From Fimbriimonadales bacterium (lineage in GTDB: Bacteria; Armatimonadota; Fimbriimonadia; Fimbriimonadales; ATM1): a stretch of DNA of 64,000 nt. The stretch's first letter is position 1. Every line of letters begins with the position of its first letter. The translations under genes and the position numbers were made by a program. The notes under the pieces are model-generated. The model was not told the DNA's origin. It was given only the letters and a program-made list of their open reading frames with translations, and did not search any database. The stretch covers positions 1 to 64,000 of the forward strand of contig JAHCHL010000006.1 in the NCBI GenBank assembly GCA_026129745.1. The letters are read 5' to 3'. Below are positions 1 to 64,000 of the stretch, piece by piece.

Positions 1-33
1 CACGCATCCGGCACTAATCTCACGCACCCGGCG
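1..33 (+). repeat. Right end of a RAYT-type mobile element (copy A)
   Basis: The 33-bp sequence holds two near-identical half-sites, CACGCATCCGGC and CACGCACCCGGC, separated by the 8 bases ACTAATCT, and then a final G. The same 33 bp recurs at 3374-3406 and, reversed, at 38914-38946. At those two places it closes a hairpin-bearing element. Here the rest of the element would lie left of the window. It abuts a fragment of Rhs coding sequence directly, so the junction at 33/34 is probably an insertion point. The repeat and its boundary are seen directly; the role as an element end is inferred. Confidence 0.7.
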
Positions 34-206
34 ACGATGTATCCGCCGCCGTTCGCGACAGGGACAACCGGCGCGATGCTCGGACCATCAGAGCCACCTA
101 CTCCAACCGGATTATTCGAACCACCTCCATGACCGTAACCCCCCGACCGCGTCCCAGCGACGATGATCGAAAGGAACCTCCCAGTGCTCGGATCGTAAAA
201 CGCGCC
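34..206 (-). pseudogene. Fragment of an Rhs C-terminal region
   Basis: On the minus strand this 173-bp stretch matches, nearly base for base, positions 37624-37796 of the intact Rhs gene, which encode the end of the YD core and the start of the variable tip (STGRF, then a Gly-rich linker and GGGYIV). It has no start and no continuation: on one side it meets the 33-bp element end, on the other it runs into a hairpin repeat at 229-303. It is a broken piece of a third Rhs cassette, probably left by insertion or recombination. It cannot make a functional protein. Confidence 0.75.
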
Positions 207-228
207 TTCGCCCTCCGAATGCGGCCGG

Positions 229-303
229 GGTGGCTGGGGCAAGTTCGCGCTGGGAGTCTTGTGCAACGCGCAGTTGTGCGCATTGAGACTTGCCCCAGCC
301 ACC
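229..303. repeat. REP-like hairpin, GGTGGCTGGGGCAAGT family
   Basis: The 16-bp arms 229-244 (GGTGGCTGGGGCAAGT) and 288-303 are perfect inverted repeats around a 43-base loop. The left arm recurs alone at 8161-8176, upstream of the decayed Rhs gene. The arm begins with the same GGTGGC head as the hairpins of the RAYT element, so this looks like a separate sequence family of REP-type palindromes. It lies just downstream of the gene ending at 361 and could fold in RNA as a terminator-like structure, but there is no T-run. Confidence 0.65.
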
Positions 304-360
304 CCGAGCGAAAGCTCTTCTTTCACACCCCTGCCACCCGTCGCCAGTTTTTTTGCGAAG

Positions 361-1008
361 CTAATCAATGTCCGTGTCGGTCGCATTTTGACCATGATAA
401 GGAAGACTCATAATCCTTTGCAAAACTTTGTATCTTGCTCGGGCCGCAACCAGCGGATGCTCCGCATCGTCCCAGTTTTCATTTAGCTTTATAAGCATGC
501 CCTGAACATCGAGTTCTACGACATCGAGGCTTTCTTCACCGACAAGAATTTTTGTAGCGCAGTCCGCTGTTCCTTGAGAGACTTCGAACTCCAAAATCAA
601 TAACACGTTCGCCAGAAAGACAAGTCGCTTGTGGATCGGCACATGCGATTCGACAGGAATCCCGTTGCTCAATAGAGTGCTAATCAGATCAAATTCTTCG
701 AACGGAATGGGTGCTGGAACTTTGATTGAGCGGAGCAAAAGGGGATCGAACCGCTTCTCTTGGTTCACTATGAGCCATCGCGCTGCTTGAAGCCAGCGAA
801 GCTCCCTATAAGTTGCAAAGTCCATCAATAAGAACCCTGTATCTCGCCATGAATGCAGCAAGTCTTCCTTCACCCATCGACCGGCAGGTGACAGCGATGA
901 TCGAATTTCGTCAAGAGCCCAACAGACTTCTGAAAGTTCAAGCGTCCCGGACAAGAGCAAGTCGAGTGCCCACAGTATTGAACGATCTTGCTGACGATTT
1001 ACAATCAT
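361..1008 (-). CDS. Candidate immunity protein for the orphan Rhs tip
   Basis: This 215-residue soluble protein belongs to no family I recognise. It has no signal peptide or membrane segment. It is mixed helical and acidic towards the end (ELDVQGMLIKLNENWDDAEH). Its ATG overlaps the stop codon of the Rhs tip gene by four bases (1005-1008, ATGA), so the two are probably translationally coupled. In polymorphic toxin loci the gene directly after a toxin tip normally encodes the cognate immunity protein, which binds and neutralises the tip in the cytoplasm. The function is inferred from position only. The reading frame is intact, unlike several neighbours, as expected if the protein is still needed. 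Confidence 0.6.
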   Translation of the reverse strand: MIVNRQQDRSILWALDLLLSGTLELSEVCWALDEIRSSLSPAGRWVKEDLLHSWRDTGFLLMDFATYRELRWLQAARWLIVNQEKRFDPLLLRSIKVPAPIPFEEFDLISTLLSNGIPVESHVPIHKRLVFLANVLLILEFEVSQGTADCATKILVGEESLDVVELDVQGMLIKLNENWDDAEHPLVAARARYKVLQRIMSLPYHGQNATDTDID

Positions 1009-1970
1009 TGACTAGCCTGCGTAAGAGGTGCTACCGCTGGTGTGCCACTATGATCAAACACTGGCGGCACTAATGGAATTCCTCCTCCATTATGTAGCAG
1101 CCTCCTCACATAAAGATAGACTGCTGTTACAATTTGTGTTTCCCACGGCAAGTGCCGACTTCCCCCAAACAAATGCGCATGCCACAGGTCAACTTTAGCC
1201 CATCCACTTTTTCTCCCTAGCCCCTTCCACGTAAAGCTACTTTTCTCAACCCGAAGAACCGCTCCAAACAAGCGGTTCCAGGCTCCGGCTGCTAGCTGTG
1301 TTCCCTTACCGATTGCTCCAGTCGCTCCGCCGATAGCCAAAGCCAATGCTGTGATCCCAATGTAAGCCAACACTTTGCTAACTCCAAAACCAGGTTTGTG
1401 TTTGGAGCCACCACCGTCCCAAAATCCGAGTGTAGCTGAACTTCCGATTGCGGCCAAGCCAGTCATTATCCCATCAGGAATTGACTGCAAGATGATCATC
1501 AACACCCCATTTGGATGAAAAACTAATCCCCGCGATGATGTGAGCGCAGGCTTCCCATCCAGCCAAGGCGGCCGCAATCCTGCTATCGACGGTGCTAGAC
1601 CAGAAGAGTCTACAAATCGTGCCGGGTTGTTTCTGCAATATTGGTACCAGTTACCACCGTCTTTCGCAATGTCCCTTGTCAAAAACCTCCCCGTGCTCGA
1701 ATCGCAATAGCGATGACCAAGCAGCATCAGTCCAGAGTCAATATCGCTTTGGTATCCGAACGGGCCGCCGTATTGGAATGGGCCTTGCCAGGTGCCGGTG
1801 GAGGTGGTTGGGTTGCCGAAGGCGTCGTAATATTTGGTTGCGGAGGTGGTTTCGTTCGCTGCGGTTTGGCGGAGGGAGTTCTTTATGTCGGCGTGAGAGG
1901 AGGTGGTTATGCGGTTGATGATCACGATTCCGCACGTGAAGGTGACTTGCCAACAATCCATTTCACCCAC
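1005..1970 (-). CDS. Orphan Rhs C-terminal toxin tip (partial Rhs cassette)
   Basis: This reading frame of about 320 residues has only the end of an Rhs protein. Residues about 30-120 carry the last YD-type core motifs (YYDAFGNPTTSTGTW, FGYQSDIDSGLMLLGHRY, SSTGRFLTRD, NNPARFVDSSGL), the usual boundary before a variable toxin. After it come a hydrophobic stretch (VLAYIGITALALAIGGATGAI) and a C-terminal domain with several Trp and His residues (GWAKVDLWHAHLFGG) that I cannot assign. The core part resembles the decayed Rhs gene at 4.7-5.2 kb, including the DIK-LRQTA segment. There is no signal peptide and no YD repeat array, so it is a displaced tip cassette, usable only by recombination onto a full Rhs gene or expressed alone. 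Start is uncertain (GTG 1970 or ATG 1961). A candidate immunity gene overlaps its stop. Confidence 0.65.
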   Translation of the reverse strand: MGEMDCWQVTFTCGIVIINRITTSSHADIKNSLRQTAANETTSATKYYDAFGNPTTSTGTWQGPFQYGGPFGYQSDIDSGLMLLGHRYCDSSTGRFLTRDIAKDGGNWYQYCRNNPARFVDSSGLAPSIAGLRPPWLDGKPALTSSRGLVFHPNGVLMIILQSIPDGIMTGLAAIGSSATLGFWDGGGSKHKPGFGVSKVLAYIGITALALAIGGATGAIGKGTQLAAGAWNRLFGAVLRVEKSSFTWKGLGRKSGWAKVDLWHAHLFGGSRHLPWETQIVTAVYLYVRRLLHNGGGIPLVPPVFDHSGTPAVAPLTQASQ

Positions 1971-2091
1971 GCAGTTTATGCTGGCAGTCTTCTAAATTAA
2001 TGTCATCTTCCTTCGTTTTTGTTCCAGGCACCCGACGATCATTTCGGCGCAGAGCAGGAAGTAAATACATATCGAAAGAAATCCGAGTTGA

Positions 2092-2424
2092 CTAGCTGAC
2101 CGGCAAATTTGCCAATACGGCAGTTGTTCCGAGGGTTGCTATCGTGGCGAAAAGCCACATTCGTAGAAACAAACGCGGAGCGCAACTCGCGCAATACGAA
2201 GCTACGATGAGCGCGCCGCTTATCGCAATCGGCAGAGGGGGGAGCGGCCTGCCCAGTGGCCATAGCAACAAAACGCTAATGCTGTAAAACAGAGACCACA
2301 CTATCATGTGAAGAACAAATTTCGATAAGTTTTTCCTAATCTCTTTGTGGTGATGCGCGAACATCATAAGCCCAGCGATCATGAAAACGACCCAAGCTAC
2401 AGCAGAACTAATCGCCAGAATCAC
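2092..2424 (-). CDS. Small membrane protein, possible orphan immunity protein
   Basis: This 110-residue protein has three to four hydrophobic segments (ILAISSAVAWVVFMIAGLMM; a stretch around MIVWSLFYSISVLLLW; IAISGALIVASYC; and a final one near LFATIATLGTTAVL) joined by short basic loops (HHHKEIRKN). I do not recognise a family. It lies upstream of the orphan Rhs tip on the same strand, within the cassette zone. Small multi-span proteins there are often immunity proteins against membrane-acting tips, but the toxin it would have paired with is not visible; the RAYT element lies on the other side. Function is therefore a guess from context. Confidence 0.45.
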   Translation of the reverse strand: MILAISSAVAWVVFMIAGLMMFAHHHKEIRKNLSKFVLHMIVWSLFYSISVLLLWPLGRPLPPLPIAISGALIVASYCASCAPRLFLRMWLFATIATLGTTAVLANLPVS

Positions 2425-2506
2425 CTCCTAAGTCCTCCTCCCCTGATCTTCGTGGGATGGTGCTTCGGCTTCGGCGGGCGTGGCCGAGTTGAGGTTTCGG
2501 TCGTGT

Positions 2507-2574
2507 GTGCCATGGGTGAATAGGTTGGCATTCGAGAGCTTCCGATTGGCACGATGAAAATTCACCCGTGCCAC
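2507..2574. repeat. REP-like hairpin, GTGGCACGGGTGAAT family
   Basis: The arms GTGCCATGGGTGAAT (2507-2521) and ATTCACCCGTGCCAC (2560-2574) are inverted repeats with one mismatch and a loop of about 38 bases. Read from the right, the arm starts GTGGCACGGGTGAAT. It shares its first eight bases with the RAYT-flanking hairpin arm (GTGGCACGGACAGATTC) but then differs, so it looks like a third sequence variant of the same palindrome family. It lies just left of the RAYT element. Confidence 0.55.
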
Positions 2575-2638
2575 GAACGGCGGGCGGGTGGCCTGGTTTA
2601 CCCAATCCAGTGTGGCGGTTTCGCCACTACTAAAACCG

Positions 2639-2702
2639 GGTGGCACGGACAGATTCTTCAATGACCTTCGGAAACGCATGGCTTCCAAAGAATCTGTCCG
2701 TG
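2639..2702. repeat. RAYT element left hairpin
   Basis: The arms CACGGACAGATTCTT (2644-2658) and AAGAATCTGTCCGTG (2688-2702) are perfect 15-bp inverted repeats around 29 bases. GGTGG precedes the left arm, resembling the GTRG tetranucleotide found next to REP palindromes that RAYT enzymes recognise. A related copy lies at 8319-8379. Confidence 0.7.
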
Positions 2703-2726
2703 AACTGTGCAGGGTAGCATCATCTC

Positions 2727-3278
2727 TTGGTGCAGAAGCACAAGCTTCGCAACGACTACAACGACCCAGGACATGCCCACGAGCTAACATGGTCGTGCTA
2801 TCGGCGAATGAAGCTGCTCCGAAGCGACATAGCGTGTCAACTAGTGGCAGACGCAATCGACAAGGCTCGTGTCACTCACAACTTCGCCGTTTGGGCGTTT
2901 GTATTCATGCCTGAGCATATTCACCTCCTTATCCATCCCCGGGAATCGGAGTACGACATCGCGCTTATCAGAAAGGCGATCAAGCAAGGGGCATCGCAAC
3001 GCGCGATTTCGCATCTGAAAAGACATAATCCTAGCGCTCGACCCACTCAAAGTGGTGAACTCAGGGACTTGTTTCCCATCGCTTTTGGCAGGAGGGCGGA
3101 GGATACGATCGCACTATTTCGCCGAAAGGATCCGTGCTGCGATCAGTTACATCCACACGAATCCGGTAAGGCGTGGGTTAGCGGAAAGCATTTTCGATTG
3201 AAGTGGTCAAGCGCTCGGACGTTTCATGCGGAGGGCGACTCACCGATCAAGATTGATGCGTGCGAAGTGATCGTATAA
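2727..3278 (+). pseudogene. REP-associated tyrosine transposase (Y1/HUH family), frameshifted
   Basis: The product belongs to the Y1_Tnp (IS200-like) transposases that nick single-stranded DNA. The N-terminus is intact: residue 14 onward reads PGHAHELTWSCYRR, and the HUH metal-binding motif is MPEHIHLLIHP near residue 61. The frame then breaks. HRFWQEGGGYDRTI lies at 3077-3118 in a second frame; the catalytic-tyrosine motif SYIHTNPVRRGLAE (Tyr codon 3148-3150) lies in a third; the C-terminal KWSSARTF returns to the first frame, apparently after loss of one G in the Trp codon near 3200. At least three frame changes would be needed to restore it, so the 183-residue open frame lacks its nucleophile and is dead. 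Start is a TTG at 2727. Confidence 0.85.
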
Positions 3279-3289
3279 CCGAAGGTCGT

Positions 3290-3352
3290 CACGGACAGAT
3301 TCGCTTGAAGTTGATGCCGTCGAGCCATGGTGACGAATCTGTCCGTGCCACC
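3290..3352. repeat. RAYT element right hairpin
   Basis: The arms CACGGACAGATTCG (3290-3303) and CGAATCTGTCCGTG (3334-3347) are a perfect 14-bp inverted repeat, with CCACC continuing on the right. The loop (TGATGCCGTCGAGCCATGG region) matches the loop of the derivative at 38970-39038, which tells the right hairpin from the left one. Confidence 0.7.
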
Positions 3353-3373
3353 TGAGGTCACGCCGCTACAGTT

Positions 3374-3406
3374 CACGCATCCGGCACTAATCTCACGCAC
3401 CCGGCG
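3374..3406 (+). repeat. Right end of the RAYT element (copy B)
   Basis: This copy is identical in sequence to positions 1-33 and to the reverse of 38914-38946. It holds two CACGCAYCCGGC half-sites spaced by 8 bases. Sequence after GGCG differs at all three copies, which fixes the element boundary here. Confidence 0.7.
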
Positions 3407-4099
3407 AGCAAGCAGCCTGCGACGACTGAATGCGCCTTAGTCTGGAACTCGATGCCTGCTTCACTCGGGATGGAAACAAATCGAGGTATCTCATTCATTC
3501 AATGAACACTTAACTGTGCCAGCCTCTAAAGCAAAACAAGCGGCTGAAAGAAGATGCAAACTAATCGTCTGTTTTAGAATCCAGAGCATGATTATTGAGG
3601 CCAACACTTACCAATGGCCGACATACATCCAAAACTACCCGTGGTTTTTTCGATTGGTACTGATTGTTTCGTTTCTGCCTGTCTTCAAGCTATCAACTTC
3701 CTGCTTCTTTCTCTTATCTTCGCAGCTTAGCAAAGCAATATGCAGTGACGAAACCCAGATTTTCAATTCGAGCGGAATTTGTCGCAAACGGGTAGCGGGC
3801 AACCATCTTCCCACTTTAGAGTGTTCACATCGTACCAACTCACACGCCTGGGTGTCCCTGACCTCCATTCTCGTAACGTTTCGAATGATCATTACTACCA
3901 AAGATCGACCGCCCCTCTCCAGCCGCCCTGAAAGAGAATCACAAAACGAATAGAACCTTCCTGTACGATCAAGTCATCCAAATTGAAAAAGAGGGAAACA
4001 TGACGCAATCGTTGGCAAGCAATAATTGCTCGGGATTAGAGATTCAATAGATCGTACTCGATGCTGTTCATCCAAAAATCTGACAAAAATCGTCTAAAA
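3407..4099. other. Region without a supported gene
   Basis: Open frames on both strands here are short, lack ribosome-binding sites and have no recognisable motifs. On the minus strand a run of about 45 codons ending near 3905 (LDDLIVQEGSIRFVILFQGG) looks protein-like and could be the remnant of an immunity gene that once followed the decayed Rhs tip at 4100-4670. That reading is weak. Confidence 0.35.
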
Positions 4100-4670
4100 G
4101 CCCCACATTATGACTCTGCAACCTCTTGTAATCGTGCGATCCCGGGTAGTGGCAGATTCGGATTCCGCAATCTTCCATAGGTGGCGGCAGCGGACTGATT
4201 CGATCAGAAGGCCGGGGTAGCTGTATGGGTGGTAACGAATTCTGAGGTGTTTATCCGACCCTTTACGCCAGGTTTCCAAACTGTAACTTGAACGTGTGGC
4301 AACTTACCCAATTTACCGAAGCTGTGGTGCGCAGAGTGTACACCGACCTTACTGGTCCAGCCGGCGAGTCTTGCGCCGCCTGCCGCGCCGAAAGCAAGGC
4401 CGTGCCCCGCACTAACGGTGAGCCCGATATACGGCCTGCTTTCACGGTCTACGATCCCATCGACACCCAGCCATTTCCTAACATACCCAGCTACCCAACG
4501 TCAAAAACGTCTCCCTAACCTGCAAAGAAGTTCGCTGCGCTGTTGAGCCATGCGTCCGAATGCGATCCTCGATAAACTATCTTTGCTGGTCCATCATCCA
4601 ACCATGGATCTTCCAGAAGTGCCACCATTGGCTCGAGTCCATCTCGGTCTGGTTAGCGTGATTGGATTGT
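4100..4670 (-). pseudogene. Decayed Rhs toxin tip
   Basis: On the minus strand, fragments of a toxin tip can be read only by changing frame. First comes DGLEPMVALLEDPWLDDGP just after the core. Later, in one frame, GHGLAFGAAGGARLAGWTSK is followed by HHSFGKLGKLPHVQVTVW. After a frame change the sequence continues KGSDKHLRIRYHPYSY. The H-x-GKLGKLPH-x-Q arrangement is one I associate with Rhs C-terminal tips, though I cannot name the family. Stops and frame breaks near 4640 and 4265 make it non-functional. It continues the decayed Rhs gene at 4671-8039. Confidence 0.6.
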
Positions 4671-7600
4671 TTTAAACCATAGATGTACCAATTGCTTCCA
4701 AAGCCGTCCATGATCCCGCGACAACCTCCCGGTACTCGACTAGTACCGGTGTCCTAACAACTTCAAGCCTGAATGGGCGTCGGTTTGATATCCGAAGTTG
4801 CCGCCGTATTGGAAGGGGCCGTGCCAGGTGCCGGTGGAGGAGGTTTCGTTTCCGAATGCGTCGTAGTGTTTGGTTGCGGATGTGGTTTCGCTTTCGGCGG
4901 TTTGGCGGAGGAGTTTTGATGTCGCCGTGCGACCAGGTGGAGTTGGTGCCGTCGCGGGACGATGCCGGGGGTGTAGGTGAGTGAGCCGTCGCTAAGAACC
5001 GGTGCGACGACGGAGACGCCGTTGCGGGCGTATGTCGAGGTGCCGCTGGAATCGGTTTTGGTGACTCTTGCGCCGAAGGCGTTGTAGGAAAACGAGTTAG
5101 TCGCGGTGGAGGGATACGTGATCCCAACCAACCTATCCTCATAATCCCACGACAACGTCGTCGTTCCGGCAGAGGTCGTGATGCTGGTCGTTCTGCCCGC
5201 CGCGTCATACGAGAACGCCTTCACGGTTTGCGAGTTGACTTTCACTTCGAGCAGCTTGTCTGCGCCGTCGTACTCATACTCCTCAGTCACCGAATTCACC
5301 GTTCTCGTCAAACGGTTGCCGTTGGCGTCGTAGGTGTAACTTGCGGAGTAGCCGTTGCGAGTTTCGGATATCAGTTGGCCAACCAAGTCATAGCCGAACT
5401 CCGTCGTTACTCCACCGCTCGTGCGCTCGACGATAGTTCGATACAGCGTCGTATTCGTACTCGTGCGAGTCAATCAATGAATGCGCGCTGTTCTTGATTT
5501 GGATTCCGATGAGCCGCGAGCGGTTGTCGTAGGTGTAGAGTTCGTAGACACCGTTCGCGAGGTTCTTGCGCGTTAGGCGCGAGGCGTCGTCGTAGACGAA
5601 GGTGGTCGTTTCATCGAACGGGTTGGTGAGCGATACGAGCCTTCCGTCGTCGTCATACTCATATTCGGTGACACCGACTCCATCGTGATTCATCGAGACG
5701 AGTTGTCCCGCGTCGTTGTAGGAGTAGGCGATTTCGGCTTGGGGAGTTTCGAGCAAAGTTAGCTGCGATGCCGCGTCGTAAGTCCATGCCGTGCTGCCGG
5801 TCGCATCCGTCATCGAGGTGAGACGACCTGCATCGTCGTAATAGAACGCGACATCCGTGCCCGTCGGATAATCAATCGCGTTTAGTCTCCCCGCGTCGTC
5901 GTAGACGTAGGCGATGACTTGGGAGAGTGGGTTCGTGTACGCCGTAACCTGCCCGTTCGCGTTATATGTCCATTGCTCCACCGAGTTATCCGGAAGCGTT
6001 AGAGACGACACTTCGCCGCGATCGGTGTAGGCGTAGGTTCTCGTGTAATTCCGCGCGTTGGTCACCGAGGTGACCCAGCCGACGGCGTTGTAGGTGAACG
6101 ACGTGGTTTCTTCGAGCGGGTTGGTGACAGAGACGAGGCGCCCGACGTCGTCGTATGCAAACGACCAGACGTTATTCGCTTCGTTGATCACCTCCAAAAC
6201 CAAAGAGCCGGGATCGAAGACGACGGAGGACTCGGTCTGGTCGGGATTGACGAACACCTTCGCACGTCCCCAAGCGTCGTAGACCACCGAATACGTGTTG
6301 TTCTCCGGATCCGTTGCGCTGGTGATTCGCGAGAGGGCGTCGTAAGTCGCGGTGCTGGTGTTATTGAGTGGCGACGTCGCGGCGGTGATGTTGCCGTGCG
6401 AGTCGTAAGTCAACGTTACGGTCTTATTCAGCGCGTTGGTGACCGATGTCAGTTGTCCATAGCCGTCATACGCGCACGTAACGATCTGGGCTTCCAGCGG
6501 GTTCACGACGGATTCGAGATTGCCGTTTTGGTCGTACGAAAACTCCCAAAGATTCTCCAGCGCGTCTTCTGCTGTGAGGAGGTCATTGGTGGAGTTATAG
6601 GTAAACGTTGCGCGTTTATCCAGTGGGTTTTCGGCCCAAAGGAGGTTGCCATTCGAGTCGTAATCGAACTCCCAAACCTTTCCCCTTCGGTCGGTGTATT
6701 CCACGAGGTTCTTGTCCGAATCCCACACGTACGCGTCGGAAAAGTTGGCTTCGTCCACGGTGCTCGCGAGCATGCCGCTGGAGTAGTTGTGGCGGATCGT
6801 CTTGTTGAGTGGGTTCGTGATGTCGGTGTAAGTCGAGGCGTAGGTGTATTCCCATCTGTTTTCGTCGGGGTCTTCCCATGCGGTGAGCCGCTCGAGGCTG
6901 TCGTATTCCATCGTCCAGGTTTTGCCGCGCAGGTCGGTGACGGAGGTCATGTCGTGGTTGGAGTTGTAGGTGAACTGATACGAGTAGACTTGGTTGTCTA
7001 TTTCAGGGAGGGAGACTTCGACGAGCTCTCCGTTGGAATAGGTGAAGGTCCACGTTCGGTAGAGCGGGTCGGTGATGGATACGATGCGGTCGTTCTGGTC
7101 GTAGGAGATGGAAAGCGATCTTCCCGACGGGTCTTCTATTTCGGTGACGAGGTTATTTTGGTTGAGTGTGAGCGTGATCTGGTTTCCGTTTCTGTCTGCG
7201 ACGCTCGTGAGGAAGCCCGCGCTGTTGAACGAAAACACGATTTGGCTTTTGGTGGTCAGCGTGAAAGTGCCGTTCTGGTTTTTGACCAAAGTGTCGTGAA
7301 TCCCCGGCGGCGCCGTGAAATCGCCATACATGTTCTCACTGAACGGCACGAGCAAGCCATCGGCCCAGCGGACTATTGCAGAGGAACTAGGCGTGTAGTC
7401 GATGGCGATCCCGAACGTCCAGGACCAACCGTAGCCGAGTTCCCGGTTGTATTCGGTTTGAGAGTTGTGAAAGAGCGTGAAATCGACGGCAAGCTGTCCC
7501 TTAGATGGCCACGCCACGAGGGGGAGCGTGTGCATGCGATTTCCCGTATGAGTGTTGACCATGCCTCCCGAGCCTGGACCGCCGCCGGAACCTGAGCCAC

Positions 7601-8039
7601 CGCCAGATCCGCCCATACCTCCACCGACGCCTGGACCTCCACCTGGGCCACCGCCTTCGCCGCCCCCTCCTCCGCCGCCGCCGGGAGGTCCTCCGCCCCC
7701 TTGGACGCCGAGCATCGAAAGGACGCTGACCGACCAGAGTGATGACACGGCTGCCTTCGGATCTCTGCCGAAAGTACCGAACTGGCCGAACCTTCCAAAC
7801 CTGCCGTTTCTGAGGTCACGAAGCGTCTGGGGTGTCCAGTGTCCGGCCCTGTAGACTACATCTTTTCCTGGACTCTTACCAAGGAATGGTGCCCTGGGAC
7901 GATCGGAGTATTTAGGAGCGACGATCCACCTGCCCTGACCCTTCAGAAAGGCCTCGACCGCCGCATGGATCCCTGCCGCCGACGCTGAGAAAGCCAAAAG
8001 CATCGCCGATACGACTGCAAAGATTCGCACTGCTCTCAT
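4671..8039 (-). pseudogene. Rhs/YD-repeat toxin gene, frameshifted
   Basis: The gene is a paralogue of the intact Rhs gene at 34321-38343. It starts at ATG 8039 with a strong ribosome-binding site (GGAGGAAG) and a signal peptide (RIFAVVSAMLLAFSASAAG), then a FGRFGQFGTFGRDP motif, a long Gly-rich linker, and an array of YD repeats (for example YDANGNRL, YDDAGRL). The first open frame (883 codons) stops at 5388, because one extra T near 5434 breaks the frame after EYDAVSN. A second frame continues the YD array to the PGIVP motif near 4963. At least two more frame changes follow, and an in-frame TAG at 4740-4742 interrupts the GHRY..SSTGR core-end motif. It can no longer make a complete exported toxin. 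A truncated 883-residue product remains possible. Confidence 0.85.
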
Positions 8040-8160
8040 TTTTCTTCCTCCGCCAGCATTTGCGGAGATCCCACCCCGCAAATGCGCCCACTCATCAATA
8101 TAACACTACTTTTTGGTAACTGGTACTTCCTTTTGCAAAAACTTCACTTTCCTTGGCCGA

Positions 8161-8176
8161 GGTGGCTGGGGCAAGT
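8161..8176 (+). repeat. Half of the GGTGGCTGGGGCAAGT hairpin family
   Basis: Identical to the left arm of the hairpin at 229-303. No matching right arm is visible nearby, so it is a broken palindrome. It lies where sequence shared with the second Rhs locus stops, that is, at the edge of an insertion upstream of the decayed Rhs gene. Confidence 0.6.
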
Positions 8177-8258
8177 CCCGTGGGGATTGGCTCCGATGTA
8201 CGGTTCCCACGATCACGGACTTGCTCCTGAGTTCTTCCGCCTCGTATCATGGCCGGTG

Positions 8259-8424
8259 GGTGGCCTGGTTTAGTTCGTCCTGCATGGCGCCTTCGCCTTC
8301 CTAATGCCAGAACCGGGTGCCACGGACAGATGCTTCAATGCACTTCGGAAACGCACTGCTTCCATAGAATCTGTCCGTGAACGCTGCAGCGGAGCATCAT
8401 CGCTTTGTGCAGAGGTGCAAGCTT
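8259..8424 (+). mobile_element. 5' remnant of a RAYT element
   Basis: About 166 bp are homologous to 2587-2746: the left end GGTGGCCTGGTTTA, the AACCGGGTG-CACGGACAGA hairpin (8319-8379) and the first codons of the transposase (GTGCAGAGGTGCAAGCTT). The match stops there. No right end follows. It interrupts the upstream region of the Rhs gene: at the second locus, the flanking homologous blocks are separated by a different 140 bp. Confidence 0.65.
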
Positions 8425-8479
8425 TCTTATCCCGCCACCGCTTGCCTTCGAGGTTACAGAGCCTGGACTTTGACAGCAA

Positions 8480-8845
8480 CCTGCAAACACTCAAAGGCAT
8501 CCGCGCGTGAACCGATTCCAAACGATCGACAGATCCCAACCCTTCCAACGTCTTAACCCGCCCCAACACCCCCCAACCTCAGTTGACAATTCACGAACAA
8601 AAGGCCTTAAACCACGTGAACGCCAACAAACCAAAACTCCCAAAAACCCCACACCCAACACCAAAAACCCAAATCCCAAAAAATGCAGTGATTTCAGTGA
8701 CGCCAGTGACGCGTTAACAATCCAAGTTCAAAACCAAAAGAAAACTCGTCACTCCACAACCATGTGAAGCAACGAGTCTGCAATACAAACGAACCAACCA
8801 AATGATCAATCAACCCAAACCGTCAACCACGTTTCACGAATGAGT
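8480..8845 (-). repeat. Rhs upstream region, inverted copy of 33695-34065
   Basis: Read on the minus strand, this block matches the region upstream of the intact Rhs gene over roughly 330-365 bp, with scattered differences. Shared marks are AACTTGGATTGTTAACGCGT, GTGGTTTAAGGCCTTTTGTT and CAATACAAACGAACCAACC (here as plus strand). It is strongly G/T-rich on the Rhs coding strand (long runs of GGGTTTTTGGTG type) and codes for nothing I can support. It probably holds the promoter or an RNA leader of the Rhs genes. That role is inferred from conservation only. Confidence 0.6.
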
Positions 8846-8850
8846 GACTG

Positions 8851-9306
8851 CTATTCCGTCGGTTTAGTGCAATAGATTGACACCTCATCGAAACCGGACC
8901 TTTTGTACAGACTGCGCGCAGGATTGGAAGCTGAAACTTCGAGGCTGACTTTGCTGCAGCCCAGATCTCGAGCAAGGTCTTCGACTGCCAAAAGCAATTC
9001 GCGTCCGATACCGCGATTGCGGTGCGACGGGTTCACAGCCAAATCATGCAGATTCAGGATAGGCTTAGCTGAAAAACTGGAAAACGAAAGCAAGCAAGTT
9101 GCGATCCCGATTGCTTCGTCGCCGTCGTAGGCGATCAATGCGTAGTAAGCAGGATGGCATCGAATCGCGTCAGGCAACCTATCGAGCACCTCGGGTGCGA
9201 GAGGCAAACCGGTAGCTTCGAGCGCATACATGTTGGTGAGGCCGCAGATAGTACGCAGTTGCTCGTCACTGTTAAGATCGGCTCGAACGATTCGAATCGA
9301 ACTCAT
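8851..9306 (-). CDS. GNAT-family N-acetyltransferase
   Basis: The 151-residue protein has a complete GNAT fold pattern: an N-terminal strand (SIRIVRADL), a central LHDLAVNPSHRNRGIGRELL segment with the R-x-x-G-I-G acetyl-CoA pyrophosphate loop near residue 99, and the C-terminal ASNPARSLYKRSGFDEV motif. It transfers an acetyl group from acetyl-CoA to an amine; the substrate cannot be told. It is divergently transcribed from the UBact gene across a 57-bp gap, so the two may share a control region. Length is normal for a single-domain GNAT enzyme. Confidence 0.85.
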   Translation of the reverse strand: MSSIRIVRADLNSDEQLRTICGLTNMYALEATGLPLAPEVLDRLPDAIRCHPAYYALIAYDGDEAIGIATCLLSFSSFSAKPILNLHDLAVNPSHRNRGIGRELLLAVEDLARDLGCSKVSLEVSASNPARSLYKRSGFDEVSIYCTKPTE

Positions 9307-9363
9307 GACTGGAGATTACCGCCCAAGTGCCACGTTTTGGACCGAAAGCACGGTATAAGACCT

Positions 9364-9549
9364 ATGATGCGGATTAATGCAGAACGGCGCGAACGCGACA
9401 TTCCGATACCGGAACGCAAGCCCGGAGACGAAAGCGGACCGCCAAAGCGCGACGTAAAGAAACCTGGTGGAAACAATGAGCTCCTTCGCCGGATGCGCAA
9501 GGTTGATCCAGATCAAGCAAAGAAGTATCGCCAACGAAGCGGTCAATAA
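9364..9549 (+). CDS. ubact: UBact, prokaryotic ubiquitin-like protein modifier
   Basis: This 61-residue, highly charged, probably disordered protein carries the UBact signature: an N-terminal ERR-x-x-PIPERKPGD segment, a Pro/Lys-rich middle (GPPKRDVKKP), and a C-terminal block LLRRMRKVDPDQAKKYRQRSGQ-like run, here residues 40-61, ending YRQRSGQ. UBact, like actinobacterial Pup, is joined through its C-terminal residue to lysines of target proteins by a PafA-type ligase and marks them for a 20S proteasome. A terminal Gln implies that a Dop-type deamidase must first convert it to Glu. Two adjacent ATG codons (9364, 9367) could start it. No ligase, deamidase or proteasome gene is in this window, so it is an orphan here. 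The family call is by motif recognition, without a search. Confidence 0.85.
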   Translation: MMRINAERRERDIPIPERKPGDESGPPKRDVKKPGGNNELLRRMRKVDPDQAKKYRQRSGQ

Positions 9550-9822
9550 CTATTCAGCTTCGCCGTATCGCCCGACTGAGCTTTCTCCTGCCTTAGCCGC
9601 AGCAGACTTCGCGCGATCTTTCGCAATCTGGCCCTGGACGCCCCCGCCGCCCCAGCCTCCGCCCAGCTTCGACTGCGAATCCACTGGCGCAACAGGTCCA
9701 GCGGCCGGAGATGTCGCCATGCCTCCTGCCGTCTCAGCCTTCGGCGGTTCCTCTTCCGCCAAGGTTGCTGCCCCTCCGCAACCAACAATCGCGAGCATCA
9801 AAACGGGAACGAGCCACTTCAT
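9550..9822 (-). CDS. Small lipoprotein
   Basis: This 90-residue protein has a clear lipoprotein signal (MKWLVPVLMLAIVGC, cleavage before Cys15) followed by a low-complexity mature part rich in Ala, Gly, Pro and Glu, including GGGWGGGGVQG. I recognise no domain. It is anchored in a membrane by its lipid. Its stop codon is directly adjacent to the stop of the convergent UBact gene with no bases between. Function unknown. Confidence 0.7.
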   Translation of the reverse strand: MKWLVPVLMLAIVGCGGAATLAEEEPPKAETAGGMATSPAAGPVAPVDSQSKLGGGWGGGGVQGQIAKDRAKSAAAKAGESSVGRYGEAE

Positions 9823-9858
9823 GGATCCATTTTATCCACACTCCTGTAAACTCGCTGC

Positions 9859-10818
9859 GTGAAGACCGAGGTCCTGGAACCTACGCCAGAAAACATTCGG
9901 CATGCAGCAGAGGTCCTGCGAGCCGGAGGCCTCGTCGCCTTCCCGACTGAAACCGTCTACGGCCTCGGCGCAAACGCCCTCGACGACAATGCCGTGAGGA
10001 AGATCTTTCAGGCAAAGGGCCGCCCGGAGACGAACCCGCTGATCGTGCATGTCTCAGGCTATGAAATGGCGTCGCGGCTCGGCGATGTACCGAAAGGAAT
10101 CACTGACAAGTTCTGGCCCGGACCCCTGACCCTTGTGGTGAAACGATCTAGGTCAGTTCCTGACTCGGTAACGGCCGGTGGCGACACAGTCGGCTTGCGC
10201 TGCCCAGCTCACCCGGTCGCTATGGCCTTGCTCGAATCCGCTGGCGTCCCGATTGCTGCTCCCAGCGCAAATCGATCGACCGGTGTCTCCCCAGTCACTG
10301 CTCAACACGTTCTCGAGGACCTCGACGGCAAGGTAGAGATCATCCTCGACGGCGGACAATGCCCCAAGGGCATCGAAAGCACCGTACTCGACCTAACTTC
10401 TAGCCCGCCAAGCATTCTAAGGCCTGGTTCTGTCCTGGCCTCAGACATTGAAGGAGTGCTTGGGGAAACAGGGATTGGCCAAGTTGCTGGTGTGCCAAAG
10501 TCTCCGGGACAAGGCCACAAACACTACGCGCCGCGTACCCGGATACACCTTTCGGAAGGCGACGGCAGAAAGCTCGTCGAGTCCTTGGTCGAAACGGGCC
10601 ACAAGGTCGGGTGGATGCCGATCGGACTCCACGAGATGGAAGGCGCAGAAACCATTTCGATGCCGGCTGATCCGACGGAATACGCTGCGAAACTTTACGT
10701 TGCCCTAAGAAAGCTGGACAAATTGGGGCTTGATGCAGTTGTTATCGAGAAGCCACCGCTTGAGCCTGCGTGGACGGCGGTCTTGGATCGGCTCAATAGA
10801 GCGAGTTCTTTCGATTAA
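9859..10818 (+). CDS. ywlC: Threonylcarbamoyl-AMP synthase (Sua5/YwlC/TsaC family)
   Basis: The enzyme makes L-threonylcarbamoyl-AMP from threonine, bicarbonate and ATP, the first step of the t6A37 modification of ANN-decoding tRNAs. The 319-residue product has the YrdC domain (AAEVLRAGGLVAFPTETVYGLG near residue 17, KGRPETNPLIVHV, PGPLTLV, GLRCPAHPVA, PIAAPSANRSTGVSPVTA) and then the linker SPGQGHKHYAPRT and a C-terminal Sua5 domain. That makes it the long Sua5 type, not the short TsaC. Start is a GTG at 9859, at the beginning of the conserved region. It is followed by dnaE on the same strand with a 124-bp gap. Confidence 0.93.
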   Translation: MKTEVLEPTPENIRHAAEVLRAGGLVAFPTETVYGLGANALDDNAVRKIFQAKGRPETNPLIVHVSGYEMASRLGDVPKGITDKFWPGPLTLVVKRSRSVPDSVTAGGDTVGLRCPAHPVAMALLESAGVPIAAPSANRSTGVSPVTAQHVLEDLDGKVEIILDGGQCPKGIESTVLDLTSSPPSILRPGSVLASDIEGVLGETGIGQVAGVPKSPGQGHKHYAPRTRIHLSEGDGRKLVESLVETGHKVGWMPIGLHEMEGAETISMPADPTEYAAKLYVALRKLDKLGLDAVVIEKPPLEPAWTAVLDRLNRASSFD

Positions 10819-10942
10819 TCTAGGAAATCTGTGCACCAACGCGCGCCCAGCCATCGTCTCAATCTTTGCCGAAACGAACCAGCCACGGGGAAGACATTTC
10901 TCCGGGGAACGTTGTCGCGTCATACTGAACAAGCCGAGCCCG

Positions 10943-13900
10943 ATGAACAAGCCTTTCGTCCATCTGCACAACCACACCGAGTACTCACTGCTCGACGGCG
11001 CACAGCGGATTCCTCAAATGGTTTCTCGAGCGAAAGAGATGGGCATGCCCGCACTTGCAATCACCGACCATGGCGCGATGTACGGAGTTATGGAGTTTTA
11101 TGGGGAATGCAAGAAACAGGGAATCAAACCGATCATCGGAATGGAGGCTTACGTCGCGCCACAAGGTCGTAAAGTTCGGTCCGGAAGAAAGGATGGAAAC
11201 TCTTATCACCTGCTTCTGTTGGCAAAGAACCGAACTGGTTACCTAAATCTTTGCAAGCTTGCGACGATTGCAAGTTTAGAAGGCTTCTATCACTATCCGC
11301 GAATCGATCATGAAGTATTGCGGGAGCACGCAGAGGGATTGATTTGCACGACGACTTGTTTGGGGAGCGAAGTCAATCAATACTTACTGGCTGGCGACTT
11401 TCAACGTGCGCTTGATACGGCCGCCATGTACAAGGACATTTTCGGCGAGCAGAGCTACTTTGTTGAACTGCAGGACCACCGGCTCAAGGAACAAGCAGCT
11501 ATCCGCGGTGGCTTGCTTGAGATTTCGGCAAAGCTCAACTTGCCGCTATTAGCTACAAACGACTCCCATTATTTGTGCAAGACCGACCATCAAGCACACG
11601 ATGTCCTGCTTTGCATACAAACGAATGCAAAAGTCTCTGAGCGAGACCGAATGCGGTTCGAAACTGAAGAATTCTATTTGAAGTCTTGTGAGGAAATGGA
11701 GGATCTGTTCCATGCTACTCCCGAGGCGATTGAAAACACACTCATGGTCGCGGAGATGTGCGATGTTGACCTTGGCGAAGACAGAGCCGAACTTCCAGAT
11801 CCAATCATTCCTGATGGAATTGCACCGGACGAATATCTCTCAAAACTTAGCCTTGAAGCATTGCCGCAATTGATTTCAGACAACCTTCCTGAAGCGGAAG
11901 AGCGATTGAACTATGAGCTCGAAGTTATCAAGCAGACAGGCTTCGCCAAATACTTCTTACTAGTCAGAGAGTTTGCGCAGTTCTCTCGGAGCAACGGGAT
12001 CTATTTCGGAGTACGTGGTTCCGCTGCAGGATCATTGGTCTCTTATTGTATCGGCATAACTGACGTCGATCCCCTTTACTACGGCCTTACATTCGAGCGA
12101 TTCCTAAATCCGGAGCGCATTCAGATGCCGGACATCGACATGGATTTTGAAGATGCCAGACGTGACGAGGTGATCGAGTATGTGAAGAAGAGGTTTGGAG
12201 AAGATCACGTTGCTCAAATCATTACATTCGGCACTTTGGGTGCAAAAGCGGCAATCCGTGATGCAGGGAGGGCTTTGGGTCTTCCGGCAGGCGATGTTGA
12301 TCGACTCGCAAAGATGGTTCCCAGTCTGCCGGTCGGCATCACATTAGACCAAGCGCTCGAAACTTCGTCTGAGCTTCGTGAGGCACACAAGAGCGATTCG
12401 ACTGCCCAAAACCTAATTGAAACCGCAAAACGAATTGAAGGCATTGCACGGCACGCAGGTGTGCATGCCGCAGGCATCGTCATTTCGAAGGAACCGCTGA
12501 GCGAGCGAGTGCCGTTGGCAAAAGGGTCGGATGACCAAATCATCACCCAGTTCCCAATGGGCGACCTCGAAAAGATCGGCTTGCTCAAAATGGACTTCTT
12601 AGGGCTCAGCAATTTGACTGTGTTAGCAAATGCCACAAAAAACATCAGTGAAAACAAGAAAGGTGAGTTAGACATACGAGCGATTCCGCTCGATGACAAA
12701 AAGACTTACGAAATGCTGGGCAAGGGGGAGACTGCCGGTGTCTTTCAACTTGAATCAGAAGGCATGCGACGAGCGATAACACAGCTAAAGCCAGACTCCA
12801 TTCAAGACATTACGGCGCTTGTCGCCTTGTATAGACCTGGTCCCATGGAACACATTTCGACTTACGCTTCAGCTAAGCATGGGCGAATCAAGCCGACTTA
12901 CCTACATCCGCTTATGGAGCCAATATTAAAAGAGACCCATGGCGTAATCGTTTATCAAGACCAAGTGTTGATGCTTGTCCGAGCACTTGCGGGCTTCAGT
13001 CTCGGCAAAGCAGATATTTTGCGCCGCGCAATGGGCAAGAAGGACAAAAAGCTGCTGGACTCAATGAAGGTCGAGTTTGTCGAGGGGGCAGCCAAAAATG
13101 GAATAGACGAACCAACTTGCGAGAAAGTCTGGACGTTGCTCGAGCCCTTCGCCGGTTATGCGTTCAATAAGGCGCACGCTGTTTGTTATGCGCTCATTGC
13201 ATATCAGACTGCTTACTTGAAAGCCAATTACCCAGTCGAATACATGGCAGCATTGCTTGGTGCATATCGAGGAAAAGAGGATCGAGTCGTTGGCCTCGTA
13301 GAAGAGTGCCGGAGAATGGGCATCGAAGTTTTGGCGCCAGACATCAATCGCTCGTCGGTTGACTTTACAATAGAAGATGGAAAGATCCGATTTGGTCTCG
13401 GTGCCATCAAAGGCATCGGCGATTCCACAATTCAGTCCATACTCAAAGCAAGGACGGAGAAGGCTGGATTTTTTACACACATTTTCGATGTTGCCGTGTG
13501 CGTCAAAGCACATGGAGGACTCAACCGCACAGGCCTTGAAGCGTTGATCAAAGCAGGAGCATTGGATTCTATCGATGCTAACCGCCAAAAGCTCCTCTCC
13601 GTCGTTGACACAGCACTCGCATTCGCGGACAAAGTTGCACGTGAGCGCGAAGCGGGCCAAGCAGCACTATTCAGCGACGGAGATGGCGAATCAAATGCAA
13701 CCGGTGCATTCCCGATACTTCCAGAAGTGCCACGACCCACAAAACAAGAAACACTTTCAATGGAAAAGGAAGTTCTGGGGCTGTATGTGAGTGATCATCC
13801 GCTTCGCGGCCATGAACGCTCTGTCATGGCGGCCGCAACGCACACCGCCTCAATTGTACAAGAACTCGCCGATGGCGAGCGCGTTGCGATAGCTGGAGTC

Positions 13901-14464
13901 ATCGCAAGAGTCCAAAACAAGGCAGTCGGTGACAACAAGGAGCCCATGGCGATTCTCACGCTCGAAGACCTGACGGGTCAAGTCGACGTTGCAGTCTATG
14001 GAAAGAGCTATCAGTCGCACAAGCATCTGCTCGCTAAGGACAAACTTATCGTCGTCCGCGGAAAGATAAAGCAACGTGAATTGCGAACTGGACAGCGCAT
14101 GGTCGGTGTTGTTGCATTTGAAGTCGAGCAACTTGATGAAGCAGCCAACCCAAACCCTACTGGCCAAGACGACAGCACCCTTCAAGGAGTAATCAGCGTT
14201 AAGATTCTCAAGGCGACGCCAGACGAATTACTAGCCGTCATGAAACTTATGAAGGAAAACCCCGGCGAGTTTGCAATTACACTCGAAGTAGCACAAATGA
14301 ATGGCAACGGACACCCGAAGACATTGAAGACTTACCACTTGCTCAATCGCGTTAGCGACGGTGCTTGGGTTCAACAGTTACGCCGCTCGCTTTCCCAAAG
14401 CTTCATTATTGTTCAGAGAAAGCCGGGCACGTTTACTGAAAGCAGCGACCAGGCGGTCGGTTAG
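10943..14464 (+). CDS. dnaE: DNA polymerase III alpha subunit
   Basis: This is the replicative polymerase catalytic subunit, 1173 residues from ATG 10943, chosen because MNKPFVHLHNHTEYS is the usual N-terminus; the frame is open 71 codons further upstream. The PHP domain keeps its metal ligands (HLHNH at 8-11, TDHGAMYG near 41, TNDSHY near 205), so it may still bind metal. The polymerase active-site motif PDIDMDFED places the catalytic aspartates at 399 and 401. Helix-hairpin-helix and OB-fold segments follow (GVIARVQNKAVGDNKEPMAI, residue about 975 on). The last bases overlap the convergent typA stop by four. Confidence 0.96.
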   Translation: MNKPFVHLHNHTEYSLLDGAQRIPQMVSRAKEMGMPALAITDHGAMYGVMEFYGECKKQGIKPIIGMEAYVAPQGRKVRSGRKDGNSYHLLLLAKNRTGYLNLCKLATIASLEGFYHYPRIDHEVLREHAEGLICTTTCLGSEVNQYLLAGDFQRALDTAAMYKDIFGEQSYFVELQDHRLKEQAAIRGGLLEISAKLNLPLLATNDSHYLCKTDHQAHDVLLCIQTNAKVSERDRMRFETEEFYLKSCEEMEDLFHATPEAIENTLMVAEMCDVDLGEDRAELPDPIIPDGIAPDEYLSKLSLEALPQLISDNLPEAEERLNYELEVIKQTGFAKYFLLVREFAQFSRSNGIYFGVRGSAAGSLVSYCIGITDVDPLYYGLTFERFLNPERIQMPDIDMDFEDARRDEVIEYVKKRFGEDHVAQIITFGTLGAKAAIRDAGRALGLPAGDVDRLAKMVPSLPVGITLDQALETSSELREAHKSDSTAQNLIETAKRIEGIARHAGVHAAGIVISKEPLSERVPLAKGSDDQIITQFPMGDLEKIGLLKMDFLGLSNLTVLANATKNISENKKGELDIRAIPLDDKKTYEMLGKGETAGVFQLESEGMRRAITQLKPDSIQDITALVALYRPGPMEHISTYASAKHGRIKPTYLHPLMEPILKETHGVIVYQDQVLMLVRALAGFSLGKADILRRAMGKKDKKLLDSMKVEFVEGAAKNGIDEPTCEKVWTLLEPFAGYAFNKAHAVCYALIAYQTAYLKANYPVEYMAALLGAYRGKEDRVVGLVEECRRMGIEVLAPDINRSSVDFTIEDGKIRFGLGAIKGIGDSTIQSILKARTEKAGFFTHIFDVAVCVKAHGGLNRTGLEALIKAGALDSIDANRQKLLSVVDTALAFADKVAREREAGQAALFSDGDGESNATGAFPILPEVPRPTKQETLSMEKEVLGLYVSDHPLRGHERSVMAAATHTASIVQELADGERVAIAGVIARVQNKAVGDNKEPMAILTLEDLTGQVDVAVYGKSYQSHKHLLAKDKLIVVRGKIKQRELRTGQRMVGVVAFEVEQLDEAANPNPTGQDDSTLQGVISVKILKATPDELLAVMKLMKENPGEFAITLEVAQMNGNGHPKTLKTYHLLNRVSDGAWVQQLRRSLSQSFIIVQRKPGTFTESSDQAVG

Positions 14465-16284
14465 ACGTGAGCCTCGGCCTTCCTCTCGCTGACTTTGCGT
14501 TGACTATGGTCGAGAATTCGCTTTCGAAAGCGAAGCATCTTGGGCGTCACTTCCAGTAACTCGTCATCCCTCAGCCAAGATAGCGCTTCTTCGAGCGAGA
14601 ACTCACGGAACGGATCGAGAACGGTCGTAGTTTCCGCTGTCGAAGATCGAATATTTGTGGCCGCTTTCGTCTTGATGATGTTGACCACCATGTCTTCGTC
14701 ACGCGAGCACTCGCCGATTATCATTCCTCCATAAACATCAGTACCAACGTCAAAGAACATCTGGCCGCGCTCCTGAATATCTTCATAAGCGTATCGTGTG
14801 ATCTTGCCTGGATCTTTCGCAATGAGCGATCCTCGAGTGCGCGACACAACTTCTCCTCGATACTGTGAATATCCATCGAACAGTTGTGAGATGAGGCCTA
14901 GGCCTCTCGTCATGGTTAAATAATTCGACCGGAAGCCGATCAGGCCCCTTGTGGGAATCGAATACTCCAAATGCAGTCCGCCCCGATCATCTTTGGTCAT
15001 GTTGCGCAGCTCGCCCCTTCGGCGACTCATCTCTTCCATTACTGGACCCATAGCCTCTTCAGGCAATTCCAACGTTACTATTTCAATCGGTTCAAGTGTT
15101 TGACCGTCCGGATCTTTCCGAAGAATCACTCTAGGCCGGCTGATAGCCATCTCAAATCCTTCTCTTCGCATAGTCTCGATCAGTATCGCTAGTTGCAACT
15201 CTCCCCTTGCAAAGACTTTGACCGTATCCAACGGAGCTTCAGGATCGATCCGCATTGCTACGTTGACGCTTTCTTCCTTTTGCAACCGTTCCCGGATCTT
15301 CTGAATAGTCAAGAACTTCCCACCGTCCTTTCCGGCAAGCGGTGATTGGTTCGCATAGAACTCCATGCTGAGCGTCGGCGGCTCAATTTGGATCGGCGCA
15401 AGTTCCTCAGGCTGTGCTGCGTCGGCGATCGTGTCGCTAACTAAGACATCATCTAGGCCGGAGATCATCACAATCTCTCCGGCTTCAGCTTCGGCTACTT
15501 CACTCAATGAGAGGCCCTCATAAATCCAAATCTTTGTAGCCGTGAAATTAGTCTGCCTTCCTTCTCGAGTTCTAACAAGTTTGTCGCCGACCTTAACTTT
15601 TCCTCGCAGCGCTTTGCCGCCAAAGATTCTTCCGAGATATTCAGAGTAGTCGAGATTGTTGACCTGCAGAAGAAAGGAACCTTCGGACAAAGCAGGGGGA
15701 GGAACAGCGTTGATGATCATCTCAAAAAGCTCTCTCATGTCCTGCTCGCCACCGCCGGGATGCATCCGTGCAAAACCGCCAGCGCCACTTGTATAGAGAT
15801 GAGGAAAGAAGAGGTCTTCTTCGTCCGCTCCAAGATCGATGAACAAGTCGATTGTCTTGTCGTATGCCTCAAGCGGCCTTGCACCTTCTCGATCGATTTT
15901 GTTGATGCATACAATCGGCTTTAGTCTGTTCTCAAATGCCTTCTTTAGAACGAATCGCGTTTGAGGCATCGGACCTTCGCACGCATCAACGACAAGTAAG
16001 ACCCCATCGACCATGGACAACACTCGCTCAACTTCACCACCAAAATCTGCGTGCCCTGGTGTATCGACGATATTAATCTTGAAATCTTTGTAGCGGACGC
16101 TTGCAACTTTGCTAAGAATCGTTATGCCCTTCTCTCTTTCAAGGTCGTTGCGGTCCATAACGCGATCGACGATTGCTTGGTTCTCCCTAAAGAGTCCAGC
16201 CTGACGAAAAATAGCGTCGACCAAGGTCGTTTTTCCGTGGTCGACGTGAGCGATTATTCCAATGTTTCTAACGTATGAAGACAA
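14461..16284 (-). CDS. typA: GTP-binding protein TypA/BipA
   Basis: This translational GTPase of the EF-G family acts on ribosomes during 50S assembly and stress. Visible motifs are G1 [16 protein letters not shown]2/switch I EKGITI, G3 [17 protein letters not shown]4 NKIDR and G5 TSG. They are followed by domain II ([13 protein letters not shown]) and the C-terminal TypA domain ([18 protein letters not shown]). I place the start at TTG 16284 ([17 protein letters not shown]), which gives the usual short N-terminus and about 607 residues. An ATG at 16329 would add 15 residues and sit inside the end of the upstream gene. Open frame extends to 16380, overlapping that gene. Confidence 0.93.
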
Positions 16285-16315
16285 TAGGCTTCTATGATAC
16301 CTTGAGCACTCACAG

Positions 16316-18850
16316 CTATTGCTGCCCATCAACTCGGTATCTGACTTCGTAAACCCTTTGATTGCCGTTGTATCCGCCAATCACCGCCAAACGGTCGATG
16401 ACTGCATCTGGATTCGGGTCAGCCGCGAACATGGTTGGCTTGCCATTGACTATTAGCCAGACTCCGCCACTCCGCCGTGAGAATTGCAATCGCATTCTTT
16501 CTCCTGGTTTCATCATTGTTTCAGCATCCGATTGCTCGGATCCAAAGAGTCGGAATCGAGTAACCGTGTTTCCATATCCTCCAACGAACACGATGTAATC
16601 TTTGCCCGCAGACATACCTCGAGTAGCCGGTACGAATGCCCCGAGTATCCCGTCTTGCCTTGCTTCAATCTCGATCCAAATGTCGAACTCAACAGCGTTC
16701 AATCCATCAATGTACAAACTTGCTTCCGATCCGCCTTCATGAATCCATGCGATTGGAGTCGTGCTCCAGCCAGTTCCCTCAAATTTGATCCGATTGTCGC
16801 CTGGTCGCAAGATGGTAGCTTCAACAGCAGTCAGTTCGGATGGTGCGTTGGTTGGAAGGGGTGGTTTGCCGTATGGACCAACCATTCTCGCATAGAAGAA
16901 CCGATACGATTCATACATCGCATAGCCACGGCCTTCAGGATCATAAACATTCAGCTGCGTTCCGATTTCGCGGCCTCCGCGATTCCAAAACCAAATGCTG
17001 TCTCCACGATTCGAAATAGCAATCTCGACAATGGTAATATCACCTTGACGATTTGCGACCCATGTCACTCCCTTCAATTCGTCCCAAAGCCTTCCAACTT
17101 CCGCTCCATTGGTCGTCTTGTTGATTCGTAAGCCGATTACACCGTTGCGAGAAAACAGGCCATAGCCTTCGCCATCGAGAACCAGGTCGGCGTTGCGCCA
17201 GTTGCCCGACAATCGAAGCATGCCGTACCACGCGTTCTCGTCGTGCGCTTGCTTGTATTGAACTTCAATGCTTCCGAGGTTCACTGTGCCTGCGAAAGGA
17301 ACATGACTCCATTCGTCGCCATTGCCATCGATGATAGGTGTCATCGATACAATCAGCGGTGAGTAAGGAAACAATGGGTATGGGTCGACCAAGTCGTTGA
17401 GACCGTCACCATCTGAATCCTTCTTTTGCGGATCGAAGTTGAAGTATTGCGGATCAGGCTTTACCCAACTCGACTGAAGTGGATTTGGCGTCCACGTGCT
17501 GAGCATAACCTTGTGTAAGTCCAACATCAGGCCGTCTGTTTTCGGATTCTTTGGGTCTGAGCCAAATCGCTTTTCATCCAACGGCAGCCTCGGATCGTCA
17601 TCAGGAAATCCATCGCCGTCAGCATCAACGACTGTTATTGCCTCACCGAAGCACATTCGCAGCCACTGAATGTCGGTCAGCGTGCGATCCCAAAAAGCCA
17701 TTCCGTCCCAGTGCTCGCCGTGGCGTCCGCTTGTCGTCCATGTCGTTTCATCAAATCCGCCGCCTGCACGTGCGACTCTTTGTCTTGGTTCGTAATGATT
17801 GAAAACGATGCGGTCATCTTCACGGAAGGACAACGCGAACGCACTGTAACTTTCAAGTTGGTGGTGGAATTCGTGACAAGTAAGCCATGCGACATCTCCG
17901 CCACCGAGATACTGACTCCGACCTGGGAATCCTCTCGGAAAATTGTCTATTCCAAAAGTGCCTCCGCCTGAATTGTAATAGGTCCATTTCTTGGCCGCTG
18001 TATCCCATCGCCGGACGAATGTGATTTCAATCTGACCAGCATAAGGCGTCTCTTCCTGAACCGGATCTTTGTTTTCGCGGAGCGGGTCCTTAGTATCGAT
18101 AATGTTGAATGCGCCTCCACCTGGAGCGGCAAAATCAACTCCTGCGTATCCTCGCGAAACGGGCCAATTATTGAAGAACGGGTGTGCATTCGGTGGTTGA
18201 TTTCCCCATCTTTGCCATCTGTCGTCAATGAAGAACTTGAAATCAATCCACAATCGCATGCCGCTGTTCACCCAGAAGAAGAGCGCAGCTTTCTCCATTT
18301 CGCCCTTCATAAATGCCACTTCACCTTCAGTCATTTTTTCGGGGAGCTCTGCGATCAACCCCGATTCGTTGTGCGCTGAATCGACGTTAACGGCGTTCAA
18401 CATTAGAAGTACTTTCACAGGAATTCTAACGATAGTCTTGCGCCCAGCTGGTGCAAGCGTCGCCACCGCGTACTCTCTTCGCCATGGGGGATTCGATCCC
18501 CATGATCGCTCTAATGACGTCGGAGTTGCACCAGGGTCATAAATTCGGAAGAAGTATCGCGTTCCTGGCTTCAATCCATCTATCTTGATCTTGTGGAAGT
18601 TTGTAGTGCCGCTCAGTCTGTACTCTCTCGAATCCGTCCAAGGATCTTGTGGCATATTGAATGCAAGCAAATTGCCTTCGCGGACCTGCACGATCGTCTC
18701 TGTCGGCGTTGAGGTCGAATACTGAAGTACGAAGTAGTCCCTGCCCAGTTCACACACAGGCCTCATTGGATCGTGAAGCTGAGTGGTGTCGGGCTGATGC
18801 AGAAGTGGCTGCGATTGCAGCAATAAAAGTGCAGCATGAAGGATCATCAT
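16316..18850 (-). CDS. Large exported protein with HExxH motif and type-3 thrombospondin repeats
   Basis: The 844-residue product has an N-terminal hydrophobic signal (ILHAALLLLQSQPLL). A fibronectin-III-like segment follows (ETIVQVREGNLLAF.., KIKIDGLKPGTRYFFRIYDP, residues about 50-130). The middle has WLTCHEFHHQLESY near residue 330, an HExxH zinc-protease motif, with GEHWDG downstream as a possible source of a third ligand. Two acidic calcium-binding loops come next: DADGDGFPDDDPRLP and DSDGDGLNDLVDPYP. The C-terminal 300 residues are beta-rich and end in VIGGYNGNQRVYEVRY, reminiscent of jelly-roll adhesion domains. I infer a cell-surface or secreted metallopeptidase, but no named family fits the whole. 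It sits 3 bp after the prolyl oligopeptidase gene, likely one operon. Confidence 0.6.
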   Translation of the reverse strand: MMILHAALLLLQSQPLLHQPDTTQLHDPMRPVCELGRDYFVLQYSTSTPTETIVQVREGNLLAFNMPQDPWTDSREYRLSGTTNFHKIKIDGLKPGTRYFFRIYDPGATPTSLERSWGSNPPWRREYAVATLAPAGRKTIVRIPVKVLLMLNAVNVDSAHNESGLIAELPEKMTEGEVAFMKGEMEKAALFFWVNSGMRLWIDFKFFIDDRWQRWGNQPPNAHPFFNNWPVSRGYAGVDFAAPGGGAFNIIDTKDPLRENKDPVQEETPYAGQIEITFVRRWDTAAKKWTYYNSGGGTFGIDNFPRGFPGRSQYLGGGDVAWLTCHEFHHQLESYSAFALSFREDDRIVFNHYEPRQRVARAGGGFDETTWTTSGRHGEHWDGMAFWDRTLTDIQWLRMCFGEAITVVDADGDGFPDDDPRLPLDEKRFGSDPKNPKTDGLMLDLHKVMLSTWTPNPLQSSWVKPDPQYFNFDPQKKDSDGDGLNDLVDPYPLFPYSPLIVSMTPIIDGNGDEWSHVPFAGTVNLGSIEVQYKQAHDENAWYGMLRLSGNWRNADLVLDGEGYGLFSRNGVIGLRINKTTNGAEVGRLWDELKGVTWVANRQGDITIVEIAISNRGDSIWFWNRGGREIGTQLNVYDPEGRGYAMYESYRFFYARMVGPYGKPPLPTNAPSELTAVEATILRPGDNRIKFEGTGWSTTPIAWIHEGGSEASLYIDGLNAVEFDIWIEIEARQDGILGAFVPATRGMSAGKDYIVFVGGYGNTVTRFRLFGSEQSDAETMMKPGERMRLQFSRRSGGVWLIVNGKPTMFAADPNPDAVIDRLAVIGGYNGNQRVYEVRYRVDGQQ

Positions 18851-18853
18851 TGG

Positions 18854-20989
18854 CTATTCACCGAACCCTTTTGGAAGCCGTATCCCAAGAGTCTTGACCA
18901 AGAAGGCATAGGTGTCGGAGATCTCGTCGATCACCATCGACATTGGCTTGCCGGCACCGTGTCCGGCACGCGTTTCGATTCGAATGAGAATTGGCGCGTC
19001 GCCTAATTGCGCTGCTTGGAGTGTCGCAGCATACTTGAAGCTGTGGCCAGGCACCACACGATCGTCATGGTCTCCTGTCGTAATCAACGTTGCCGGATAC
19101 GATACTCCCTCGCGAATGTTGTGTAGTGGTGAATACGCGTAAAGCGTTTGGAACTCATCCTCATTTTCAGAGCTGCCGTACTCCGGTATCCATGCCCAAC
19201 CAATTGTGAACTTGTGATACCGGAGCATATCCATGACACCAACGGCGGGCAATGCGGCGCCAAACAAATCAGGTCTTTGATTAACGACCGCGCCAACTAG
19301 CAGGCCGCCATTGCTGCCTCCTTGAATTGCAAGCCTGTTAGAATTTGTGTACTTGTTTTCGGTTAGCCACTCTGCACTCGCGATGAAATCATCGAAAACA
19401 TTCTGCTTGCGACTGCCCATTCCTGCTTGGTGCCACTCCTCGCCATACTCGGCGCCGCCACGCAGGACTGCTACTGCAAATACGCCGCCCATTTCCATCC
19501 ATACAAGACTCGAAACGGAAAACCAAGGCGTCATGTTCACGGAGAATCCGCCGTATCCATACAGCAATGTCGGCAATTCACCATTCAAGTCAATTCCCCG
19601 TTTGTGCGTTACAAATAGAGGGATTTGAGTGCCATCTTTGCTTGTGGCGAAGAACTGGCGCGTTTGATAATCAGATGGTCGGAAATCGACTTGAGGCTCT
19701 CTAAATACTGAGGATTGGCCGGACACAATGTCGTATCGAAAGATCGTGTTGGGAGTGGTGAAGCTTGAGAAGGAATAAAATGTTTCTTTGCTGCTCGCCC
19801 TACCGCCAAATCCAGATGCCGAACCGAGACCAGGCAATCGAAGCGTTCCATCCGGGTTGCCAGACTTCGTAAATATGCGAACGAGAGAGTTGGCATCTCT
19901 CAAGTATCTGGCGAAAAACTTGCCGCCAACACATGAAACTTGTTCCAGCGGATAGACGCCCTCTGGAATGATGTCCTTCCAATTACTTGGATCAGGATTG
20001 TCGATGTCAATTGCAACGAGTCGCCCCTTTGGAGCATCAAGAGTGGTCTGCACATAAAAGATGTTGCCGTCGTTCGCTACGTAGCTGTACTCAGCTTCAA
20101 AGTTGGGTATGAGTTCAATGACATCAGAGTCGCCGGCACGAAGCCGCTTGTAGAACAGCTGATTCTTGGATTCTGCGCCTTTCCAAACGATAATGACAAG
20201 ATAATCCCCGTCCTCGGTCGCAATTCCACCAAATCCCCACTCTCTTTCATCGTCTCGTTTGTATACAAGGACATCTTCTGATTGGGAGGTCCCCACACGA
20301 TGGTAGTACAGCTTTTGATAAATATTGACGCCGAGTAGTTCTTCGCCTGGCCTTGGTTCATCGTATCTTGAATAGAAGAATCCTTCCGAATCTTGAGTCC
20401 ATGATGCTCCTGAAAATTTGCTCCATTTGATCGATTCGCCAATGTCTTCGCCTGTTGCGACGTCCCTAACCTTCCACTCAAGCCAGTCCGATCCGCCGCT
20501 TTGGATGGCGTATGCGAGATATCTGCCATTTGGGCTCGGAGACCAAGGTCCAAGCGCGACCGTTCCGTCTTTGCTGAGCTTGTTTGGATCAAGGAGCACC
20601 CTCGCATCAGCGTTGAGTGCATCGGCAACGTAAAGGACGGCTTGGTTCTGCAACCCGCTGTTTCGCGTAAAGAAGTACTTGCCGCCTTCGGCGACAGGGG
20701 TACTGAATCTCTCGTAATTCCACAGTTTGGTGAGTCGATCTCTGATCGCACCACGCTCTCGAATCCTTTTAAGGAAGCCAAACGTTAAGGCATTCTGTGA
20801 TTCGATCCAAGCTCGAGTGTCAGCAGATTCCGTGTCTTCAAGCCACCGATAGGGATCTGCGACCAGCGTTCCGAAGTAGTCATCGACGAAGTCTACCTTT
20901 CGCGATTCTGGATACTGCAATCGGTCAATCATGGCAATTACTGTCGCTGAAGCCGCGACTGAAGTGATCAAGATCAAAAGGCGTTTCAT
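18854..20989 (-). CDS. Prolyl oligopeptidase (peptidase family S9A)
   Basis: The enzyme cuts short peptides after proline. The 711-residue protein has an N-terminal hydrophobic stretch (MKRLLILITSVAASATVIA), suggesting export, then the typical DPYRWLED motif, a seven-bladed beta-propeller, and an alpha/beta-hydrolase domain. The catalytic triad is visible: Ser559 in GGSNGG, Asp near 643 in DHDDRV, His677 in RAGHGAG. GYGGF (oxyanion region) and LRGGAEYGEEWHQAG are typical of the family. It is probably co-transcribed with the HExxH protein just downstream, a plausible pair for outside-cell protein digestion. Confidence 0.93.
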   Translation of the reverse strand: MKRLLILITSVAASATVIAMIDRLQYPESRKVDFVDDYFGTLVADPYRWLEDTESADTRAWIESQNALTFGFLKRIRERGAIRDRLTKLWNYERFSTPVAEGGKYFFTRNSGLQNQAVLYVADALNADARVLLDPNKLSKDGTVALGPWSPSPNGRYLAYAIQSGGSDWLEWKVRDVATGEDIGESIKWSKFSGASWTQDSEGFFYSRYDEPRPGEELLGVNIYQKLYYHRVGTSQSEDVLVYKRDDEREWGFGGIATEDGDYLVIIVWKGAESKNQLFYKRLRAGDSDVIELIPNFEAEYSYVANDGNIFYVQTTLDAPKGRLVAIDIDNPDPSNWKDIIPEGVYPLEQVSCVGGKFFARYLRDANSLVRIFTKSGNPDGTLRLPGLGSASGFGGRASSKETFYSFSSFTTPNTIFRYDIVSGQSSVFREPQVDFRPSDYQTRQFFATSKDGTQIPLFVTHKRGIDLNGELPTLLYGYGGFSVNMTPWFSVSSLVWMEMGGVFAVAVLRGGAEYGEEWHQAGMGSRKQNVFDDFIASAEWLTENKYTNSNRLAIQGGSNGGLLVGAVVNQRPDLFGAALPAVGVMDMLRYHKFTIGWAWIPEYGSSENEDEFQTLYAYSPLHNIREGVSYPATLITTGDHDDRVVPGHSFKYAATLQAAQLGDAPILIRIETRAGHGAGKPMSMVIDEISDTYAFLVKTLGIRLPKGFGE

Positions 20990-21065
20990 TTGGCAATACC
21001 AATGGATTTGATCTTTTACCCTGAGTAGAAGGTATGCTTCACGAGTGACCGGAGGGGAACGCCGT

Positions 21066-22400
21066 ATGGGCTACGCGGCTGCGCTTTTTTTCGTCGCATT
21101 TTCACTTGCTTTGCCTGGATGCTCCAGGTCAGAAGCAGCAGAGTCGTTAGCTCCGGTCCAAATTGGCCTATCGGTGTCGAACCCCAAACCAAAACCTTCT
21201 GGGCTTGCCATGTTTGAGCCTGCTGAGGGCTGCCTCATCGGCGCCTACATCGATAAAGACCCAGCTATGAAGAGCCACCGAGTGGTCGATGGAAGAAGCC
21301 ATGCCGATCCGCTGGAGTTCGACGCAATCACGGGAAAGCGCCATGCCATGTACTTCTTCTATCTTGGATATGGAAGGCCGTTGCCAAAGAACTGGGTCGC
21401 AGAGCTTAAGGTTCGTGGCAAGATCGTGCACATTGCATTGGAGCCAAATCAAGGCCTTGATGCGGTCAAAGACGATGAGTATCTCAACCAGTTGGCTAAG
21501 GATATGGCTGCATCTGGCGCAACCATTTTCTTGCGCTACGCATCGGAAATGAACGGAGCTTGGGTTGAGTACGGTGGCAATCCAAGGAAATTCATCGAGA
21601 AGTGGCGGATTGTCTACAACGTAGTTAAGAGACATGCGCCGAATGTGGTACTTGTCTGGTGTCCTTACACGACTCCGAGCGACAACATCGACGCATACTA
21701 TCCGGGTGATGATTACGTCGATTGGGTCGGCGTAAACATGTACAATGTCACTTACTTCAATCAAAACCCTCGGACGCCTGCGAGGCATGTTCGGCCTACT
21801 GACATGTTGGACCAAGTCTATAACACTTACTCGCGTAGAAAGCCCATCATGATATGCGAGTACGGAGTCACTAATTTTTCCGCACTGGAGAATCGGTCCG
21901 TAGCCGACTACGCTGTCCAGTCCATCACGGAACTCTATACTGCCCTTAGGACTCGCTATCCGCGAGTCAAGTGCATAAACTACTTCAATGCGAATGCCCT
22001 AACAATCGCACACCGTAGAAACAACGACTATACAGTCACAAGTAATCCTCGTGTGCTTCAAGCTTACAGAAGAGCCATTTCAGACCCATACTTTCTGTCC
22101 AGCATTTCCGGACCTGACGACCTCACTCCTCCCGCCCCCCTGGGATCAGGAATGACTTTGACCCTGCAATCGTCATTGTATCTAAGAGATTTGCCCGGTG
22201 CTGTGCGGATTGAACTCTATGTCGACGAAAGCAAAGTGGATGACGGAGTTTTTGAACCTGGCTCGAAGATTGAATTACACCAACTGGTAACTGAGCTCGG
22301 TTCAGTGACACTGACTGCAAGAGCTTATGACAGAAATGGGCAGTTGATTGGCCATGGAAAGTGGGACGTTATTGTTGTAGATCATGAGATTCAACATTGA
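21066..22400 (+). CDS. Lipoprotein glycoside hydrolase, GH26-like
   Basis: The 444-residue protein starts at ATG 21066 with a GGAGGGGA ribosome-binding site eight bases upstream; a GTG at 21045 is less likely. A lipobox (LALPGC, Cys19) anchors it. The catalytic barrel has FLRYASEMNGAW (Glu161, probable acid/base) and MICEYGVTN (Glu265, probable nucleophile), with WVGVNMYN between them, the pattern of GH26 beta-mannanases and related clan GH-A enzymes. A C-terminal beta domain of about 100 residues follows (RIELYVDESKVDDG). It probably hydrolyses beta-linked polysaccharide outside the cell; the substrate is uncertain. Its end overlaps the Rieske oxygenase gene by 17 bp. Confidence 0.75.
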   Translation: MGYAAALFFVAFSLALPGCSRSEAAESLAPVQIGLSVSNPKPKPSGLAMFEPAEGCLIGAYIDKDPAMKSHRVVDGRSHADPLEFDAITGKRHAMYFFYLGYGRPLPKNWVAELKVRGKIVHIALEPNQGLDAVKDDEYLNQLAKDMAASGATIFLRYASEMNGAWVEYGGNPRKFIEKWRIVYNVVKRHAPNVVLVWCPYTTPSDNIDAYYPGDDYVDWVGVNMYNVTYFNQNPRTPARHVRPTDMLDQVYNTYSRRKPIMICEYGVTNFSALENRSVADYAVQSITELYTALRTRYPRVKCINYFNANALTIAHRRNNDYTVTSNPRVLQAYRRAISDPYFLSSISGPDDLTPPAPLGSGMTLTLQSSLYLRDLPGAVRIELYVDESKVDDGVFEPGSKIELHQLVTELGSVTLTARAYDRNGQLIGHGKWDVIVVDHEIQH

Positions 22401-23463
22401 CCCTGATATCAGGAAGGCAGCTACGATGCCTTCTCGTTTTTACACAGATGCAGACCTTTACTCGGAATCTATCGAAAAAGTCTTTGCCAAGTCGTGGCAA
22501 TTCATTGGAGACTCCGATCTTGTCAAGGTCCCGGGCCAGACTCATCCACTAGTGCTCTTAGACGGATGTCTAAACGAGCCGATCGTCCTCACTCGAGACG
22601 TCGATGATCGAATCCATTGTCTGTCGAATGTTTGTACGCATCGAGGCAACCTCGTTTGTGAGAGCGGAGGCAACGACAGATACCTGCGGTGCAGATATCA
22701 CGGCCGTCGATTCGGACTGGATGGAAAGTTTCAGTTCATGCCTGAGTTTGAGGACGTCCAAGGTTTTCCATCCGATAGCGATCATTTGCCAACCATTCCA
22801 TTCGGCCATTGGGAGCGATTTCTGTTCGCTGCGGTAACTCCGAAGATGTCTCTTGAGGACTACTTGAAGCCTATGGTCGAACGCATAGGTTGGATGCCGA
22901 TTTCGAACTTCTGGCATGATCCTTCTCGTGCTAGAGAGTATCTCATCAATGCGAACTGGGCTCTATACATTGACAACTATTTGGAAGGCTTTCATATCCC
23001 ATTTATACATGCAGCGCTCAATGCAACATTAGATTATGGAAACTATCGTTCAGAGTTGTTCGATTCGGGGAACGTACAAATCGGGATAGCTGGGGATGGC
23101 GAGTTCGCATTCGATCTTCCTGAGAACTCACCGGATTTCGGACAAAGCATAGCTGCCTATTACTTCTGGCTATATCCAAACACAATGTTCAACTTCTACC
23201 CGTGGGGGCTGTCGATCAATGTAGTGAGACCCGTTTCACACGATCGGACTAAGGTGTCTTTTATCCCATACGTGTGGGACGAATCGAAGATTGGCATCGG
23301 AGCCGGTGCCGCATTGGATCGAGTGGAGAGAGAAGACGAGGTTGTCGTTGAGCTTGTGCAAAGAGGCCTTCGATCGCGACTGTATGATCGGGGCAGGTAC
23401 TCGCCAAAACGAGAGAACGGTGTCCATCAGTTTCACCGCATGCTCGCAAGCGACTTGGGTTAG
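22384..23463 (+). CDS. Rieske [2Fe-2S] aromatic-ring-hydroxylating-type oxygenase, alpha subunit
   Basis: The 359-residue protein has a Rieske cluster motif (CTHRGN with Cys84 and His86; CRYHGRRF with Cys103 and His106) and a mononuclear iron site (NYLEGFHIPFIH, His204 and His209). This matches the ring-hydroxylating dioxygenase and choline-monooxygenase group. Such enzymes use electrons from a reductase to insert oxygen into an organic substrate; no reductase or small subunit is nearby and the substrate is unknown. It begins inside the end of the GH26-like gene, so translation is probably coupled. Its stop overlaps the convergent SMP-30-like gene by four bases. Confidence 0.88.
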   Translation: MRFNIDPDIRKAATMPSRFYTDADLYSESIEKVFAKSWQFIGDSDLVKVPGQTHPLVLLDGCLNEPIVLTRDVDDRIHCLSNVCTHRGNLVCESGGNDRYLRCRYHGRRFGLDGKFQFMPEFEDVQGFPSDSDHLPTIPFGHWERFLFAAVTPKMSLEDYLKPMVERIGWMPISNFWHDPSRAREYLINANWALYIDNYLEGFHIPFIHAALNATLDYGNYRSELFDSGNVQIGIAGDGEFAFDLPENSPDFGQSIAAYYFWLYPNTMFNFYPWGLSINVVRPVSHDRTKVSFIPYVWDESKIGIGAGAALDRVEREDEVVVELVQRGLRSRLYDRGRYSPKRENGVHQFHRMLASDLG

Positions 23464-24335
23464 CGAAGTCCTGGCACTCCCAAACGTATACTATATAAGC
23501 CTGTTCTCGCGGTTATAAATAACGTCTTGTTGTCAGCCCCTCCGAATGCACAGTTCGCAGCAATCTCGGGAGTTTCAATTATTCCAATCCGCCTACCCGA
23601 AGGAGTGAACACTTGAACTCCGCCACTTCCTGTGCAATAGATGTTGCCACGCTGATCGATGGCAAGTCCATCCGGCACCCCAGGTTTTGTTCCCTTCATG
23701 TCGGCAAATACTCGTCCTACATCGAGGGTTCCGTCGCTCTTCACTCCATAAGCTCTCAAGTGTCCGCGGGCTGAATCAGAAACGTACAGAGTCTTTTGAT
23801 CAGGCGAGAATCCAATTCCGTTCGGTCGCAACATATCTCTTGCAAGCAACTCGACTGAGCCAGTGGTCTTAATCCGAAAAACACCATAGAACCCAAGCTC
23901 TTCTTGCGACTGCTGGATTCCGTATGGAGGATCAGTGAAGTAGATGTCTCCATTGTTGCGAACTGCTAGGTCGTTTGGAGCATTGAATCGCTTTCCTTGA
24001 TACCGATCGGCCAAGACTGTCACTTTGCCGTCCAATCCTGTTCGAGTCACTCGGCGCGTCGCCTGCTCACAAGTAATGAGCGTTCCGTCAGAGTCGATTG
24101 CGTTTCCATTTGCACGATTGGATGGCGATCGCCAAGATTGCAACTCGCCGGAAGGATTGTAAACGTAGATTGTGTCACCGTCGATGTCGCTGAAAACTAA
24201 CACTCCAGCCTTTGTCCAAACCGGACCTTCGACGAACTTGAAGCCTCGTGCGACCTGTGAGACTTTGGAGCCTGCGGGAACAATCTCCGTCCAAGTTATT
24301 TCTCCCTGCGCCAGGAAGATTGCTAATGCGATCAT
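23460..24335 (-). CDS. SMP-30/gluconolactonase-like exported protein
   Basis: The protein is a six-bladed beta-propeller of the SMP-30/gluconolactonase family, about 291 residues from ATG 24335. That start overlaps the epimerase-like gene stop by four bases (ATGA) and gives a short hydrophobic N-terminus (MIALAIFLAQG) suggesting export. Visible family marks are FVEGPVWTKAGVLVFSDIDGD, RANGNAIDSDGTLITCEQ, NAPNDLAVRNNGDIYFTDPPYG and DGLAIDQRGNIYCTG, including the Asn and Asp residues that bind the divalent metal. It probably hydrolyses a lactone; the substrate is unclear. Confidence 0.87.
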   Translation of the reverse strand: MIALAIFLAQGEITWTEIVPAGSKVSQVARGFKFVEGPVWTKAGVLVFSDIDGDTIYVYNPSGELQSWRSPSNRANGNAIDSDGTLITCEQATRRVTRTGLDGKVTVLADRYQGKRFNAPNDLAVRNNGDIYFTDPPYGIQQSQEELGFYGVFRIKTTGSVELLARDMLRPNGIGFSPDQKTLYVSDSARGHLRAYGVKSDGTLDVGRVFADMKGTKPGVPDGLAIDQRGNIYCTGSGGVQVFTPSGRRIGIIETPEIAANCAFGGADNKTLFITARTGLYSIRLGVPGLR

Positions 24336-25363
24336 TTTTTCATTGTGAACGATTTCCAAGCAACGTCTTCTTCGTCGTAGCGGACGCGGAACGAATCAGG
24401 GGGATTTAGCAGCTCGTACTCAGCCGTATTTTGGATCGCTGCAATCAGATCAGTTCTGTGCGACCATCCCAGCGTATTACGGATCTTAGAAGAATCCACC
24501 ATGAGGTGATGGCGAGTGTCAAAATTCGATCGCAGGGATTCAGGGAGCGCATCCGAAGGGATTGTGCGGATTTCTCCGTGCCAGTTCATGGCCTTGGCTA
24601 TGAGCTCTACCCATTCACGCTCAGAGTGAAACTTGCTGTCAGCAACATTGAATACTTCACTGGCGGTGCGATCGTCCACAACTGCTTTTAGTATCGCGTC
24701 AGCAATGTCTTCTACATATCCTCTCGTTGAGCGCCAACCGGCCAAACCATCCTCAAGCAGAATGAAGTCCCGCTTGTCGACCATGCTTCGAAGATAACCG
24801 TATAATCTGTGCTGATAGTCGCCTGGGCCATACACCATCGGCAACCTCAATACAGTACCGACAAGTTCTTTGTCGCTTAGAACAATGTGTTCGATGGGAA
24901 TCTTGTCGTAGTGATCCAAGAGTCGTTTCGGATCATCGTTCCCTCTCTGAATCTCACCTCGATAAGGATATAAGTTCTTTCGAAGTGGCGACTCCTCAGT
25001 CAGAATTTCATTTTCCACATCACCGGTTTCTGTACCCAAGATTCGCCCAAATGCACGATAAACGTCCATTGAGCTGATGGAAACAATCCTCTTTGCAAAT
25101 CCTCGAAACGCTTCCATGATCTCTGTTGCGTCTGACTCTATCACAGGGATCATGTCGAGAACGACATCGGGATTCGTTTGCCTGAGCGCCGCAACGAATT
25201 GTGCCAAATTCCGCCTGTCTCCCTTTATGGTGTTCACTTCTTGTGGCGTGGAAGTCGGTGATTGCCCGCGGTTAAAGAGAGTCACGTTGTGCCCGTACGC
25301 GATCAAGCGTCGTACAACAGGTGGCCCGATGAATCTGGAACCTCCTATAACCAGCACATTCAT
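24332..25363 (-). CDS. NAD-dependent epimerase/dehydratase-like protein
   Basis: The 343-residue protein has an N-terminal Rossmann motif (VLVIGGSRFIGPPVVRRL) and follows extended short-chain dehydrogenases: SISSMDVYRAFG, LRLPMVYGPGDYQHRLYGYL, FNVADSKFHSEREWVELIA, and a C-terminal NTLGWSHRTDL. I do not see a clear Tyr-x-x-x-Lys catalytic pair, so it may be an atypical member, perhaps nucleic-acid or sugar-nucleotide binding like the CSP41 group. It is upstream of, and overlaps by ATGA, the SMP-30-like gene, suggesting a shared carbohydrate task. Confidence 0.8.
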   Translation of the reverse strand: MNVLVIGGSRFIGPPVVRRLIAYGHNVTLFNRGQSPTSTPQEVNTIKGDRRNLAQFVAALRQTNPDVVLDMIPVIESDATEIMEAFRGFAKRIVSISSMDVYRAFGRILGTETGDVENEILTEESPLRKNLYPYRGEIQRGNDDPKRLLDHYDKIPIEHIVLSDKELVGTVLRLPMVYGPGDYQHRLYGYLRSMVDKRDFILLEDGLAGWRSTRGYVEDIADAILKAVVDDRTASEVFNVADSKFHSEREWVELIAKAMNWHGEIRTIPSDALPESLRSNFDTRHHLMVDSSKIRNTLGWSHRTDLIAAIQNTAEYELLNPPDSFRVRYDEEDVAWKSFTMKK

Positions 25364-25404
25364 GGTTACGACAATACCTGGCGCTTTGGGATATAGTTGA
25401 GAAC

Positions 25405-25896
25405 ATGATCAGTAAGCAGCTTGCGAAGATGTTGAATGAGCAGATTGGGCACGAACTCCAGGCGAGTCAGCAGTACCTCGCGATCTCAATCTACTTCCAT
25501 ATGAAGCAGTTGGATGGCTGGGGCGCGTTTTTCAGGCGTCAGGCGGCCGAAGAAAGATTCCACGCCATGAAGATTCTGGATTTCCTAATCTCAGTGGACT
25601 CTCGACCGATAGTCCCATCTGTTGAGGGAGTTTCGAGTGACTTCAAGAGTGACCTTGACCCCGTAAAGGCTTCCCTCGATTGGGAACGTCAAGTGACGAA
25701 GCAGATCCATGACATGGCGGACCAAGCATTCAAGGACAAGGACCACACGTCACTGCAGTTCTTGCAGTGGTTTATCAGCGAACAAATCGAAGAGGAGAAT
25801 CTGATGGAGAAGTTGGTCGCGCTCGTGAAGAGCGGAATCAACATGTTCCAAGCAGAGCCATTGCTTCCTACTCCGGAGGAGGATCACGAGAACTAA
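25405..25896 (+). CDS. ftnA: Non-haem ferritin
   Basis: The protein is an iron-storage ferritin of 163 residues, the usual length. Ferroxidase-centre residues are visible: Glu in IGHELQASQQY near residue 17, the EERFHAMK motif near residue 50, and the second Glu pair in FISEQIEEENLMEKL. It forms a 24-mer shell that oxidises Fe(II) and stores it as mineral in the cytoplasm. The C-terminal extension (LLPTPEEDHEN) is short and acidic. It is divergent from the epimerase-like gene, and its stop overlaps the convergent HEAT-repeat gene by four bases. Confidence 0.95.
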   Translation: MISKQLAKMLNEQIGHELQASQQYLAISIYFHMKQLDGWGAFFRRQAAEERFHAMKILDFLISVDSRPIVPSVEGVSSDFKSDLDPVKASLDWERQVTKQIHDMADQAFKDKDHTSLQFLQWFISEQIEEENLMEKLVALVKSGINMFQAEPLLPTPEEDHEN

Positions 25897-26672
25897 CTCT
25901 GCACTAGTCTTCTCAGTGCATTGCGAGCGGTTTCAGAGACCATTGGATCTGGATCGCTCGTTTTCTTTGAGATGGCTTCGATGGCGGCCTCGCCGCCAAT
26001 TTGCGCTAAAGCATTGACAGCCCGAAATCGGATGTTGCGATTCTCGGAATCCAGTGCGGCAATTAGGTGTGGAATCGACTCGTTCGATTTGATCATCCCC
26101 AATGCCCAGATGGCGTTTTCCTTAACGACTCCGTCGCTGTCTTTCATTGCACGAATCAACGTCGGGGCAACGACTTTATCTCCGATGAACCCAAGTGCGA
26201 CGATTGCATGCCGCCTTACCAAAACATCTGTATCGTCGACCGCTTTGCGTAGCGCATCGACCGCTCGGTCTTCAGCCATTCGTCCCAATATGGCGGCCGC
26301 GCGGTAGCGGACGTTTCTGTCCTTGTGAGTCAATGCACCAATCAGAAATCCGGCTGCGGGCTGACCGATCTCTTCAACCGCTTTCGCCGCTACCCATTCC
26401 TTGACAGGGTCGAATGCCATCAGTTCCACAAGCGCCCAAGTCGCAATGTTTCTAAGGGACGACTTTGGGTCGCTGGCAATCCTCTTAAGCGAGTCGACCG
26501 CAGAAAGGTCGCCAAGGCGCACGATCGACCGGATAGCTGATTCGGCAAGTCCGCTCGCTGAGTTTGCGATACCCTGCAGATCGACTTGATTTGGCTGCCA
26601 CTCAGCCCTGCATAAAGTGGTTCCTGCAAGAAATGTCGCGCCGACGGTGATAGCGAATACAAGTTTCCGCAC
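25893..26672 (-). CDS. Exported HEAT-repeat protein
   Basis: The 259-residue protein has a signal peptide (MRKLVFAITVGATFLAGTTLCRA) and about six HEAT/PBS-lyase-type repeats, each with a pattern such as NVRYRAAAILGRMAEDRAVDALRKA or NIRFRAVNALAQIGGEAAIEAI in abbreviated form, ending SETARNALRRLVQS. Such alpha-solenoids bind other proteins; without a catalytic residue the partner cannot be told. It probably acts in the periplasm. Ten bases separate it from the membrane protein upstream, so the two may be co-transcribed. Confidence 0.8.
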   Translation of the reverse strand: MRKLVFAITVGATFLAGTTLCRAEWQPNQVDLQGIANSASGLAESAIRSIVRLGDLSAVDSLKRIASDPKSSLRNIATWALVELMAFDPVKEWVAAKAVEEIGQPAAGFLIGALTHKDRNVRYRAAAILGRMAEDRAVDALRKAVDDTDVLVRRHAIVALGFIGDKVVAPTLIRAMKDSDGVVKENAIWALGMIKSNESIPHLIAALDSENRNIRFRAVNALAQIGGEAAIEAISKKTSDPDPMVSETARNALRRLVQS

Positions 26673-26682
26673 AATCCTAATT

Positions 26683-27195
26683 CTACGTCAGTTTTTTCGA
26701 TAGCATGCGGGAAGCGCAATAAGCGAGATAAAGCACGTTGATCAGGATGACGAAGGCTGAAATCGTATATGAGATCATTGCTATCGTTTCTGCAGAAACC
26801 GGCGGTGCGCCACTTGCCTGCTTCGCAGCGGCCTCGGCGGCGTTCTTCGATTGTTCCGGAATAGACATGATCGAGACAACGTTTATCGCAATGGTTGCAA
26901 TCATCGCGCCGACGCCAAGCCGAAATCCAAGCTGTCTACTCATTGACACAAGGATTCCTGAACCAACAGCAGCAATCGTTACGATGATACTGGCGACGAC
27001 CAGTACCTGTTGTGTCGCCGTTATCTCGGGTGCACCTTCTGGTTGAGTTCCGAATGCGGCCATCACGATTCCGAAGCCCTGAAAGACACAACAGACTCCG
27101 TAAACAACGGTAGCTAGTATTCCGACGATCTTATCAGACTGCGGATTTGCCGGCTTGCCGGGTTCGGTTTGGGCAGATGGAAGCTCTTGCGACAT
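26683..27195 (-). CDS. Four-span membrane protein
   Basis: The 170-residue protein has four hydrophobic segments (GILATVVYGVCCVFQGFGIV; VLVVASIIVTIAAVGSGILV; LGVGAMIATIAINVVSIM; IAMISYTISAFVILINVLYLAY) joined by short loops, with an N-terminal cytoplasmic tail rich in Pro and Gln. The loop before the last span is Ala-rich (KNAAEAAAKQASGAPP). I recognise no family. It lies just upstream of the exported HEAT-repeat gene. Confidence 0.7.
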   Translation of the reverse strand: MSQELPSAQTEPGKPANPQSDKIVGILATVVYGVCCVFQGFGIVMAAFGTQPEGAPEITATQQVLVVASIIVTIAAVGSGILVSMSRQLGFRLGVGAMIATIAINVVSIMSIPEQSKNAAEAAAKQASGAPPVSAETIAMISYTISAFVILINVLYLAYCASRMLSKKLT

Positions 27196-27260
27196 TCTAC
27201 TGGTTCACTCTCCGTGCTAAGGCTACCTCACCGATGCGACAACTAGGGCAAAAGGCTCAG

Positions 27261-30200
27261 CTACCTGATGTTGAAATACTTCGCTTCTGGATGGTGGCAA
27301 ATGATTGCGCTCGTGCTTTGTTCCGGCACAAGCATGAATTCTTCGGTTAATTCCACTCCGATTTTCTCGGGATGAAGCAGCTCAAAGATCATGCGCTGAT
27401 CTTCTAAATTCGGACACGCTGGGTATCCGAATGAATATCTGCAGCCTCTGTACTTTGTGCTGAACAACAGTCGCATCTCCTTTGCGTCTTCGTTGGCGAT
27501 TCCGAGCTCCTCACGAATGCGCTTATGCCAGTACTCAGCAAGGGCCTCCGCAGTTTCCACGCCCATGCCATGAACGTAGAGATAGTCTTGAAATTCTCCC
27601 GACTCGAACTTCTTGCGCTCCAATTGCGATACCGCATCTCCGACAGTGACCAAGTGAAAAGCAACTGTATCCATTCGACCGCTATCGACAGACGCAAAGA
27701 AGTCAGCAATGCACAGTCGGCGATTGTCAGACTGGCGCGGAAAGCGAAATCGAGCACGCTCAGATTGCAGGTCTTCACTGTAAACGATCAAGTCATTGCC
27801 ACACGATTGGGCCGGAAAGTATCCGTACACGACCCGTGGAGTTAGAACCGAGCTCAATTCGTCCTTCATTCGCTCGAACTCAGGCCTTGCTTTTTCTTCA
27901 AGATAGTTATTGAACTCGATGTTGTCCATTTCCTTAGGACGCTTGAATCCCCATTGCCCTCTAAATAAAGCAATCTCGTTGATGTATGGATAGATTTCTT
28001 CAATGGGAATGTCGGTAATAGTCCGGCTTCCAAAGAATGGTGGGATCGGGATCTCGACATCAGTTGCGACATCGCTCTTCTCGCCAGTAAATATGTATAG
28101 TTCTGGATCCGAATCCGGCAGCCTGTGGCTGCTGACTCTCCTAATCGAACCCTCAGCCTCGGTATCTTCGGTTGCAATGGTGCCAGCACCAATCTCCTCC
28201 ATCAGCCTCAAGCCGTCGAATGCATCTTGCGCATAGAAAACTTGGCCTTTGTAGATGCGCCGAAGGTCTTCTTCGACATACGACCTTGTCAATGCGGCAC
28301 CTCCTAAAATTACAGGAAAGTGCTCCAGCCCCCGATCATTCAGTTCAATCAGGTTCTCCTTCATGACGATCGTGCTTTTCACGAGAAGTCCACTCATGCC
28401 GATCACCTGACAGTTGCTCTCATGCGCGTGAGAAATGATGTTTCCGATCGGTTGCTTGATTCCGATGTTAACGACTCGATAACCGTTATTCGAAAGGATG
28501 ATGTCGACAAGGTTCTTGCCTATGTCGTGAACATCGCCTGCAACGGTTGCAAGCAGAATCGATCCTCGTTCGTCGCCTTCGACTTTTTCCATTAGCGGCT
28601 CTAAGTAACTGACTGCGGCTTTCATCACTTCGGCGCTTTGCAACACAAACGGCAACTGCATTTTTCCGGCGCCGAAGAGTTCTCCTACAACCTTCATCCC
28701 ATCTAACAGGATGTTGTTTATGATGTCGATTGGCGCATGCGTTTCGAGTGCAATGTCGAGGCTTCTTGTAAGGTTTGCTTTCACTCCATCGATGATGTGT
28801 CGCTTGAGTCGCTCCTCAACTGAAAGGAGATCCATGTCGCTTTCGGGCGATCTAGTGGATTCCACGCTCTCGAAGCGTGCCATGAACTCAATTAGCGGAT
28901 CGCAACCTTCGTCTCGCTCGTCGAAAACCAATTTTCGGGCAATCTCCCAGACTTCCGGTTCGACCCGGCTCTCTGGCATGATTCTTCCCGCGTGAACGAT
29001 TGCGCTTGATAGTCCAGCTTCGCGGGCATAGTGCAAGAAGACTGAATTGAGCACATGCCGAGCCGCCGGCTTTAGCCCAAATGAAATGTTGCTGACGCCG
29101 AGAATCGTGTTGACCCTTGGATTTCGCTTCTTTAGCTCTCTGATCGCGTCCAGAGTTTCGATTCCAGCTTTCCTAAACTCTTCGTCCCCTGATCCCAACG
29201 TAAAGGTTAAGCAGTCAAAGAAGATGTCTTCGTCATCGAGACCGTAGCTTCGCGTCATTTCGAGAATTCGCTCGGCAATTGCAACTTTCCTTTCGCAACT
29301 CTTCGCCATTCCATCTTCGTCGATGGTTAGCGCCACCACAGCGGCTCCGTACTTCCTGACCAAAGAGAGTACGTGCTGCAGCCGCTCTCCGCCGTCTTCG
29401 AAGTGAATTGAATTGATGAGCGCTTTCCCGGGGACTCGTTTAAGAGCAGCTTCGACAACTTGCCACTCTGTCGTGTCAATCATGAGCGGAATGGTTACTT
29501 GCTGTGCGTATTGGAAAAGAAGAGATTCCATGTCCGCAATTTCATCGCGGCCGACATATGCGGTACACACATCAAGAACATGGGACCCCTCGCGCTCTTG
29601 GTCTCTTGCTATTTCTACCAATGTGTCCATGTCCTGCGCAGCAAGAGCATCGCGAAATGCCTTGCTTCCGTTCGCATTCGTCTTCTCACCGACGATCAAG
29701 AATGATGGCGATTGGTCGTAAGGCTGAAACTGGTAGAGCGAAGAGCAGCCGATAAGTTTTTGAGGTGTTCGCCGTGCCCTTTTGGTGCCTCGAATGGCAC
29801 TTGCAACTGCACGAATGTGTTCGGGTGTCGTCCCGCAACAACCACCAACAATCGACACGCCGAATTCTTCAACGAACTTCCTGTGAAAGTCTGCAAGCTC
29901 TTCAGGCGAAAGCTTGTAAACTCCAACCCCGCCCTCCATAACAGGTAAACCCGCATTCGGCATCACGCTCATGATTCGCGTCGAATACTGAGATAGAAAC
30001 CGAACATGAGGCTGCATTTCCTCTGGTCCAGTAGCGCAATTGATACCTATGCCGGCGATTCTTGGAAAACACTCTAAGAAGTTGACGGCAGCGCCTAATT
30101 CACTTCCCAGTAACATCGTGCCGGTTTGCTCCATCGTTACTTGCACGAAGATCGGCAAGTCCATGCCGGCTTCATCCAACGCGCGATGCGCGCCCACAAC

Positions 30201-30698
30201 CGCTGCCTTCATGTTCAGCATATCCTGTTGCGTTTCAAGAAGAAGTGCGTCGACACCGCCCTCGATAAGACCAATGAAAGAGTCACAAAAACCGGCTTCT
30301 ACTTCGTCAAAACTGATCTGGCCCAACAGCCCAAGCTTCGTTCCTGGGCCAATAGCACCAAATACGAAAACGCCACTTTTGTCTGCGGCGTCCCTTGCAA
30401 TCCTCGCTGCAGCTAAGCTCAGTTCGCGTGTGCGGCTGCCGATACCATATTCATCGAGAACCCAAGGCAGTGAACCAAAAGTGTTCGTTTCGATGATCTC
30501 TGCGCCAGCTTCGATGTATGCACTGTGGATCGAGTGAATCACGTCTGGACGCGTTGAATTGAGGACTTCATTACAGCCATCCAAGCCCTCGAAGTCCTCG
30601 ATGGACAGCCCAGCAGCTTGGATCTGAGTGCCGACCGCACCGTCGCATACCAAGACACGCTCATCAAGGGCTTCAAGTAAAGCGCGACCATTGTTCAA
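27261..30698 (-). CDS. metH: Cobalamin-dependent methionine synthase
   Basis: MetH transfers a methyl group from methyltetrahydrofolate to homocysteine through cobalamin. All four modules are present in 1145 residues. The homocysteine domain (VCDGAVGTQIQ, GINCATGPEEM, VGGCCGTTPEHI) has its zinc cysteines. The pterin domain has GEKTNANGSKAFRD and SNISFGLKP. The cobalamin domain has VHDIGKN with the lower-ligand His, then GMSGLLVKST and LGGAALTR. The C-terminal activation domain has RGQWGFKRP and YRGCRYSFGYPACPNLEDQ, so AdoMet-driven reactivation is expected. It follows lon by 25 bp on the same strand. I see no cobalamin riboswitch in front of it. Confidence 0.96.
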   Translation of the reverse strand: MNNGRALLEALDERVLVCDGAVGTQIQAAGLSIEDFEGLDGCNEVLNSTRPDVIHSIHSAYIEAGAEIIETNTFGSLPWVLDEYGIGSRTRELSLAAARIARDAADKSGVFVFGAIGPGTKLGLLGQISFDEVEAGFCDSFIGLIEGGVDALLLETQQDMLNMKAAVVGAHRALDEAGMDLPIFVQVTMEQTGTMLLGSELGAAVNFLECFPRIAGIGINCATGPEEMQPHVRFLSQYSTRIMSVMPNAGLPVMEGGVGVYKLSPEELADFHRKFVEEFGVSIVGGCCGTTPEHIRAVASAIRGTKRARRTPQKLIGCSSLYQFQPYDQSPSFLIVGEKTNANGSKAFRDALAAQDMDTLVEIARDQEREGSHVLDVCTAYVGRDEIADMESLLFQYAQQVTIPLMIDTTEWQVVEAALKRVPGKALINSIHFEDGGERLQHVLSLVRKYGAAVVALTIDEDGMAKSCERKVAIAERILEMTRSYGLDDEDIFFDCLTFTLGSGDEEFRKAGIETLDAIRELKKRNPRVNTILGVSNISFGLKPAARHVLNSVFLHYAREAGLSSAIVHAGRIMPESRVEPEVWEIARKLVFDERDEGCDPLIEFMARFESVESTRSPESDMDLLSVEERLKRHIIDGVKANLTRSLDIALETHAPIDIINNILLDGMKVVGELFGAGKMQLPFVLQSAEVMKAAVSYLEPLMEKVEGDERGSILLATVAGDVHDIGKNLVDIILSNNGYRVVNIGIKQPIGNIISHAHESNCQVIGMSGLLVKSTIVMKENLIELNDRGLEHFPVILGGAALTRSYVEEDLRRIYKGQVFYAQDAFDGLRLMEEIGAGTIATEDTEAEGSIRRVSSHRLPDSDPELYIFTGEKSDVATDVEIPIPPFFGSRTITDIPIEEIYPYINEIALFRGQWGFKRPKEMDNIEFNNYLEEKARPEFERMKDELSSVLTPRVVYGYFPAQSCGNDLIVYSEDLQSERARFRFPRQSDNRRLCIADFFASVDSGRMDTVAFHLVTVGDAVSQLERKKFESGEFQDYLYVHGMGVETAEALAEYWHKRIREELGIANEDAKEMRLLFSTKYRGCRYSFGYPACPNLEDQRMIFELLHPEKIGVELTEEFMLVPEQSTSAIICHHPEAKYFNIR

Positions 30699-30723
30699 AG
30701 CGGTAAGTGATTATGACAGAACG

Positions 30724-33054
30724 TCATGCCAAAGCGATCTTAAGCACGTCGTCGATCTTTCTAGCAAGGTGAATGTTCAAACTATCCAGTGCCTGCTTCG
30801 GCACATCTGCCAGGTCGCGCTTGTTGTCGACCGGGATAATTACGTTCTTAATGCCTGCCCGGTGTGCGGCGAGGATCTTCTCGCGCAATCCGCCGACTGG
30901 CAGCACTTTGCCTCGCAATGTAATCTCGCCAGTCATCGCAACGTCAGCGCGAACTGGCTTGCCAGTTAGGGCCGATGCGAACGCTGTTGCCATCGTAATT
31001 CCTGCACTAGGCCCGTCCTTAGGGACCGCCCCCGCTGGCACATGGATGTGAACATCCGATGGTCCGTTCTTTGGGAAGCGGGACCTAATGCACGTCAACG
31101 CGGCATGTGCCGACTCTTTCATCACATCGCCGAGTTGCCCGGTCAAAGTTAGTTGGCTTTCCTGGCTTTGCGATGGCATTAGGTTGACTTCGATCGACAC
31201 GACATCTCCGCCGAACTCGGTGTAAACCAATCCTGTCGCCGCTCCGACTTCATCGCGCTGCTCTTTCACTCCCCATCCATACTTCGGCGTCCCAAGAAAG
31301 TCGATCAAGTTTTTCGCGGTTACTGAAACCTTCTTCCTTGCTCCTTCTGCGAATTTTCGTGCAGTCTTTCTACAAAGAGTAGCAATCTCTCTCTCGAGGC
31401 TCCTGACCCCCGCTTCACGAGTATATTCACGAACGATTTCGCGAAGCACCGCCTTCGGTATCGCCACTTGAGACTTCTTCAGGCCATGCTCTGCGATTTT
31501 TTTCGAGACCAGATACTGCTGCGCAATCGCTATCTTTTCTTCTTCCGTGTAGCTTGGAAACTGGATGACTTCCATCCTGTCGCGAAGAGGCCATGGGATG
31601 TTCTCCAACAGATTGGCAGTGCAGATAAACATAACTGCTGAAAGATCGAACGGAGCTTCGATGTAATGATCCGTGAATTTGTCGTTTTGCTCCGGGTCCA
31701 GAGCTTCCAGAAGCGCGCTTGTTGGATCTCCCCTGAAATCGAAAGTCATCTTATCGATTTCGTCGAGCATGAAGACTGGATTGCGAGTACCGCAGTTCTT
31801 GATTCCCTGAATAATCCTGCCAGGCATTGAACCGATGTATGTCCTTCGGTGTCCGCGAATCTCTGCTTCGTCGCGAACTCCACCGAGCGATATCCGAGCA
31901 AACTGCCTACCGAGCGCTTCAGCAATCGACTTTCCGATGCTTGTCTTTCCAACGCCAGGTGGACCAACGAAGCACAAGATTGGACCTCGCAGCGATCCGC
32001 TCATCTGACGTACCGCGAGAAAGTCGAGGATGCGATCTTTGACCTTCTCCAACCCGAAGTGATCTCGATCCAAGATGTCCTTTGCACGACGCACGTCGAG
32101 CGCGTCGTCGCTTAGTACACTCCAAGGCAAAGAAGTCAACCAATCCAGGTAGGTTCGAATCACCATGCTTTCGGGGCTTGCGCTTGGCGCACGCTCCAAG
32201 CGTCGCAATTCATGCTCCGCCTTTTCATGCACTTCTGCCGGCATCAAGGCGAGTTCGATCTTTTCATCGTATTCCGCTACTTCGTCGCCTCGTTCGTCCC
32301 TTTCGTTAAGCTCTTGCTGAATAATCTTCAGTTGCTCGCGCAAGTAGTACTCGCGCTGTGTTTGGCCAAGCTCTTCTTCGACTCTTCCTCGGATGTCCGC
32401 TTGCAGGTTAAGGACATCTCGCTCGCGGGACAACAGTCCCAACACAGTTGACAGTCTGTGCGTTGGGTCTGCCGTCTCAAGAATGTCCTGTTTTTGCTGC
32501 GGGCGAATTGGTAAGTGGTGCGCGATTACGTCGGCAAGCGCTCCGGGCTGCTCGATATGCGCAGCCATTTGCAACGCTTCGAATGGAATCTGTTTTCCAA
32601 GTTGCGTCACTTCTTCGAACAGCCGCATCGCTTCGCGCATCATCGCATCGACCGACGGACCAAATGCTTCCTTTTCTATCAGCGCAGAACCTTTGCTGCG
32701 AATGAAGCCTTGCCCAAAAGCGATCGATTCGACTCGGAACCGAGAGATGCCTCGCAATACAACGCGCATCGTGCCGTCTGGCATCGGCAAGACTTGGACG
32801 ACTTCGCTGAGGACGCCAACCTGATACAAGTCAGTGGGTGTCGGCTCTTCGACAGACACGTCGGTTTGGGTCAATACCAGGACTTGTCGTGAGCCGTCGA
32901 GAGCGGCGTGAAGCGCCCTCAATGATAGTTCGCGTCCGACAAGCAACGTGTTGATCAGGCTCGGAAAATGCACCGCGTCGCGCACGGGCAACACCGGGAG
33001 ATGGTCTTCGGTGGGGCGTGGACGTCTTTTTCGGGTCGATGCTGGCGCGGCCAT
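30724..33054 (-). CDS. lon: ATP-dependent Lon protease
   Basis: Lon degrades misfolded and regulatory proteins in the cytoplasm. The order is the LAN substrate-binding domain ([14 protein letters not shown]), a coiled-coil region ([21 protein letters not shown]), an AAA+ ATPase (Walker [10 protein letters not shown] near residue 370, Walker [10 protein letters not shown]) and the protease domain. The Ser-Lys dyad is Ser in PKDGPSAG and Lys in [13 protein letters not shown], 43 residues apart as in E. coli. I chose ATG 33054; a TTG at 33072 would add six residues. Residue numbers here count from 33072. It is divergent from the small exported protein at 33130 and likely co-transcribed with metH. 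Confidence 0.96.
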
Positions 33055-33129
33055 TGGGTTCAACTTACCCAAAAGAAGTTTCTATCAGACGATTTCGCCA
33101 GGACAATCGTCTATTTGCCTGATATTCCT

Positions 33130-33627
33130 ATGAAATCGAAACCCCTTACTCGTGCCTGGATGTTTGCCGCGACTCTTGCGACGGCTTCCATGGCCCTCGT
33201 CTTTTCCTCCCCTGTCCTCCAGGACCAGCTCGATGGCCCAAAGCTAAAGACCATCCTTGAGGGGCTCGGGCATGAGCTAAAAGTTCTCGACAGTGAGGTC
33301 GGCAAAGAGAAGTACGAGTTCAAGGTCAATCGTGACGAACTCGACATCTATGTTGCCGCCGAAATCAGCCCAAGCAAGAACTACGTTTGGCTAACCGTAT
33401 TTCTTGGACCTGCTCCCAAGGATTCGGAGCCTGCGGCCAAATTTCGCGAAATGCTAAAGGCCAACTCGCGAATTCAGCCAACGCAGTTCTACATCACGGC
33501 TTCCGACAAGCTGATGCTCGGATTCGCAATGGAGAATCGCACGCTCACCGCGCAGGTGTTCAAAAGAACCATCGACAAGCTTGCCGGCGATGTCGTTTCG
33601 ACCGAAGACCTTTGGTCGAGCAACTGA
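33130..33627 (+). CDS. Small exported protein of unknown function
   Basis: From ATG 33130 the product is 165 residues with a signal peptide (RAWMFAATLATASMALVFSS). The mature part alternates strands and helices (LKTILEGLGHELKVL, YEFKVNRDELDIYVAAEISP, NYVWLTVFLGPAPKD, FYITASDKLMLGFAMENRTL). This resembles the YbjN / type-III-secretion-chaperone-like fold, but I am not certain. It is the last gene before the second Rhs zone. Confidence 0.65.
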   Translation: MKSKPLTRAWMFAATLATASMALVFSSPVLQDQLDGPKLKTILEGLGHELKVLDSEVGKEKYEFKVNRDELDIYVAAEISPSKNYVWLTVFLGPAPKDSEPAAKFREMLKANSRIQPTQFYITASDKLMLGFAMENRTLTAQVFKRTIDKLAGDVVSTEDLWSSN

Positions 33628-33694
33628 CTCGAACAAAGTCGTCGAAACGATGCAGACTTCGACAAGCGTCTCTGTGTTTTTACGCATCGATCAA

Positions 33695-34065
33695 CTCGCA
33701 TTGTTCTTGGTTGACGGTTTGGGTTGATTGATCATTCGGTTGGTTCGTTTGTATTGCAGACTCGTTGCTTCACATGGTTGTGGAGTGACGAGTTTTGCTT
33801 TGGTTTTGAACTTGGATTGTTAACGCGTCACCGCCGTCACCGATAACACTGCAATTTTGGGGATTTGGGTTTTTGGTGTTGGTTGGGGGGTTTGGGGGTG
33901 TTTTCAATTGCTGGCGTTCACGTGGTTTAAGGCCTTTTGTTCGTGAATTGTCAACTGGGATCGTGGGTGTTGGGCCGGGGTAGGCGGTTCGATGGGTTTG
34001 CAGTTGTCGGTCGTTCGGAATCGGTTGACGAGCGGATGCTATGGAGTGTTATGTATGTAGCTTGC
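33695..34065 (+). repeat. Rhs upstream region, inverted copy of 8480-8845
   Basis: This G/T-rich, non-coding block of about 370 bp is shared, inverted, with the region upstream of the decayed Rhs gene. Best-matched parts are 33735-33835 (TTGGTTCGTTTGTATTGCAG, AACTTGGATTGTTAACGCGT) and 33915-33960 (CGTGGTTTAAGGCCTTTTGT). The upstream region is maintained at both loci, which suggests a regulatory or recombination function. Sequence between this block and 34205 differs between loci. Confidence 0.6.
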
Positions 34066-34177
34066 TGAGGTGTCTGTCCTTACTACCCAGTCCCGTCAAC
34101 CTTAAAATGAGAACCTAACGCTGGATCTTGAAGAAAGGGCTTCCGGGCAGTTTGCAATCTAAGGCCAGGCTTCGGCG

Positions 34178-34201
34178 CCCTCCACGGCAAGCAGTGGAGG
34201 G
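34178..34201. repeat. Short hairpin upstream of the intact Rhs gene
   Basis: CCCTCCAC (34178-34185) and GTGGAGGG (34194-34201) form an 8-bp stem with an 8-base loop. It sits immediately before the block conserved in both Rhs loci (from about 34205), where the decayed locus instead has a broken GGTGGCTGGGGCAAGT repeat. It could affect the Rhs leader RNA or be another palindrome insertion. Confidence 0.4.
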
Positions 34202-34320
34202 ATAAAATGGAAGTGAAATATTTACAAAAGGAAGTACTAGTTACCAAAAATTCGTGTTATATTGATGAGCAGGCGCATTTGCGGGGTGGGATCTCCGCGA
34301 ATGCTGGTGGAGGAAGAAAA

Positions 34321-37300
34321 ATGAGAGCAATGCGAGTCTTTGCAGTCGTCTCGGCGATGCTGTTGGCTTTCTCAGCTTCAGCGGCGGGGATCCATGCGGC
34401 GGTGGAGGCTTTTCTGAAGGGTCAGGGCAGGTGGATCATCGCCCCTAAGTACTCCGATCGTCCCAAGGTGCCATTCCTTGGGAAGAGTCCCGGAAAAGAT
34501 GTCATCTACAGGGCGGGGCACTGGTCCCCGCAAACGCTTCGTGACCTCAGAAACGGCCGGTTTGGAAGGTTCGGCCAGTTCGGAACCTTCGGCAGAGATC
34601 CGAAGACAGCCGGATCTTCACTCTGGGCGGTCAGCGTCCTATCGATGTTCGGCCTCCAAGGCGGCGGCCCTCCCGGCGGCGGTGAAGGCGGAGGAGGAGG
34701 TGGCGGCGAAGGCGGTGGCCCAGGTGGAGGTCCAGGCGTCGGTGGAGGCATGGGAGGCTCCGGCGGAGGCTCTGGCTCTGGCGGCGGACCCGGTTCGGGA
34801 GGCATGGTCAACACCCACACCGGCAACCGGATGCACACGCTCCCCCTCGTAGCGTGGCCATCCAAAGGGCGGCTTGCAGTCGACTTCACGCTCTTTCACA
34901 ACTCCCAAACCGAATACAACCGGGAACTCGGCTACGGATGGTCTTGGACGTTTGGAGTCGCCATCGACTACACGCCGAGTTCCTCTGCAATAGTCCGCTG
35001 GGCCGATGGCTTGCTCGTGCCGTTCAGTGAGAACATGTATGGCGATTTCACGGCGCCGCCGGGGATTCACGACACCCTCGTCAAGAACCAAAACGGCACG
35101 TGGACCCTGACCACCAAGAGCCAAATCGTGTTCTCGTTCAACTCGGACGGCTTTTTGACGTCCGTCACCGATAGGAACGGCAACCAGATCACGCTCACTC
35201 TGAATCAGGACAACTTCGTCACCGAAGTCGAAGACTCGTCGGGAAGAACGCTGACGATCACCTACGATCAAAGCGACAGGATCGAGACGGTGACGGATCC
35301 CTTGGACAGAGAATGGACGTTCGCCTATTCGAGTGGCGAGCTTATCGAAGTGACTTTGCCGGAACTCGACAGCGCGTTTCATTCTTACGAGTTCACGTAT
35401 AACGGCAATCACGACATCACGTCGGTGACCGACCTTCGCGGGAAGGTCTGGACGATGGAATACGACACGAACTCCAAGCTGACCGCATGGGAAGACCCAC
35501 TCGAAAACCGCTGGGAGTATACGTATTCTTCCACCTACACCGACATCACGAATCCTATAAACAAAACGGTTCGGCACAACTACTCGTCGGGAATGCTGGC
35601 GAGCGTGGTCGATCCTGCGAGCTTTTCGGTCTCCTATGTTTGGGATAACGATAAGAACCTCATCGAAGTCACGGACAAGAGAGGGAAGGTCTGGGAATTC
35701 GATTACGATTCCAATGGCAACCTCCTTTGGGCCGAGAACCCGCTAAACAAGCGCTCGACGTTCACTTACAACGGCACTAACGATCTGCTGACCGCCGAGG
35801 ACCCACTAGAAAACGTTTGGGAGTTCGAATACGACCAGAACGGCAATCTGGAAACGGTGATCGATCCTCTTGAAAGGGAAGTGGTGAACTGCGCCTACGA
35901 CGGGAGCGGCCAACTGACTTCGATCACCAACGCCCTGAATAAGACCGTTACGCTGGATTACGATACGCACGGGAACATCGTCGAAGCGACGTCGCCACTG
36001 AATATGACATCGAGCGCTTCATATGACGGTTTGTCGCGGATCACCAGCGCGACAGACCCCGAGAGCAATACGTACAGCGTCGTTTACGATGCGTGGGGTA
36101 GGGCGAAGGTGTTCGAGAATCCTGATGAAACGGAGTCGTCTGTGGTTTTCGATCCGGGCTCGTTGGTGCTTTCGGTCATCAACGAGGCGAACAACGTATG
36201 GTCTTTCGATTATGACGATGCGGGGAAACTGATCACCGTCACGAACCCCTTGGAAGAAGAGACGACGTTCGCATACAACGCCGCCGGGTGGGTGACGTCG
36301 GTGACGAACGGCAGGAACTACACAAGAACGTACACCTATACCGACAGAGGCGAAGTCGCGTCTTTGACGCTTCCCGATAGCAGCGTGGAGCAATGGACGT
36401 ATAGCGCTAATGGCGACGTCACCGCGTATACGAATCCTTTGTCGCAAGTCATCGCGTATGTCTACGACGATGCGGGCAGACTGACGGACATCGACTATCC
36501 GACCGGAACCGACGTTTCGTTCGCTTACGACGATTCGGGCAAGTTGACGTCGATGACGGACGCGACGGGGACGACGAGCTGGACTTATGACGCCGTTTCT
36601 CAGCTGACGTTATTGGAGACTCCCGAAGCGGAGATAGCTTACGACTACGACGCTGCGGGACGTTTGGTCTCGATGGATCACGATGGTGTCGGAGTGACGG
36701 ATTATGAGTATGACGACGACGGGCGATTGGTTTCATTAACGAATCCATTCGAAGAAGAAACGACGTTCGTTTACGACGACGCGTCGCGTTTGACGAGGAA
36801 GAACCTTGCGAACGGAACATATGAGCTATACACGTATGACAATCGCTCCAGGCTCTTAGGAATCGAGATACGCAATTCGGCGACATCGCTCATCGATTCT
36901 CATTCTTACGAATACGACGATGTCAGCAACATCGTCGAACGAACGAGCGGCGGTGTGACGACGACATTCGATTACGATTTGGTCGGTCAGCTCATCGAAG
37001 AGTCTCGCACTGGATATCTCGCGACTTATTCCTATGACGCGAATGGCAACCGTCTCACCAGAACCGTCAACAGCGTGACGGAAGATTACGTTTACGACTC
37101 GGCGGACAAGCTGCTCGAAGTCGGCATCGACTCGCAGGTTGTGAAGGAGTTTACGTATGACTCTGCGGGAAGAACCACCTCCGTCACAACGAGCGCAGGC
37201 ACGACGACGTTGTCGTGGGATTATGAGGACAGGCTCACAGGAATCACGTATCCGAATACCTCGACGAACTCGTTTTCATACAATGCGTTCGGGGCGCGAG

Positions 37301-38343
37301 TTTCGAAGACTGACTCGAGCGGCAGCTTTACGTTCGCGCGGGCTGGAGCGTCGTCCGGCGCTGCGGTTTTGTCGGATGGCAGCGCTGCCTACACGCCCGG
37401 AATCTCCGAAAGGAGGAGCAGCGTCAGCCGGTTCTACCATTTCGGCGCACAAGGTGAAAACGGGCGCGAAACCGCATCCAACGAAACCACCGCATCGACC
37501 CGCACATGGGACGCCTGGGGCAACCAACTCTCCTCCACCGGGTCCACCAACTCGCCATTCGGAGCGTTTGGCGGGTCAGGCAGCGAGACAGAAGGCGATT
37601 CGGGCCTGATCTATTCGGGCAACGGCGCGTTTTACGATCCGAGCACTGGGAGGTTCATGTCGATCATCGTCGCTGGGGCGCGGTCGGGGGGTTACGGTCA
37701 TGGAGGTGGTTCGAACAACCCGGTCGGCGTTGGCGGCCCTGACGGTCCGAGCATCGCACCGGTTGTCCCTGTCGCCAACGGCGGCGGATACATCGTAGGA
37801 CCGGAACCCAAGCCAGAGTATCACGGGATGTTATCCGCGCCGGGGAGAGGTGACTACGCCGGCGGGTCGACTGAGGAGGCATTTCGGCGCGTCGGAAGCT
37901 CAGCCTTAGATGCCGTTATCAATCACCCATTCATTCCGATACCTGCCGTCGGGGCAGCGGCAAAGGCGGGAGGCGGTGCGCGGAAAGCACTGGGAATGAC
38001 GCTGAATCTCGTTCCGAAAGTTGGAGCTGCATCAAACAGGATCAGCAAGGTTGGATACAGCACGAAAGGATGGAGTCACGTTGTAGAAAGACACATTGAT
38101 CTCGGAAAGTTTCCCGGAAAAAGCAAGTTTAGTTCGAACCTGTCCCTGCCTCAGATAAGGCTCTTGATTGATGAAGCAGTGCGAAGTGCAAAACCGTCTG
38201 CGGATAAGAGTGGTAGGCTAGTCTTCGAATACTATTTCAATCAGGTAATTGGGTGGGACATGCGAGCGGGTGCGCATGCCCAAGGCATTCGTGTGGTCTT
38301 GAAACCATCTGGCGAACTTGTGACTGCTTATCCGATCTACTAG
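34321..38343 (+). CDS. Intact Rhs/YD-repeat exported toxin with RNase-like C-terminal tip
   Basis: The start is ATG 34321 (ribosome-binding site GGAGGAA at 34309-34315), giving 1340 residues; the frame is open to 34207 but without a good site. Order: signal peptide (MRVFAVVSAMLLAFSASAAG), FGRFGQFGTFGRDP, a Gly-rich linker (about residues 115-160), a domain with GNRMHTLPLVAWPSKG, about twenty YD repeats forming the Rhs cocoon, core-end motifs (WDAWGNQLSSTGS, YDPSTGRFMS), a linker, then a C-terminal tip of about 110 residues. The tip has WSHVVERHID, SKFSSNLSLPQIRLLIDEA, VFEYYFNQVIG and ends GELVTAYPIY, a layout like BECR-fold ribonuclease toxins (tentative). The immunity candidate begins 3 bp after the stop. 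Confidence 0.88.
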   Translation: MRAMRVFAVVSAMLLAFSASAAGIHAAVEAFLKGQGRWIIAPKYSDRPKVPFLGKSPGKDVIYRAGHWSPQTLRDLRNGRFGRFGQFGTFGRDPKTAGSSLWAVSVLSMFGLQGGGPPGGGEGGGGGGGEGGGPGGGPGVGGGMGGSGGGSGSGGGPGSGGMVNTHTGNRMHTLPLVAWPSKGRLAVDFTLFHNSQTEYNRELGYGWSWTFGVAIDYTPSSSAIVRWADGLLVPFSENMYGDFTAPPGIHDTLVKNQNGTWTLTTKSQIVFSFNSDGFLTSVTDRNGNQITLTLNQDNFVTEVEDSSGRTLTITYDQSDRIETVTDPLDREWTFAYSSGELIEVTLPELDSAFHSYEFTYNGNHDITSVTDLRGKVWTMEYDTNSKLTAWEDPLENRWEYTYSSTYTDITNPINKTVRHNYSSGMLASVVDPASFSVSYVWDNDKNLIEVTDKRGKVWEFDYDSNGNLLWAENPLNKRSTFTYNGTNDLLTAEDPLENVWEFEYDQNGNLETVIDPLEREVVNCAYDGSGQLTSITNALNKTVTLDYDTHGNIVEATSPLNMTSSASYDGLSRITSATDPESNTYSVVYDAWGRAKVFENPDETESSVVFDPGSLVLSVINEANNVWSFDYDDAGKLITVTNPLEEETTFAYNAAGWVTSVTNGRNYTRTYTYTDRGEVASLTLPDSSVEQWTYSANGDVTAYTNPLSQVIAYVYDDAGRLTDIDYPTGTDVSFAYDDSGKLTSMTDATGTTSWTYDAVSQLTLLETPEAEIAYDYDAAGRLVSMDHDGVGVTDYEYDDDGRLVSLTNPFEEETTFVYDDASRLTRKNLANGTYELYTYDNRSRLLGIEIRNSATSLIDSHSYEYDDVSNIVERTSGGVTTTFDYDLVGQLIEESRTGYLATYSYDANGNRLTRTVNSVTEDYVYDSADKLLEVGIDSQVVKEFTYDSAGRTTSVTTSAGTTTLSWDYEDRLTGITYPNTSTNSFSYNAFGARVSKTDSSGSFTFARAGASSGAAVLSDGSAAYTPGISERRSSVSRFYHFGAQGENGRETASNETTASTRTWDAWGNQLSSTGSTNSPFGAFGGSGSETEGDSGLIYSGNGAFYDPSTGRFMSIIVAGARSGGYGHGGGSNNPVGVGGPDGPSIAPVVPVANGGGYIVGPEPKPEYHGMLSAPGRGDYAGGSTEEAFRRVGSSALDAVINHPFIPIPAVGAAAKAGGGARKALGMTLNLVPKVGAASNRISKVGYSTKGWSHVVERHIDLGKFPGKSKFSSNLSLPQIRLLIDEAVRSAKPSADKSGRLVFEYYFNQVIGWDMRAGAHAQGIRVVLKPSGELVTAYPIY

Positions 38344-38346
38344 CGT

Positions 38347-38865
38347 ATGTCAGTGACTATCGAATTCAACGAACAACAAGTCTCTCAAGGTCCAGCTACA
38401 GACCTGCCATTGGATCCATTCGAGTCAATGTCGGACGTCTATGCGTGGCCCGCCGACGTGCAGCTTCTCATCGATGGAACCGATTATGGATTCAGCAAGG
38501 AAGATGACGCAATTAGCGTGCTTGAAATCGCAGCAATCCTCTATAGAATGATCGTACACTTGCATCCAGATTGTGAATCATCAGACTACTTCATAGATTG
38601 TGCGACATTGACATTTGCTCGCAATGAAAGTGGAGAGACCGTTTTAGTATCTAAAGAAGGCGTCAACGCTGTGAGTAGGTGTGATTACTTTGAGCTTAGG
38701 CACGAGGTCCTAAAATTCTATCGCAGTGTCCTTACAACCCTTCGACGAAACTACCCTAAATTGGAGCAAAACTTGGCATTTGACGAACACTGGTTTATTG
38801 CATTCGGCGAAAGCACGATAAGGCCTAACAAGACCTTGAATAGAAGCGGTGATTGGTCGGAGTGA
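38347..38865 (+). CDS. Candidate immunity protein of the intact Rhs toxin
   Basis: This 172-residue acidic cytoplasmic protein (many Asp/Glu, no signal) starts 3 bp after the Rhs stop codon. It has a SVTIEFNEQQVSQGP N-terminus, a helical centre (ISVLEIAAILYRMIVHLHPD), YFELRHEVLKFYRSVLTTLR, and FDEHWFIAFGEST near the end. I know no named family. Position directly behind a toxin tip is the basis for calling it immunity; an acidic protein would suit a basic RNase partner. It is unrelated in sequence, as far as I can see, to the candidate at 361-1008, as expected if each fits its own tip. Confidence 0.65.
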   Translation: MSVTIEFNEQQVSQGPATDLPLDPFESMSDVYAWPADVQLLIDGTDYGFSKEDDAISVLEIAAILYRMIVHLHPDCESSDYFIDCATLTFARNESGETVLVSKEGVNAVSRCDYFELRHEVLKFYRSVLTTLRRNYPKLEQNLAFDEHWFIAFGESTIRPNKTLNRSGDWSE

Positions 38866-38913
38866 CTTTCAATGGAGAGTACGCAGAAGCTGGCGAGATC
38901 AGAATAATGACAA

Positions 38914-39095
38914 CGCCGGGTGCGTGAGATTAGTGCCGGATGCGTGAACCGCTTACCGTCGTGAGCTCGGGTGGCACGGACAGATTCGTCACCATGTCTC
39001 GACGGCATCGACTTCCAATCGAATCTGTCCGTGCCACCCGGTTTTAGTAATCTAGAGGTGAATCCGCCACACTGGAAGGGGTAAACCAGGCCACC
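38914..39095 (-). mobile_element. Non-autonomous (MITE-like) derivative of the RAYT element
   Basis: These 182 bp have both ends of the element at 2587-3406 but no transposase. On the minus strand it opens with GGTGGCCTGGTTTA (39095-39082) and TCCAGTGTGGCGG, has the AAAACCGGGTGG junction, a single hairpin (38970-38988 pairs with 39020-39038), and closes with the 33-bp double half-site (38946-38914). The hairpin loop matches the right hairpin of the full element, so it arose by fusion of the left flank to the right hairpin. It lies behind the Rhs immunity gene. Confidence 0.75.
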
Positions 39096-39172
39096 TGCCG
39101 TATGACAACCATGCTGTGTCAAACAAACGAGCGCCGTGAACCTAGTTATCCTTTGTCTCGGCAGCTTTATCG

Positions 39173-39664
39173 TTATGCGTTTCTGGGATGCTTGGCGACC
39201 CAGTCAATGTCGATTCCATGCGCCATCAGCAATTCAGATAGCTGTCCGACATGGCCTTGCAAGTGGCGAAGGTTCATCAATTGATGTTCCATTTTGCTGA
39301 TGTTCTTGTACCAAAAAAATCCCGGGTCTTCGGTATCCAGATCGAGATCATCGACAACTCTGTCAACGTCGCCATACACATACTCAAGATAACTCAGCAA
39401 ACGTTCTTTGTCGATATGCATGTCTGGAGACGCATCGTCATCCAGGTTCGCATAATCCGGCGTGATGCCCTGCCAGTTTTCGTGCGCATCAACGTTCTGC
39501 CTCAAGTAGAGATCGGTGAAGAACACGGCATGCGTGGCGATGCGGTCGTACGTGCGCGGGTAGGCGCCGCTCTGCCAAAGATGATCCGGACAATGGTCGA
39601 TGCATTGGCGCAACATTTCGAGCCCACCTTTGTATTGGGACTTGAGGGCGGTGCGTACATCCAT
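39173..39664 (-). CDS. DinB-family protein
   Basis: From ATG 39664 (MDVRTALKSQYKGGLEMLRQ) the product is 163 residues, matching the DinB/YfiT four-helix bundle. Potential metal-binding histidines are in RIATHAVFFTDLYL and in NLRHLQGHVGQLSELL, the usual spacing pattern. Members include thiol transferases using bacillithiol, mycothiol or glutathione; the substrate cannot be told here. The longer frame to 39757 overlaps the divergent gene region and is not needed. Ends with WVAKHPRN. Confidence 0.82.
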   Translation of the reverse strand: MDVRTALKSQYKGGLEMLRQCIDHCPDHLWQSGAYPRTYDRIATHAVFFTDLYLRQNVDAHENWQGITPDYANLDDDASPDMHIDKERLLSYLEYVYGDVDRVVDDLDLDTEDPGFFWYKNISKMEHQLMNLRHLQGHVGQLSELLMAHGIDIDWVAKHPRNA

Positions 39665-39782
39665 AGTGACGAGGTTACCGCACGATCCGTGAATTGCCAT
39701 GGTCGCTTCCCAAGCTCTGAATCGATGCGGCACAATAGCGATTGTGAGCAGCAACAAAACTGGCGTCCATCATGAAAGGAAT

Positions 39783-40169
39783 GTGCCTGCCGATTTAATG
39801 GCCGCACTCGATGCGTCGCCGAAAGCAAAGGCCGCTTGGGCGGGTCTTACCCCCATCAGCAGGCGAGACTTCGTCAGTTGGATCAACGAAGCGAAGAAGG
39901 CAGACACGCGTATTCGGCGAATCGAGCGGTGCTGCGAGAGTCTTGCTTCTGGCAAGCGTCGGCCTTGTTGCTATGCAGTTGTCCCGATAGACTTTTACAA
40001 AGCGCTTGGCGAAGATTCAGCAGCGAAAGCCAAATGGAGCTCGCTTTCCGCAAACGAGAAACGCGATTTCACGGATTGGATCGAGGAATCCGAAAACAAA
40101 TCGGAGCGCAAGGCTCGTATCGTTCGCGCTTGCACGGCGATTTTGGCTGGTAAACGGCGGCCCCATTAG
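39783..40169 (+). CDS. YdeI/OmdA-like protein with internal duplication
   Basis: The GTG start at 39783 follows a GAAAGGAA ribosome-binding site and gives 128 residues. The protein is two tandem copies of the same module, about residues 10-60 and 75-128: AWAGLTPISRRDFVSWINEAK..ASGKRRP and KWSSLSANEKRDFTDWIEESE..LAGKRRP. This is the bacteriocin-protection YdeI/OmpD-associated motif, which normally occurs once at the end of a longer protein. The N-terminal PADLMAALDASPKA is also typical. Function of the family is poorly known; a link to stress or antimicrobial resistance has been proposed. Confidence 0.75.
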   Translation: MPADLMAALDASPKAKAAWAGLTPISRRDFVSWINEAKKADTRIRRIERCCESLASGKRRPCCYAVVPIDFYKALGEDSAAKAKWSSLSANEKRDFTDWIEESENKSERKARIVRACTAILAGKRRPH

Positions 40170-40236
40170 CGTTTCAAATCAAAGTCTGGTATTGGTTTGG
40201 TGAACTTTTCCCGTTCAATTTGCCTCTAAAGCAGTG

Positions 40237-40806
40237 ATGAGATCACTCACTCTGGCCGCAATCCTGTGTTGTGTCGTTCACGGCAATTCTGCTGTAATTT
40301 GGGACGAGTCCATACATGGCGATTTGTCTGGCAATCATTTAGAGCCTAACACACTGACGGTGAACTATGGATCGAACAGTCTGATCGGATCGACCGGCGA
40401 TTACGATAGGGATTATTTCCATTTCAGCCTTGCTCCTGGGATGGTTCTGTCGGCGATCATTCTTGTCGATTACGTCAGCGAAGACCCTTACTCATTTATC
40501 GCTGTTCAAGAAGGAACGTTCATCACCGAGGACCCTGACAATCCGAACGTGGAGAACCTGCTTGGCTGGACGCTCTTCGGCACTTATCAAATTGGCATGG
40601 ACATCCTTCCGATGATGGGTGAAGGGATGGGTGCCATCGGCTTCACACCGCCGCTCACCGGATCCGACTATGCGTTTTGGCTGCAGCAGACGGGCGATCC
40701 TACGGACTATGTGCTGGACTTTCAAATCGTACCGGAGCCTTCGACGATGATCGCTGCAGGTCTGATGCTTGGATTGGCTGCGATCAGGAGACGGCGACGC
40801 GGTTAG
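40237..40806 (+). CDS. PEP-CTERM sorted exported protein
   Basis: The protein of about 189 residues has a signal peptide (MRSLTLAAILCCVVHGNSA), a beta-rich domain (DYDRDYFHFSLAPGMVLSAI, similar to bacterial pre-peptidase-like folds) and a PEP-CTERM tail: VPEPSTM, a hydrophobic helix (IAAGLMLGLAAI) and a basic end (RRRRRG). Such tails are cut by exosortase as the protein is passed to the envelope or exopolysaccharide. ATG 40237 and GTG 40234 are both possible starts. No exosortase gene is in view. Confidence 0.85.
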   Translation: MRSLTLAAILCCVVHGNSAVIWDESIHGDLSGNHLEPNTLTVNYGSNSLIGSTGDYDRDYFHFSLAPGMVLSAIILVDYVSEDPYSFIAVQEGTFITEDPDNPNVENLLGWTLFGTYQIGMDILPMMGEGMGAIGFTPPLTGSDYAFWLQQTGDPTDYVLDFQIVPEPSTMIAAGLMLGLAAIRRRRRG

Positions 40807-40841
40807 GTCGCGACCCTCTCAGCTTTCGACCATAATCCGGC

Positions 40842-41909
40842 GTGCGCAAAGAGAGCCTCGCCTTTTTCAAAGAGATCGTCAACGCCCCTTCTCCGAGCGG
40901 GTATGAGATGCCCGCCGCCGAAGCTTATCGAAAGTACACGAAGCAATTCGCGGACGAGGTCAAAACCGACGTTATGGGGAACGTTTGGGCGATCATCAAC
41001 CCGGACGCGAAGCGCAAGATCATGCTGGCGGGGCACTTGGACGAGATCGGTTTTGCGGTGCACTACGTCAGCGAGGAGGGACTTCTCTATTTCCGCACGA
41101 TCGGGGGGCATGACAGCCTGATTCCGGTTGGGCAACGGGTTTGGATTCACGGGAAGAAGGGGCGCGTCCCAGGAGTAATTGGAAGGAAAGCCATTCACTT
41201 GCTTTCGACAAAGGAACGGGAGATCAAGCCGGAGATCAGCGATCTTTGGATCGACATCGGGGCGGGCAAGAAGGACCAGGTCATGAAGCTGATCGATCTG
41301 GGCGATGTGGTGACTTATCAGTGGGAGTTTCAGAAGCTCGCCGGTGACGTCGTCTCGGCACGCGGGTTCGACAACAAGATGGGGGCGTTCATCGTGGCTG
41401 AAGCGGCGCGCCTCCTGTCTGAGAAGAGGCCCGACAAAGATGTCGGCGTGATCGCTGTTGGAACGGTGCAAGAGGAGATTGGGCTGCGCGGTGCGAGGAC
41501 GAGCGCGTATGCGACCGGGGCTGAAGTCGGCTTGGCTGTCGATGTGACACATGCAACCGACTATCCGAGCGTGGACAAGCGGAAAGAAGGGGACGCGAAG
41601 ATGGGCGGCGGACCCGTGGTAGCTCGCGGCGCGAACATCAACCACGTCGTTTTCGACTTGATCATGAAGGCCGCCAAAGAGGAAAAGATCGATGTGCAGA
41701 TCGAGGTTGAGCCGGGAGGCACAGGAACCGATGCGAACGCAATGCAGGTTGCGGGACCTGGCATGGCGACCGGGCTCTTAGGAGTTGCGATTCGATATAT
41801 GCACACACCGGTCGAAACTCTCAATTTGAAGGACGTCGAGCAATGCGCGCAACTGATGGCGGCGTTTTGCCGTAAAGTCTCCGGCAAGACTGACTTCATT
41901 CCGAGATAG
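40842..41909 (+). CDS. M42-family aminopeptidase
   Basis: The 355-residue product starts at GTG 40842. Two-metal ligands of the M42 glutamyl/tetrahedral aminopeptidase family are visible: His65 and Asp67 in MLAGHLDEIGF, Asp177 in FDNKMG, catalytic Glu211 with Glu212 in QEEIGLRGA, Asp234 in VDVTHATD, and a C-terminal His in YMHTPVE. The enzyme trims N-terminal residues from peptides in the cytoplasm, usually as a dodecamer. It is followed after 2 bp by a small membrane-anchored protein, and lies in a run of peptidase genes. Confidence 0.93.
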   Translation: MRKESLAFFKEIVNAPSPSGYEMPAAEAYRKYTKQFADEVKTDVMGNVWAIINPDAKRKIMLAGHLDEIGFAVHYVSEEGLLYFRTIGGHDSLIPVGQRVWIHGKKGRVPGVIGRKAIHLLSTKEREIKPEISDLWIDIGAGKKDQVMKLIDLGDVVTYQWEFQKLAGDVVSARGFDNKMGAFIVAEAARLLSEKRPDKDVGVIAVGTVQEEIGLRGARTSAYATGAEVGLAVDVTHATDYPSVDKRKEGDAKMGGGPVVARGANINHVVFDLIMKAAKEEKIDVQIEVEPGGTGTDANAMQVAGPGMATGLLGVAIRYMHTPVETLNLKDVEQCAQLMAAFCRKVSGKTDFIPR

Positions 41910-41911
41910 AA

Positions 41912-42388
41912 ATGGCGAAACGAACTGGGAGCAATGTCGCGTTATGGGTAGCGCTGGGAATTCTCGGCCTCATTGTTTTGGGCGGGATCGTGGTCGTTAT
42001 CATCGCGGCCATGTATATGCGCAGCGATGAAGGCCAGCAGTTTGGCGATACACTTGGTAAGCTTCAACGAATCGAGCGAGCTGCGCCCGAAATCGTCGGA
42101 GCATTCGAGAAGTATCTTCAGGCGAACCAAGAGTTCCCCTCAAGCATCGATGAGATCAAAGCGTCGATGTCTGCCGATTCCGCAAAGACGTGCATCGAGT
42201 TTTTTGAGTATAAGAAGCCTGCGCCAGAGGATCCAAATTCGACGATCGTCATGTGGACGAAAGACATGCCGATGCTAATGGGCGGCGAGGTGCGAATCGA
42301 GATCCTGAAGGATTTAAGCTCGCGGCAAGTTCAGACGATTCCATTGCAAAGCACCAAAAAGAAGCAGGTGCCAGCTCCTGCCCAATAG
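41912..42388 (+). CDS. Membrane-anchored protein of unknown function
   Basis: The 158-residue protein has one N-terminal membrane helix (VALWVALGILGLIVLGGIVVVIIAAMY) and a soluble part of about 120 residues (AFEKYLQANQEFPSSIDEIKASM, KDMPMLMGGEVRIEIL) that ends basic and Pro-rich (KKKQVPAPAQ). The single helix followed by a short soluble domain is somewhat like type II secretion pseudopilins, but there is no prepilin cleavage site. It is tightly coupled to the M42 peptidase gene upstream. Confidence 0.65.
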   Translation: MAKRTGSNVALWVALGILGLIVLGGIVVVIIAAMYMRSDEGQQFGDTLGKLQRIERAAPEIVGAFEKYLQANQEFPSSIDEIKASMSADSAKTCIEFFEYKKPAPEDPNSTIVMWTKDMPMLMGGEVRIEILKDLSSRQVQTIPLQSTKKKQVPAPAQ

Positions 42389-42440
42389 CTGCACAAAGGA
42401 ACCGGGCAGGACTCGACTCTCGTAGGTCGAACATACGACC

Positions 42441-43916
42441 ATGCGAACTCTCTTGACCCACTTTGCGGTCGCGGCTGTCGCGGCTTTCTCATTCTCTTCT
42501 GCTCTCTCCCAGTATTCCGGTGCAGTTCCTCCTCCGGATAGGGTTGCCAAGGGGTTCGAGGCCATCGGCGTCGCTGACGCAAAGGACTGGGTTTATCGGC
42601 TCGCGAGCGAGGAATTCGAAGGTCGCGGCACGGGGCAGCCTGGATTTCAGAAGGCAGCGGAATGGGTGGCAGGAAAGCTCAAAGAATTTGGATTGAAGCC
42701 GATCGGCGACAACGGCACTTACTTCCAAGGAGTTCCTTTTACGTTCAATCGCATCGACCCTGATTCGGTTTCTGCATCGAGCGGCAATATAAAGCTGGGG
42801 AACAAGGACGTTGCGCTAACGGGCGCAACAGGAGTCAACGCATCAGGCAAGCTCGCGATTGTTCGCACGCGAAACAAAGATGCAAGGATTGGGGATGCTG
42901 GGTCGCTTTCAGGGCGAATCGTTATCATCGCAGCACCATTAGATGGCACTCTCGCAAGGCCGCAGAGTTTGAATGCACTGGGCGCAGCAGGCGTGTTGCG
43001 AGTGTCAGCCAATTTGCCTGAAAGCGAGTGGACTCGCGGTAGAGGCCAAACACGACAGGCGACCCGAGCAAACGGATTCATAACGCCTGAGGGTGCGCGA
43101 AAACTCACTACTTTGGCCGGTCTCGATGCCTCTTCGGTCGATTCAGCTTTCGCAGGCGACGAAGCCGAGATCATTCTGTGCGACATCGATGTGTCGCTTT
43201 CCGCGGAGATACAGACTGAGCAGCGAACGGTTCCCAATGTCGTCGGGTTGCTCGAAGGGAGCGATCCAACACTGAAAGAGGAAGTCGTTTGCATTGGCGC
43301 GCACTTGGATCACTTAGGTGTTCGCAACGGTGTGATCTACTATGGAGCGGACGATGATGCGTCGGGTTGCGCGGCAGTGTTGCTTATTGCGAAGGCGTTC
43401 GCTACAAATCCGGTTAAGCCTAAACGGAGCATCATGTTCTTGTTCTTCACCGGAGAAGAGATGGGGCTTGTCGGCTCGCGCTACTACACGGAAAACCCAA
43501 TCATTCCTTTAGAGAAGACGACTGCGCTATTGCAGTTAGACATGGTTGGAAGGAATGAAGAGACTGCGAACGACAAACCTGAAGACAACATCAATACGAT
43601 TCATCTCGTGGGAAGCAAGCGCATTTCGATGGAGCTTCACAATGCGATCGTAGACTTGAATGGGCACATCAATTTGGTGTTTGAGTATGACCAAGAAGAC
43701 GTGTACACTCGAAGCGATCATTATATGTTTGCGCAGAAGGGCGTTCCAGTTGCGTTTTTATTCAGCGGATTTCATCCAGACTATCACCAGCCGACTGACA
43801 CTCCTGACAAAATCAATTACGACAAGATTGTGAGTGCGGCTCGACTCTTCTATCTCGTTGCTGACTATGCAGCGAATAGAGGCGAACTGTTCCCGCGAGG
43901 AACAGGCGGCCAATAG
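42441..43916 (+). CDS. M28-family exported aminopeptidase with PA domain
   Basis: The 491-residue product has a signal peptide (AVAAVAAFSFSSALSQ), a region with EEFEGRGTGQPGFQKAAEWV that opens most M28 enzymes, a protease-associated insert (residues about 100-230), and the zinc site: GAHLDHLG, YGADDDASGCA, FTGEEMGLVGS and, late, SDHYMFAQKGVPVAFLF. These give the His, Asp, Glu-Glu and His ligands and the general-base Glu. It removes N-terminal residues from peptides outside the cytoplasm. Its stop lies inside the ribosome-binding site of the following S9 gene. Confidence 0.93.
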   Translation: MRTLLTHFAVAAVAAFSFSSALSQYSGAVPPPDRVAKGFEAIGVADAKDWVYRLASEEFEGRGTGQPGFQKAAEWVAGKLKEFGLKPIGDNGTYFQGVPFTFNRIDPDSVSASSGNIKLGNKDVALTGATGVNASGKLAIVRTRNKDARIGDAGSLSGRIVIIAAPLDGTLARPQSLNALGAAGVLRVSANLPESEWTRGRGQTRQATRANGFITPEGARKLTTLAGLDASSVDSAFAGDEAEIILCDIDVSLSAEIQTEQRTVPNVVGLLEGSDPTLKEEVVCIGAHLDHLGVRNGVIYYGADDDASGCAAVLLIAKAFATNPVKPKRSIMFLFFTGEEMGLVGSRYYTENPIIPLEKTTALLQLDMVGRNEETANDKPEDNINTIHLVGSKRISMELHNAIVDLNGHINLVFEYDQEDVYTRSDHYMFAQKGVPVAFLFSGFHPDYHQPTDTPDKINYDKIVSAARLFYLVADYAANRGELFPRGTGGQ

Positions 43917-43926
43917 GAGGCACAAA

Positions 43927-46422
43927 ATGAGATTGAGACATGCGCTGACGTTATGCGTCGGCTTAATCTTGTTCGCAACTTCGCCTGGCTTAGCGAAGAA
44001 CGATGCCCTAACTGTCGAGAGATATATAGAACCTGTAAAGGCAATAACAGACATCGTTACTGCTCCAAGGCACACAAATGTGAATCTGACGAACTTGTCA
44101 CCGGATCGAACTCAGTTTCTTATAGTCGATACAGGTGGTCTTCCTGCCCTTGCAGACTTCGCAAGGCCGCATTACAACCTTGGCGGCGTTCAAATCGACC
44201 CAATCGCGAATCGTGCAAGAACAATGACTACGAGCGGTTCGGTCGCAATGAGCTTGTTCAATTGGCGAGAGCGACGCAGCACCGACGTTAAGATCCCCTC
44301 AGGAGCTACTTTCACAGGCGCCACCTGGTCCACGAGCGGCAAGCAAATCGCTTTCATTGCGAATTTCGAAAACGCGTCTTATGTTTATGTCGCCGACACA
44401 GCCACAGGGAATTCGAGGCGGCTGTCGAGTTCTCCTTTATTGGCGACCTCTGTGAATTCAATCGAATGGACATCAGACGATAAATGGATCGTTGCGGTGC
44501 TTGTACCGGAGAATCGTGGAGTCGCACCTACACCGAATCCCGTGCCGACAGAACCGCTTGTTCGCGTCACGCAATCTGGCAACAAGACATTGCGTACGTT
44601 TCCTTCTTTGCTATCCGGTCCCAAGGAAGCAGAAATGCTGGAGTTCTATCTCACAGGCCAGTTGGCTATGATTGAAGTGGCGACCGGAAACGTGAAGAAG
44701 ATCGGGGCACCGGCAATGTTTCGGTCGGTCAACGCCGCACCGGATGGTTCCGTGTTTCGAGTAACGATCCTCGAGAAGCCTTTCTCCTATATCGTTCCCG
44801 TTTCTTCGTTCGGATCGGTTCAGGCGCTTTGGGATCCATCAGGAAAAGAAGTTCATGTGATATCTCGAACTCCGCTTAGGGAGGGAGCAGGCGGAGGCGG
44901 CGGTGGAGCAGGAGCGGGCCGGGGCGGACAGCAGCAAGAGGAGTCTCGAAGGAGCCTGAGTTGGAGACCCGATGGGAACGGAATGAGTTTTCTGCAAATG
45001 GAGCCTGCTGCCGGACGCGGAAGCGGAGAACAGGGTGAACAGGCGCCACGTAAAGACCGGGTTATGCAATGGCTTCCACCTTATGATGAAAGCTCCGCTA
45101 AGGTTGTATACGAAAGCGAGAACCGAATCAATTCGGTGGACTATTCGGCGGATTGCAAGTGGCTTTTCATAACAGAAACGGCATCTGGGCAAGAGCACGT
45201 TTATGCTGTTCACTTAGACAATCCAGAGACTCAATACACGATTTCGCGCCGGAGAACCGAAGAGTTCTATGAGAATCCGGGCAGTCTTATGTCGATGCGG
45301 GGACCGCTTGGCGTGCCTTGTGTGCGAATCTCATCGGACGGACGATCGGTGTATCTCTCAGGAATTCGTTATTCGCGTGACCCCGTCAACGAAGCTCCGC
45401 GTCCATTTGTTGATTCCGTCAATATCCGTTCTGGAGAGAAGAGACGTATGTTTGAAAGCTCCGAAGATGCTTATGAGACCGTTTCAAGCGTTCTCGACGA
45501 TGACTTCAATCAGATTATCATTCAAAGACAGTCACGCTACGCCATTCCCAATTGCTTTCTTCGAAATTCTAACGGCAACGAAATACCGTTGACCCAAAAC
45601 ATTGACTATGCGCCAGATGTGACCTATGCGCAACGGTTCCGCACCCAAGTCACCCGGGCAGACGGGTTCAAGTTCTGGGTGAATGTAACGCTTCCGAAAG
45701 ATTGGACTCCAGGCAACAAACTGCCGGCTCTCTTTTGGTTCTATCCGCGCGAGTTTACGGATCAAAGAGCATATGACAACGGCAACCGAACTTTTAACAA
45801 GAATTCATTTCCGAGTGTCGGGACTCGTAGCGTTAGCATGCTCGTTCTGCTCGGTTATGCAGTCGTCGAACCGGATTGTCCAATTGTCGGGCCGACCGGA
45901 AGAATGAACGACCGGTACATTCCCGATCTGAGAAGCAACTTGTACACCGTTATTACGGCTCTCGACCGCGAAGGGATGATCGACATCGATCGGCTGGCGA
46001 TCGGCGGTCACAGCTATGGAGCATTTAGCGCAGTGAACGCGATGGTACACACACCATTTTTCAAGGCGGGAATTGCAGGTGATGGGGCATACAACCGTCT
46101 ATTGACACCGGCAGGGTTTCAATCAGAGTCGAGAATGCTTTGGGATGCGAGAGAGACTTATTTGGAGATGTCTCCGTTCCTGTATTTGGAGCGAATCACG
46201 GGTGCGGTGCTGCTGTATCACGGCATGGACGATCAGAATGTCGGCACATTTCCAATCAACTCCGAGAGGCTTTACCACGCGCTTGAAGTGATGGGTAAGC
46301 CTGCGTCGCTCTACATGTACCCATACGAAGATCACAGCCCGGCCACCAAAGAGTCCAATCTCGATCTCTGGGCACGCTGGATCGCATGGCTGGACAAGTA
46401 CTTGAAGGGCGAAGGGAACTAG
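43927..46422 (+). CDS. Exported S9-family peptidase (prolyl oligopeptidase type)
   Basis: ATG 43927 follows AGGAGG six bases upstream; the longer frame from 43834 lies inside the previous gene. The 831-residue product has a signal peptide (RHALTLCVGLILFATSPGLA), a WD-like propeller with an Gly/Gln-rich insert (GGGGGGAGAGRGGQQQ near residue 330), and a hydrolase domain: Ser696 in GGHSYGAFSAV, Asp768 in GMDDQNV, His803 in YEDHSPA. It probably cleaves di- or oligopeptides outside the cytoplasm, next to the M28 and M42 enzymes. The last bases overlap the convergent amine oxidase gene by four. Confidence 0.9.
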   Translation: MRLRHALTLCVGLILFATSPGLAKNDALTVERYIEPVKAITDIVTAPRHTNVNLTNLSPDRTQFLIVDTGGLPALADFARPHYNLGGVQIDPIANRARTMTTSGSVAMSLFNWRERRSTDVKIPSGATFTGATWSTSGKQIAFIANFENASYVYVADTATGNSRRLSSSPLLATSVNSIEWTSDDKWIVAVLVPENRGVAPTPNPVPTEPLVRVTQSGNKTLRTFPSLLSGPKEAEMLEFYLTGQLAMIEVATGNVKKIGAPAMFRSVNAAPDGSVFRVTILEKPFSYIVPVSSFGSVQALWDPSGKEVHVISRTPLREGAGGGGGGAGAGRGGQQQEESRRSLSWRPDGNGMSFLQMEPAAGRGSGEQGEQAPRKDRVMQWLPPYDESSAKVVYESENRINSVDYSADCKWLFITETASGQEHVYAVHLDNPETQYTISRRRTEEFYENPGSLMSMRGPLGVPCVRISSDGRSVYLSGIRYSRDPVNEAPRPFVDSVNIRSGEKRRMFESSEDAYETVSSVLDDDFNQIIIQRQSRYAIPNCFLRNSNGNEIPLTQNIDYAPDVTYAQRFRTQVTRADGFKFWVNVTLPKDWTPGNKLPALFWFYPREFTDQRAYDNGNRTFNKNSFPSVGTRSVSMLVLLGYAVVEPDCPIVGPTGRMNDRYIPDLRSNLYTVITALDREGMIDIDRLAIGGHSYGAFSAVNAMVHTPFFKAGIAGDGAYNRLLTPAGFQSESRMLWDARETYLEMSPFLYLERITGAVLLYHGMDDQNVGTFPINSERLYHALEVMGKPASLYMYPYEDHSPATKESNLDLWARWIAWLDKYLKGEGN

Positions 46423-47675
46423 CTCAGTACTTCTGCCACGGAGCGCTCTGCACTTTCGAGCGCCCCCTCGATAAAGCCGAGCCACTCGGCCGTGTGTTCT
46501 CCGGCGAAGCAGACTCTTCCATTGGGATCGCGGAGTGATGTCAGTGTTTGCGGGCTTACGCTCGGGGGTATGTGCGAGAAGCCGCCTAGTGAAAACGGGT
46601 GAGTTGCCCAATCATAAAGCCTTGCATGAAGAAAACTGGTCTTTGCTCGCGGAAACACATTCGCAATCTCATTGACCACACTCTCAATAGGATCCTGTCG
46701 TTGCAGAATTCGGCGAGAATCATCACCGCAAATGTAAGCCATTAGGACGGGCTTATCAGAAAGCGAGCCGTGCCAAGTTTGCTGCGCGAAAGAATCGAAC
46801 AGCATGCTTCCATTCCAACCCATTTCCTCCCAAAATGGCGAATCGAAACAAAGCGCTAACTTCACAATTCTACTCATTCCTATTGCATGGAGCGCATTGA
46901 GTTGCTCTTCACGCAATGCTGGCGAGAATGCAACATTTAGCAGGCACTTCGGGGGGATTGTTATAATTGCTCGATCGGCAACACTTTCGAATCCACCTTC
47001 AAAGGAAAGAGTCACCGTATTGTTCGATTGTTTTACCGACTGAAGGACTGAGTGGTATCTCGGCTTTGCTTCGAGCGTGTTCAGAATCGAACCAAAGAAA
47101 TCGCCTGCGCCGCCCGGAAACCGATACGCGCTCAACGTGCCTTCTTCGCGCCCAACGTAATTGACGAACCCGCTTAACCAACCGAACAGCCCGATTTTCG
47201 AAGTGTCCTCGCCTTCGTCTGAACGATAGTACGCTTCTGCGTACCATCTGCCGCGCTCGGATGAACAGGTGTCATTGAGAAACCTTGCTAGAGAACTATC
47301 GATAGAATATGGCGCGCTAGCAGGTGAGTTGGCATACTCGGCCGCCAAAGATTCAATACGCTGTGCATCCCTTGCGGCGTCTGGCCAGAGATTTCGTTCC
47401 GATGCTATTTCTCCTTTGTAGCAGACAAGCGATTCGCCGCAAGTCTTTCGTGGCAATTGATTCTGCTTCTCGATCAGCGCCAAGCATCTTGCATGATCCG
47501 CATCGATCCACTCACCACCCAGATCATAGAGGGGTCCACTTTCATCGGCGATCGTCCAAAGCCTTCCGCCCGGCCTTGAAAGCGCTTCAAACAGTTCGAC
47601 TTCCACGCCAGCACCTTCGAGGAGCGTTGCGGCGTATATTCCAGCTGGTCCAAGACCGACAACTGCGACCTTCAC
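46419..47675 (-). CDS. FAD-dependent amine oxidase / protoporphyrinogen-oxidase-like
   Basis: The 418-residue protein has an N-terminal FAD site (VAVVGLGPAGIYAATLLEGAG), the amine-oxidase second motif (LFEALSRPGGRLWT), a substrate domain, and the C-terminal FAD motif GRVCFAGEHTAEWLGFIEGALESAE. Such enzymes oxidise amines or related substrates with oxygen; the substrate is unknown. There is no signal peptide. Its start codon overlaps the hisS stop by four bases, so it is probably translated from the same message. Confidence 0.85.
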   Translation of the reverse strand: MKVAVVGLGPAGIYAATLLEGAGVEVELFEALSRPGGRLWTIADESGPLYDLGGEWIDADHARCLALIEKQNQLPRKTCGESLVCYKGEIASERNLWPDAARDAQRIESLAAEYANSPASAPYSIDSSLARFLNDTCSSERGRWYAEAYYRSDEGEDTSKIGLFGWLSGFVNYVGREEGTLSAYRFPGGAGDFFGSILNTLEAKPRYHSVLQSVKQSNNTVTLSFEGGFESVADRAIITIPPKCLLNVAFSPALREEQLNALHAIGMSRIVKLALCFDSPFWEEMGWNGSMLFDSFAQQTWHGSLSDKPVLMAYICGDDSRRILQRQDPIESVVNEIANVFPRAKTSFLHARLYDWATHPFSLGGFSHIPPSVSPQTLTSLRDPNGRVCFAGEHTAEWLGFIEGALESAERSVAEVLS

Positions 47676-48931
47676 TGCTTGCTTCCACGAATCGCGTTCG
47701 ATATTGAAGCCATTGGAACTGTGGATTCTTCGCCGTTCTTTAAGTTCTTTATCTTCGCTGCTCCTGTGGTAAGTTCATCATCACCGATCACTACTGCAAA
47801 CTGCGCTCCGGATTTATCCGCTTGTCTAAACTGGCTTTTTGCGGATCGAAATTCGAGATCGCTGTCTATTTTGCATCCTTCCTTTCTTACCATTTGCAGG
47901 ATCTGAGCAAAGCGGTTTCTGTCTTCGGTCAAACACACAAAAAATGCTTCGATTCCAGTCAATCCCGATGGATTCCTACCGAGCGCTTCCAAAACAAGGA
48001 TCGCGCGCTCAATTCCCATTGCGACTCCTACAGCGGGAGTCGGTGGTCCGCCAAGCTGCTCGATCAACTTGTCATAGCGACCTCCACCGCAAAGCGCGCT
48101 CTGCGATCCAAGTTCGCTTGACTCCACTTCGAAAACCGTTCGAGTGTAATAGTCGAGTCCTCGAACGAGGCGCGAATCGACACGGTAACTCACCCGAAGC
48201 GCGTCGAGCCTATCTAATACCTTTTCGAAATGTTCTTGTGAATCGGCTTCCAAGTACTCGCGGATGTCCGGTGCGTCCACAAGTTTTGCTTTGAGGTCTT
48301 CGCTTTTCGTATCGAGCAAGCGAAGAGGGTTCTTTTCGCACTTGGCTCTTTCATCGGGCTTCATGTCAAGGAGAATCGGTTGTGCGAATTCAAGTAAGGC
48401 TTCTCGGTATCTGTTTCGGCACTCCGTCTCTCCGATCGAGTTGACAGTAACGACTAAGTCATGCAGCCCAATTTCCTCATAAAAACGAGTTGTCAATTCG
48501 ATTACTTCCGCATCTCCGTCTGGCTGAGAAGAACCGATCAGTTCGACGCCCGTTTGGTGAAGCTCGCGCAATCTGCCCTTTTGCGGCCTGCCATAGCGAT
48601 ACAAAGCCATGATGTAATAGAGCTTCGTGATTTGTCCCTGCCCTCCCAAATTGTTTTCAAGGTAGGCACGCACCACCGGGGCGGTTCCTTCCGGCTTAAG
48701 CGCGATGTGACGCCCTCCCTTATCAATGAAATCGTACATCTCCTTTTGAACGACATCGCTTGTCTCGCCTGCTGTTCTCTTGAATAGCTCAATGTCTTCG
48801 AAAGTAGGAGTTCTAATTTCTGCGAAGGCGTAACGCTCCGCAACTCGACGGAATGTGTCTTCGAGCCACTTCCAGACTTCTGACTTGCCAGGGAGGATGT
48901 CTTCGGTCCCTCGTGGCGCTTGAAACTTCAT
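47672..48931 (-). CDS. hisS: Histidine-tRNA ligase
   Basis: The class II aminoacyl-tRNA synthetase for histidine, 419 residues, the normal length. Visible motifs: N-terminal APRGTEDILPGKSEVW, motif 2 region LKPEGTAPVVRAYLENN, LYYIMALYRYGRPQKGRLRELHQ, the histidine-binding VRGLDYYTRTVFE, and motif 3 VGVAMGIERAILVL. The C-terminal anticodon-binding domain is present (GCKIDSDLEFRSAKSQFRQADKSGAQFAVVIGDDE in abbreviated form). It shares a message with the amine oxidase and is divergent from the amidohydrolase gene. Confidence 0.96.
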   Translation of the reverse strand: MKFQAPRGTEDILPGKSEVWKWLEDTFRRVAERYAFAEIRTPTFEDIELFKRTAGETSDVVQKEMYDFIDKGGRHIALKPEGTAPVVRAYLENNLGGQGQITKLYYIMALYRYGRPQKGRLRELHQTGVELIGSSQPDGDAEVIELTTRFYEEIGLHDLVVTVNSIGETECRNRYREALLEFAQPILLDMKPDERAKCEKNPLRLLDTKSEDLKAKLVDAPDIREYLEADSQEHFEKVLDRLDALRVSYRVDSRLVRGLDYYTRTVFEVESSELGSQSALCGGGRYDKLIEQLGGPPTPAVGVAMGIERAILVLEALGRNPSGLTGIEAFFVCLTEDRNRFAQILQMVRKEGCKIDSDLEFRSAKSQFRQADKSGAQFAVVIGDDELTTGAAKIKNLKNGEESTVPMASISNAIRGSKQ

Positions 48932-49009
48932 TGGTCGCGTATTTTGGCACGGCGCGGGTTGCGTTGCCGCAACTCGAACTGCGGTCTGGATTGAGGTTAG
49001 AATTGAAGC

Positions 49010-50488
49010 GTGCTCTCGATCGCTTTTGCCATTGCCCTGGTGCCGACTTCTTACCTGCTCGAAGGCGGACTCGTTTTCGACGGAACGGGCGCTCCAGGTC
49101 GAGTGATGGACGTGCGAATCGTTGGCGATCGCATCACTGAAGTCGGGAAACTATCTCCGCGAGTGGGCGAAACCGTCTTTCGTTGCAAAGGGCTTGTTGT
49201 TGCCCCAGGGTTTATCGATTCGCACAGCCATGCGGATCGCGGCATCCCCGAGGAGCCACTGGCAGAAAGCCAAGTTCGGCAAGGCATCACTACCGCGATC
49301 GTTGGCCAAGATGGAGGCGGGGAAACGCCCATTCGCGCAATGTTTGAGCGATTGCGCGCAGCTCGGCCTGCCATCAATTTCGCTGCCTTCGCGGGGCATG
49401 GCGTCATTCGTTCTAAGGTCATGGGCGATGGTTTCAAGCGCGCAGCAACTGTCGACGAAATCGAGAGCATGAAGCAACTGCTCGAATCGGACATGAGAGC
49501 AGGAGCATTGGGCCTATCGAGCGGACTTGAGTACGATCCCGGTTACTACTCGACGACCGAGGAGTTGATCGAGCTGTGCAAAGTAGCGGCGAAGTACAGG
49601 GGCATCTATATCTCGCACCTGCGAGACGAAGGCAACGGAGCGATGTCAGCAATTGACGAATTGATTCGCATTGCTCGCGAAGCGAAGATTCCAGCCCAGA
49701 TTTCACACATCAAGCTGGCAACGGCATCGGTATGGGGAAAGGCAAGCGATGCGCTTAGATTGATTGGGGCTGCAAGACGAGAAGGGCTCGACATTACTGC
49801 TGACGTCTATCCTTACACTTATTGGCAGTCGACGATCACTGTTCTAACGTTAGACAGAAACTGGAACGACCCTGCAGTCTGGGATCGAGCGCTTGCAGAA
49901 GTTGGCGGGCCACGAAACGTATTGCTTAGCCGTTACTCTCCCGATCCCACGTGGGAGGGAATGACAATCGAAGAGCTTTCTGGAAAAATTGAAAAGTCGC
50001 CGGCTGAGACCATCATTCACATTGTCCGCAACACGCATGGGCCGGCTGGATTCGGTACAGAATCGATTGTCTGCACAGCGATGCGAGAGGAAGATCTGAG
50101 GCAATTTATCCACTCACCATATGTCATGTTCTGCTCGGATGGAGCTATCGGCGGTTCTCACCCCCGAGGCGCTGGCGCATTCCCGCGGTTCTTCGCACGC
50201 TATGTTCGTCAACAAGGAACGATAACGTTGCAATCCGCCATACACAAAGCGACCGGAATGCCAGCACGGCGATTCGCATTGAAAGAACGAGGGAGAATTT
50301 CTGTTGGATCGTTTGCGGATGTTGTCGTCTTCGATCCTGAGACAATTCAAGACAAGGCGGACACAAAAAATCCGCGAGAATTTTCCATTGGCGTCAAACA
50401 TGTGTTCGTCAATGGCGCCCCGGTCTTGCAATCAGAGAAGTTGACCGGTCATCGACCGGGCCGCGTGCTCCTTCGAAGTACGAATTAG
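49010..50488 (+). CDS. N-acyl-D-amino-acid deacylase-like amidohydrolase
   Basis: The 492-residue product begins at GTG 49010. The metal site shows GFIDSHSHAD (His-x-His), ISHLRDEGNG and QISHIKLA, and late GAIGGSHPRGAGAFPRF and GRISVGSFADVVVFDP, the pattern of D-aminoacylase and dihydroorotase-like enzymes. It probably releases D-amino acids or related compounds from their N-acyl forms, fitting the peptide-scavenging gene set. A possible uncleaved signal (IAFAIALVPTSYL) opens it. Its stop overlaps the convergent pseudogene stop by four bases. Confidence 0.88.
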   Translation: MLSIAFAIALVPTSYLLEGGLVFDGTGAPGRVMDVRIVGDRITEVGKLSPRVGETVFRCKGLVVAPGFIDSHSHADRGIPEEPLAESQVRQGITTAIVGQDGGGETPIRAMFERLRAARPAINFAAFAGHGVIRSKVMGDGFKRAATVDEIESMKQLLESDMRAGALGLSSGLEYDPGYYSTTEELIELCKVAAKYRGIYISHLRDEGNGAMSAIDELIRIAREAKIPAQISHIKLATASVWGKASDALRLIGAARREGLDITADVYPYTYWQSTITVLTLDRNWNDPAVWDRALAEVGGPRNVLLSRYSPDPTWEGMTIEELSGKIEKSPAETIIHIVRNTHGPAGFGTESIVCTAMREEDLRQFIHSPYVMFCSDGAIGGSHPRGAGAFPRFFARYVRQQGTITLQSAIHKATGMPARRFALKERGRISVGSFADVVVFDPETIQDKADTKNPREFSIGVKHVFVNGAPVLQSEKLTGHRPGRVLLRSTN

Positions 50489-50978
50489 CGACCGCTATAT
50501 TGCATGAAGAGTTGCGGGTCCCCATAACTTCCAAGCCAGTCTCCCTGAATTTCTGCCCATCCCCAGAACCCCTCAATGCACTCGCGAATGATTTCGAGGG
50601 CGGTTTCGCACTCGTAAGTGCGCCTATCCGGACTGACCAAGACTACATGAAGCCCTGACTTAGTGAGACCCGTTGTGCCAGGTGGAACAACTTGCCCTTT
50701 GTCCGTAACCTATACCTTGTCGACTTTGGCCGCGATTCGAATTCTGGCTCCCGATCTGCCTTTTGCCACCGAAGCAGTACGAGCGCCGGCTCCAATCAGC
50801 CAGCAGGTCCCGAAAAAACGGGCGAGCCGAAGATTGGGATCAGTCCAGCGACCCGAATCTCAGTGGTGGGTTCGACTGTCAATGGCGAGAGCGCAAAGAG
50901 TAAAAGGATGACTCCTAGTATAGAGAGCATCAGGCATACCAAAAACAGCGTCGGCAATCTGTTTTCAGCGTCATTCAT
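50485..50978 (-). pseudogene. Small membrane protein gene, frameshifted and with an in-frame stop
   Basis: On the minus strand the open part starts at ATG 50978 and encodes one membrane helix (LVCLMLSILGVILLLFAL) and a PTTEIRVAGLIPIFGSP segment. The frame then breaks near 50800. The next frame continues WLIGAGARTASVAKG, RIRIAAKVDKV, meets a TAG near 50710, and continues VTDKGQVVPPGTTGLTKSG and SPDRRTYECETALEII to the end QLFMQYSGR. The end overlaps the convergent gene stop by four bases, as at other junctions here, which supports a real gene boundary. Two lesions make it a pseudogene unless they are sequence errors. Family unknown. Confidence 0.5.
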
Positions 50979-51171
50979 TGGACCTTATTGCATCGACTCA
51001 CTTCGTGCGCCAAACGTTCGCACGTTGAATTCATGGACACTTCGAACACTTTGCTCCCCTTTGTGCATCTGTTTCGATACTTTCCGACAGTGAGTGCAGG
51101 TCAATTGCGTCTCGGCAATGGAATTCAACGCAGTTTAGGGCAAGTCCTTCCTGGTAAGATTTGACCGTTCC

Positions 51172-52614
51172 ATGCCAGTACCGATTGAAGACTTGACACC
51201 CCGCCAAATCGTCGCCGAGCTCGACCGCTATATCGTTGGACAAGCAGCAGCCAAAAGGGCAGTCGCGGTCGCTATGCGAAATCGCTTCCGCCGCCAAAGT
51301 CTGCCGGCAGAGCAAAGGGACGACATCATGCCAAAGAACATTTTGATGATTGGTCCAACAGGAGTTGGCAAAACAGAGATTGCGAGGCGGCTCGCGCAAT
51401 TGGCTCGCGCTCCATTCGTTAAGGTTGAAGCGACTAAGTTCACGGAAGTCGGATACGTTGGGCGTGACGTCGACAGCATGATTCGCGATCTCGTCAACGT
51501 TTCGCTTCGCTTAGTGGAAAACGAAAGAATCCAAGAGGTCGAACCGAAAGCGAAGGAGCGCGCAATCGACCGCATCGTCGACATGATCGTCAAGCCGCTG
51601 AAAGAAGATCGGCAGCCGACGTTTGCGGGAAACATTTTTCAAGCCTTTGAGCAGCTATCTTCAGGGCAGTCTATCAGTGGAGAAACTGCGAGCGAAGACG
51701 TGGACGAAGATCGAAAGAAGACAGAAGAGGCCTATGAACGACAAAAGGCAAAGGTGCGCGATCAGGTCGTCAACGGTGTTCGCGATGACGAATATGTCGA
51801 GATCGAAGTCGAAGAAGCGACCAATCCGTTCTTGCAAGTCTTTACTCCTCAAGGAATGGAAGAGATGGGGCTTGACATCACGCAGCAGCTAAGCGGACCC
51901 TTTGCAGCGAAGAGCGTCAAACGAAGAGTCACGATTCGAGAGGCGAAAGAGATTTTGATGCAGGAAGAGGCTAAGAAGCTTATCGATCGTGGCTCTGTGA
52001 CGCAGGAAGCCATTGAGCGAGCTGAACAGACCGGCATCGTGTTCTTGGATGAAATCGACAAAATTGCCGGCAAAAGCAGCGGTCAAGGGCCAGATGTTTC
52101 TCGGGAAGGCGTGCAGCGCGACCTCCTACCGATCATCGAAGGATCGACTGTCGTCACCAAATACGGCCCAGTAAAAACGGACCACATTCTTTTTGTTGGC
52201 GCCGGCGCATTCCATATGTCTAAGCCGAGCGATTTGATACCGGAGCTGCAAGGCAGGCTTCCGATACGCGTCGAACTGACAGACCTTGGCGAAGCTGACC
52301 TGCGAAGAATCCTTACTGAACCAAAAAATGCACTGACGAAGCAGTATGTTCATCTGTTGTCGGTCGAGGGAGTCACCTTGGAGTTCACGGAGGACTCAAT
52401 CGACGAGATTGCGAGGATGGCCCATGAAGTTAATGAAAAGACCGAGAACATCGGGGCACGACGATTGCACACAGTCTTAGAAAAGCTTCTGGAGGATGCG
52501 ATGTTTGACGCTCCTGACGCAGGTCCCAAGAAGATTGTCGTGGACGGTCAGTTCGTGCGAGACAAACTAAGCGACCTTGTCCAAGATGTAGATTTGTCGA
52601 AGTACATTCTATGA
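51172..52614 (+). CDS. hslU: ATP-dependent protease ATPase subunit HslU
   Basis: The 480-residue product is the unfoldase of the HslUV protease. The N-terminal [18 protein letters not shown], Walker [32 protein letters not shown] pore loop, Walker [12 protein letters not shown], sensor and [12 protein letters not shown] are all present, with an acidic insert in the I domain ([16 protein letters not shown]). The C-terminus DLSKYIL matches the tail that docks into HslV, so an HslV is expected in this genome. It is not next to this gene: the 193 bp upstream hold no frame for it, whereas hslV usually lies directly in front. The stop overlaps the next start by ATGA. Confidence 0.95.
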
Positions 52615-54134
52615 CGTCGTTCGATCCTGTTCGCATTGGACTGTTTACTGAACTGTTTGCGTCGATTGCAGAAGAGATGGGGGTCGTTTTAGAGCGTGTA
52701 TCGCACTCACCGAACATTAAGGAGCGTCGCGACCACTCCTGCGCAGTTTTTGACGCCCAAGGCAGGCTGATTGCGCAAGCCGCGCACATTCCTGTACACC
52801 TCGGCGCAATGGAGTTCTTGATGAAAAAGTGGCTGGCCGAAGGCCCAGATATCCGTACTGGAGTGTTCTACATAACCAACGATCCGTACTTTGCCGGAAC
52901 TCACTTGCCCGACATCTCGATTCTGCAATCCGTCGAGGTGAATGGAAAGACAGTTGGATATGTTGCGACACGAGCACACCACTCTGACGTTGGTGGTTCC
53001 AAGCCTGGAAGTCTTGCGCCTGTTGATTCCATTGAAATGGAAGGCCTAATTATCAGTCCCTGTGAAATGTCGCCGACGATTGTCGACAAGCTGCTGTCCG
53101 TCTCGCGGAACCCTTCGGAACGACGTGGCGATCTTTCTGCACAAATGGCGGCATGCAATGTCGGAAGCAGTCGATTTGTTGCACTTGCCGAAAAATTCGG
53201 TGTTGATCTGGAGGCGAAATTCGAAGAGTGCCTGGCATATGCGAGTGAAACAACATCAGCTGCAATTCGGTCGATTCCAGAAGGCGTCTACCAAGCGACT
53301 GACGTGCTCGACTGCATGCCCGGAGACAATCCGCTTGCAACAATCATGGTTGCCGTAACGGTTCACGATGGCTGCATGACTTTCGATTTTGATGGCACAG
53401 ACGTTCAGCGGCCAATCGGATTGAATGCGACCGAAGCAGTCACGAGATCCGCTTGCTATTACGTTGTGCGCTGCCTTGCGCCAGATGCACCGACAAATGG
53501 AGGATGCTGGGGTCCAATCGCTGTCAAGGCTCCGAAGGGCACTCTGGTGAATGCGACCTATCCTGCGCCAGTCGTCGCGGGAAACACCGAAACCAGCCAG
53601 CGCATTGTCGACACGATCCTCCAGGCGCTATCCACTGCGATGCCCCAACGAATCCCAGCTTGCAGTCAGGGCACGATGAACAGCATCGCATTTGGGAAAG
53701 AGGGCTGGGCGTACTACGAAACGATAGGGGGCGGAGCAGGAGGCGGTCCAGTTCGTCGCGGCGCCAGCGCAATTCACACACACATGACGAATACCCGCAA
53801 CACTCCCATTGAGGCACTTGAGATCGAATTGCCGATAAGAGTGACGAAGTACGAACTCCGTCGAGGTTCGGGAGGCGGTGGCAAGCACCCAGGTGGTGAT
53901 GGGGTTATACGTGAATTCGAGCTACTTGAAGACTCGATCGATGTCACTCTTATGGCGGACAGACACTCGAACGGGCCGCCGGGAATTGAAGGAGGAGAAA
54001 GCGGCAAACCTGGGCGATGCGATGTGCGAGTAGACGATGAATGGAAGGAGATGCCGTCAAAGTTCTCGATTAGGCTCAATAAGGGAGATTTGGTGCGCAT
54101 TCAGACCCCAGGAGGAGGCGGATACGGGGTATAA
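52611..54134 (+). CDS. hyuB: Hydantoinase B / 5-oxoprolinase B-subunit-like protein
   Basis: The 507-residue product matches the B subunit of the ATP-dependent hydantoinase/oxoprolinase family: [37 protein letters not shown] (abbreviated), [24 protein letters not shown], and the C-terminal [15 protein letters not shown] and GGGGYGV. These proteins act with an A subunit to open five-membered cyclic amides such as 5-oxoproline or hydantoins. No A-subunit gene is in the window. Its ATG overlaps the hslU stop by four bases (52611-52614). Confidence 0.88.
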
Positions 54135-54209
54135 TTCTGGTGCGTCTGAAAGGGGACAAGCAGACGTCCTTAGATAGGCATTTCCGCCCACGCAGGGCAG
54201 CAGAGATTC

Positions 54210-56276
54210 ATGGCAAAACGAAAGAAAACTAACGGCGAAATTGAGCCGGAAAACCAGCAATCCAGTTCGCCCGAAGAAATCGATCGCGAAACGATTGCAG
54301 ACAAAGTTGAATCGGGTTACACATCCGAAAACATTCAAGTGCTTGAAGGTTTAGAGGCCGTTCGTCAACGGCCTTCTATGTACATCGGCGATACTGCATC
54401 GCGCGGCCTGCATCACTTGTTCAACGAAGTTCTCGACAATTCGATCGATGAGGCCCTTGCGGGGCACTGTGATACGATCATCGCCACTTTGCATACTGAC
54501 AACTCCGTCAGTATCAAAGACAATGGACGCGGCATTCCTGTTGACATCATGCCGAAGTACGGCGTTTCGGCGCTGCAAGTTGTCATGTGCACTTTGCATG
54601 CGGGAGGCAAGTTCGGAGGGGGAGGCTATCACGTATCCGGCGGACTGCACGGAGTCGGTGTTTCATGTGTGAATGCGCTTTCTGAGTGGTGCGAAGTCAT
54701 CGTCGAGCGGGACGGCAAGGTTTTCAAGCAACGCTACCATCGAGGTGTCCCAGAGGCGGATGTTGAGGAAATTGGTAAGTCGAAGTCTACTGGAACGACA
54801 ACGCGATGGATGGCTGATCCAAAAGTATTTGAAACGACCAAGTACGACCCAAACATTTTCAAATCGAGAATGCGGGAGCTGGCTTACCTCAATCCGCAAG
54901 TCAAGTTGATTTTCATCAACGAAAACAACTCCGAGGATAATGAAACGTTTCATTTCGAGACTGGCATTCGTGCGCTTGTAGAGGACATTAACGAAGCACA
55001 AATCACTCTCCACAAGACAATCTATTTCAAAAAAGTCAGGGATGAAGTCGAAGTGGAATGTGCACTTCAATACCACAACGGCTACAAGGAAACCGTTCTA
55101 TCTTTTGCAAACAACATTCATACCATCGAAGGTGGCACCCACTTAACTGGCGCTAAGACTGCGCTGACTCGCGCAATCAACTCTTACGCACGCAAAGCGA
55201 ATCTTCTCAAGGAGAAGGATTCGAACTTTCTCGGTGACGATGTTCGTGGTGGATTGACGATGGTGCTCGCGGTAAAGCTCTATCGTCCACAATTCGAAGG
55301 GCAAACTAAGACAAAGCTTGGGAATAGCGAAGTCGAAGGTATCGTCAATTCGATCGTAGGTGAAGGGCTGCAAGAGTTTCTCGAAGAGAACCCGAAACTC
55401 GCAAAAGTCATTGTCGAAAAGGCGCAAGTCGAGCAGCGAGTGAGAGAAGAAATGCGCAAAGCTGCAGAGACAATTCGCAGGAGCGGCGCAGTTGATAATT
55501 ACGGATTAGCTGCCAAGCTTGCAGACTGCATCGAAAAAGACCCGTCGAAAGCAGAGCTGTTTATTGTCGAAGGAGATTCGGCAGCGGGTCCTGCAAAGGG
55601 CGGCCGCGATCGCAAGTTTCAGGCCGTTCTTCCCATTCGTGGAAAGATCCTAAATGTTGAGAAAGCCCGGCTTGATAAGGCTCTCGACAATCAGGAAATC
55701 AAAGCGCTGATCTCATCGCTTGGAACTGGAATTGATATCAGTGTGGGTAGAAGTCACGACGAGGCAGATGAAAACTCAACAAACGGCAAACCGGAGACAG
55801 GCTTCGACATCAACAAACTGCGTTACCACAAAATTATTGTAATGACAGACGCAGACGTCGATGGTGAGCACATTCGTACGCTTCTACTAACGTTTTTCTA
55901 TCGCTATATGCGGCCTCTCATCGAGCACGGCCATGTCTATTTCGCTAAGCCACCACTATTCACGATCAAGGTTGGAAAAGACGAACGATACTATGCTCAA
56001 AACGAACAAGAGCGCGACGAGATCATTAAGGGACTCCGAAAGAAGGAAGTAATCGTCACAAGGTTCAAGGGCCTTGGAGAAATGAACGCAGAAGAGCTTG
56101 AAGAAACGGCAATGAGTCCAAATACGAGATCGATTGTGCAGGTCGAATTGAATCCGGAGAATGAATTCGAGACCGAGACAATGTTCTCAAAACTTATGGG
56201 TGATAAGGTTGAGCCGAGGCGTGAGTACATCGAGAAGCACGCTAAAGAAGTCACAGACCTGGATTGGCACTATTAG
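54210..56276 (+). CDS. gyrB: DNA gyrase subunit B
   Basis: The 688-residue product has the GHKL ATPase (EVLDNSIDEALAGHCD, IKDNGRGIPVDI, GGLHGVGVSCVNALS), the transducer domain (QTKTKLGNSEV) and the TOPRIM domain (EGDSAAGPAKGGRDRKFQAVLP, TDADVDGEHIRTLLLTFFYRYM), with no large insertion. It opens with a charged, Gln/Ser-rich extension before the conserved GLEAVRQRPSMYIG near residue 47. It introduces negative supercoils with GyrA, which is not in view. The usual dnaA-dnaN-recF context is absent. Its stop overlaps the convergent nuoE stop by four bases. Confidence 0.94.
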   Translation: MAKRKKTNGEIEPENQQSSSPEEIDRETIADKVESGYTSENIQVLEGLEAVRQRPSMYIGDTASRGLHHLFNEVLDNSIDEALAGHCDTIIATLHTDNSVSIKDNGRGIPVDIMPKYGVSALQVVMCTLHAGGKFGGGGYHVSGGLHGVGVSCVNALSEWCEVIVERDGKVFKQRYHRGVPEADVEEIGKSKSTGTTTRWMADPKVFETTKYDPNIFKSRMRELAYLNPQVKLIFINENNSEDNETFHFETGIRALVEDINEAQITLHKTIYFKKVRDEVEVECALQYHNGYKETVLSFANNIHTIEGGTHLTGAKTALTRAINSYARKANLLKEKDSNFLGDDVRGGLTMVLAVKLYRPQFEGQTKTKLGNSEVEGIVNSIVGEGLQEFLEENPKLAKVIVEKAQVEQRVREEMRKAAETIRRSGAVDNYGLAAKLADCIEKDPSKAELFIVEGDSAAGPAKGGRDRKFQAVLPIRGKILNVEKARLDKALDNQEIKALISSLGTGIDISVGRSHDEADENSTNGKPETGFDINKLRYHKIIVMTDADVDGEHIRTLLLTFFYRYMRPLIEHGHVYFAKPPLFTIKVGKDERYYAQNEQERDEIIKGLRKKEVIVTRFKGLGEMNAEELEETAMSPNTRSIVQVELNPENEFETETMFSKLMGDKVEPRREYIEKHAKEVTDLDWHY

Positions 56277-56902
56277 TTGCCGCTAACCTTTTCCTGGTCT
56301 CGCTTGTGCAATTGCGCCTGCACGATCTCATCGGCAAGCCTAACGGTCGACGGAGAGGTCTCGCTCTTCAACTTCTCTAAGATTGCATCCACAGTTTTGT
56401 CATCGACTGGGCCATAGTACTGATCCGATATTTGCAGCACTGGCGCACGGTCACAAGCGTCGAGGCACTCAACTTCTTCGATTGTAAACATTCCGTCTGG
56501 CGTAGTCTCGCCCCAGTCGATTCCAAGCTTTGACTTGATGTGATCGGCGAGCCGATAGGCGCCGCAAAGGTGGCATGACAAACACGTGCATACTTCGATC
56601 AAGTGCTTGCCTGTAGGGTGCCCGACATGATACATCGTGTAGAACGTCGCGACGCCTTCGATTTCAGCATAACTTCGATCAAGGCGTAACGCGACTTCTG
56701 CGATCGCTTCGGACGGAAGATAACCGCCATATTCGCGTTGTGCTATCCAGAGACACGGAAGAATCGCGCTCTTTTTGTCAGGGTAGTGATTCAAGAGTTG
56801 TTCAAGTTCGCGAACGGCCTTTTCGCTGAAGTTGAGATTGACTTCTTCGGGTCGAGGAGCGCGCGGTCTGCCACGCAAGTCGGAGATCTGTATGACATCC
56901 AT
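56273..56902 (-). CDS. nuoE: NADH-quinone oxidoreductase subunit E
   Basis: This 24-kDa-type subunit of respiratory complex I carries the N1a [2Fe-2S] cluster. The 209-residue product has LLNHYPDKKSAILPCLWIAQ, the fold region SYAEIEGVATFYTMYH, and four cysteine ligands in CTCLSC and VECLDACDRAP. The N-terminus has about 20 extra residues (IQISDLRGRPRAPRPEEV). It passes electrons with NuoF from NADH, cytoplasmic side. It starts 1 bp after nuoD and ends the visible cluster; nuoF does not follow, because gyrB is convergent. Confidence 0.94.
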   Translation of the reverse strand: MDVIQISDLRGRPRAPRPEEVNLNFSEKAVRELEQLLNHYPDKKSAILPCLWIAQREYGGYLPSEAIAEVALRLDRSYAEIEGVATFYTMYHVGHPTGKHLIEVCTCLSCHLCGAYRLADHIKSKLGIDWGETTPDGMFTIEEVECLDACDRAPVLQISDQYYGPVDDKTVDAILEKLKSETSPSTVRLADEIVQAQLHKRDQEKVSGN

Positions 56903-56903
56903 A

Positions 56904-58127
56904 TCAGCGGTCGATTTCTCCTAAGACAATATCGATGCTTCCGATGATTGCAACTACGTCGGCGATCATGCGCCCCATGCACATCGGTTTCAGTGCTTGC
57001 AGATTCATAAACGACGATGGTCGAACGTGCCAACGGTATGGGCAATTCGATCCATCGCTCACGATGTACCAGCCCAGCTCACCTTTTGGCCCTTCGATGG
57101 CCTGATAGACCTCGCCGACTGGCGGATGGAAACCCTCAGTCCACAGCTTAAAGTGATGAATCAACGACTCCATCGAAGTATCGAGTTCCTCTCGGGGGGG
57201 TGGAACAACTTTGCGATCGTCGCTGTTCCAGGGTCCTTCTGGCAATCCGTCGATCGCTTGTTGGAGGATCTTTATAGACTCTTTCATTTCGGCAAGTCGA
57301 ACGAGAAAACGGTCGTACACGTCGCCGTTCTTGCCTACTGGGATTGCGAAGTCGTACTTTTCATAGCCGGAGTAAGGGTTGCTCTTTCGGATGTCCCATG
57401 CGATTCCTGAGCCGCGAGTGATCGGCCCAGATAGCCCGAGTGCAAGTGCGTCTTCTGCGGAGATCACGCCAACATCCCTTGTGCGTTCGATCCAAATTGG
57501 GTTCTTGACAAGAAGCCCTTCGACTTCTGCGAGCGCTGGTGGAAACTCTTTGATAAACGACCGAAGTTTGGCTTCGAATCCCTCCGGCATGTCACCGCGC
57601 AATCCCCCAGGAACGATCCAGCTCGGCATCATGCGAACGCCGGAGAACATCTCGAACATATCAAGAATCTTCTCTCTTTCTCTGAAGATCCAAAAGAATG
57701 GTGTCATTGCGCCGAGGTCGAGCGCGTGTGTGCCGAGCCAGACACAGTGGCTTGCGATGCGGCTCAGTTCGCAAAGGATGACTCTCAGTGCTTGGCCGCG
57801 CTGAGGCACTTCGATTCCGAGCAATTTCTCTGCTGCAAGAACGTATGCGAGATTGTTGTTATTCGCTGACAGGTAATCCATCCTGTCAGTCATCGTCACG
57901 CACTTCAAGTATTGCTGGCACTCAGCTTCCTTCTCCATTCCGGTATGGAGGTAACCAATCACGCATTCGAGACCGACGATCGTTTCGCCTTCAAGCTCTA
58001 AAATGACGCGCAGAACACCGTGTGTGCTTGGGTGTTGCGGACCCATGTTAACGACGATGGTGTTTTCGCCTGTTCTTTCGAACATCGTGTCCGTCGAAGG
58101 CATGAACTCCAGTTCTTGCGAGCTCAT
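56904..58127 (-). CDS. nuoD: NADH-quinone oxidoreductase subunit D
   Basis: The 49-kDa-type subunit, 407 residues. Visible: MGPQHPSTHGVLRVILELEGE, GYLHTGMEKEAE, MTDRMDYLSA, GLRGDMPEGFEAKL, ARGSGIAWDIRKSNPY-type region, and the C-terminal GSIDIVLGEIDR. These line the quinone site at the NuoB interface. Its start overlaps the nuoC stop by ATGA (58124-58127). Order A-C-D-E with no B is unusual, since NuoB forms the same quinone pocket. Confidence 0.96.
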   Translation of the reverse strand: MSSQELEFMPSTDTMFERTGENTIVVNMGPQHPSTHGVLRVILELEGETIVGLECVIGYLHTGMEKEAECQQYLKCVTMTDRMDYLSANNNNLAYVLAAEKLLGIEVPQRGQALRVILCELSRIASHCVWLGTHALDLGAMTPFFWIFREREKILDMFEMFSGVRMMPSWIVPGGLRGDMPEGFEAKLRSFIKEFPPALAEVEGLLVKNPIWIERTRDVGVISAEDALALGLSGPITRGSGIAWDIRKSNPYSGYEKYDFAIPVGKNGDVYDRFLVRLAEMKESIKILQQAIDGLPEGPWNSDDRKVVPPPREELDTSMESLIHHFKLWTEGFHPPVGEVYQAIEGPKGELGWYIVSDGSNCPYRWHVRPSSFMNLQALKPMCMGRMIADVVAIIGSIDIVLGEIDR

Positions 58128-58726
58128 CTTCCGCTTACATCCTCCGAACCGGTTTTTCCTTCGAAACTTTCACCTGCATGAGGCATCGAAACGTCTTCAA
58201 CTGCCGGCCCTTTTGTGTTTTGAGCAAAGTCGACATCCTCACCGCCGAGCGGGACCTCCTTTCGCAATGGAAAACCGACCCAATCATCCGGCAAGAGGAA
58301 TCGCTCAAGTTGAGGATGGCCTTCGAAGACAACGCCGAACAGATCCCAGACTTCTCGCTCCGGATACTCAGCGCCTGGCCAAACGGCTGTCATTGAAGGA
58401 ACGGTCACTCCATCAAATGCACCAACCTTTACGAAGATGCGTGAGAAGTACTTGAGCGAGAACAAGTTATAAACCACTTCAAATCGATCAGACAAATCTC
58501 GCTCGTGCTCCCATTTGCTGTAATCGACGCAAGTGCATTCCGAGAACATCTTGTACTCAAGCTCGGGATCGTCACGAAGCAATTCGCAAACTTCTTTCAA
58601 TGATTCCCTTGTAACACAGATGTATGTGTCGCCGCGGAACTCCTTTACCTTGATGATCGCGGATGGAAATCGTTCTCTAATCTTTATGACTTCTAAGCGC
58701 TCGCCTTGAAAAACAGGTGCCGGCAT
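58124..58726 (-). CDS. nuoC: NADH-quinone oxidoreductase subunit C
   Basis: The 30-kDa-type subunit, 200 residues: FSECTCVDYSKWEHE, FEVVYNLFSLKYFSRIFVKV, VPSMTAVWPGAEYPEREVWDLFGVVFEGHP and LERFLLPDDWVGFPLRKEVPL. The C-terminal 35 residues are an acidic tail. It sits in the peripheral arm of complex I near NuoD. Its ATG follows the nuoA stop immediately. Confidence 0.95.
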   Translation of the reverse strand: MPAPVFQGERLEVIKIRERFPSAIIKVKEFRGDTYICVTRESLKEVCELLRDDPELEYKMFSECTCVDYSKWEHERDLSDRFEVVYNLFSLKYFSRIFVKVGAFDGVTVPSMTAVWPGAEYPEREVWDLFGVVFEGHPQLERFLLPDDWVGFPLRKEVPLGGEDVDFAQNTKGPAVEDVSMPHAGESFEGKTGSEDVSGR

Positions 58727-59200
58727 TTAGATACCCACCTTTGCGGGCTGCGATTCGACCATCACGACAGTCTCGTCTTCGAATTCAGTTGTGTTCTTTA
58801 GTTTCTCAGGATTCAAAGTCGTGCTCTCTTCCCAGCCGAGCGCGCCAGAACGAATGACGTAAAGATCACCGAGGAACCACAAGAACATATACACCATCAC
58901 TGCCCAAAAACTGTACGCCGCCATCGGACTTCCAGCGTCCACCCAATCCTTGAACACCGCCATCCAAGACCACAAGAAAACAACCTCGATATCGAAGAGG
59001 ATGAACAGCATGGCCGTCAGATAAAACTTGATCGGAAATCTCTCCCTCGCAGATCCAAGAGGCGTTACGCCGCACTCGAATGGGGCAGATTTGTAGGGCG
59101 TCGTCTTCTTCGGCCCCAGAAGCCAAGAACCCACAACCATCACCGTTGAGATAACTGCGGCGATTGCGATGAGGATGATGATTGGCAAATAGGGGTTCAT
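58727..59200 (-). CDS. nuoA: NADH-quinone oxidoreductase subunit A
   Basis: The 157-residue membrane subunit has three helices (YLPIIILIAIAAVISTVMVV; FYLTAMLFILFDIEVVFLWSW; YSFWAVMVYMFLWFLGDLYV) and the loop motif PYKSAPFECGVTPLGSARERF that takes part in the quinone-site movements. It leads the cluster and is followed directly by nuoC. The C-terminal tail is longer than usual, about 30 residues. Confidence 0.93.
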   Translation of the reverse strand: MNPYLPIIILIAIAAVISTVMVVGSWLLGPKKTTPYKSAPFECGVTPLGSARERFPIKFYLTAMLFILFDIEVVFLWSWMAVFKDWVDAGSPMAAYSFWAVMVYMFLWFLGDLYVIRSGALGWEESTTLNPEKLKNTTEFEDETVVMVESQPAKVGI

Positions 59201-59252
59201 CAGGCCGTGTGAGTTTTACCCCGAGCGCGAGGGGAGTTCATAGACTCATCGA

Positions 59253-59729
59253 CTACCAAGTATCGATCGTTTTGGACCTGTCGAGCATCCACACCAGATG
59301 GTCGAGGTGATAAACGTCGTGGCAAGGAATCATGTTTGCCAGGTCGGCAACGGTCAACTCACCCCGTTCGCTGTGTACCGCCTTCTTTGAGAAGTCCTCA
59401 GGACCGAGCCTCGAGACGTAGTCGACTGTCTTGCTGCGTTCTGCCGTCCATGAGTCCAGGCACGTGAAAGGATCCATCGAGGCGTAGCCCTGTTCCAATG
59501 CTCTCTCGGACTCATCCATTCCGACAATGGTCGCCCCTGGACTTTCGACAGCAAGGCGTATTCGATCCCTAAGTATCGGCTCCCAGTCTGCCAAATGGGC
59601 AGTGGCTTCACGAACAGTGAATCGGTCAGGATCAGGCCGGAGATCGAATTGTCCTGGCGAAAACTCCTTGAAAAGCCTGGCGATCAGCATCGGGGTCATC
59701 TTCAGCGCGGGAACAAGATACGGATTCAT
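59253..59729 (-). CDS. DinB-family protein
   Basis: From ATG 59729 (MNPYLVPALKMTPML) the product has 158 residues. The family marks are VREATAHLADWEPILRDRIR, with a first histidine, and IPCHDVYHLDHLVWML, with a His-x-x-x-His pair, which together form the DinB metal site. It may be a thiol transferase or metal-dependent hydrolase; the substrate is unknown. It is the second DinB protein in the window and is not close in sequence to that at 39173. It is divergent from the gene at 59781. Confidence 0.8.
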   Translation of the reverse strand: MNPYLVPALKMTPMLIARLFKEFSPGQFDLRPDPDRFTVREATAHLADWEPILRDRIRLAVESPGATIVGMDESERALEQGYASMDPFTCLDSWTAERSKTVDYVSRLGPEDFSKKAVHSERGELTVADLANMIPCHDVYHLDHLVWMLDRSKTIDTW

Positions 59730-59780
59730 GCCCATAGGATATCCGTTCGATAATCCCATTTCGGGCATAATCCCGGCGCA

Positions 59781-60383
59781 ATGGACATTTACGACGCTTG
59801 GAACGCTTCTCTCGAAGACATAAAGAACCGGGTCACCGGCGTCGGGGTTTGGACTGCCCTCAACGTTGCGATCCCCATTACGGTCGAAGACGGGCAGTTA
59901 GTGATCGGTTTCCGGCAACAAGACCAGGACCTGATTGGGCACTTGAAGACACCTGGAACCCAGAGAATCATCGAAGAGGAGATGCAGAAGCGTCTCAAGG
60001 AGAAGGTCAAGGTCTTCCTCCTGAACGGCGTAACGATCAATGACTGGGAAGCCTTCAAGCGGATCAAAGCCGAAGCGACCAAGACGAAGACGAAGGAATT
60101 CGAGCGTACCCGCCGCGACACCGAAGCGGCGAGGCAATGGGATGGGGTTTACGATAACCTCAGCCGCATCTACTCAGCGATCAGCAACAAGAATCTACCG
60201 CAACAAAGGGCGAGGTTCATGGCCCAAGCGATCGACCTTGTAGCGAGGCAAGTCAGTTCACAGGAACTGGACGAGTTCGGGGAAAGGAACTTGGCGCGGT
60301 GCCTTGAGAGAATCAGCCAATACTGCGAAGTCCCTCCGCCTTTGATCGCCTTGCGCGTACTCGAAAAAGCAGGCCAGATCTGA
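59781..60383 (+). CDS. Unrecognised protein upstream of the sigma-28-type gene
   Basis: The 200-residue product has an N-terminal domain of about 90 residues (NVAIPITVEDGQLVIGFRQQ, HLKTPGTQRIIEEEMQKRLK) that recalls the small alpha/beta N-terminal domain of DnaA, then a charged linker (KAEATKTKTKEFERTRRDTE) and a helical C-terminus (ALRVLEKAGQI). I know no family. With the two genes that follow it forms a plus-strand run leading into the sigma factor, so it may share its regulon. Confidence 0.6.
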   Translation: MDIYDAWNASLEDIKNRVTGVGVWTALNVAIPITVEDGQLVIGFRQQDQDLIGHLKTPGTQRIIEEEMQKRLKEKVKVFLLNGVTINDWEAFKRIKAEATKTKTKEFERTRRDTEAARQWDGVYDNLSRIYSAISNKNLPQQRARFMAQAIDLVARQVSSQELDEFGERNLARCLERISQYCEVPPPLIALRVLEKAGQI

Positions 60384-60475
60384 GGTGGCGCGGCAGATCC
60401 AGGGAAATTCTCGAAAATTACTTCAAGAATTACCTAAGGAAAACCTCACAATGTGCCGTAAATTGAAGAGGAAGA

Positions 60476-60802
60476 GTGGCAGAGGGATCCTCACTCCCGT
60501 TGGCTCGGAAGATGATTGGAGATGGCAGTAATCTCGCCAGACAGCATGTCTCAGGAGGCTCAGCGTTGCCTAAGCTGATCGGCCTCCTATGCGCCCTTTG
60601 TTCTTTGGCCGCATCGGTCCTGGGAAAAGTCGAGCCAGGAACCGCAATCCTTAGAGCGGCCATTGCATTCGCAATCGGGTCCCTTTTGACCCAAGCCTGG
60701 TACGTCTTCATTGCAACTCGAATCACGACCATCGACGAGCTTATGGCGACCAGCGAAGAGGAATCGACTTCCAACGATCAGGAGGACAGGAGAGCCGCCT
60801 GA
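60476..60802 (+). CDS. Small two-span membrane protein
   Basis: The product, 108 residues from GTG 60476, has two predicted membrane helices (LIGLLCALCSLAASVLG and AAIAFAIGSLLTQAWYVFIA) and an acidic C-terminal tail (ATSEEESTSNDQEDRRAA). No family recognised. It ends 20 bp before the sigma factor gene and shares its strand. Confidence 0.55.
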   Translation: MAEGSSLPLARKMIGDGSNLARQHVSGGSALPKLIGLLCALCSLAASVLGKVEPGTAILRAAIAFAIGSLLTQAWYVFIATRITTIDELMATSEEESTSNDQEDRRAA

Positions 60803-60822
60803 TCCGAGGAGAGGAACAGCGT

Positions 60823-61611
60823 ATGCCCCAGCTAACCAAACCACAACTGGATGACCTTTGGATAAGTTTCAAGCAGCACGGCGATCTCGAGGCACGTGCC
60901 GAGATCATAAAGAACTTCTATCACCTCGTCAAGATCACCGCCGGGCGGGTCGTCAGCAATATGCCGGCTGGCATGGACAAAGAAGACCTGGCGAGTGCCG
61001 GCACGATCGGACTTCTCAAGGCGGTCGACCAGTTTGACCCGAGCCGCGAGGTCAAGTTCGAAACTTATGCAATCGCCTTGATCCGGGGTGCGATTTTAGA
61101 GACCTTGCGGAGCGAAGACTGGGTGCCCAGGTCGATCCGTGAAAAGCTCCGGGCTTTTGAGCGTACTTCCAATGCTTTAGAGGGGACTCTTGGAAGGCCG
61201 GCGACGATCGACGAGATCGCCGATGCGATGGGCATGACCGAAGAGGAAGTGAATCAGATCATTCAGCAGGCGGGGCGTACAGGGGTCATGTCGCTTGATG
61301 ACGTGCTTTCATCCAATGGCGAGGGAGAAGATCACATCCACTTTATCGATCTCATCGTCGACGAGAATGCCTCGCCTGAAGCTGAGGCTGAAGGCCGTGA
61401 ACTTCGCAGAGTTCTTAGCCAAGGCGTCGATAAATTGCCCGACCGCGAGAGGCTCGTTATCGCGCTTTATTACTACGAAGGGCTTACTTTCAAGGAGATT
61501 GGTCAGGTCCTGACAGTCTCTGAAAGCCGAGTCTATCAGCTTCACACACAAGCCATGCTGAGGATTCGTTCACACATGCAAGGGCAAGGCGGCGATTTCC
61601 TTGCCTGTTAG
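60823..61611 (+). CDS. RNA polymerase sigma factor, FliA/WhiG (sigma-28) type
   Basis: The 262-residue product has sigma-70 regions 2 (VKITAGRVVSNMPAGMDKEDL, LASAGTIGLLKAVDQFDPS, KFETYAIALIRGAILETLR), 3 (WVPRSIREKLR, IDEIADAMGMTEEEV) and 4 (LPDRERLVIALYYYEGLTFKEIGQVL, VSESRVYQLHTQAMLRIR). WVPRSIR and RGAILETLR are characteristic of the flagellar/sporulation sigma-28 group. ATG 60823 follows a GGAGAGGAA site. The flagellar-type promoter class is inferred. No flagellar structural gene is in the window. Confidence 0.92.
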   Translation: MPQLTKPQLDDLWISFKQHGDLEARAEIIKNFYHLVKITAGRVVSNMPAGMDKEDLASAGTIGLLKAVDQFDPSREVKFETYAIALIRGAILETLRSEDWVPRSIREKLRAFERTSNALEGTLGRPATIDEIADAMGMTEEEVNQIIQQAGRTGVMSLDDVLSSNGEGEDHIHFIDLIVDENASPEAEAEGRELRRVLSQGVDKLPDRERLVIALYYYEGLTFKEIGQVLTVSESRVYQLHTQAMLRIRSHMQGQGGDFLAC

Positions 61612-61626
61612 TCCAGGGGCACTGCT

Positions 61627-61857
61627 ATGGCATTCGATCCAGACATCGAGCGAGTGAACCCCTATTCCAGCATGAACCCGCGTGTCACTGCGCCAGAACC
61701 AGGCAAGGACCGCCATGGAAAGCGGCAGCGAGAAAACCATCCGGAAGAGCCAGAGGACGTCCTGGAATTGCACGAAGAAGCCGAGGCCGTAGAGGAGGCG
61801 CAAGATGGCATCCAAGTTGTCAGCGCCGAAGACGAGCCTTTAGACCTTTCGGCCTGA
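61627..61857 (+). CDS. Short acidic protein
   Basis: The 76-residue, acidic product opens MAFDPDIERVNPYSSMNP and is Glu-rich after residue 35 (EEPEDVLELHEEAEAVEEAQ). It has no signal and is probably disordered. It begins 15 bp after the sigma factor stop, in the position of an anti-sigma factor. It has no resemblance to FlgM that I can see. Confidence 0.5.
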   Translation: MAFDPDIERVNPYSSMNPRVTAPEPGKDRHGKRQRENHPEEPEDVLELHEEAEAVEEAQDGIQVVSAEDEPLDLSA

Positions 61858-61984
61858 TGTATTCTGCCTTGGCATAGAACTTGCGCGAATCGAATCTTAG
61901 GTGGGATGCCCAAGCGCCAAGCGGCGTCATAACGTGAGGGGTATTCTCTGCCCCGCACTTCCGAATGGAGATTTTGCAAAACCT

Positions 61985-63067
61985 ATGAATCTGAAGCGTA
62001 TGATTTCCGCTACTGCCGCCATTTCGGCCTTAGTCGTGCTCGCCGGATGCGGCGGTGGCTCTGCAAGTGGCAGTTCATCTCTCGGTACCTTCAACGAGGC
62101 CCCGATTTCGAGGGAAGACTATTACAAGAAGCTCGAGACCATGCAAGTGGTGCGAGTGGTCGACGGCAACGGAAACGTCGTCCAGGCGCGCCTTGCGGAG
62201 CCAATGAGCAACCAGGCCCTGCAAATGGTGATGATCGAGCAAGCGATCCTACAAGCCGCCAGAGACGAAAAGGTCCTGCCCTCATCTGAAGACGTCCAGA
62301 AGGAGCGCAAGTTCCGCGAAGAACTGAGACCTTCCTACATCAACGAGCTAAAGCAAATGGGCTTGACGATGCCGGACATTGATCGACAAATACTGCTCGA
62401 GCTCGCCCAAGAGCGTCTGACGACTCGCGGAGTTCCGGAGAAGACCTTGGCAGATGTCGATAAGTACATCGCGGACAACCCAGCCGTGAGCCGAGTCCCG
62501 GCAACTGTGACTATGAGATGGATCGTGGTGGAAACAGAGGCCGAACAACAAGCAGTCGATGCAGACTTGCGCGGCGGCCTGCACTTTGCTTCCGTCGCGT
62601 CCAGCCGCAGCAAAATGCCGAACGCAAGGATGAACAACGGCGCGTTCCCGGACGGCGCTGCTCAGCCTCGACCAGTCCCAATCGAAACATTCGCACCGGC
62701 AATGCGCGACGCCATCAACCGAACCGAAGATGGACGAGTCTCAGACTGGGTTGTCATTGAGAATCGCAGAATCAAAATGTTCATTGAGGCAAAAACGCCT
62801 GAGACCAAGAAAGAGTTTACGAATGCAGAAAAAGAACAACTGCTGCGTGAGCTGATGGTGCGAGAAGGGTCAGTTCAGAACGATGTTCAAAAACTGATCG
62901 TCGAGAAGCTGTCAACGGCAAACGTCAAAATTAACATCAATCACTTGCGACAGGCCTGGGAGACTTTCCAGACTGCCGTCAAAGAGAGATCTGCTGACAT
63001 TCTTGGCACACCGACTCAACCTTCCGAAAGCAAGCCTAACGGCACAACTCAAAGCGGAAACAATTAA
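61985..63067 (+). CDS. SurA/PrsA-like lipoprotein (peptidyl-prolyl isomerase type)
   Basis: From ATG 61985 the product has 360 residues with a lipobox (AISALVVLAGC). After the anchor comes a SurA-N-like helical domain (APISREDYYKKLETMQVVR; NQALQMVMIEQAILQAARDEK), then a parvulin-like segment (AVSRVPATVTMRWIVVETEAEQQAV; SRSKMPNARMNNGAFPDG; FAPAMRDAINRTEDGRVSDWV). It would help fold exported proteins. The C-terminal tail is Pro/Ser-rich. A rho-independent terminator follows 15 bp after the stop. Confidence 0.8.
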   Translation: MNLKRMISATAAISALVVLAGCGGGSASGSSSLGTFNEAPISREDYYKKLETMQVVRVVDGNGNVVQARLAEPMSNQALQMVMIEQAILQAARDEKVLPSSEDVQKERKFREELRPSYINELKQMGLTMPDIDRQILLELAQERLTTRGVPEKTLADVDKYIADNPAVSRVPATVTMRWIVVETEAEQQAVDADLRGGLHFASVASSRSKMPNARMNNGAFPDGAAQPRPVPIETFAPAMRDAINRTEDGRVSDWVVIENRRIKMFIEAKTPETKKEFTNAEKEQLLRELMVREGSVQNDVQKLIVEKLSTANVKININHLRQAWETFQTAVKERSADILGTPTQPSESKPNGTTQSGNN

Positions 63068-63081
63068 CTGCAAACGATCAA

Positions 63082-63118
63082 ACTCCCTTCGAAGATTGCT
63101 TCGAAGGGAGTCTTTTTT
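63082..63118. terminator. Rho-independent terminator, possibly bidirectional
   Basis: ACTCCCTTCGAAG (63082-63094) and CTTCGAAGGGAGT (63099-63111) form a perfect 13-bp stem with a four-base ATTG loop, followed by a T-run (63111-63118) ending the SurA-like gene. The stem also lies at the end of the convergent gene (63117-63416), for which AA at its left is a weak tail. Confidence 0.85.
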
Positions 63119-63416
63119 ACTTCAGAGCTTCGCGAATTCGCGCAACTTCTTCGGCAGTCATTTCTCCGGATTCGACAAACGGTTGCAATGCCGATTCTAC
63201 ATCCCCGAAGTCAGGAGAGCAAAAGACACACAGTGGCATCTCCTTTGAATCCAGTTCCACAAGCGAGATGCGATATCCCGATTGCTTGTCCGATATGTCA
63301 CGCAATCCGACGCCATTTTCGACTAAGTCGTGCACGGACGTAAAAACACCTGTGACATGACTCATACCATCGCTGTCGATCTGCTCAGTTACCCAATAGA
63401 TTCGTCGAAATCTCAT
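63117..63416 (-). CDS. Small conserved-looking protein of unknown function
   Basis: From ATG 63416, which overlaps the stop of the S9 peptidase gene by four bases, the product is 99 residues (MRFRRIYWVTEQIDSDG.., VENGVGLRDISDKQSG, RISLVELDSKEMPL, ending TAEEVARIREALK). It has a mixed alpha/beta look, with a Cys pair (LCVFC). No family recognised. The longer frame to 63473 would lie inside the peptidase gene. Confidence 0.6.
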   Translation of the reverse strand: MRFRRIYWVTEQIDSDGMSHVTGVFTSVHDLVENGVGLRDISDKQSGYRISLVELDSKEMPLCVFCSPDFGDVESALQPFVESGEMTAEEVARIREALK

Positions 63417-64000
63417 GATTTTTTCGTAGCCTTTGTCTTTGTCTGCTTTGATGCGAGGTACTTCGCCCACCACTGAAGAATCATGTTGAGACGGTGCACC
63501 CTCAAGTCAGCGGGGCCACTTCGACTCATACCGTGGCTCGTCGTCGAAGGATATCTCACGAACCGAGTCGGAATGCCAAGAACCTTTAGCGCAGTGAAAA
63601 CCTGCTCGCCTTGTTCCACATTGCAGCGCAAATCTCCTTCGCTGTGAATAATCATTGTCGGAGTCTTACAGTTTCCTATGTATTTTATCGGGCTGGAGTT
63701 CCAGAGTGTATCTGGCTCGCTCCAAGCATTGCCTTTCCAGTACCTGTCTGGCATGAACGGGAAATCGCTGTTTAGCGCCATGCTCAACAAATTGCTAACG
63801 CAGCGATCCGTGATTGCTCCTGCAAACTCTTGCGTGTGGCCAATAGCCCAGTTCGTCATATACCCGCCGTAGCTGCCTCCCATGATTCCCATTCTCTTCG
63901 AGTCGACGAATGGTCTAGACTTCATGAAGGCGATTACGCCTTGGACATCGATCCAATCTCGGTTGCCCCAATCTCCTTTGATCGCATTGCAGAACGCCTC
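63413..64000 (-). CDS. S9-family peptidase, cut by window edge
   Basis: This is the C-terminal part of an alpha/beta-hydrolase peptidase. Reading in from the right edge, the frame carries WIDVQGVIAFMKSRPF, MGIMGGSYGGYMTNW (catalytic Ser in GGSYGG), LSMALNSDFPFMPDRYW, TMIIHSEGDLRCNVEQGEQ (Asp) and STTSHGMSRSGP (His). This is the acylaminoacyl-peptidase / DPP-IV (S9C) type. About 196 residues are visible; the propeller half is outside the window. It is the third S9 peptidase in 45 kb. Confidence 0.9.
   Translation of the reverse strand, partial: EAFCNAIKGDWGNRDWIDVQGVIAFMKSRPFVDSKRMGIMGGSYGGYMTNWAIGHTQEFAGAITDRCVSNLLSMALNSDFPFMPDRYWKGNAWSEPDTLWNSSPIKYIGNCKTPTMIIHSEGDLRCNVEQGEQVFTALKVLGIPTRFVRYPSTTSHGMSRSGPADLRVHRLNMILQWWAKYLASKQTKTKATKKS

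Follow-up and report, generated by a model that had tools for sequence, protein, structure and literature searches.

A sequence-only reading of the window (the whole 64,000-nt stretch of DNA that was analyzed) had proposed that a frame of 61 residues encodes UBact, a ubiquitin-like proteasome tag, and that this UBact is an orphan, situated away from dop against the usual layout. The locus thus raises the question of whether the gene belongs to a complete tagging system and, if it does, how it came to lie where it is. The genome is a 2.62-Mb draft in 20 contigs (94.9% complete) from the Armatimonadota, with relatives labelled Fimbriimonadia.

The frame is a genuine UBact, the Pup-like modifier; it belongs to a known system as a normal component, and gene order alone is unusual. 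Its translation (window 9364-9549, forward strand) is MMRINAERRERDIPIPERKPGDESGPPKRDVKKPGGNNELLRRMRKVDPDQAKKYRQRSGQ, 61 aa followed by a stop. Alignment to the family models gave matches to both NF033388 (ubiq_like_UBact; 69.4 bits, E 2.3e-19, cutoff 35) and PF20513 (68.2 bits, cutoff 27.8), a margin of about 35 to 40 bits over the two curated cutoffs, so the proposed identity stands. All of the invariant residues of the family are present in the family alignment, and the frame is intact. A six-frame search of the full genome gave this frame as the sole UBact match (E 2.6e-18), which rules out both a chance open reading frame (ORF) and a second UBact adjoining dop. Actinobacterial Pup is also ruled out, as the Pup model PF05639 had zero matches in the genome but did match Corynebacterium glutamicum, which served as control. 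Searching solved structures with the UBact sequence returned nothing but a chance 16-bit match; tags of the UBact type are expected to be largely disordered.

The UBact frame is open upstream as far as position 9073. Because UBact is 58 to 62 aa long in most relatives, and because of the family alignment, the start is either ATG 9364 or ATG 9367. At the other end the product finishes in RSGQ, with the C-terminal Gln that had been noted; in relatives the C terminus is RSG or RTG followed by Gln or Glu. Our UBact resembles its family (NF033388/PF20513) in sequence, in length (about 58 to 62 aa), in the C-terminal DPDQAKKYRQRSG[QE] block, and in being single copy, but differs from it in lying away from dop and prcB.

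Table 1. Coordinates of UBact, its neighbors, and other degradation genes in the window
Feature	Position	Strand	Remarks
UBact gene	9364..9549	+	61 codons plus stop; ATG 9364 or 9367; C terminus RSGQ, CAA at 9544-9546
GNAT N-acetyltransferase	8851..9306	-	Divergent from UBact; PF00583
Intergenic gap GNAT/UBact, 57 bp	9307..9363	+	Holds TATAAG 9354-9359, a possible, weak -10
Small lipoprotein-like ORF, 90 aa	9550..9822	-	Convergent, abuts UBact tail-to-tail; homologue flanks UBact in relative G004
Sua5/YrdC threonylcarbamoyl-AMP synthase	9859..10818	+	Unrelated gene downstream of UBact
Lon protease	30724..33072	-	TIGR00763, 920.7 bits
HslU ATPase	51172..52614	+	TIGR00390, 627.6 bits; partner HslV on contig C15

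As the sequence-only reading had it, UBact lies between a GNAT gene and a small lipoprotein gene (Table 1). A GNAT gene beside UBact was not found in any relative examined. The homologues of Sua5 in relatives are located elsewhere and in differing contexts, and Sua5 was for that reason dropped as a synteny anchor for the UBact site. The lipoprotein ORF, in contrast to these two, is a conserved flank of UBact, as judged from one relative: in G004, a homologous ORF (L129:7724-7996) likewise adjoins UBact, and the two ORFs align with a local score of 104 against a maximum of 59 in 2,000 shuffles. Farther upstream in the window, the reverse strand carries an 897-aa frame (5388-8081) that is rich in RHS/YD-type repeats and has an N-terminal part rich in glycine; the frame at 4763-5473 overlaps its end and looks like a continuation in another reading frame.

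Genome-wide searches for dop, pafA, mpa, prcA, and prcB placed none of them in the window, but found all of them elsewhere: pafA and dop are on contig C6, prcB-prcA on C19, and mpa on C15, while UBact is on C17. C6 carries two PF03136 genes (C6:64001-65371 and C6:66820-68163), a PafA-type ligase and the single dop of the bin. The Dop gene (L007:9818-11209) scored 397.6 bits with the Dop model versus 298.9 bits with the PafA model, and aligned over its full length with solved Dop, including the WD...E.P..D.RGF stretch and the ETEYG and DHxHPEYSTPE motifs. The second gene (L007:6984-8453) scored about equally with the two models (283 and 275 bits). We named it PafA because it is without the WD...E.P..D.RGF stretch, has a PafA-like D-VGSH-EYAT signature, and is related to the gene that takes the place of pafA in complete UBact clusters. 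It is the Dop-loop that tells Dop from PafA (PMC7947786).

The genes for the two subunits of the proteasome core lie side by side (C19:124915-126174). PrcB matched 20S_bact_beta with 106.3 bits and contains HGTTVL, with GTT at the expected mature N terminus; PrcA matched 20S_bact_alpha with 88.9 bits. The Mpa-type ATPase (C15:65808-67265) scored 438 bits with pup_AAA and 326 bits with solved Mpa, and it is 49% identical to the ATPase in the complete UBact cluster L098. Although all five proteins fell under the NCBIfam equivalog cutoffs, each was closest to bacterial proteasome or Pup-pathway families. These cutoffs appear to have been set on actinobacterial proteins, and low scores would be expected for homologues outside the Actinobacteria. 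All five frames are open, with zero internal stops. Thus, the label orphan describes UBact physically, since it is unlinked from its partners, but not functionally, since PafA, Dop, both core subunits, and an Mpa-type ATPase are all encoded in the genome. A genome lacking PafA/Dop and a 20S proteasome had been named beforehand as a result that would speak against the sequence-only reading; the genes are present.

Given this set of genes, a mechanism can be proposed by homology. Dop deamidates Pup-Gln and also removes tags, and PafA ligates Pup-Glu (PMC7947786). Likewise, Dop would deamidate the terminal Gln of UBact to Glu, and PafA would phosphorylate the terminal Glu and join UBact to lysines of target proteins. 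The Mpa-type ATPase would then bind the tag and feed the target into the PrcBA core for degradation, and Dop would also remove and recycle the tag.

Lon and HslU are both encoded in the window, as had been noted (Table 1), but the three degradation routes deduced from them and UBact are an undercount, because the genome encodes Lon, HslUV, ClpP (on C16), and the proteasome. The genes hslU (in the window, on C17) and hslV (C15:5880-6407) are themselves on different contigs, so genes outside the UBact system are scattered as well.

How unusual is a UBact without dop beside it? We searched 113 genomes of the class, 100 of which had UBact, and checked all 100 for linkage. The sequence-only reading was right that the arrangement departs from the norm: dop is just upstream of UBact in 98 of the 100. 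For 69 genomes this was established among the matches listed, as a PF03136 gene lying within 2.4 kb upstream of UBact and in the same orientation (median gap between the PF03136 match and the UBact match, 172 bases); the remaining cases, 8 plus 21 genomes, were read from fetched DNA. The two exceptions are our genome and G001, a fragmentary assembly (86% complete) of the same family, in which UBact, on a contig of 5.8 kb, is behind an msrA-like gene and in which we found no dop. In the msrA-like gene (L126:3447-4040), which immediately precedes UBact, a TGA lies in frame where the catalytic Cys would be expected (GUFWG), making the gene a candidate selenocysteine MsrA; the 59 bases that follow it folded no better than shuffled versions.

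Outside the class, UBact clusters of the Verrucomicrobiota and Latescibacterota (for example, L098, L108, and L120) often have the order mpa-dop-UBact-prcB-prcA-pafA. The same six components are all in our genome, but on four contigs, where the only close neighbors are pafA with dop and prcB with prcA. In some loci of the Verrucomicrobiota (L093, L094, L096, L103, L104, and L118) UBact is followed by prcB, and dop is absent from the 8 kb upstream. Because these loci and G001 also have no dop upstream, the separation of dop and UBact is rare but has precedents. A search of the literature for UBact gene order gave almost nothing. Two 1.5-Mb genomes of one genus in the same order (G054 and G055) have no UBact and, among the matches listed, no genes of the PafA/Dop family, an apparent loss of the whole UBact system.

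Comparisons within the family suggest how the layout arose. The run of genes at pafA is conserved in the family (mraZ/rsmH-type genes and a glycosyltransferase-like gene), and a homologue of L007:8507-9103 (198 aa) often comes next, but only in our genome do a 215-aa gene and dop come after the run. Homologues of the 215-aa gene are directly ahead of dop in three relatives (G003, G004, and G005), which argues that dop moved jointly with the gene upstream of it. The order dop-UBact-(lipoprotein)-prcB-prcA persists as a single block in G004. The simplest account, and the most likely one, is that dop and its upstream gene left the front of UBact for the pafA locus, and that UBact stayed behind with the convergent lipoprotein gene and a promoter of its own; here the lipoprotein junction is drawn from one relative, and we infer the direction of the move from gene order. 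Taking the evidence together, we consider it very likely that the gene is a genuine, single-copy UBact of a complete but dispersed UBact-proteasome system, which would operate by the mechanism that homology indicates and whose layout most likely came about by the move of dop to pafA.

A different history would have UBact itself relocated to the site between GNAT and Sua5, with the relocation of dop to pafA as a separate event. In none of the relatives is UBact syntenic with GNAT or Sua5, and in G001, a member of the same family, UBact also has no dop upstream and is in another context, both of which fit such a history. However, the lipoprotein gene that lies tail-to-tail with UBact is shared with G004, where UBact keeps dop upstream; this argues that UBact did not move alone and makes its relocation possible but rather unlikely. 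Nor is it at all probable that binning or assembly separated UBact from dop. Although the genome is an incomplete draft in many contigs, UBact lies 9.4 kb inside a contig of 167.7 kb and dop lies inside one of 83.7 kb, each has conserved flanking genes, and the bin holds one UBact and one dop. Furthermore, there is no sign of a foreign contig, because GC content is 0.52 to 0.55 in all pieces and the tetranucleotide profiles agree among them (r of 0.90 to 0.92, the same as within the window). Least credible of all is that UBact is a decayed vestige of a system being lost, since, although it stands alone and its linkage to dop is gone, its frame is intact with every invariant residue, the five partner genes (pafA, dop, prcA, prcB, and mpa) have open frames, and the reduced genomes without the tag, G054 and G055, are also without PafA/Dop genes among the matches listed.

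Relocation of dop with UBact left in place thus remains the preferred reading. The family is already known and the system is complete; the gene order is the unusual part. One more genome joins the bacterial lineages that carry a ubiquitin-like proteasome tag, and it shows that UBact can drift from dop with the whole system retained. There is a caution for annotation, too: a search limited to the neighborhood of dop can make a genome look as if it had no UBact, or make a UBact look orphaned.

Because dop is not upstream, UBact needs its own promoter. A sigma-70 scan upstream of UBact found no promoter, and there is no Shine-Dalgarno sequence in the 57-bp gap ahead of it. The gap does contain TATAAG, 7 nt ahead of ATG 9367, which resembles the leaderless TA...T pattern of the genome but is without its final T; from its sequence and position it is a possible, weak candidate for the -10 element of a leaderless UBact promoter. 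In the window and other pieces of the genome, TA...T occurred 6 to 7 nt ahead of 8.3% of start-proximal ATG or GTG codons versus 0.9% of internal controls. The pattern is thus about nine times commoner at starts than before internal ATG or GTG, which points to frequent leaderless transcription. By eye, it was also seen at the GNAT, Sua5, and lipoprotein genes that flank UBact.

The terminal Gln had been taken to imply a Dop-type activation step. By homology it does, but the residue carries little information, because Gln and Glu interchange freely among closely related genomes in which dop is kept. We compared 84 relatives, counting identical Dop sequences once; all carry dop by selection. UBact ends in Gln in 62 and in Glu in 22, mostly with the codons CAA and GAA, which are one base apart; across loci L016-L134 the terminal residue switches between Gln (CAA or CAG) and Glu (GAA or GAG). 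Some pairs (L038/L040 and L056/L061) differ at the terminal residue alone. On one quick Dop tree, the fewest Gln/Glu changes required were 19, versus 19.7 ± 1.4 with shuffled labels, and 122 of 300 shuffles gave 19 changes or fewer; there was, consequently, no phylogenetic signal. Among the UBact-bearing genomes of the class, at least 98 of 100 carry dop. It appears, from a correlation and one quick tree, that over short times, and with Dop retained, the activation of Gln is optional. This in turn suggests, on the same correlation and tree, that tag removal is what keeps Dop in the class. Comparison of Gln and Glu across the class is a natural test of the importance of the Gln-to-Glu activation step.

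A broader proposal joins these observations to the gene order. With UBact under its own, possibly leaderless, promoter and PafA and Dop sharing a locus, the supply of the tag might be regulated apart from them, unlike in nearly all relatives, and, given the Gln/Glu switching, Dop might be kept chiefly for tag removal and not for activation. We regard this proposal as speculative and, on balance, doubtful.

The system also invites comparison with the actinobacterial Pup-proteasome system (Pup, PafA, Dop, Mpa, and PrcBA), with which it shares a homologous ligase, deamidase/depupylase, ATPase, and core, as well as a terminal Gln. It differs in its tag, which is UBact and not Pup (no PF05639 match), and in the end of its ATPase. 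Mycobacterial Mpa has the C terminus GQYL, whereas the Mpa-type ATPase of our genome ends in DNII. The tails of ATPases from other UBact clusters are similar and include GRVI, GRIV, SAII, SGVV, and PSTI; more generally, the last two residues of UBact-type ATPases (L014:5515-7314; L098, L102, and L107-L125) are small and for the most part hydrophobic, and GQYL is not the ending. The tail that docks on the 20S core may therefore differ in the UBact branch.
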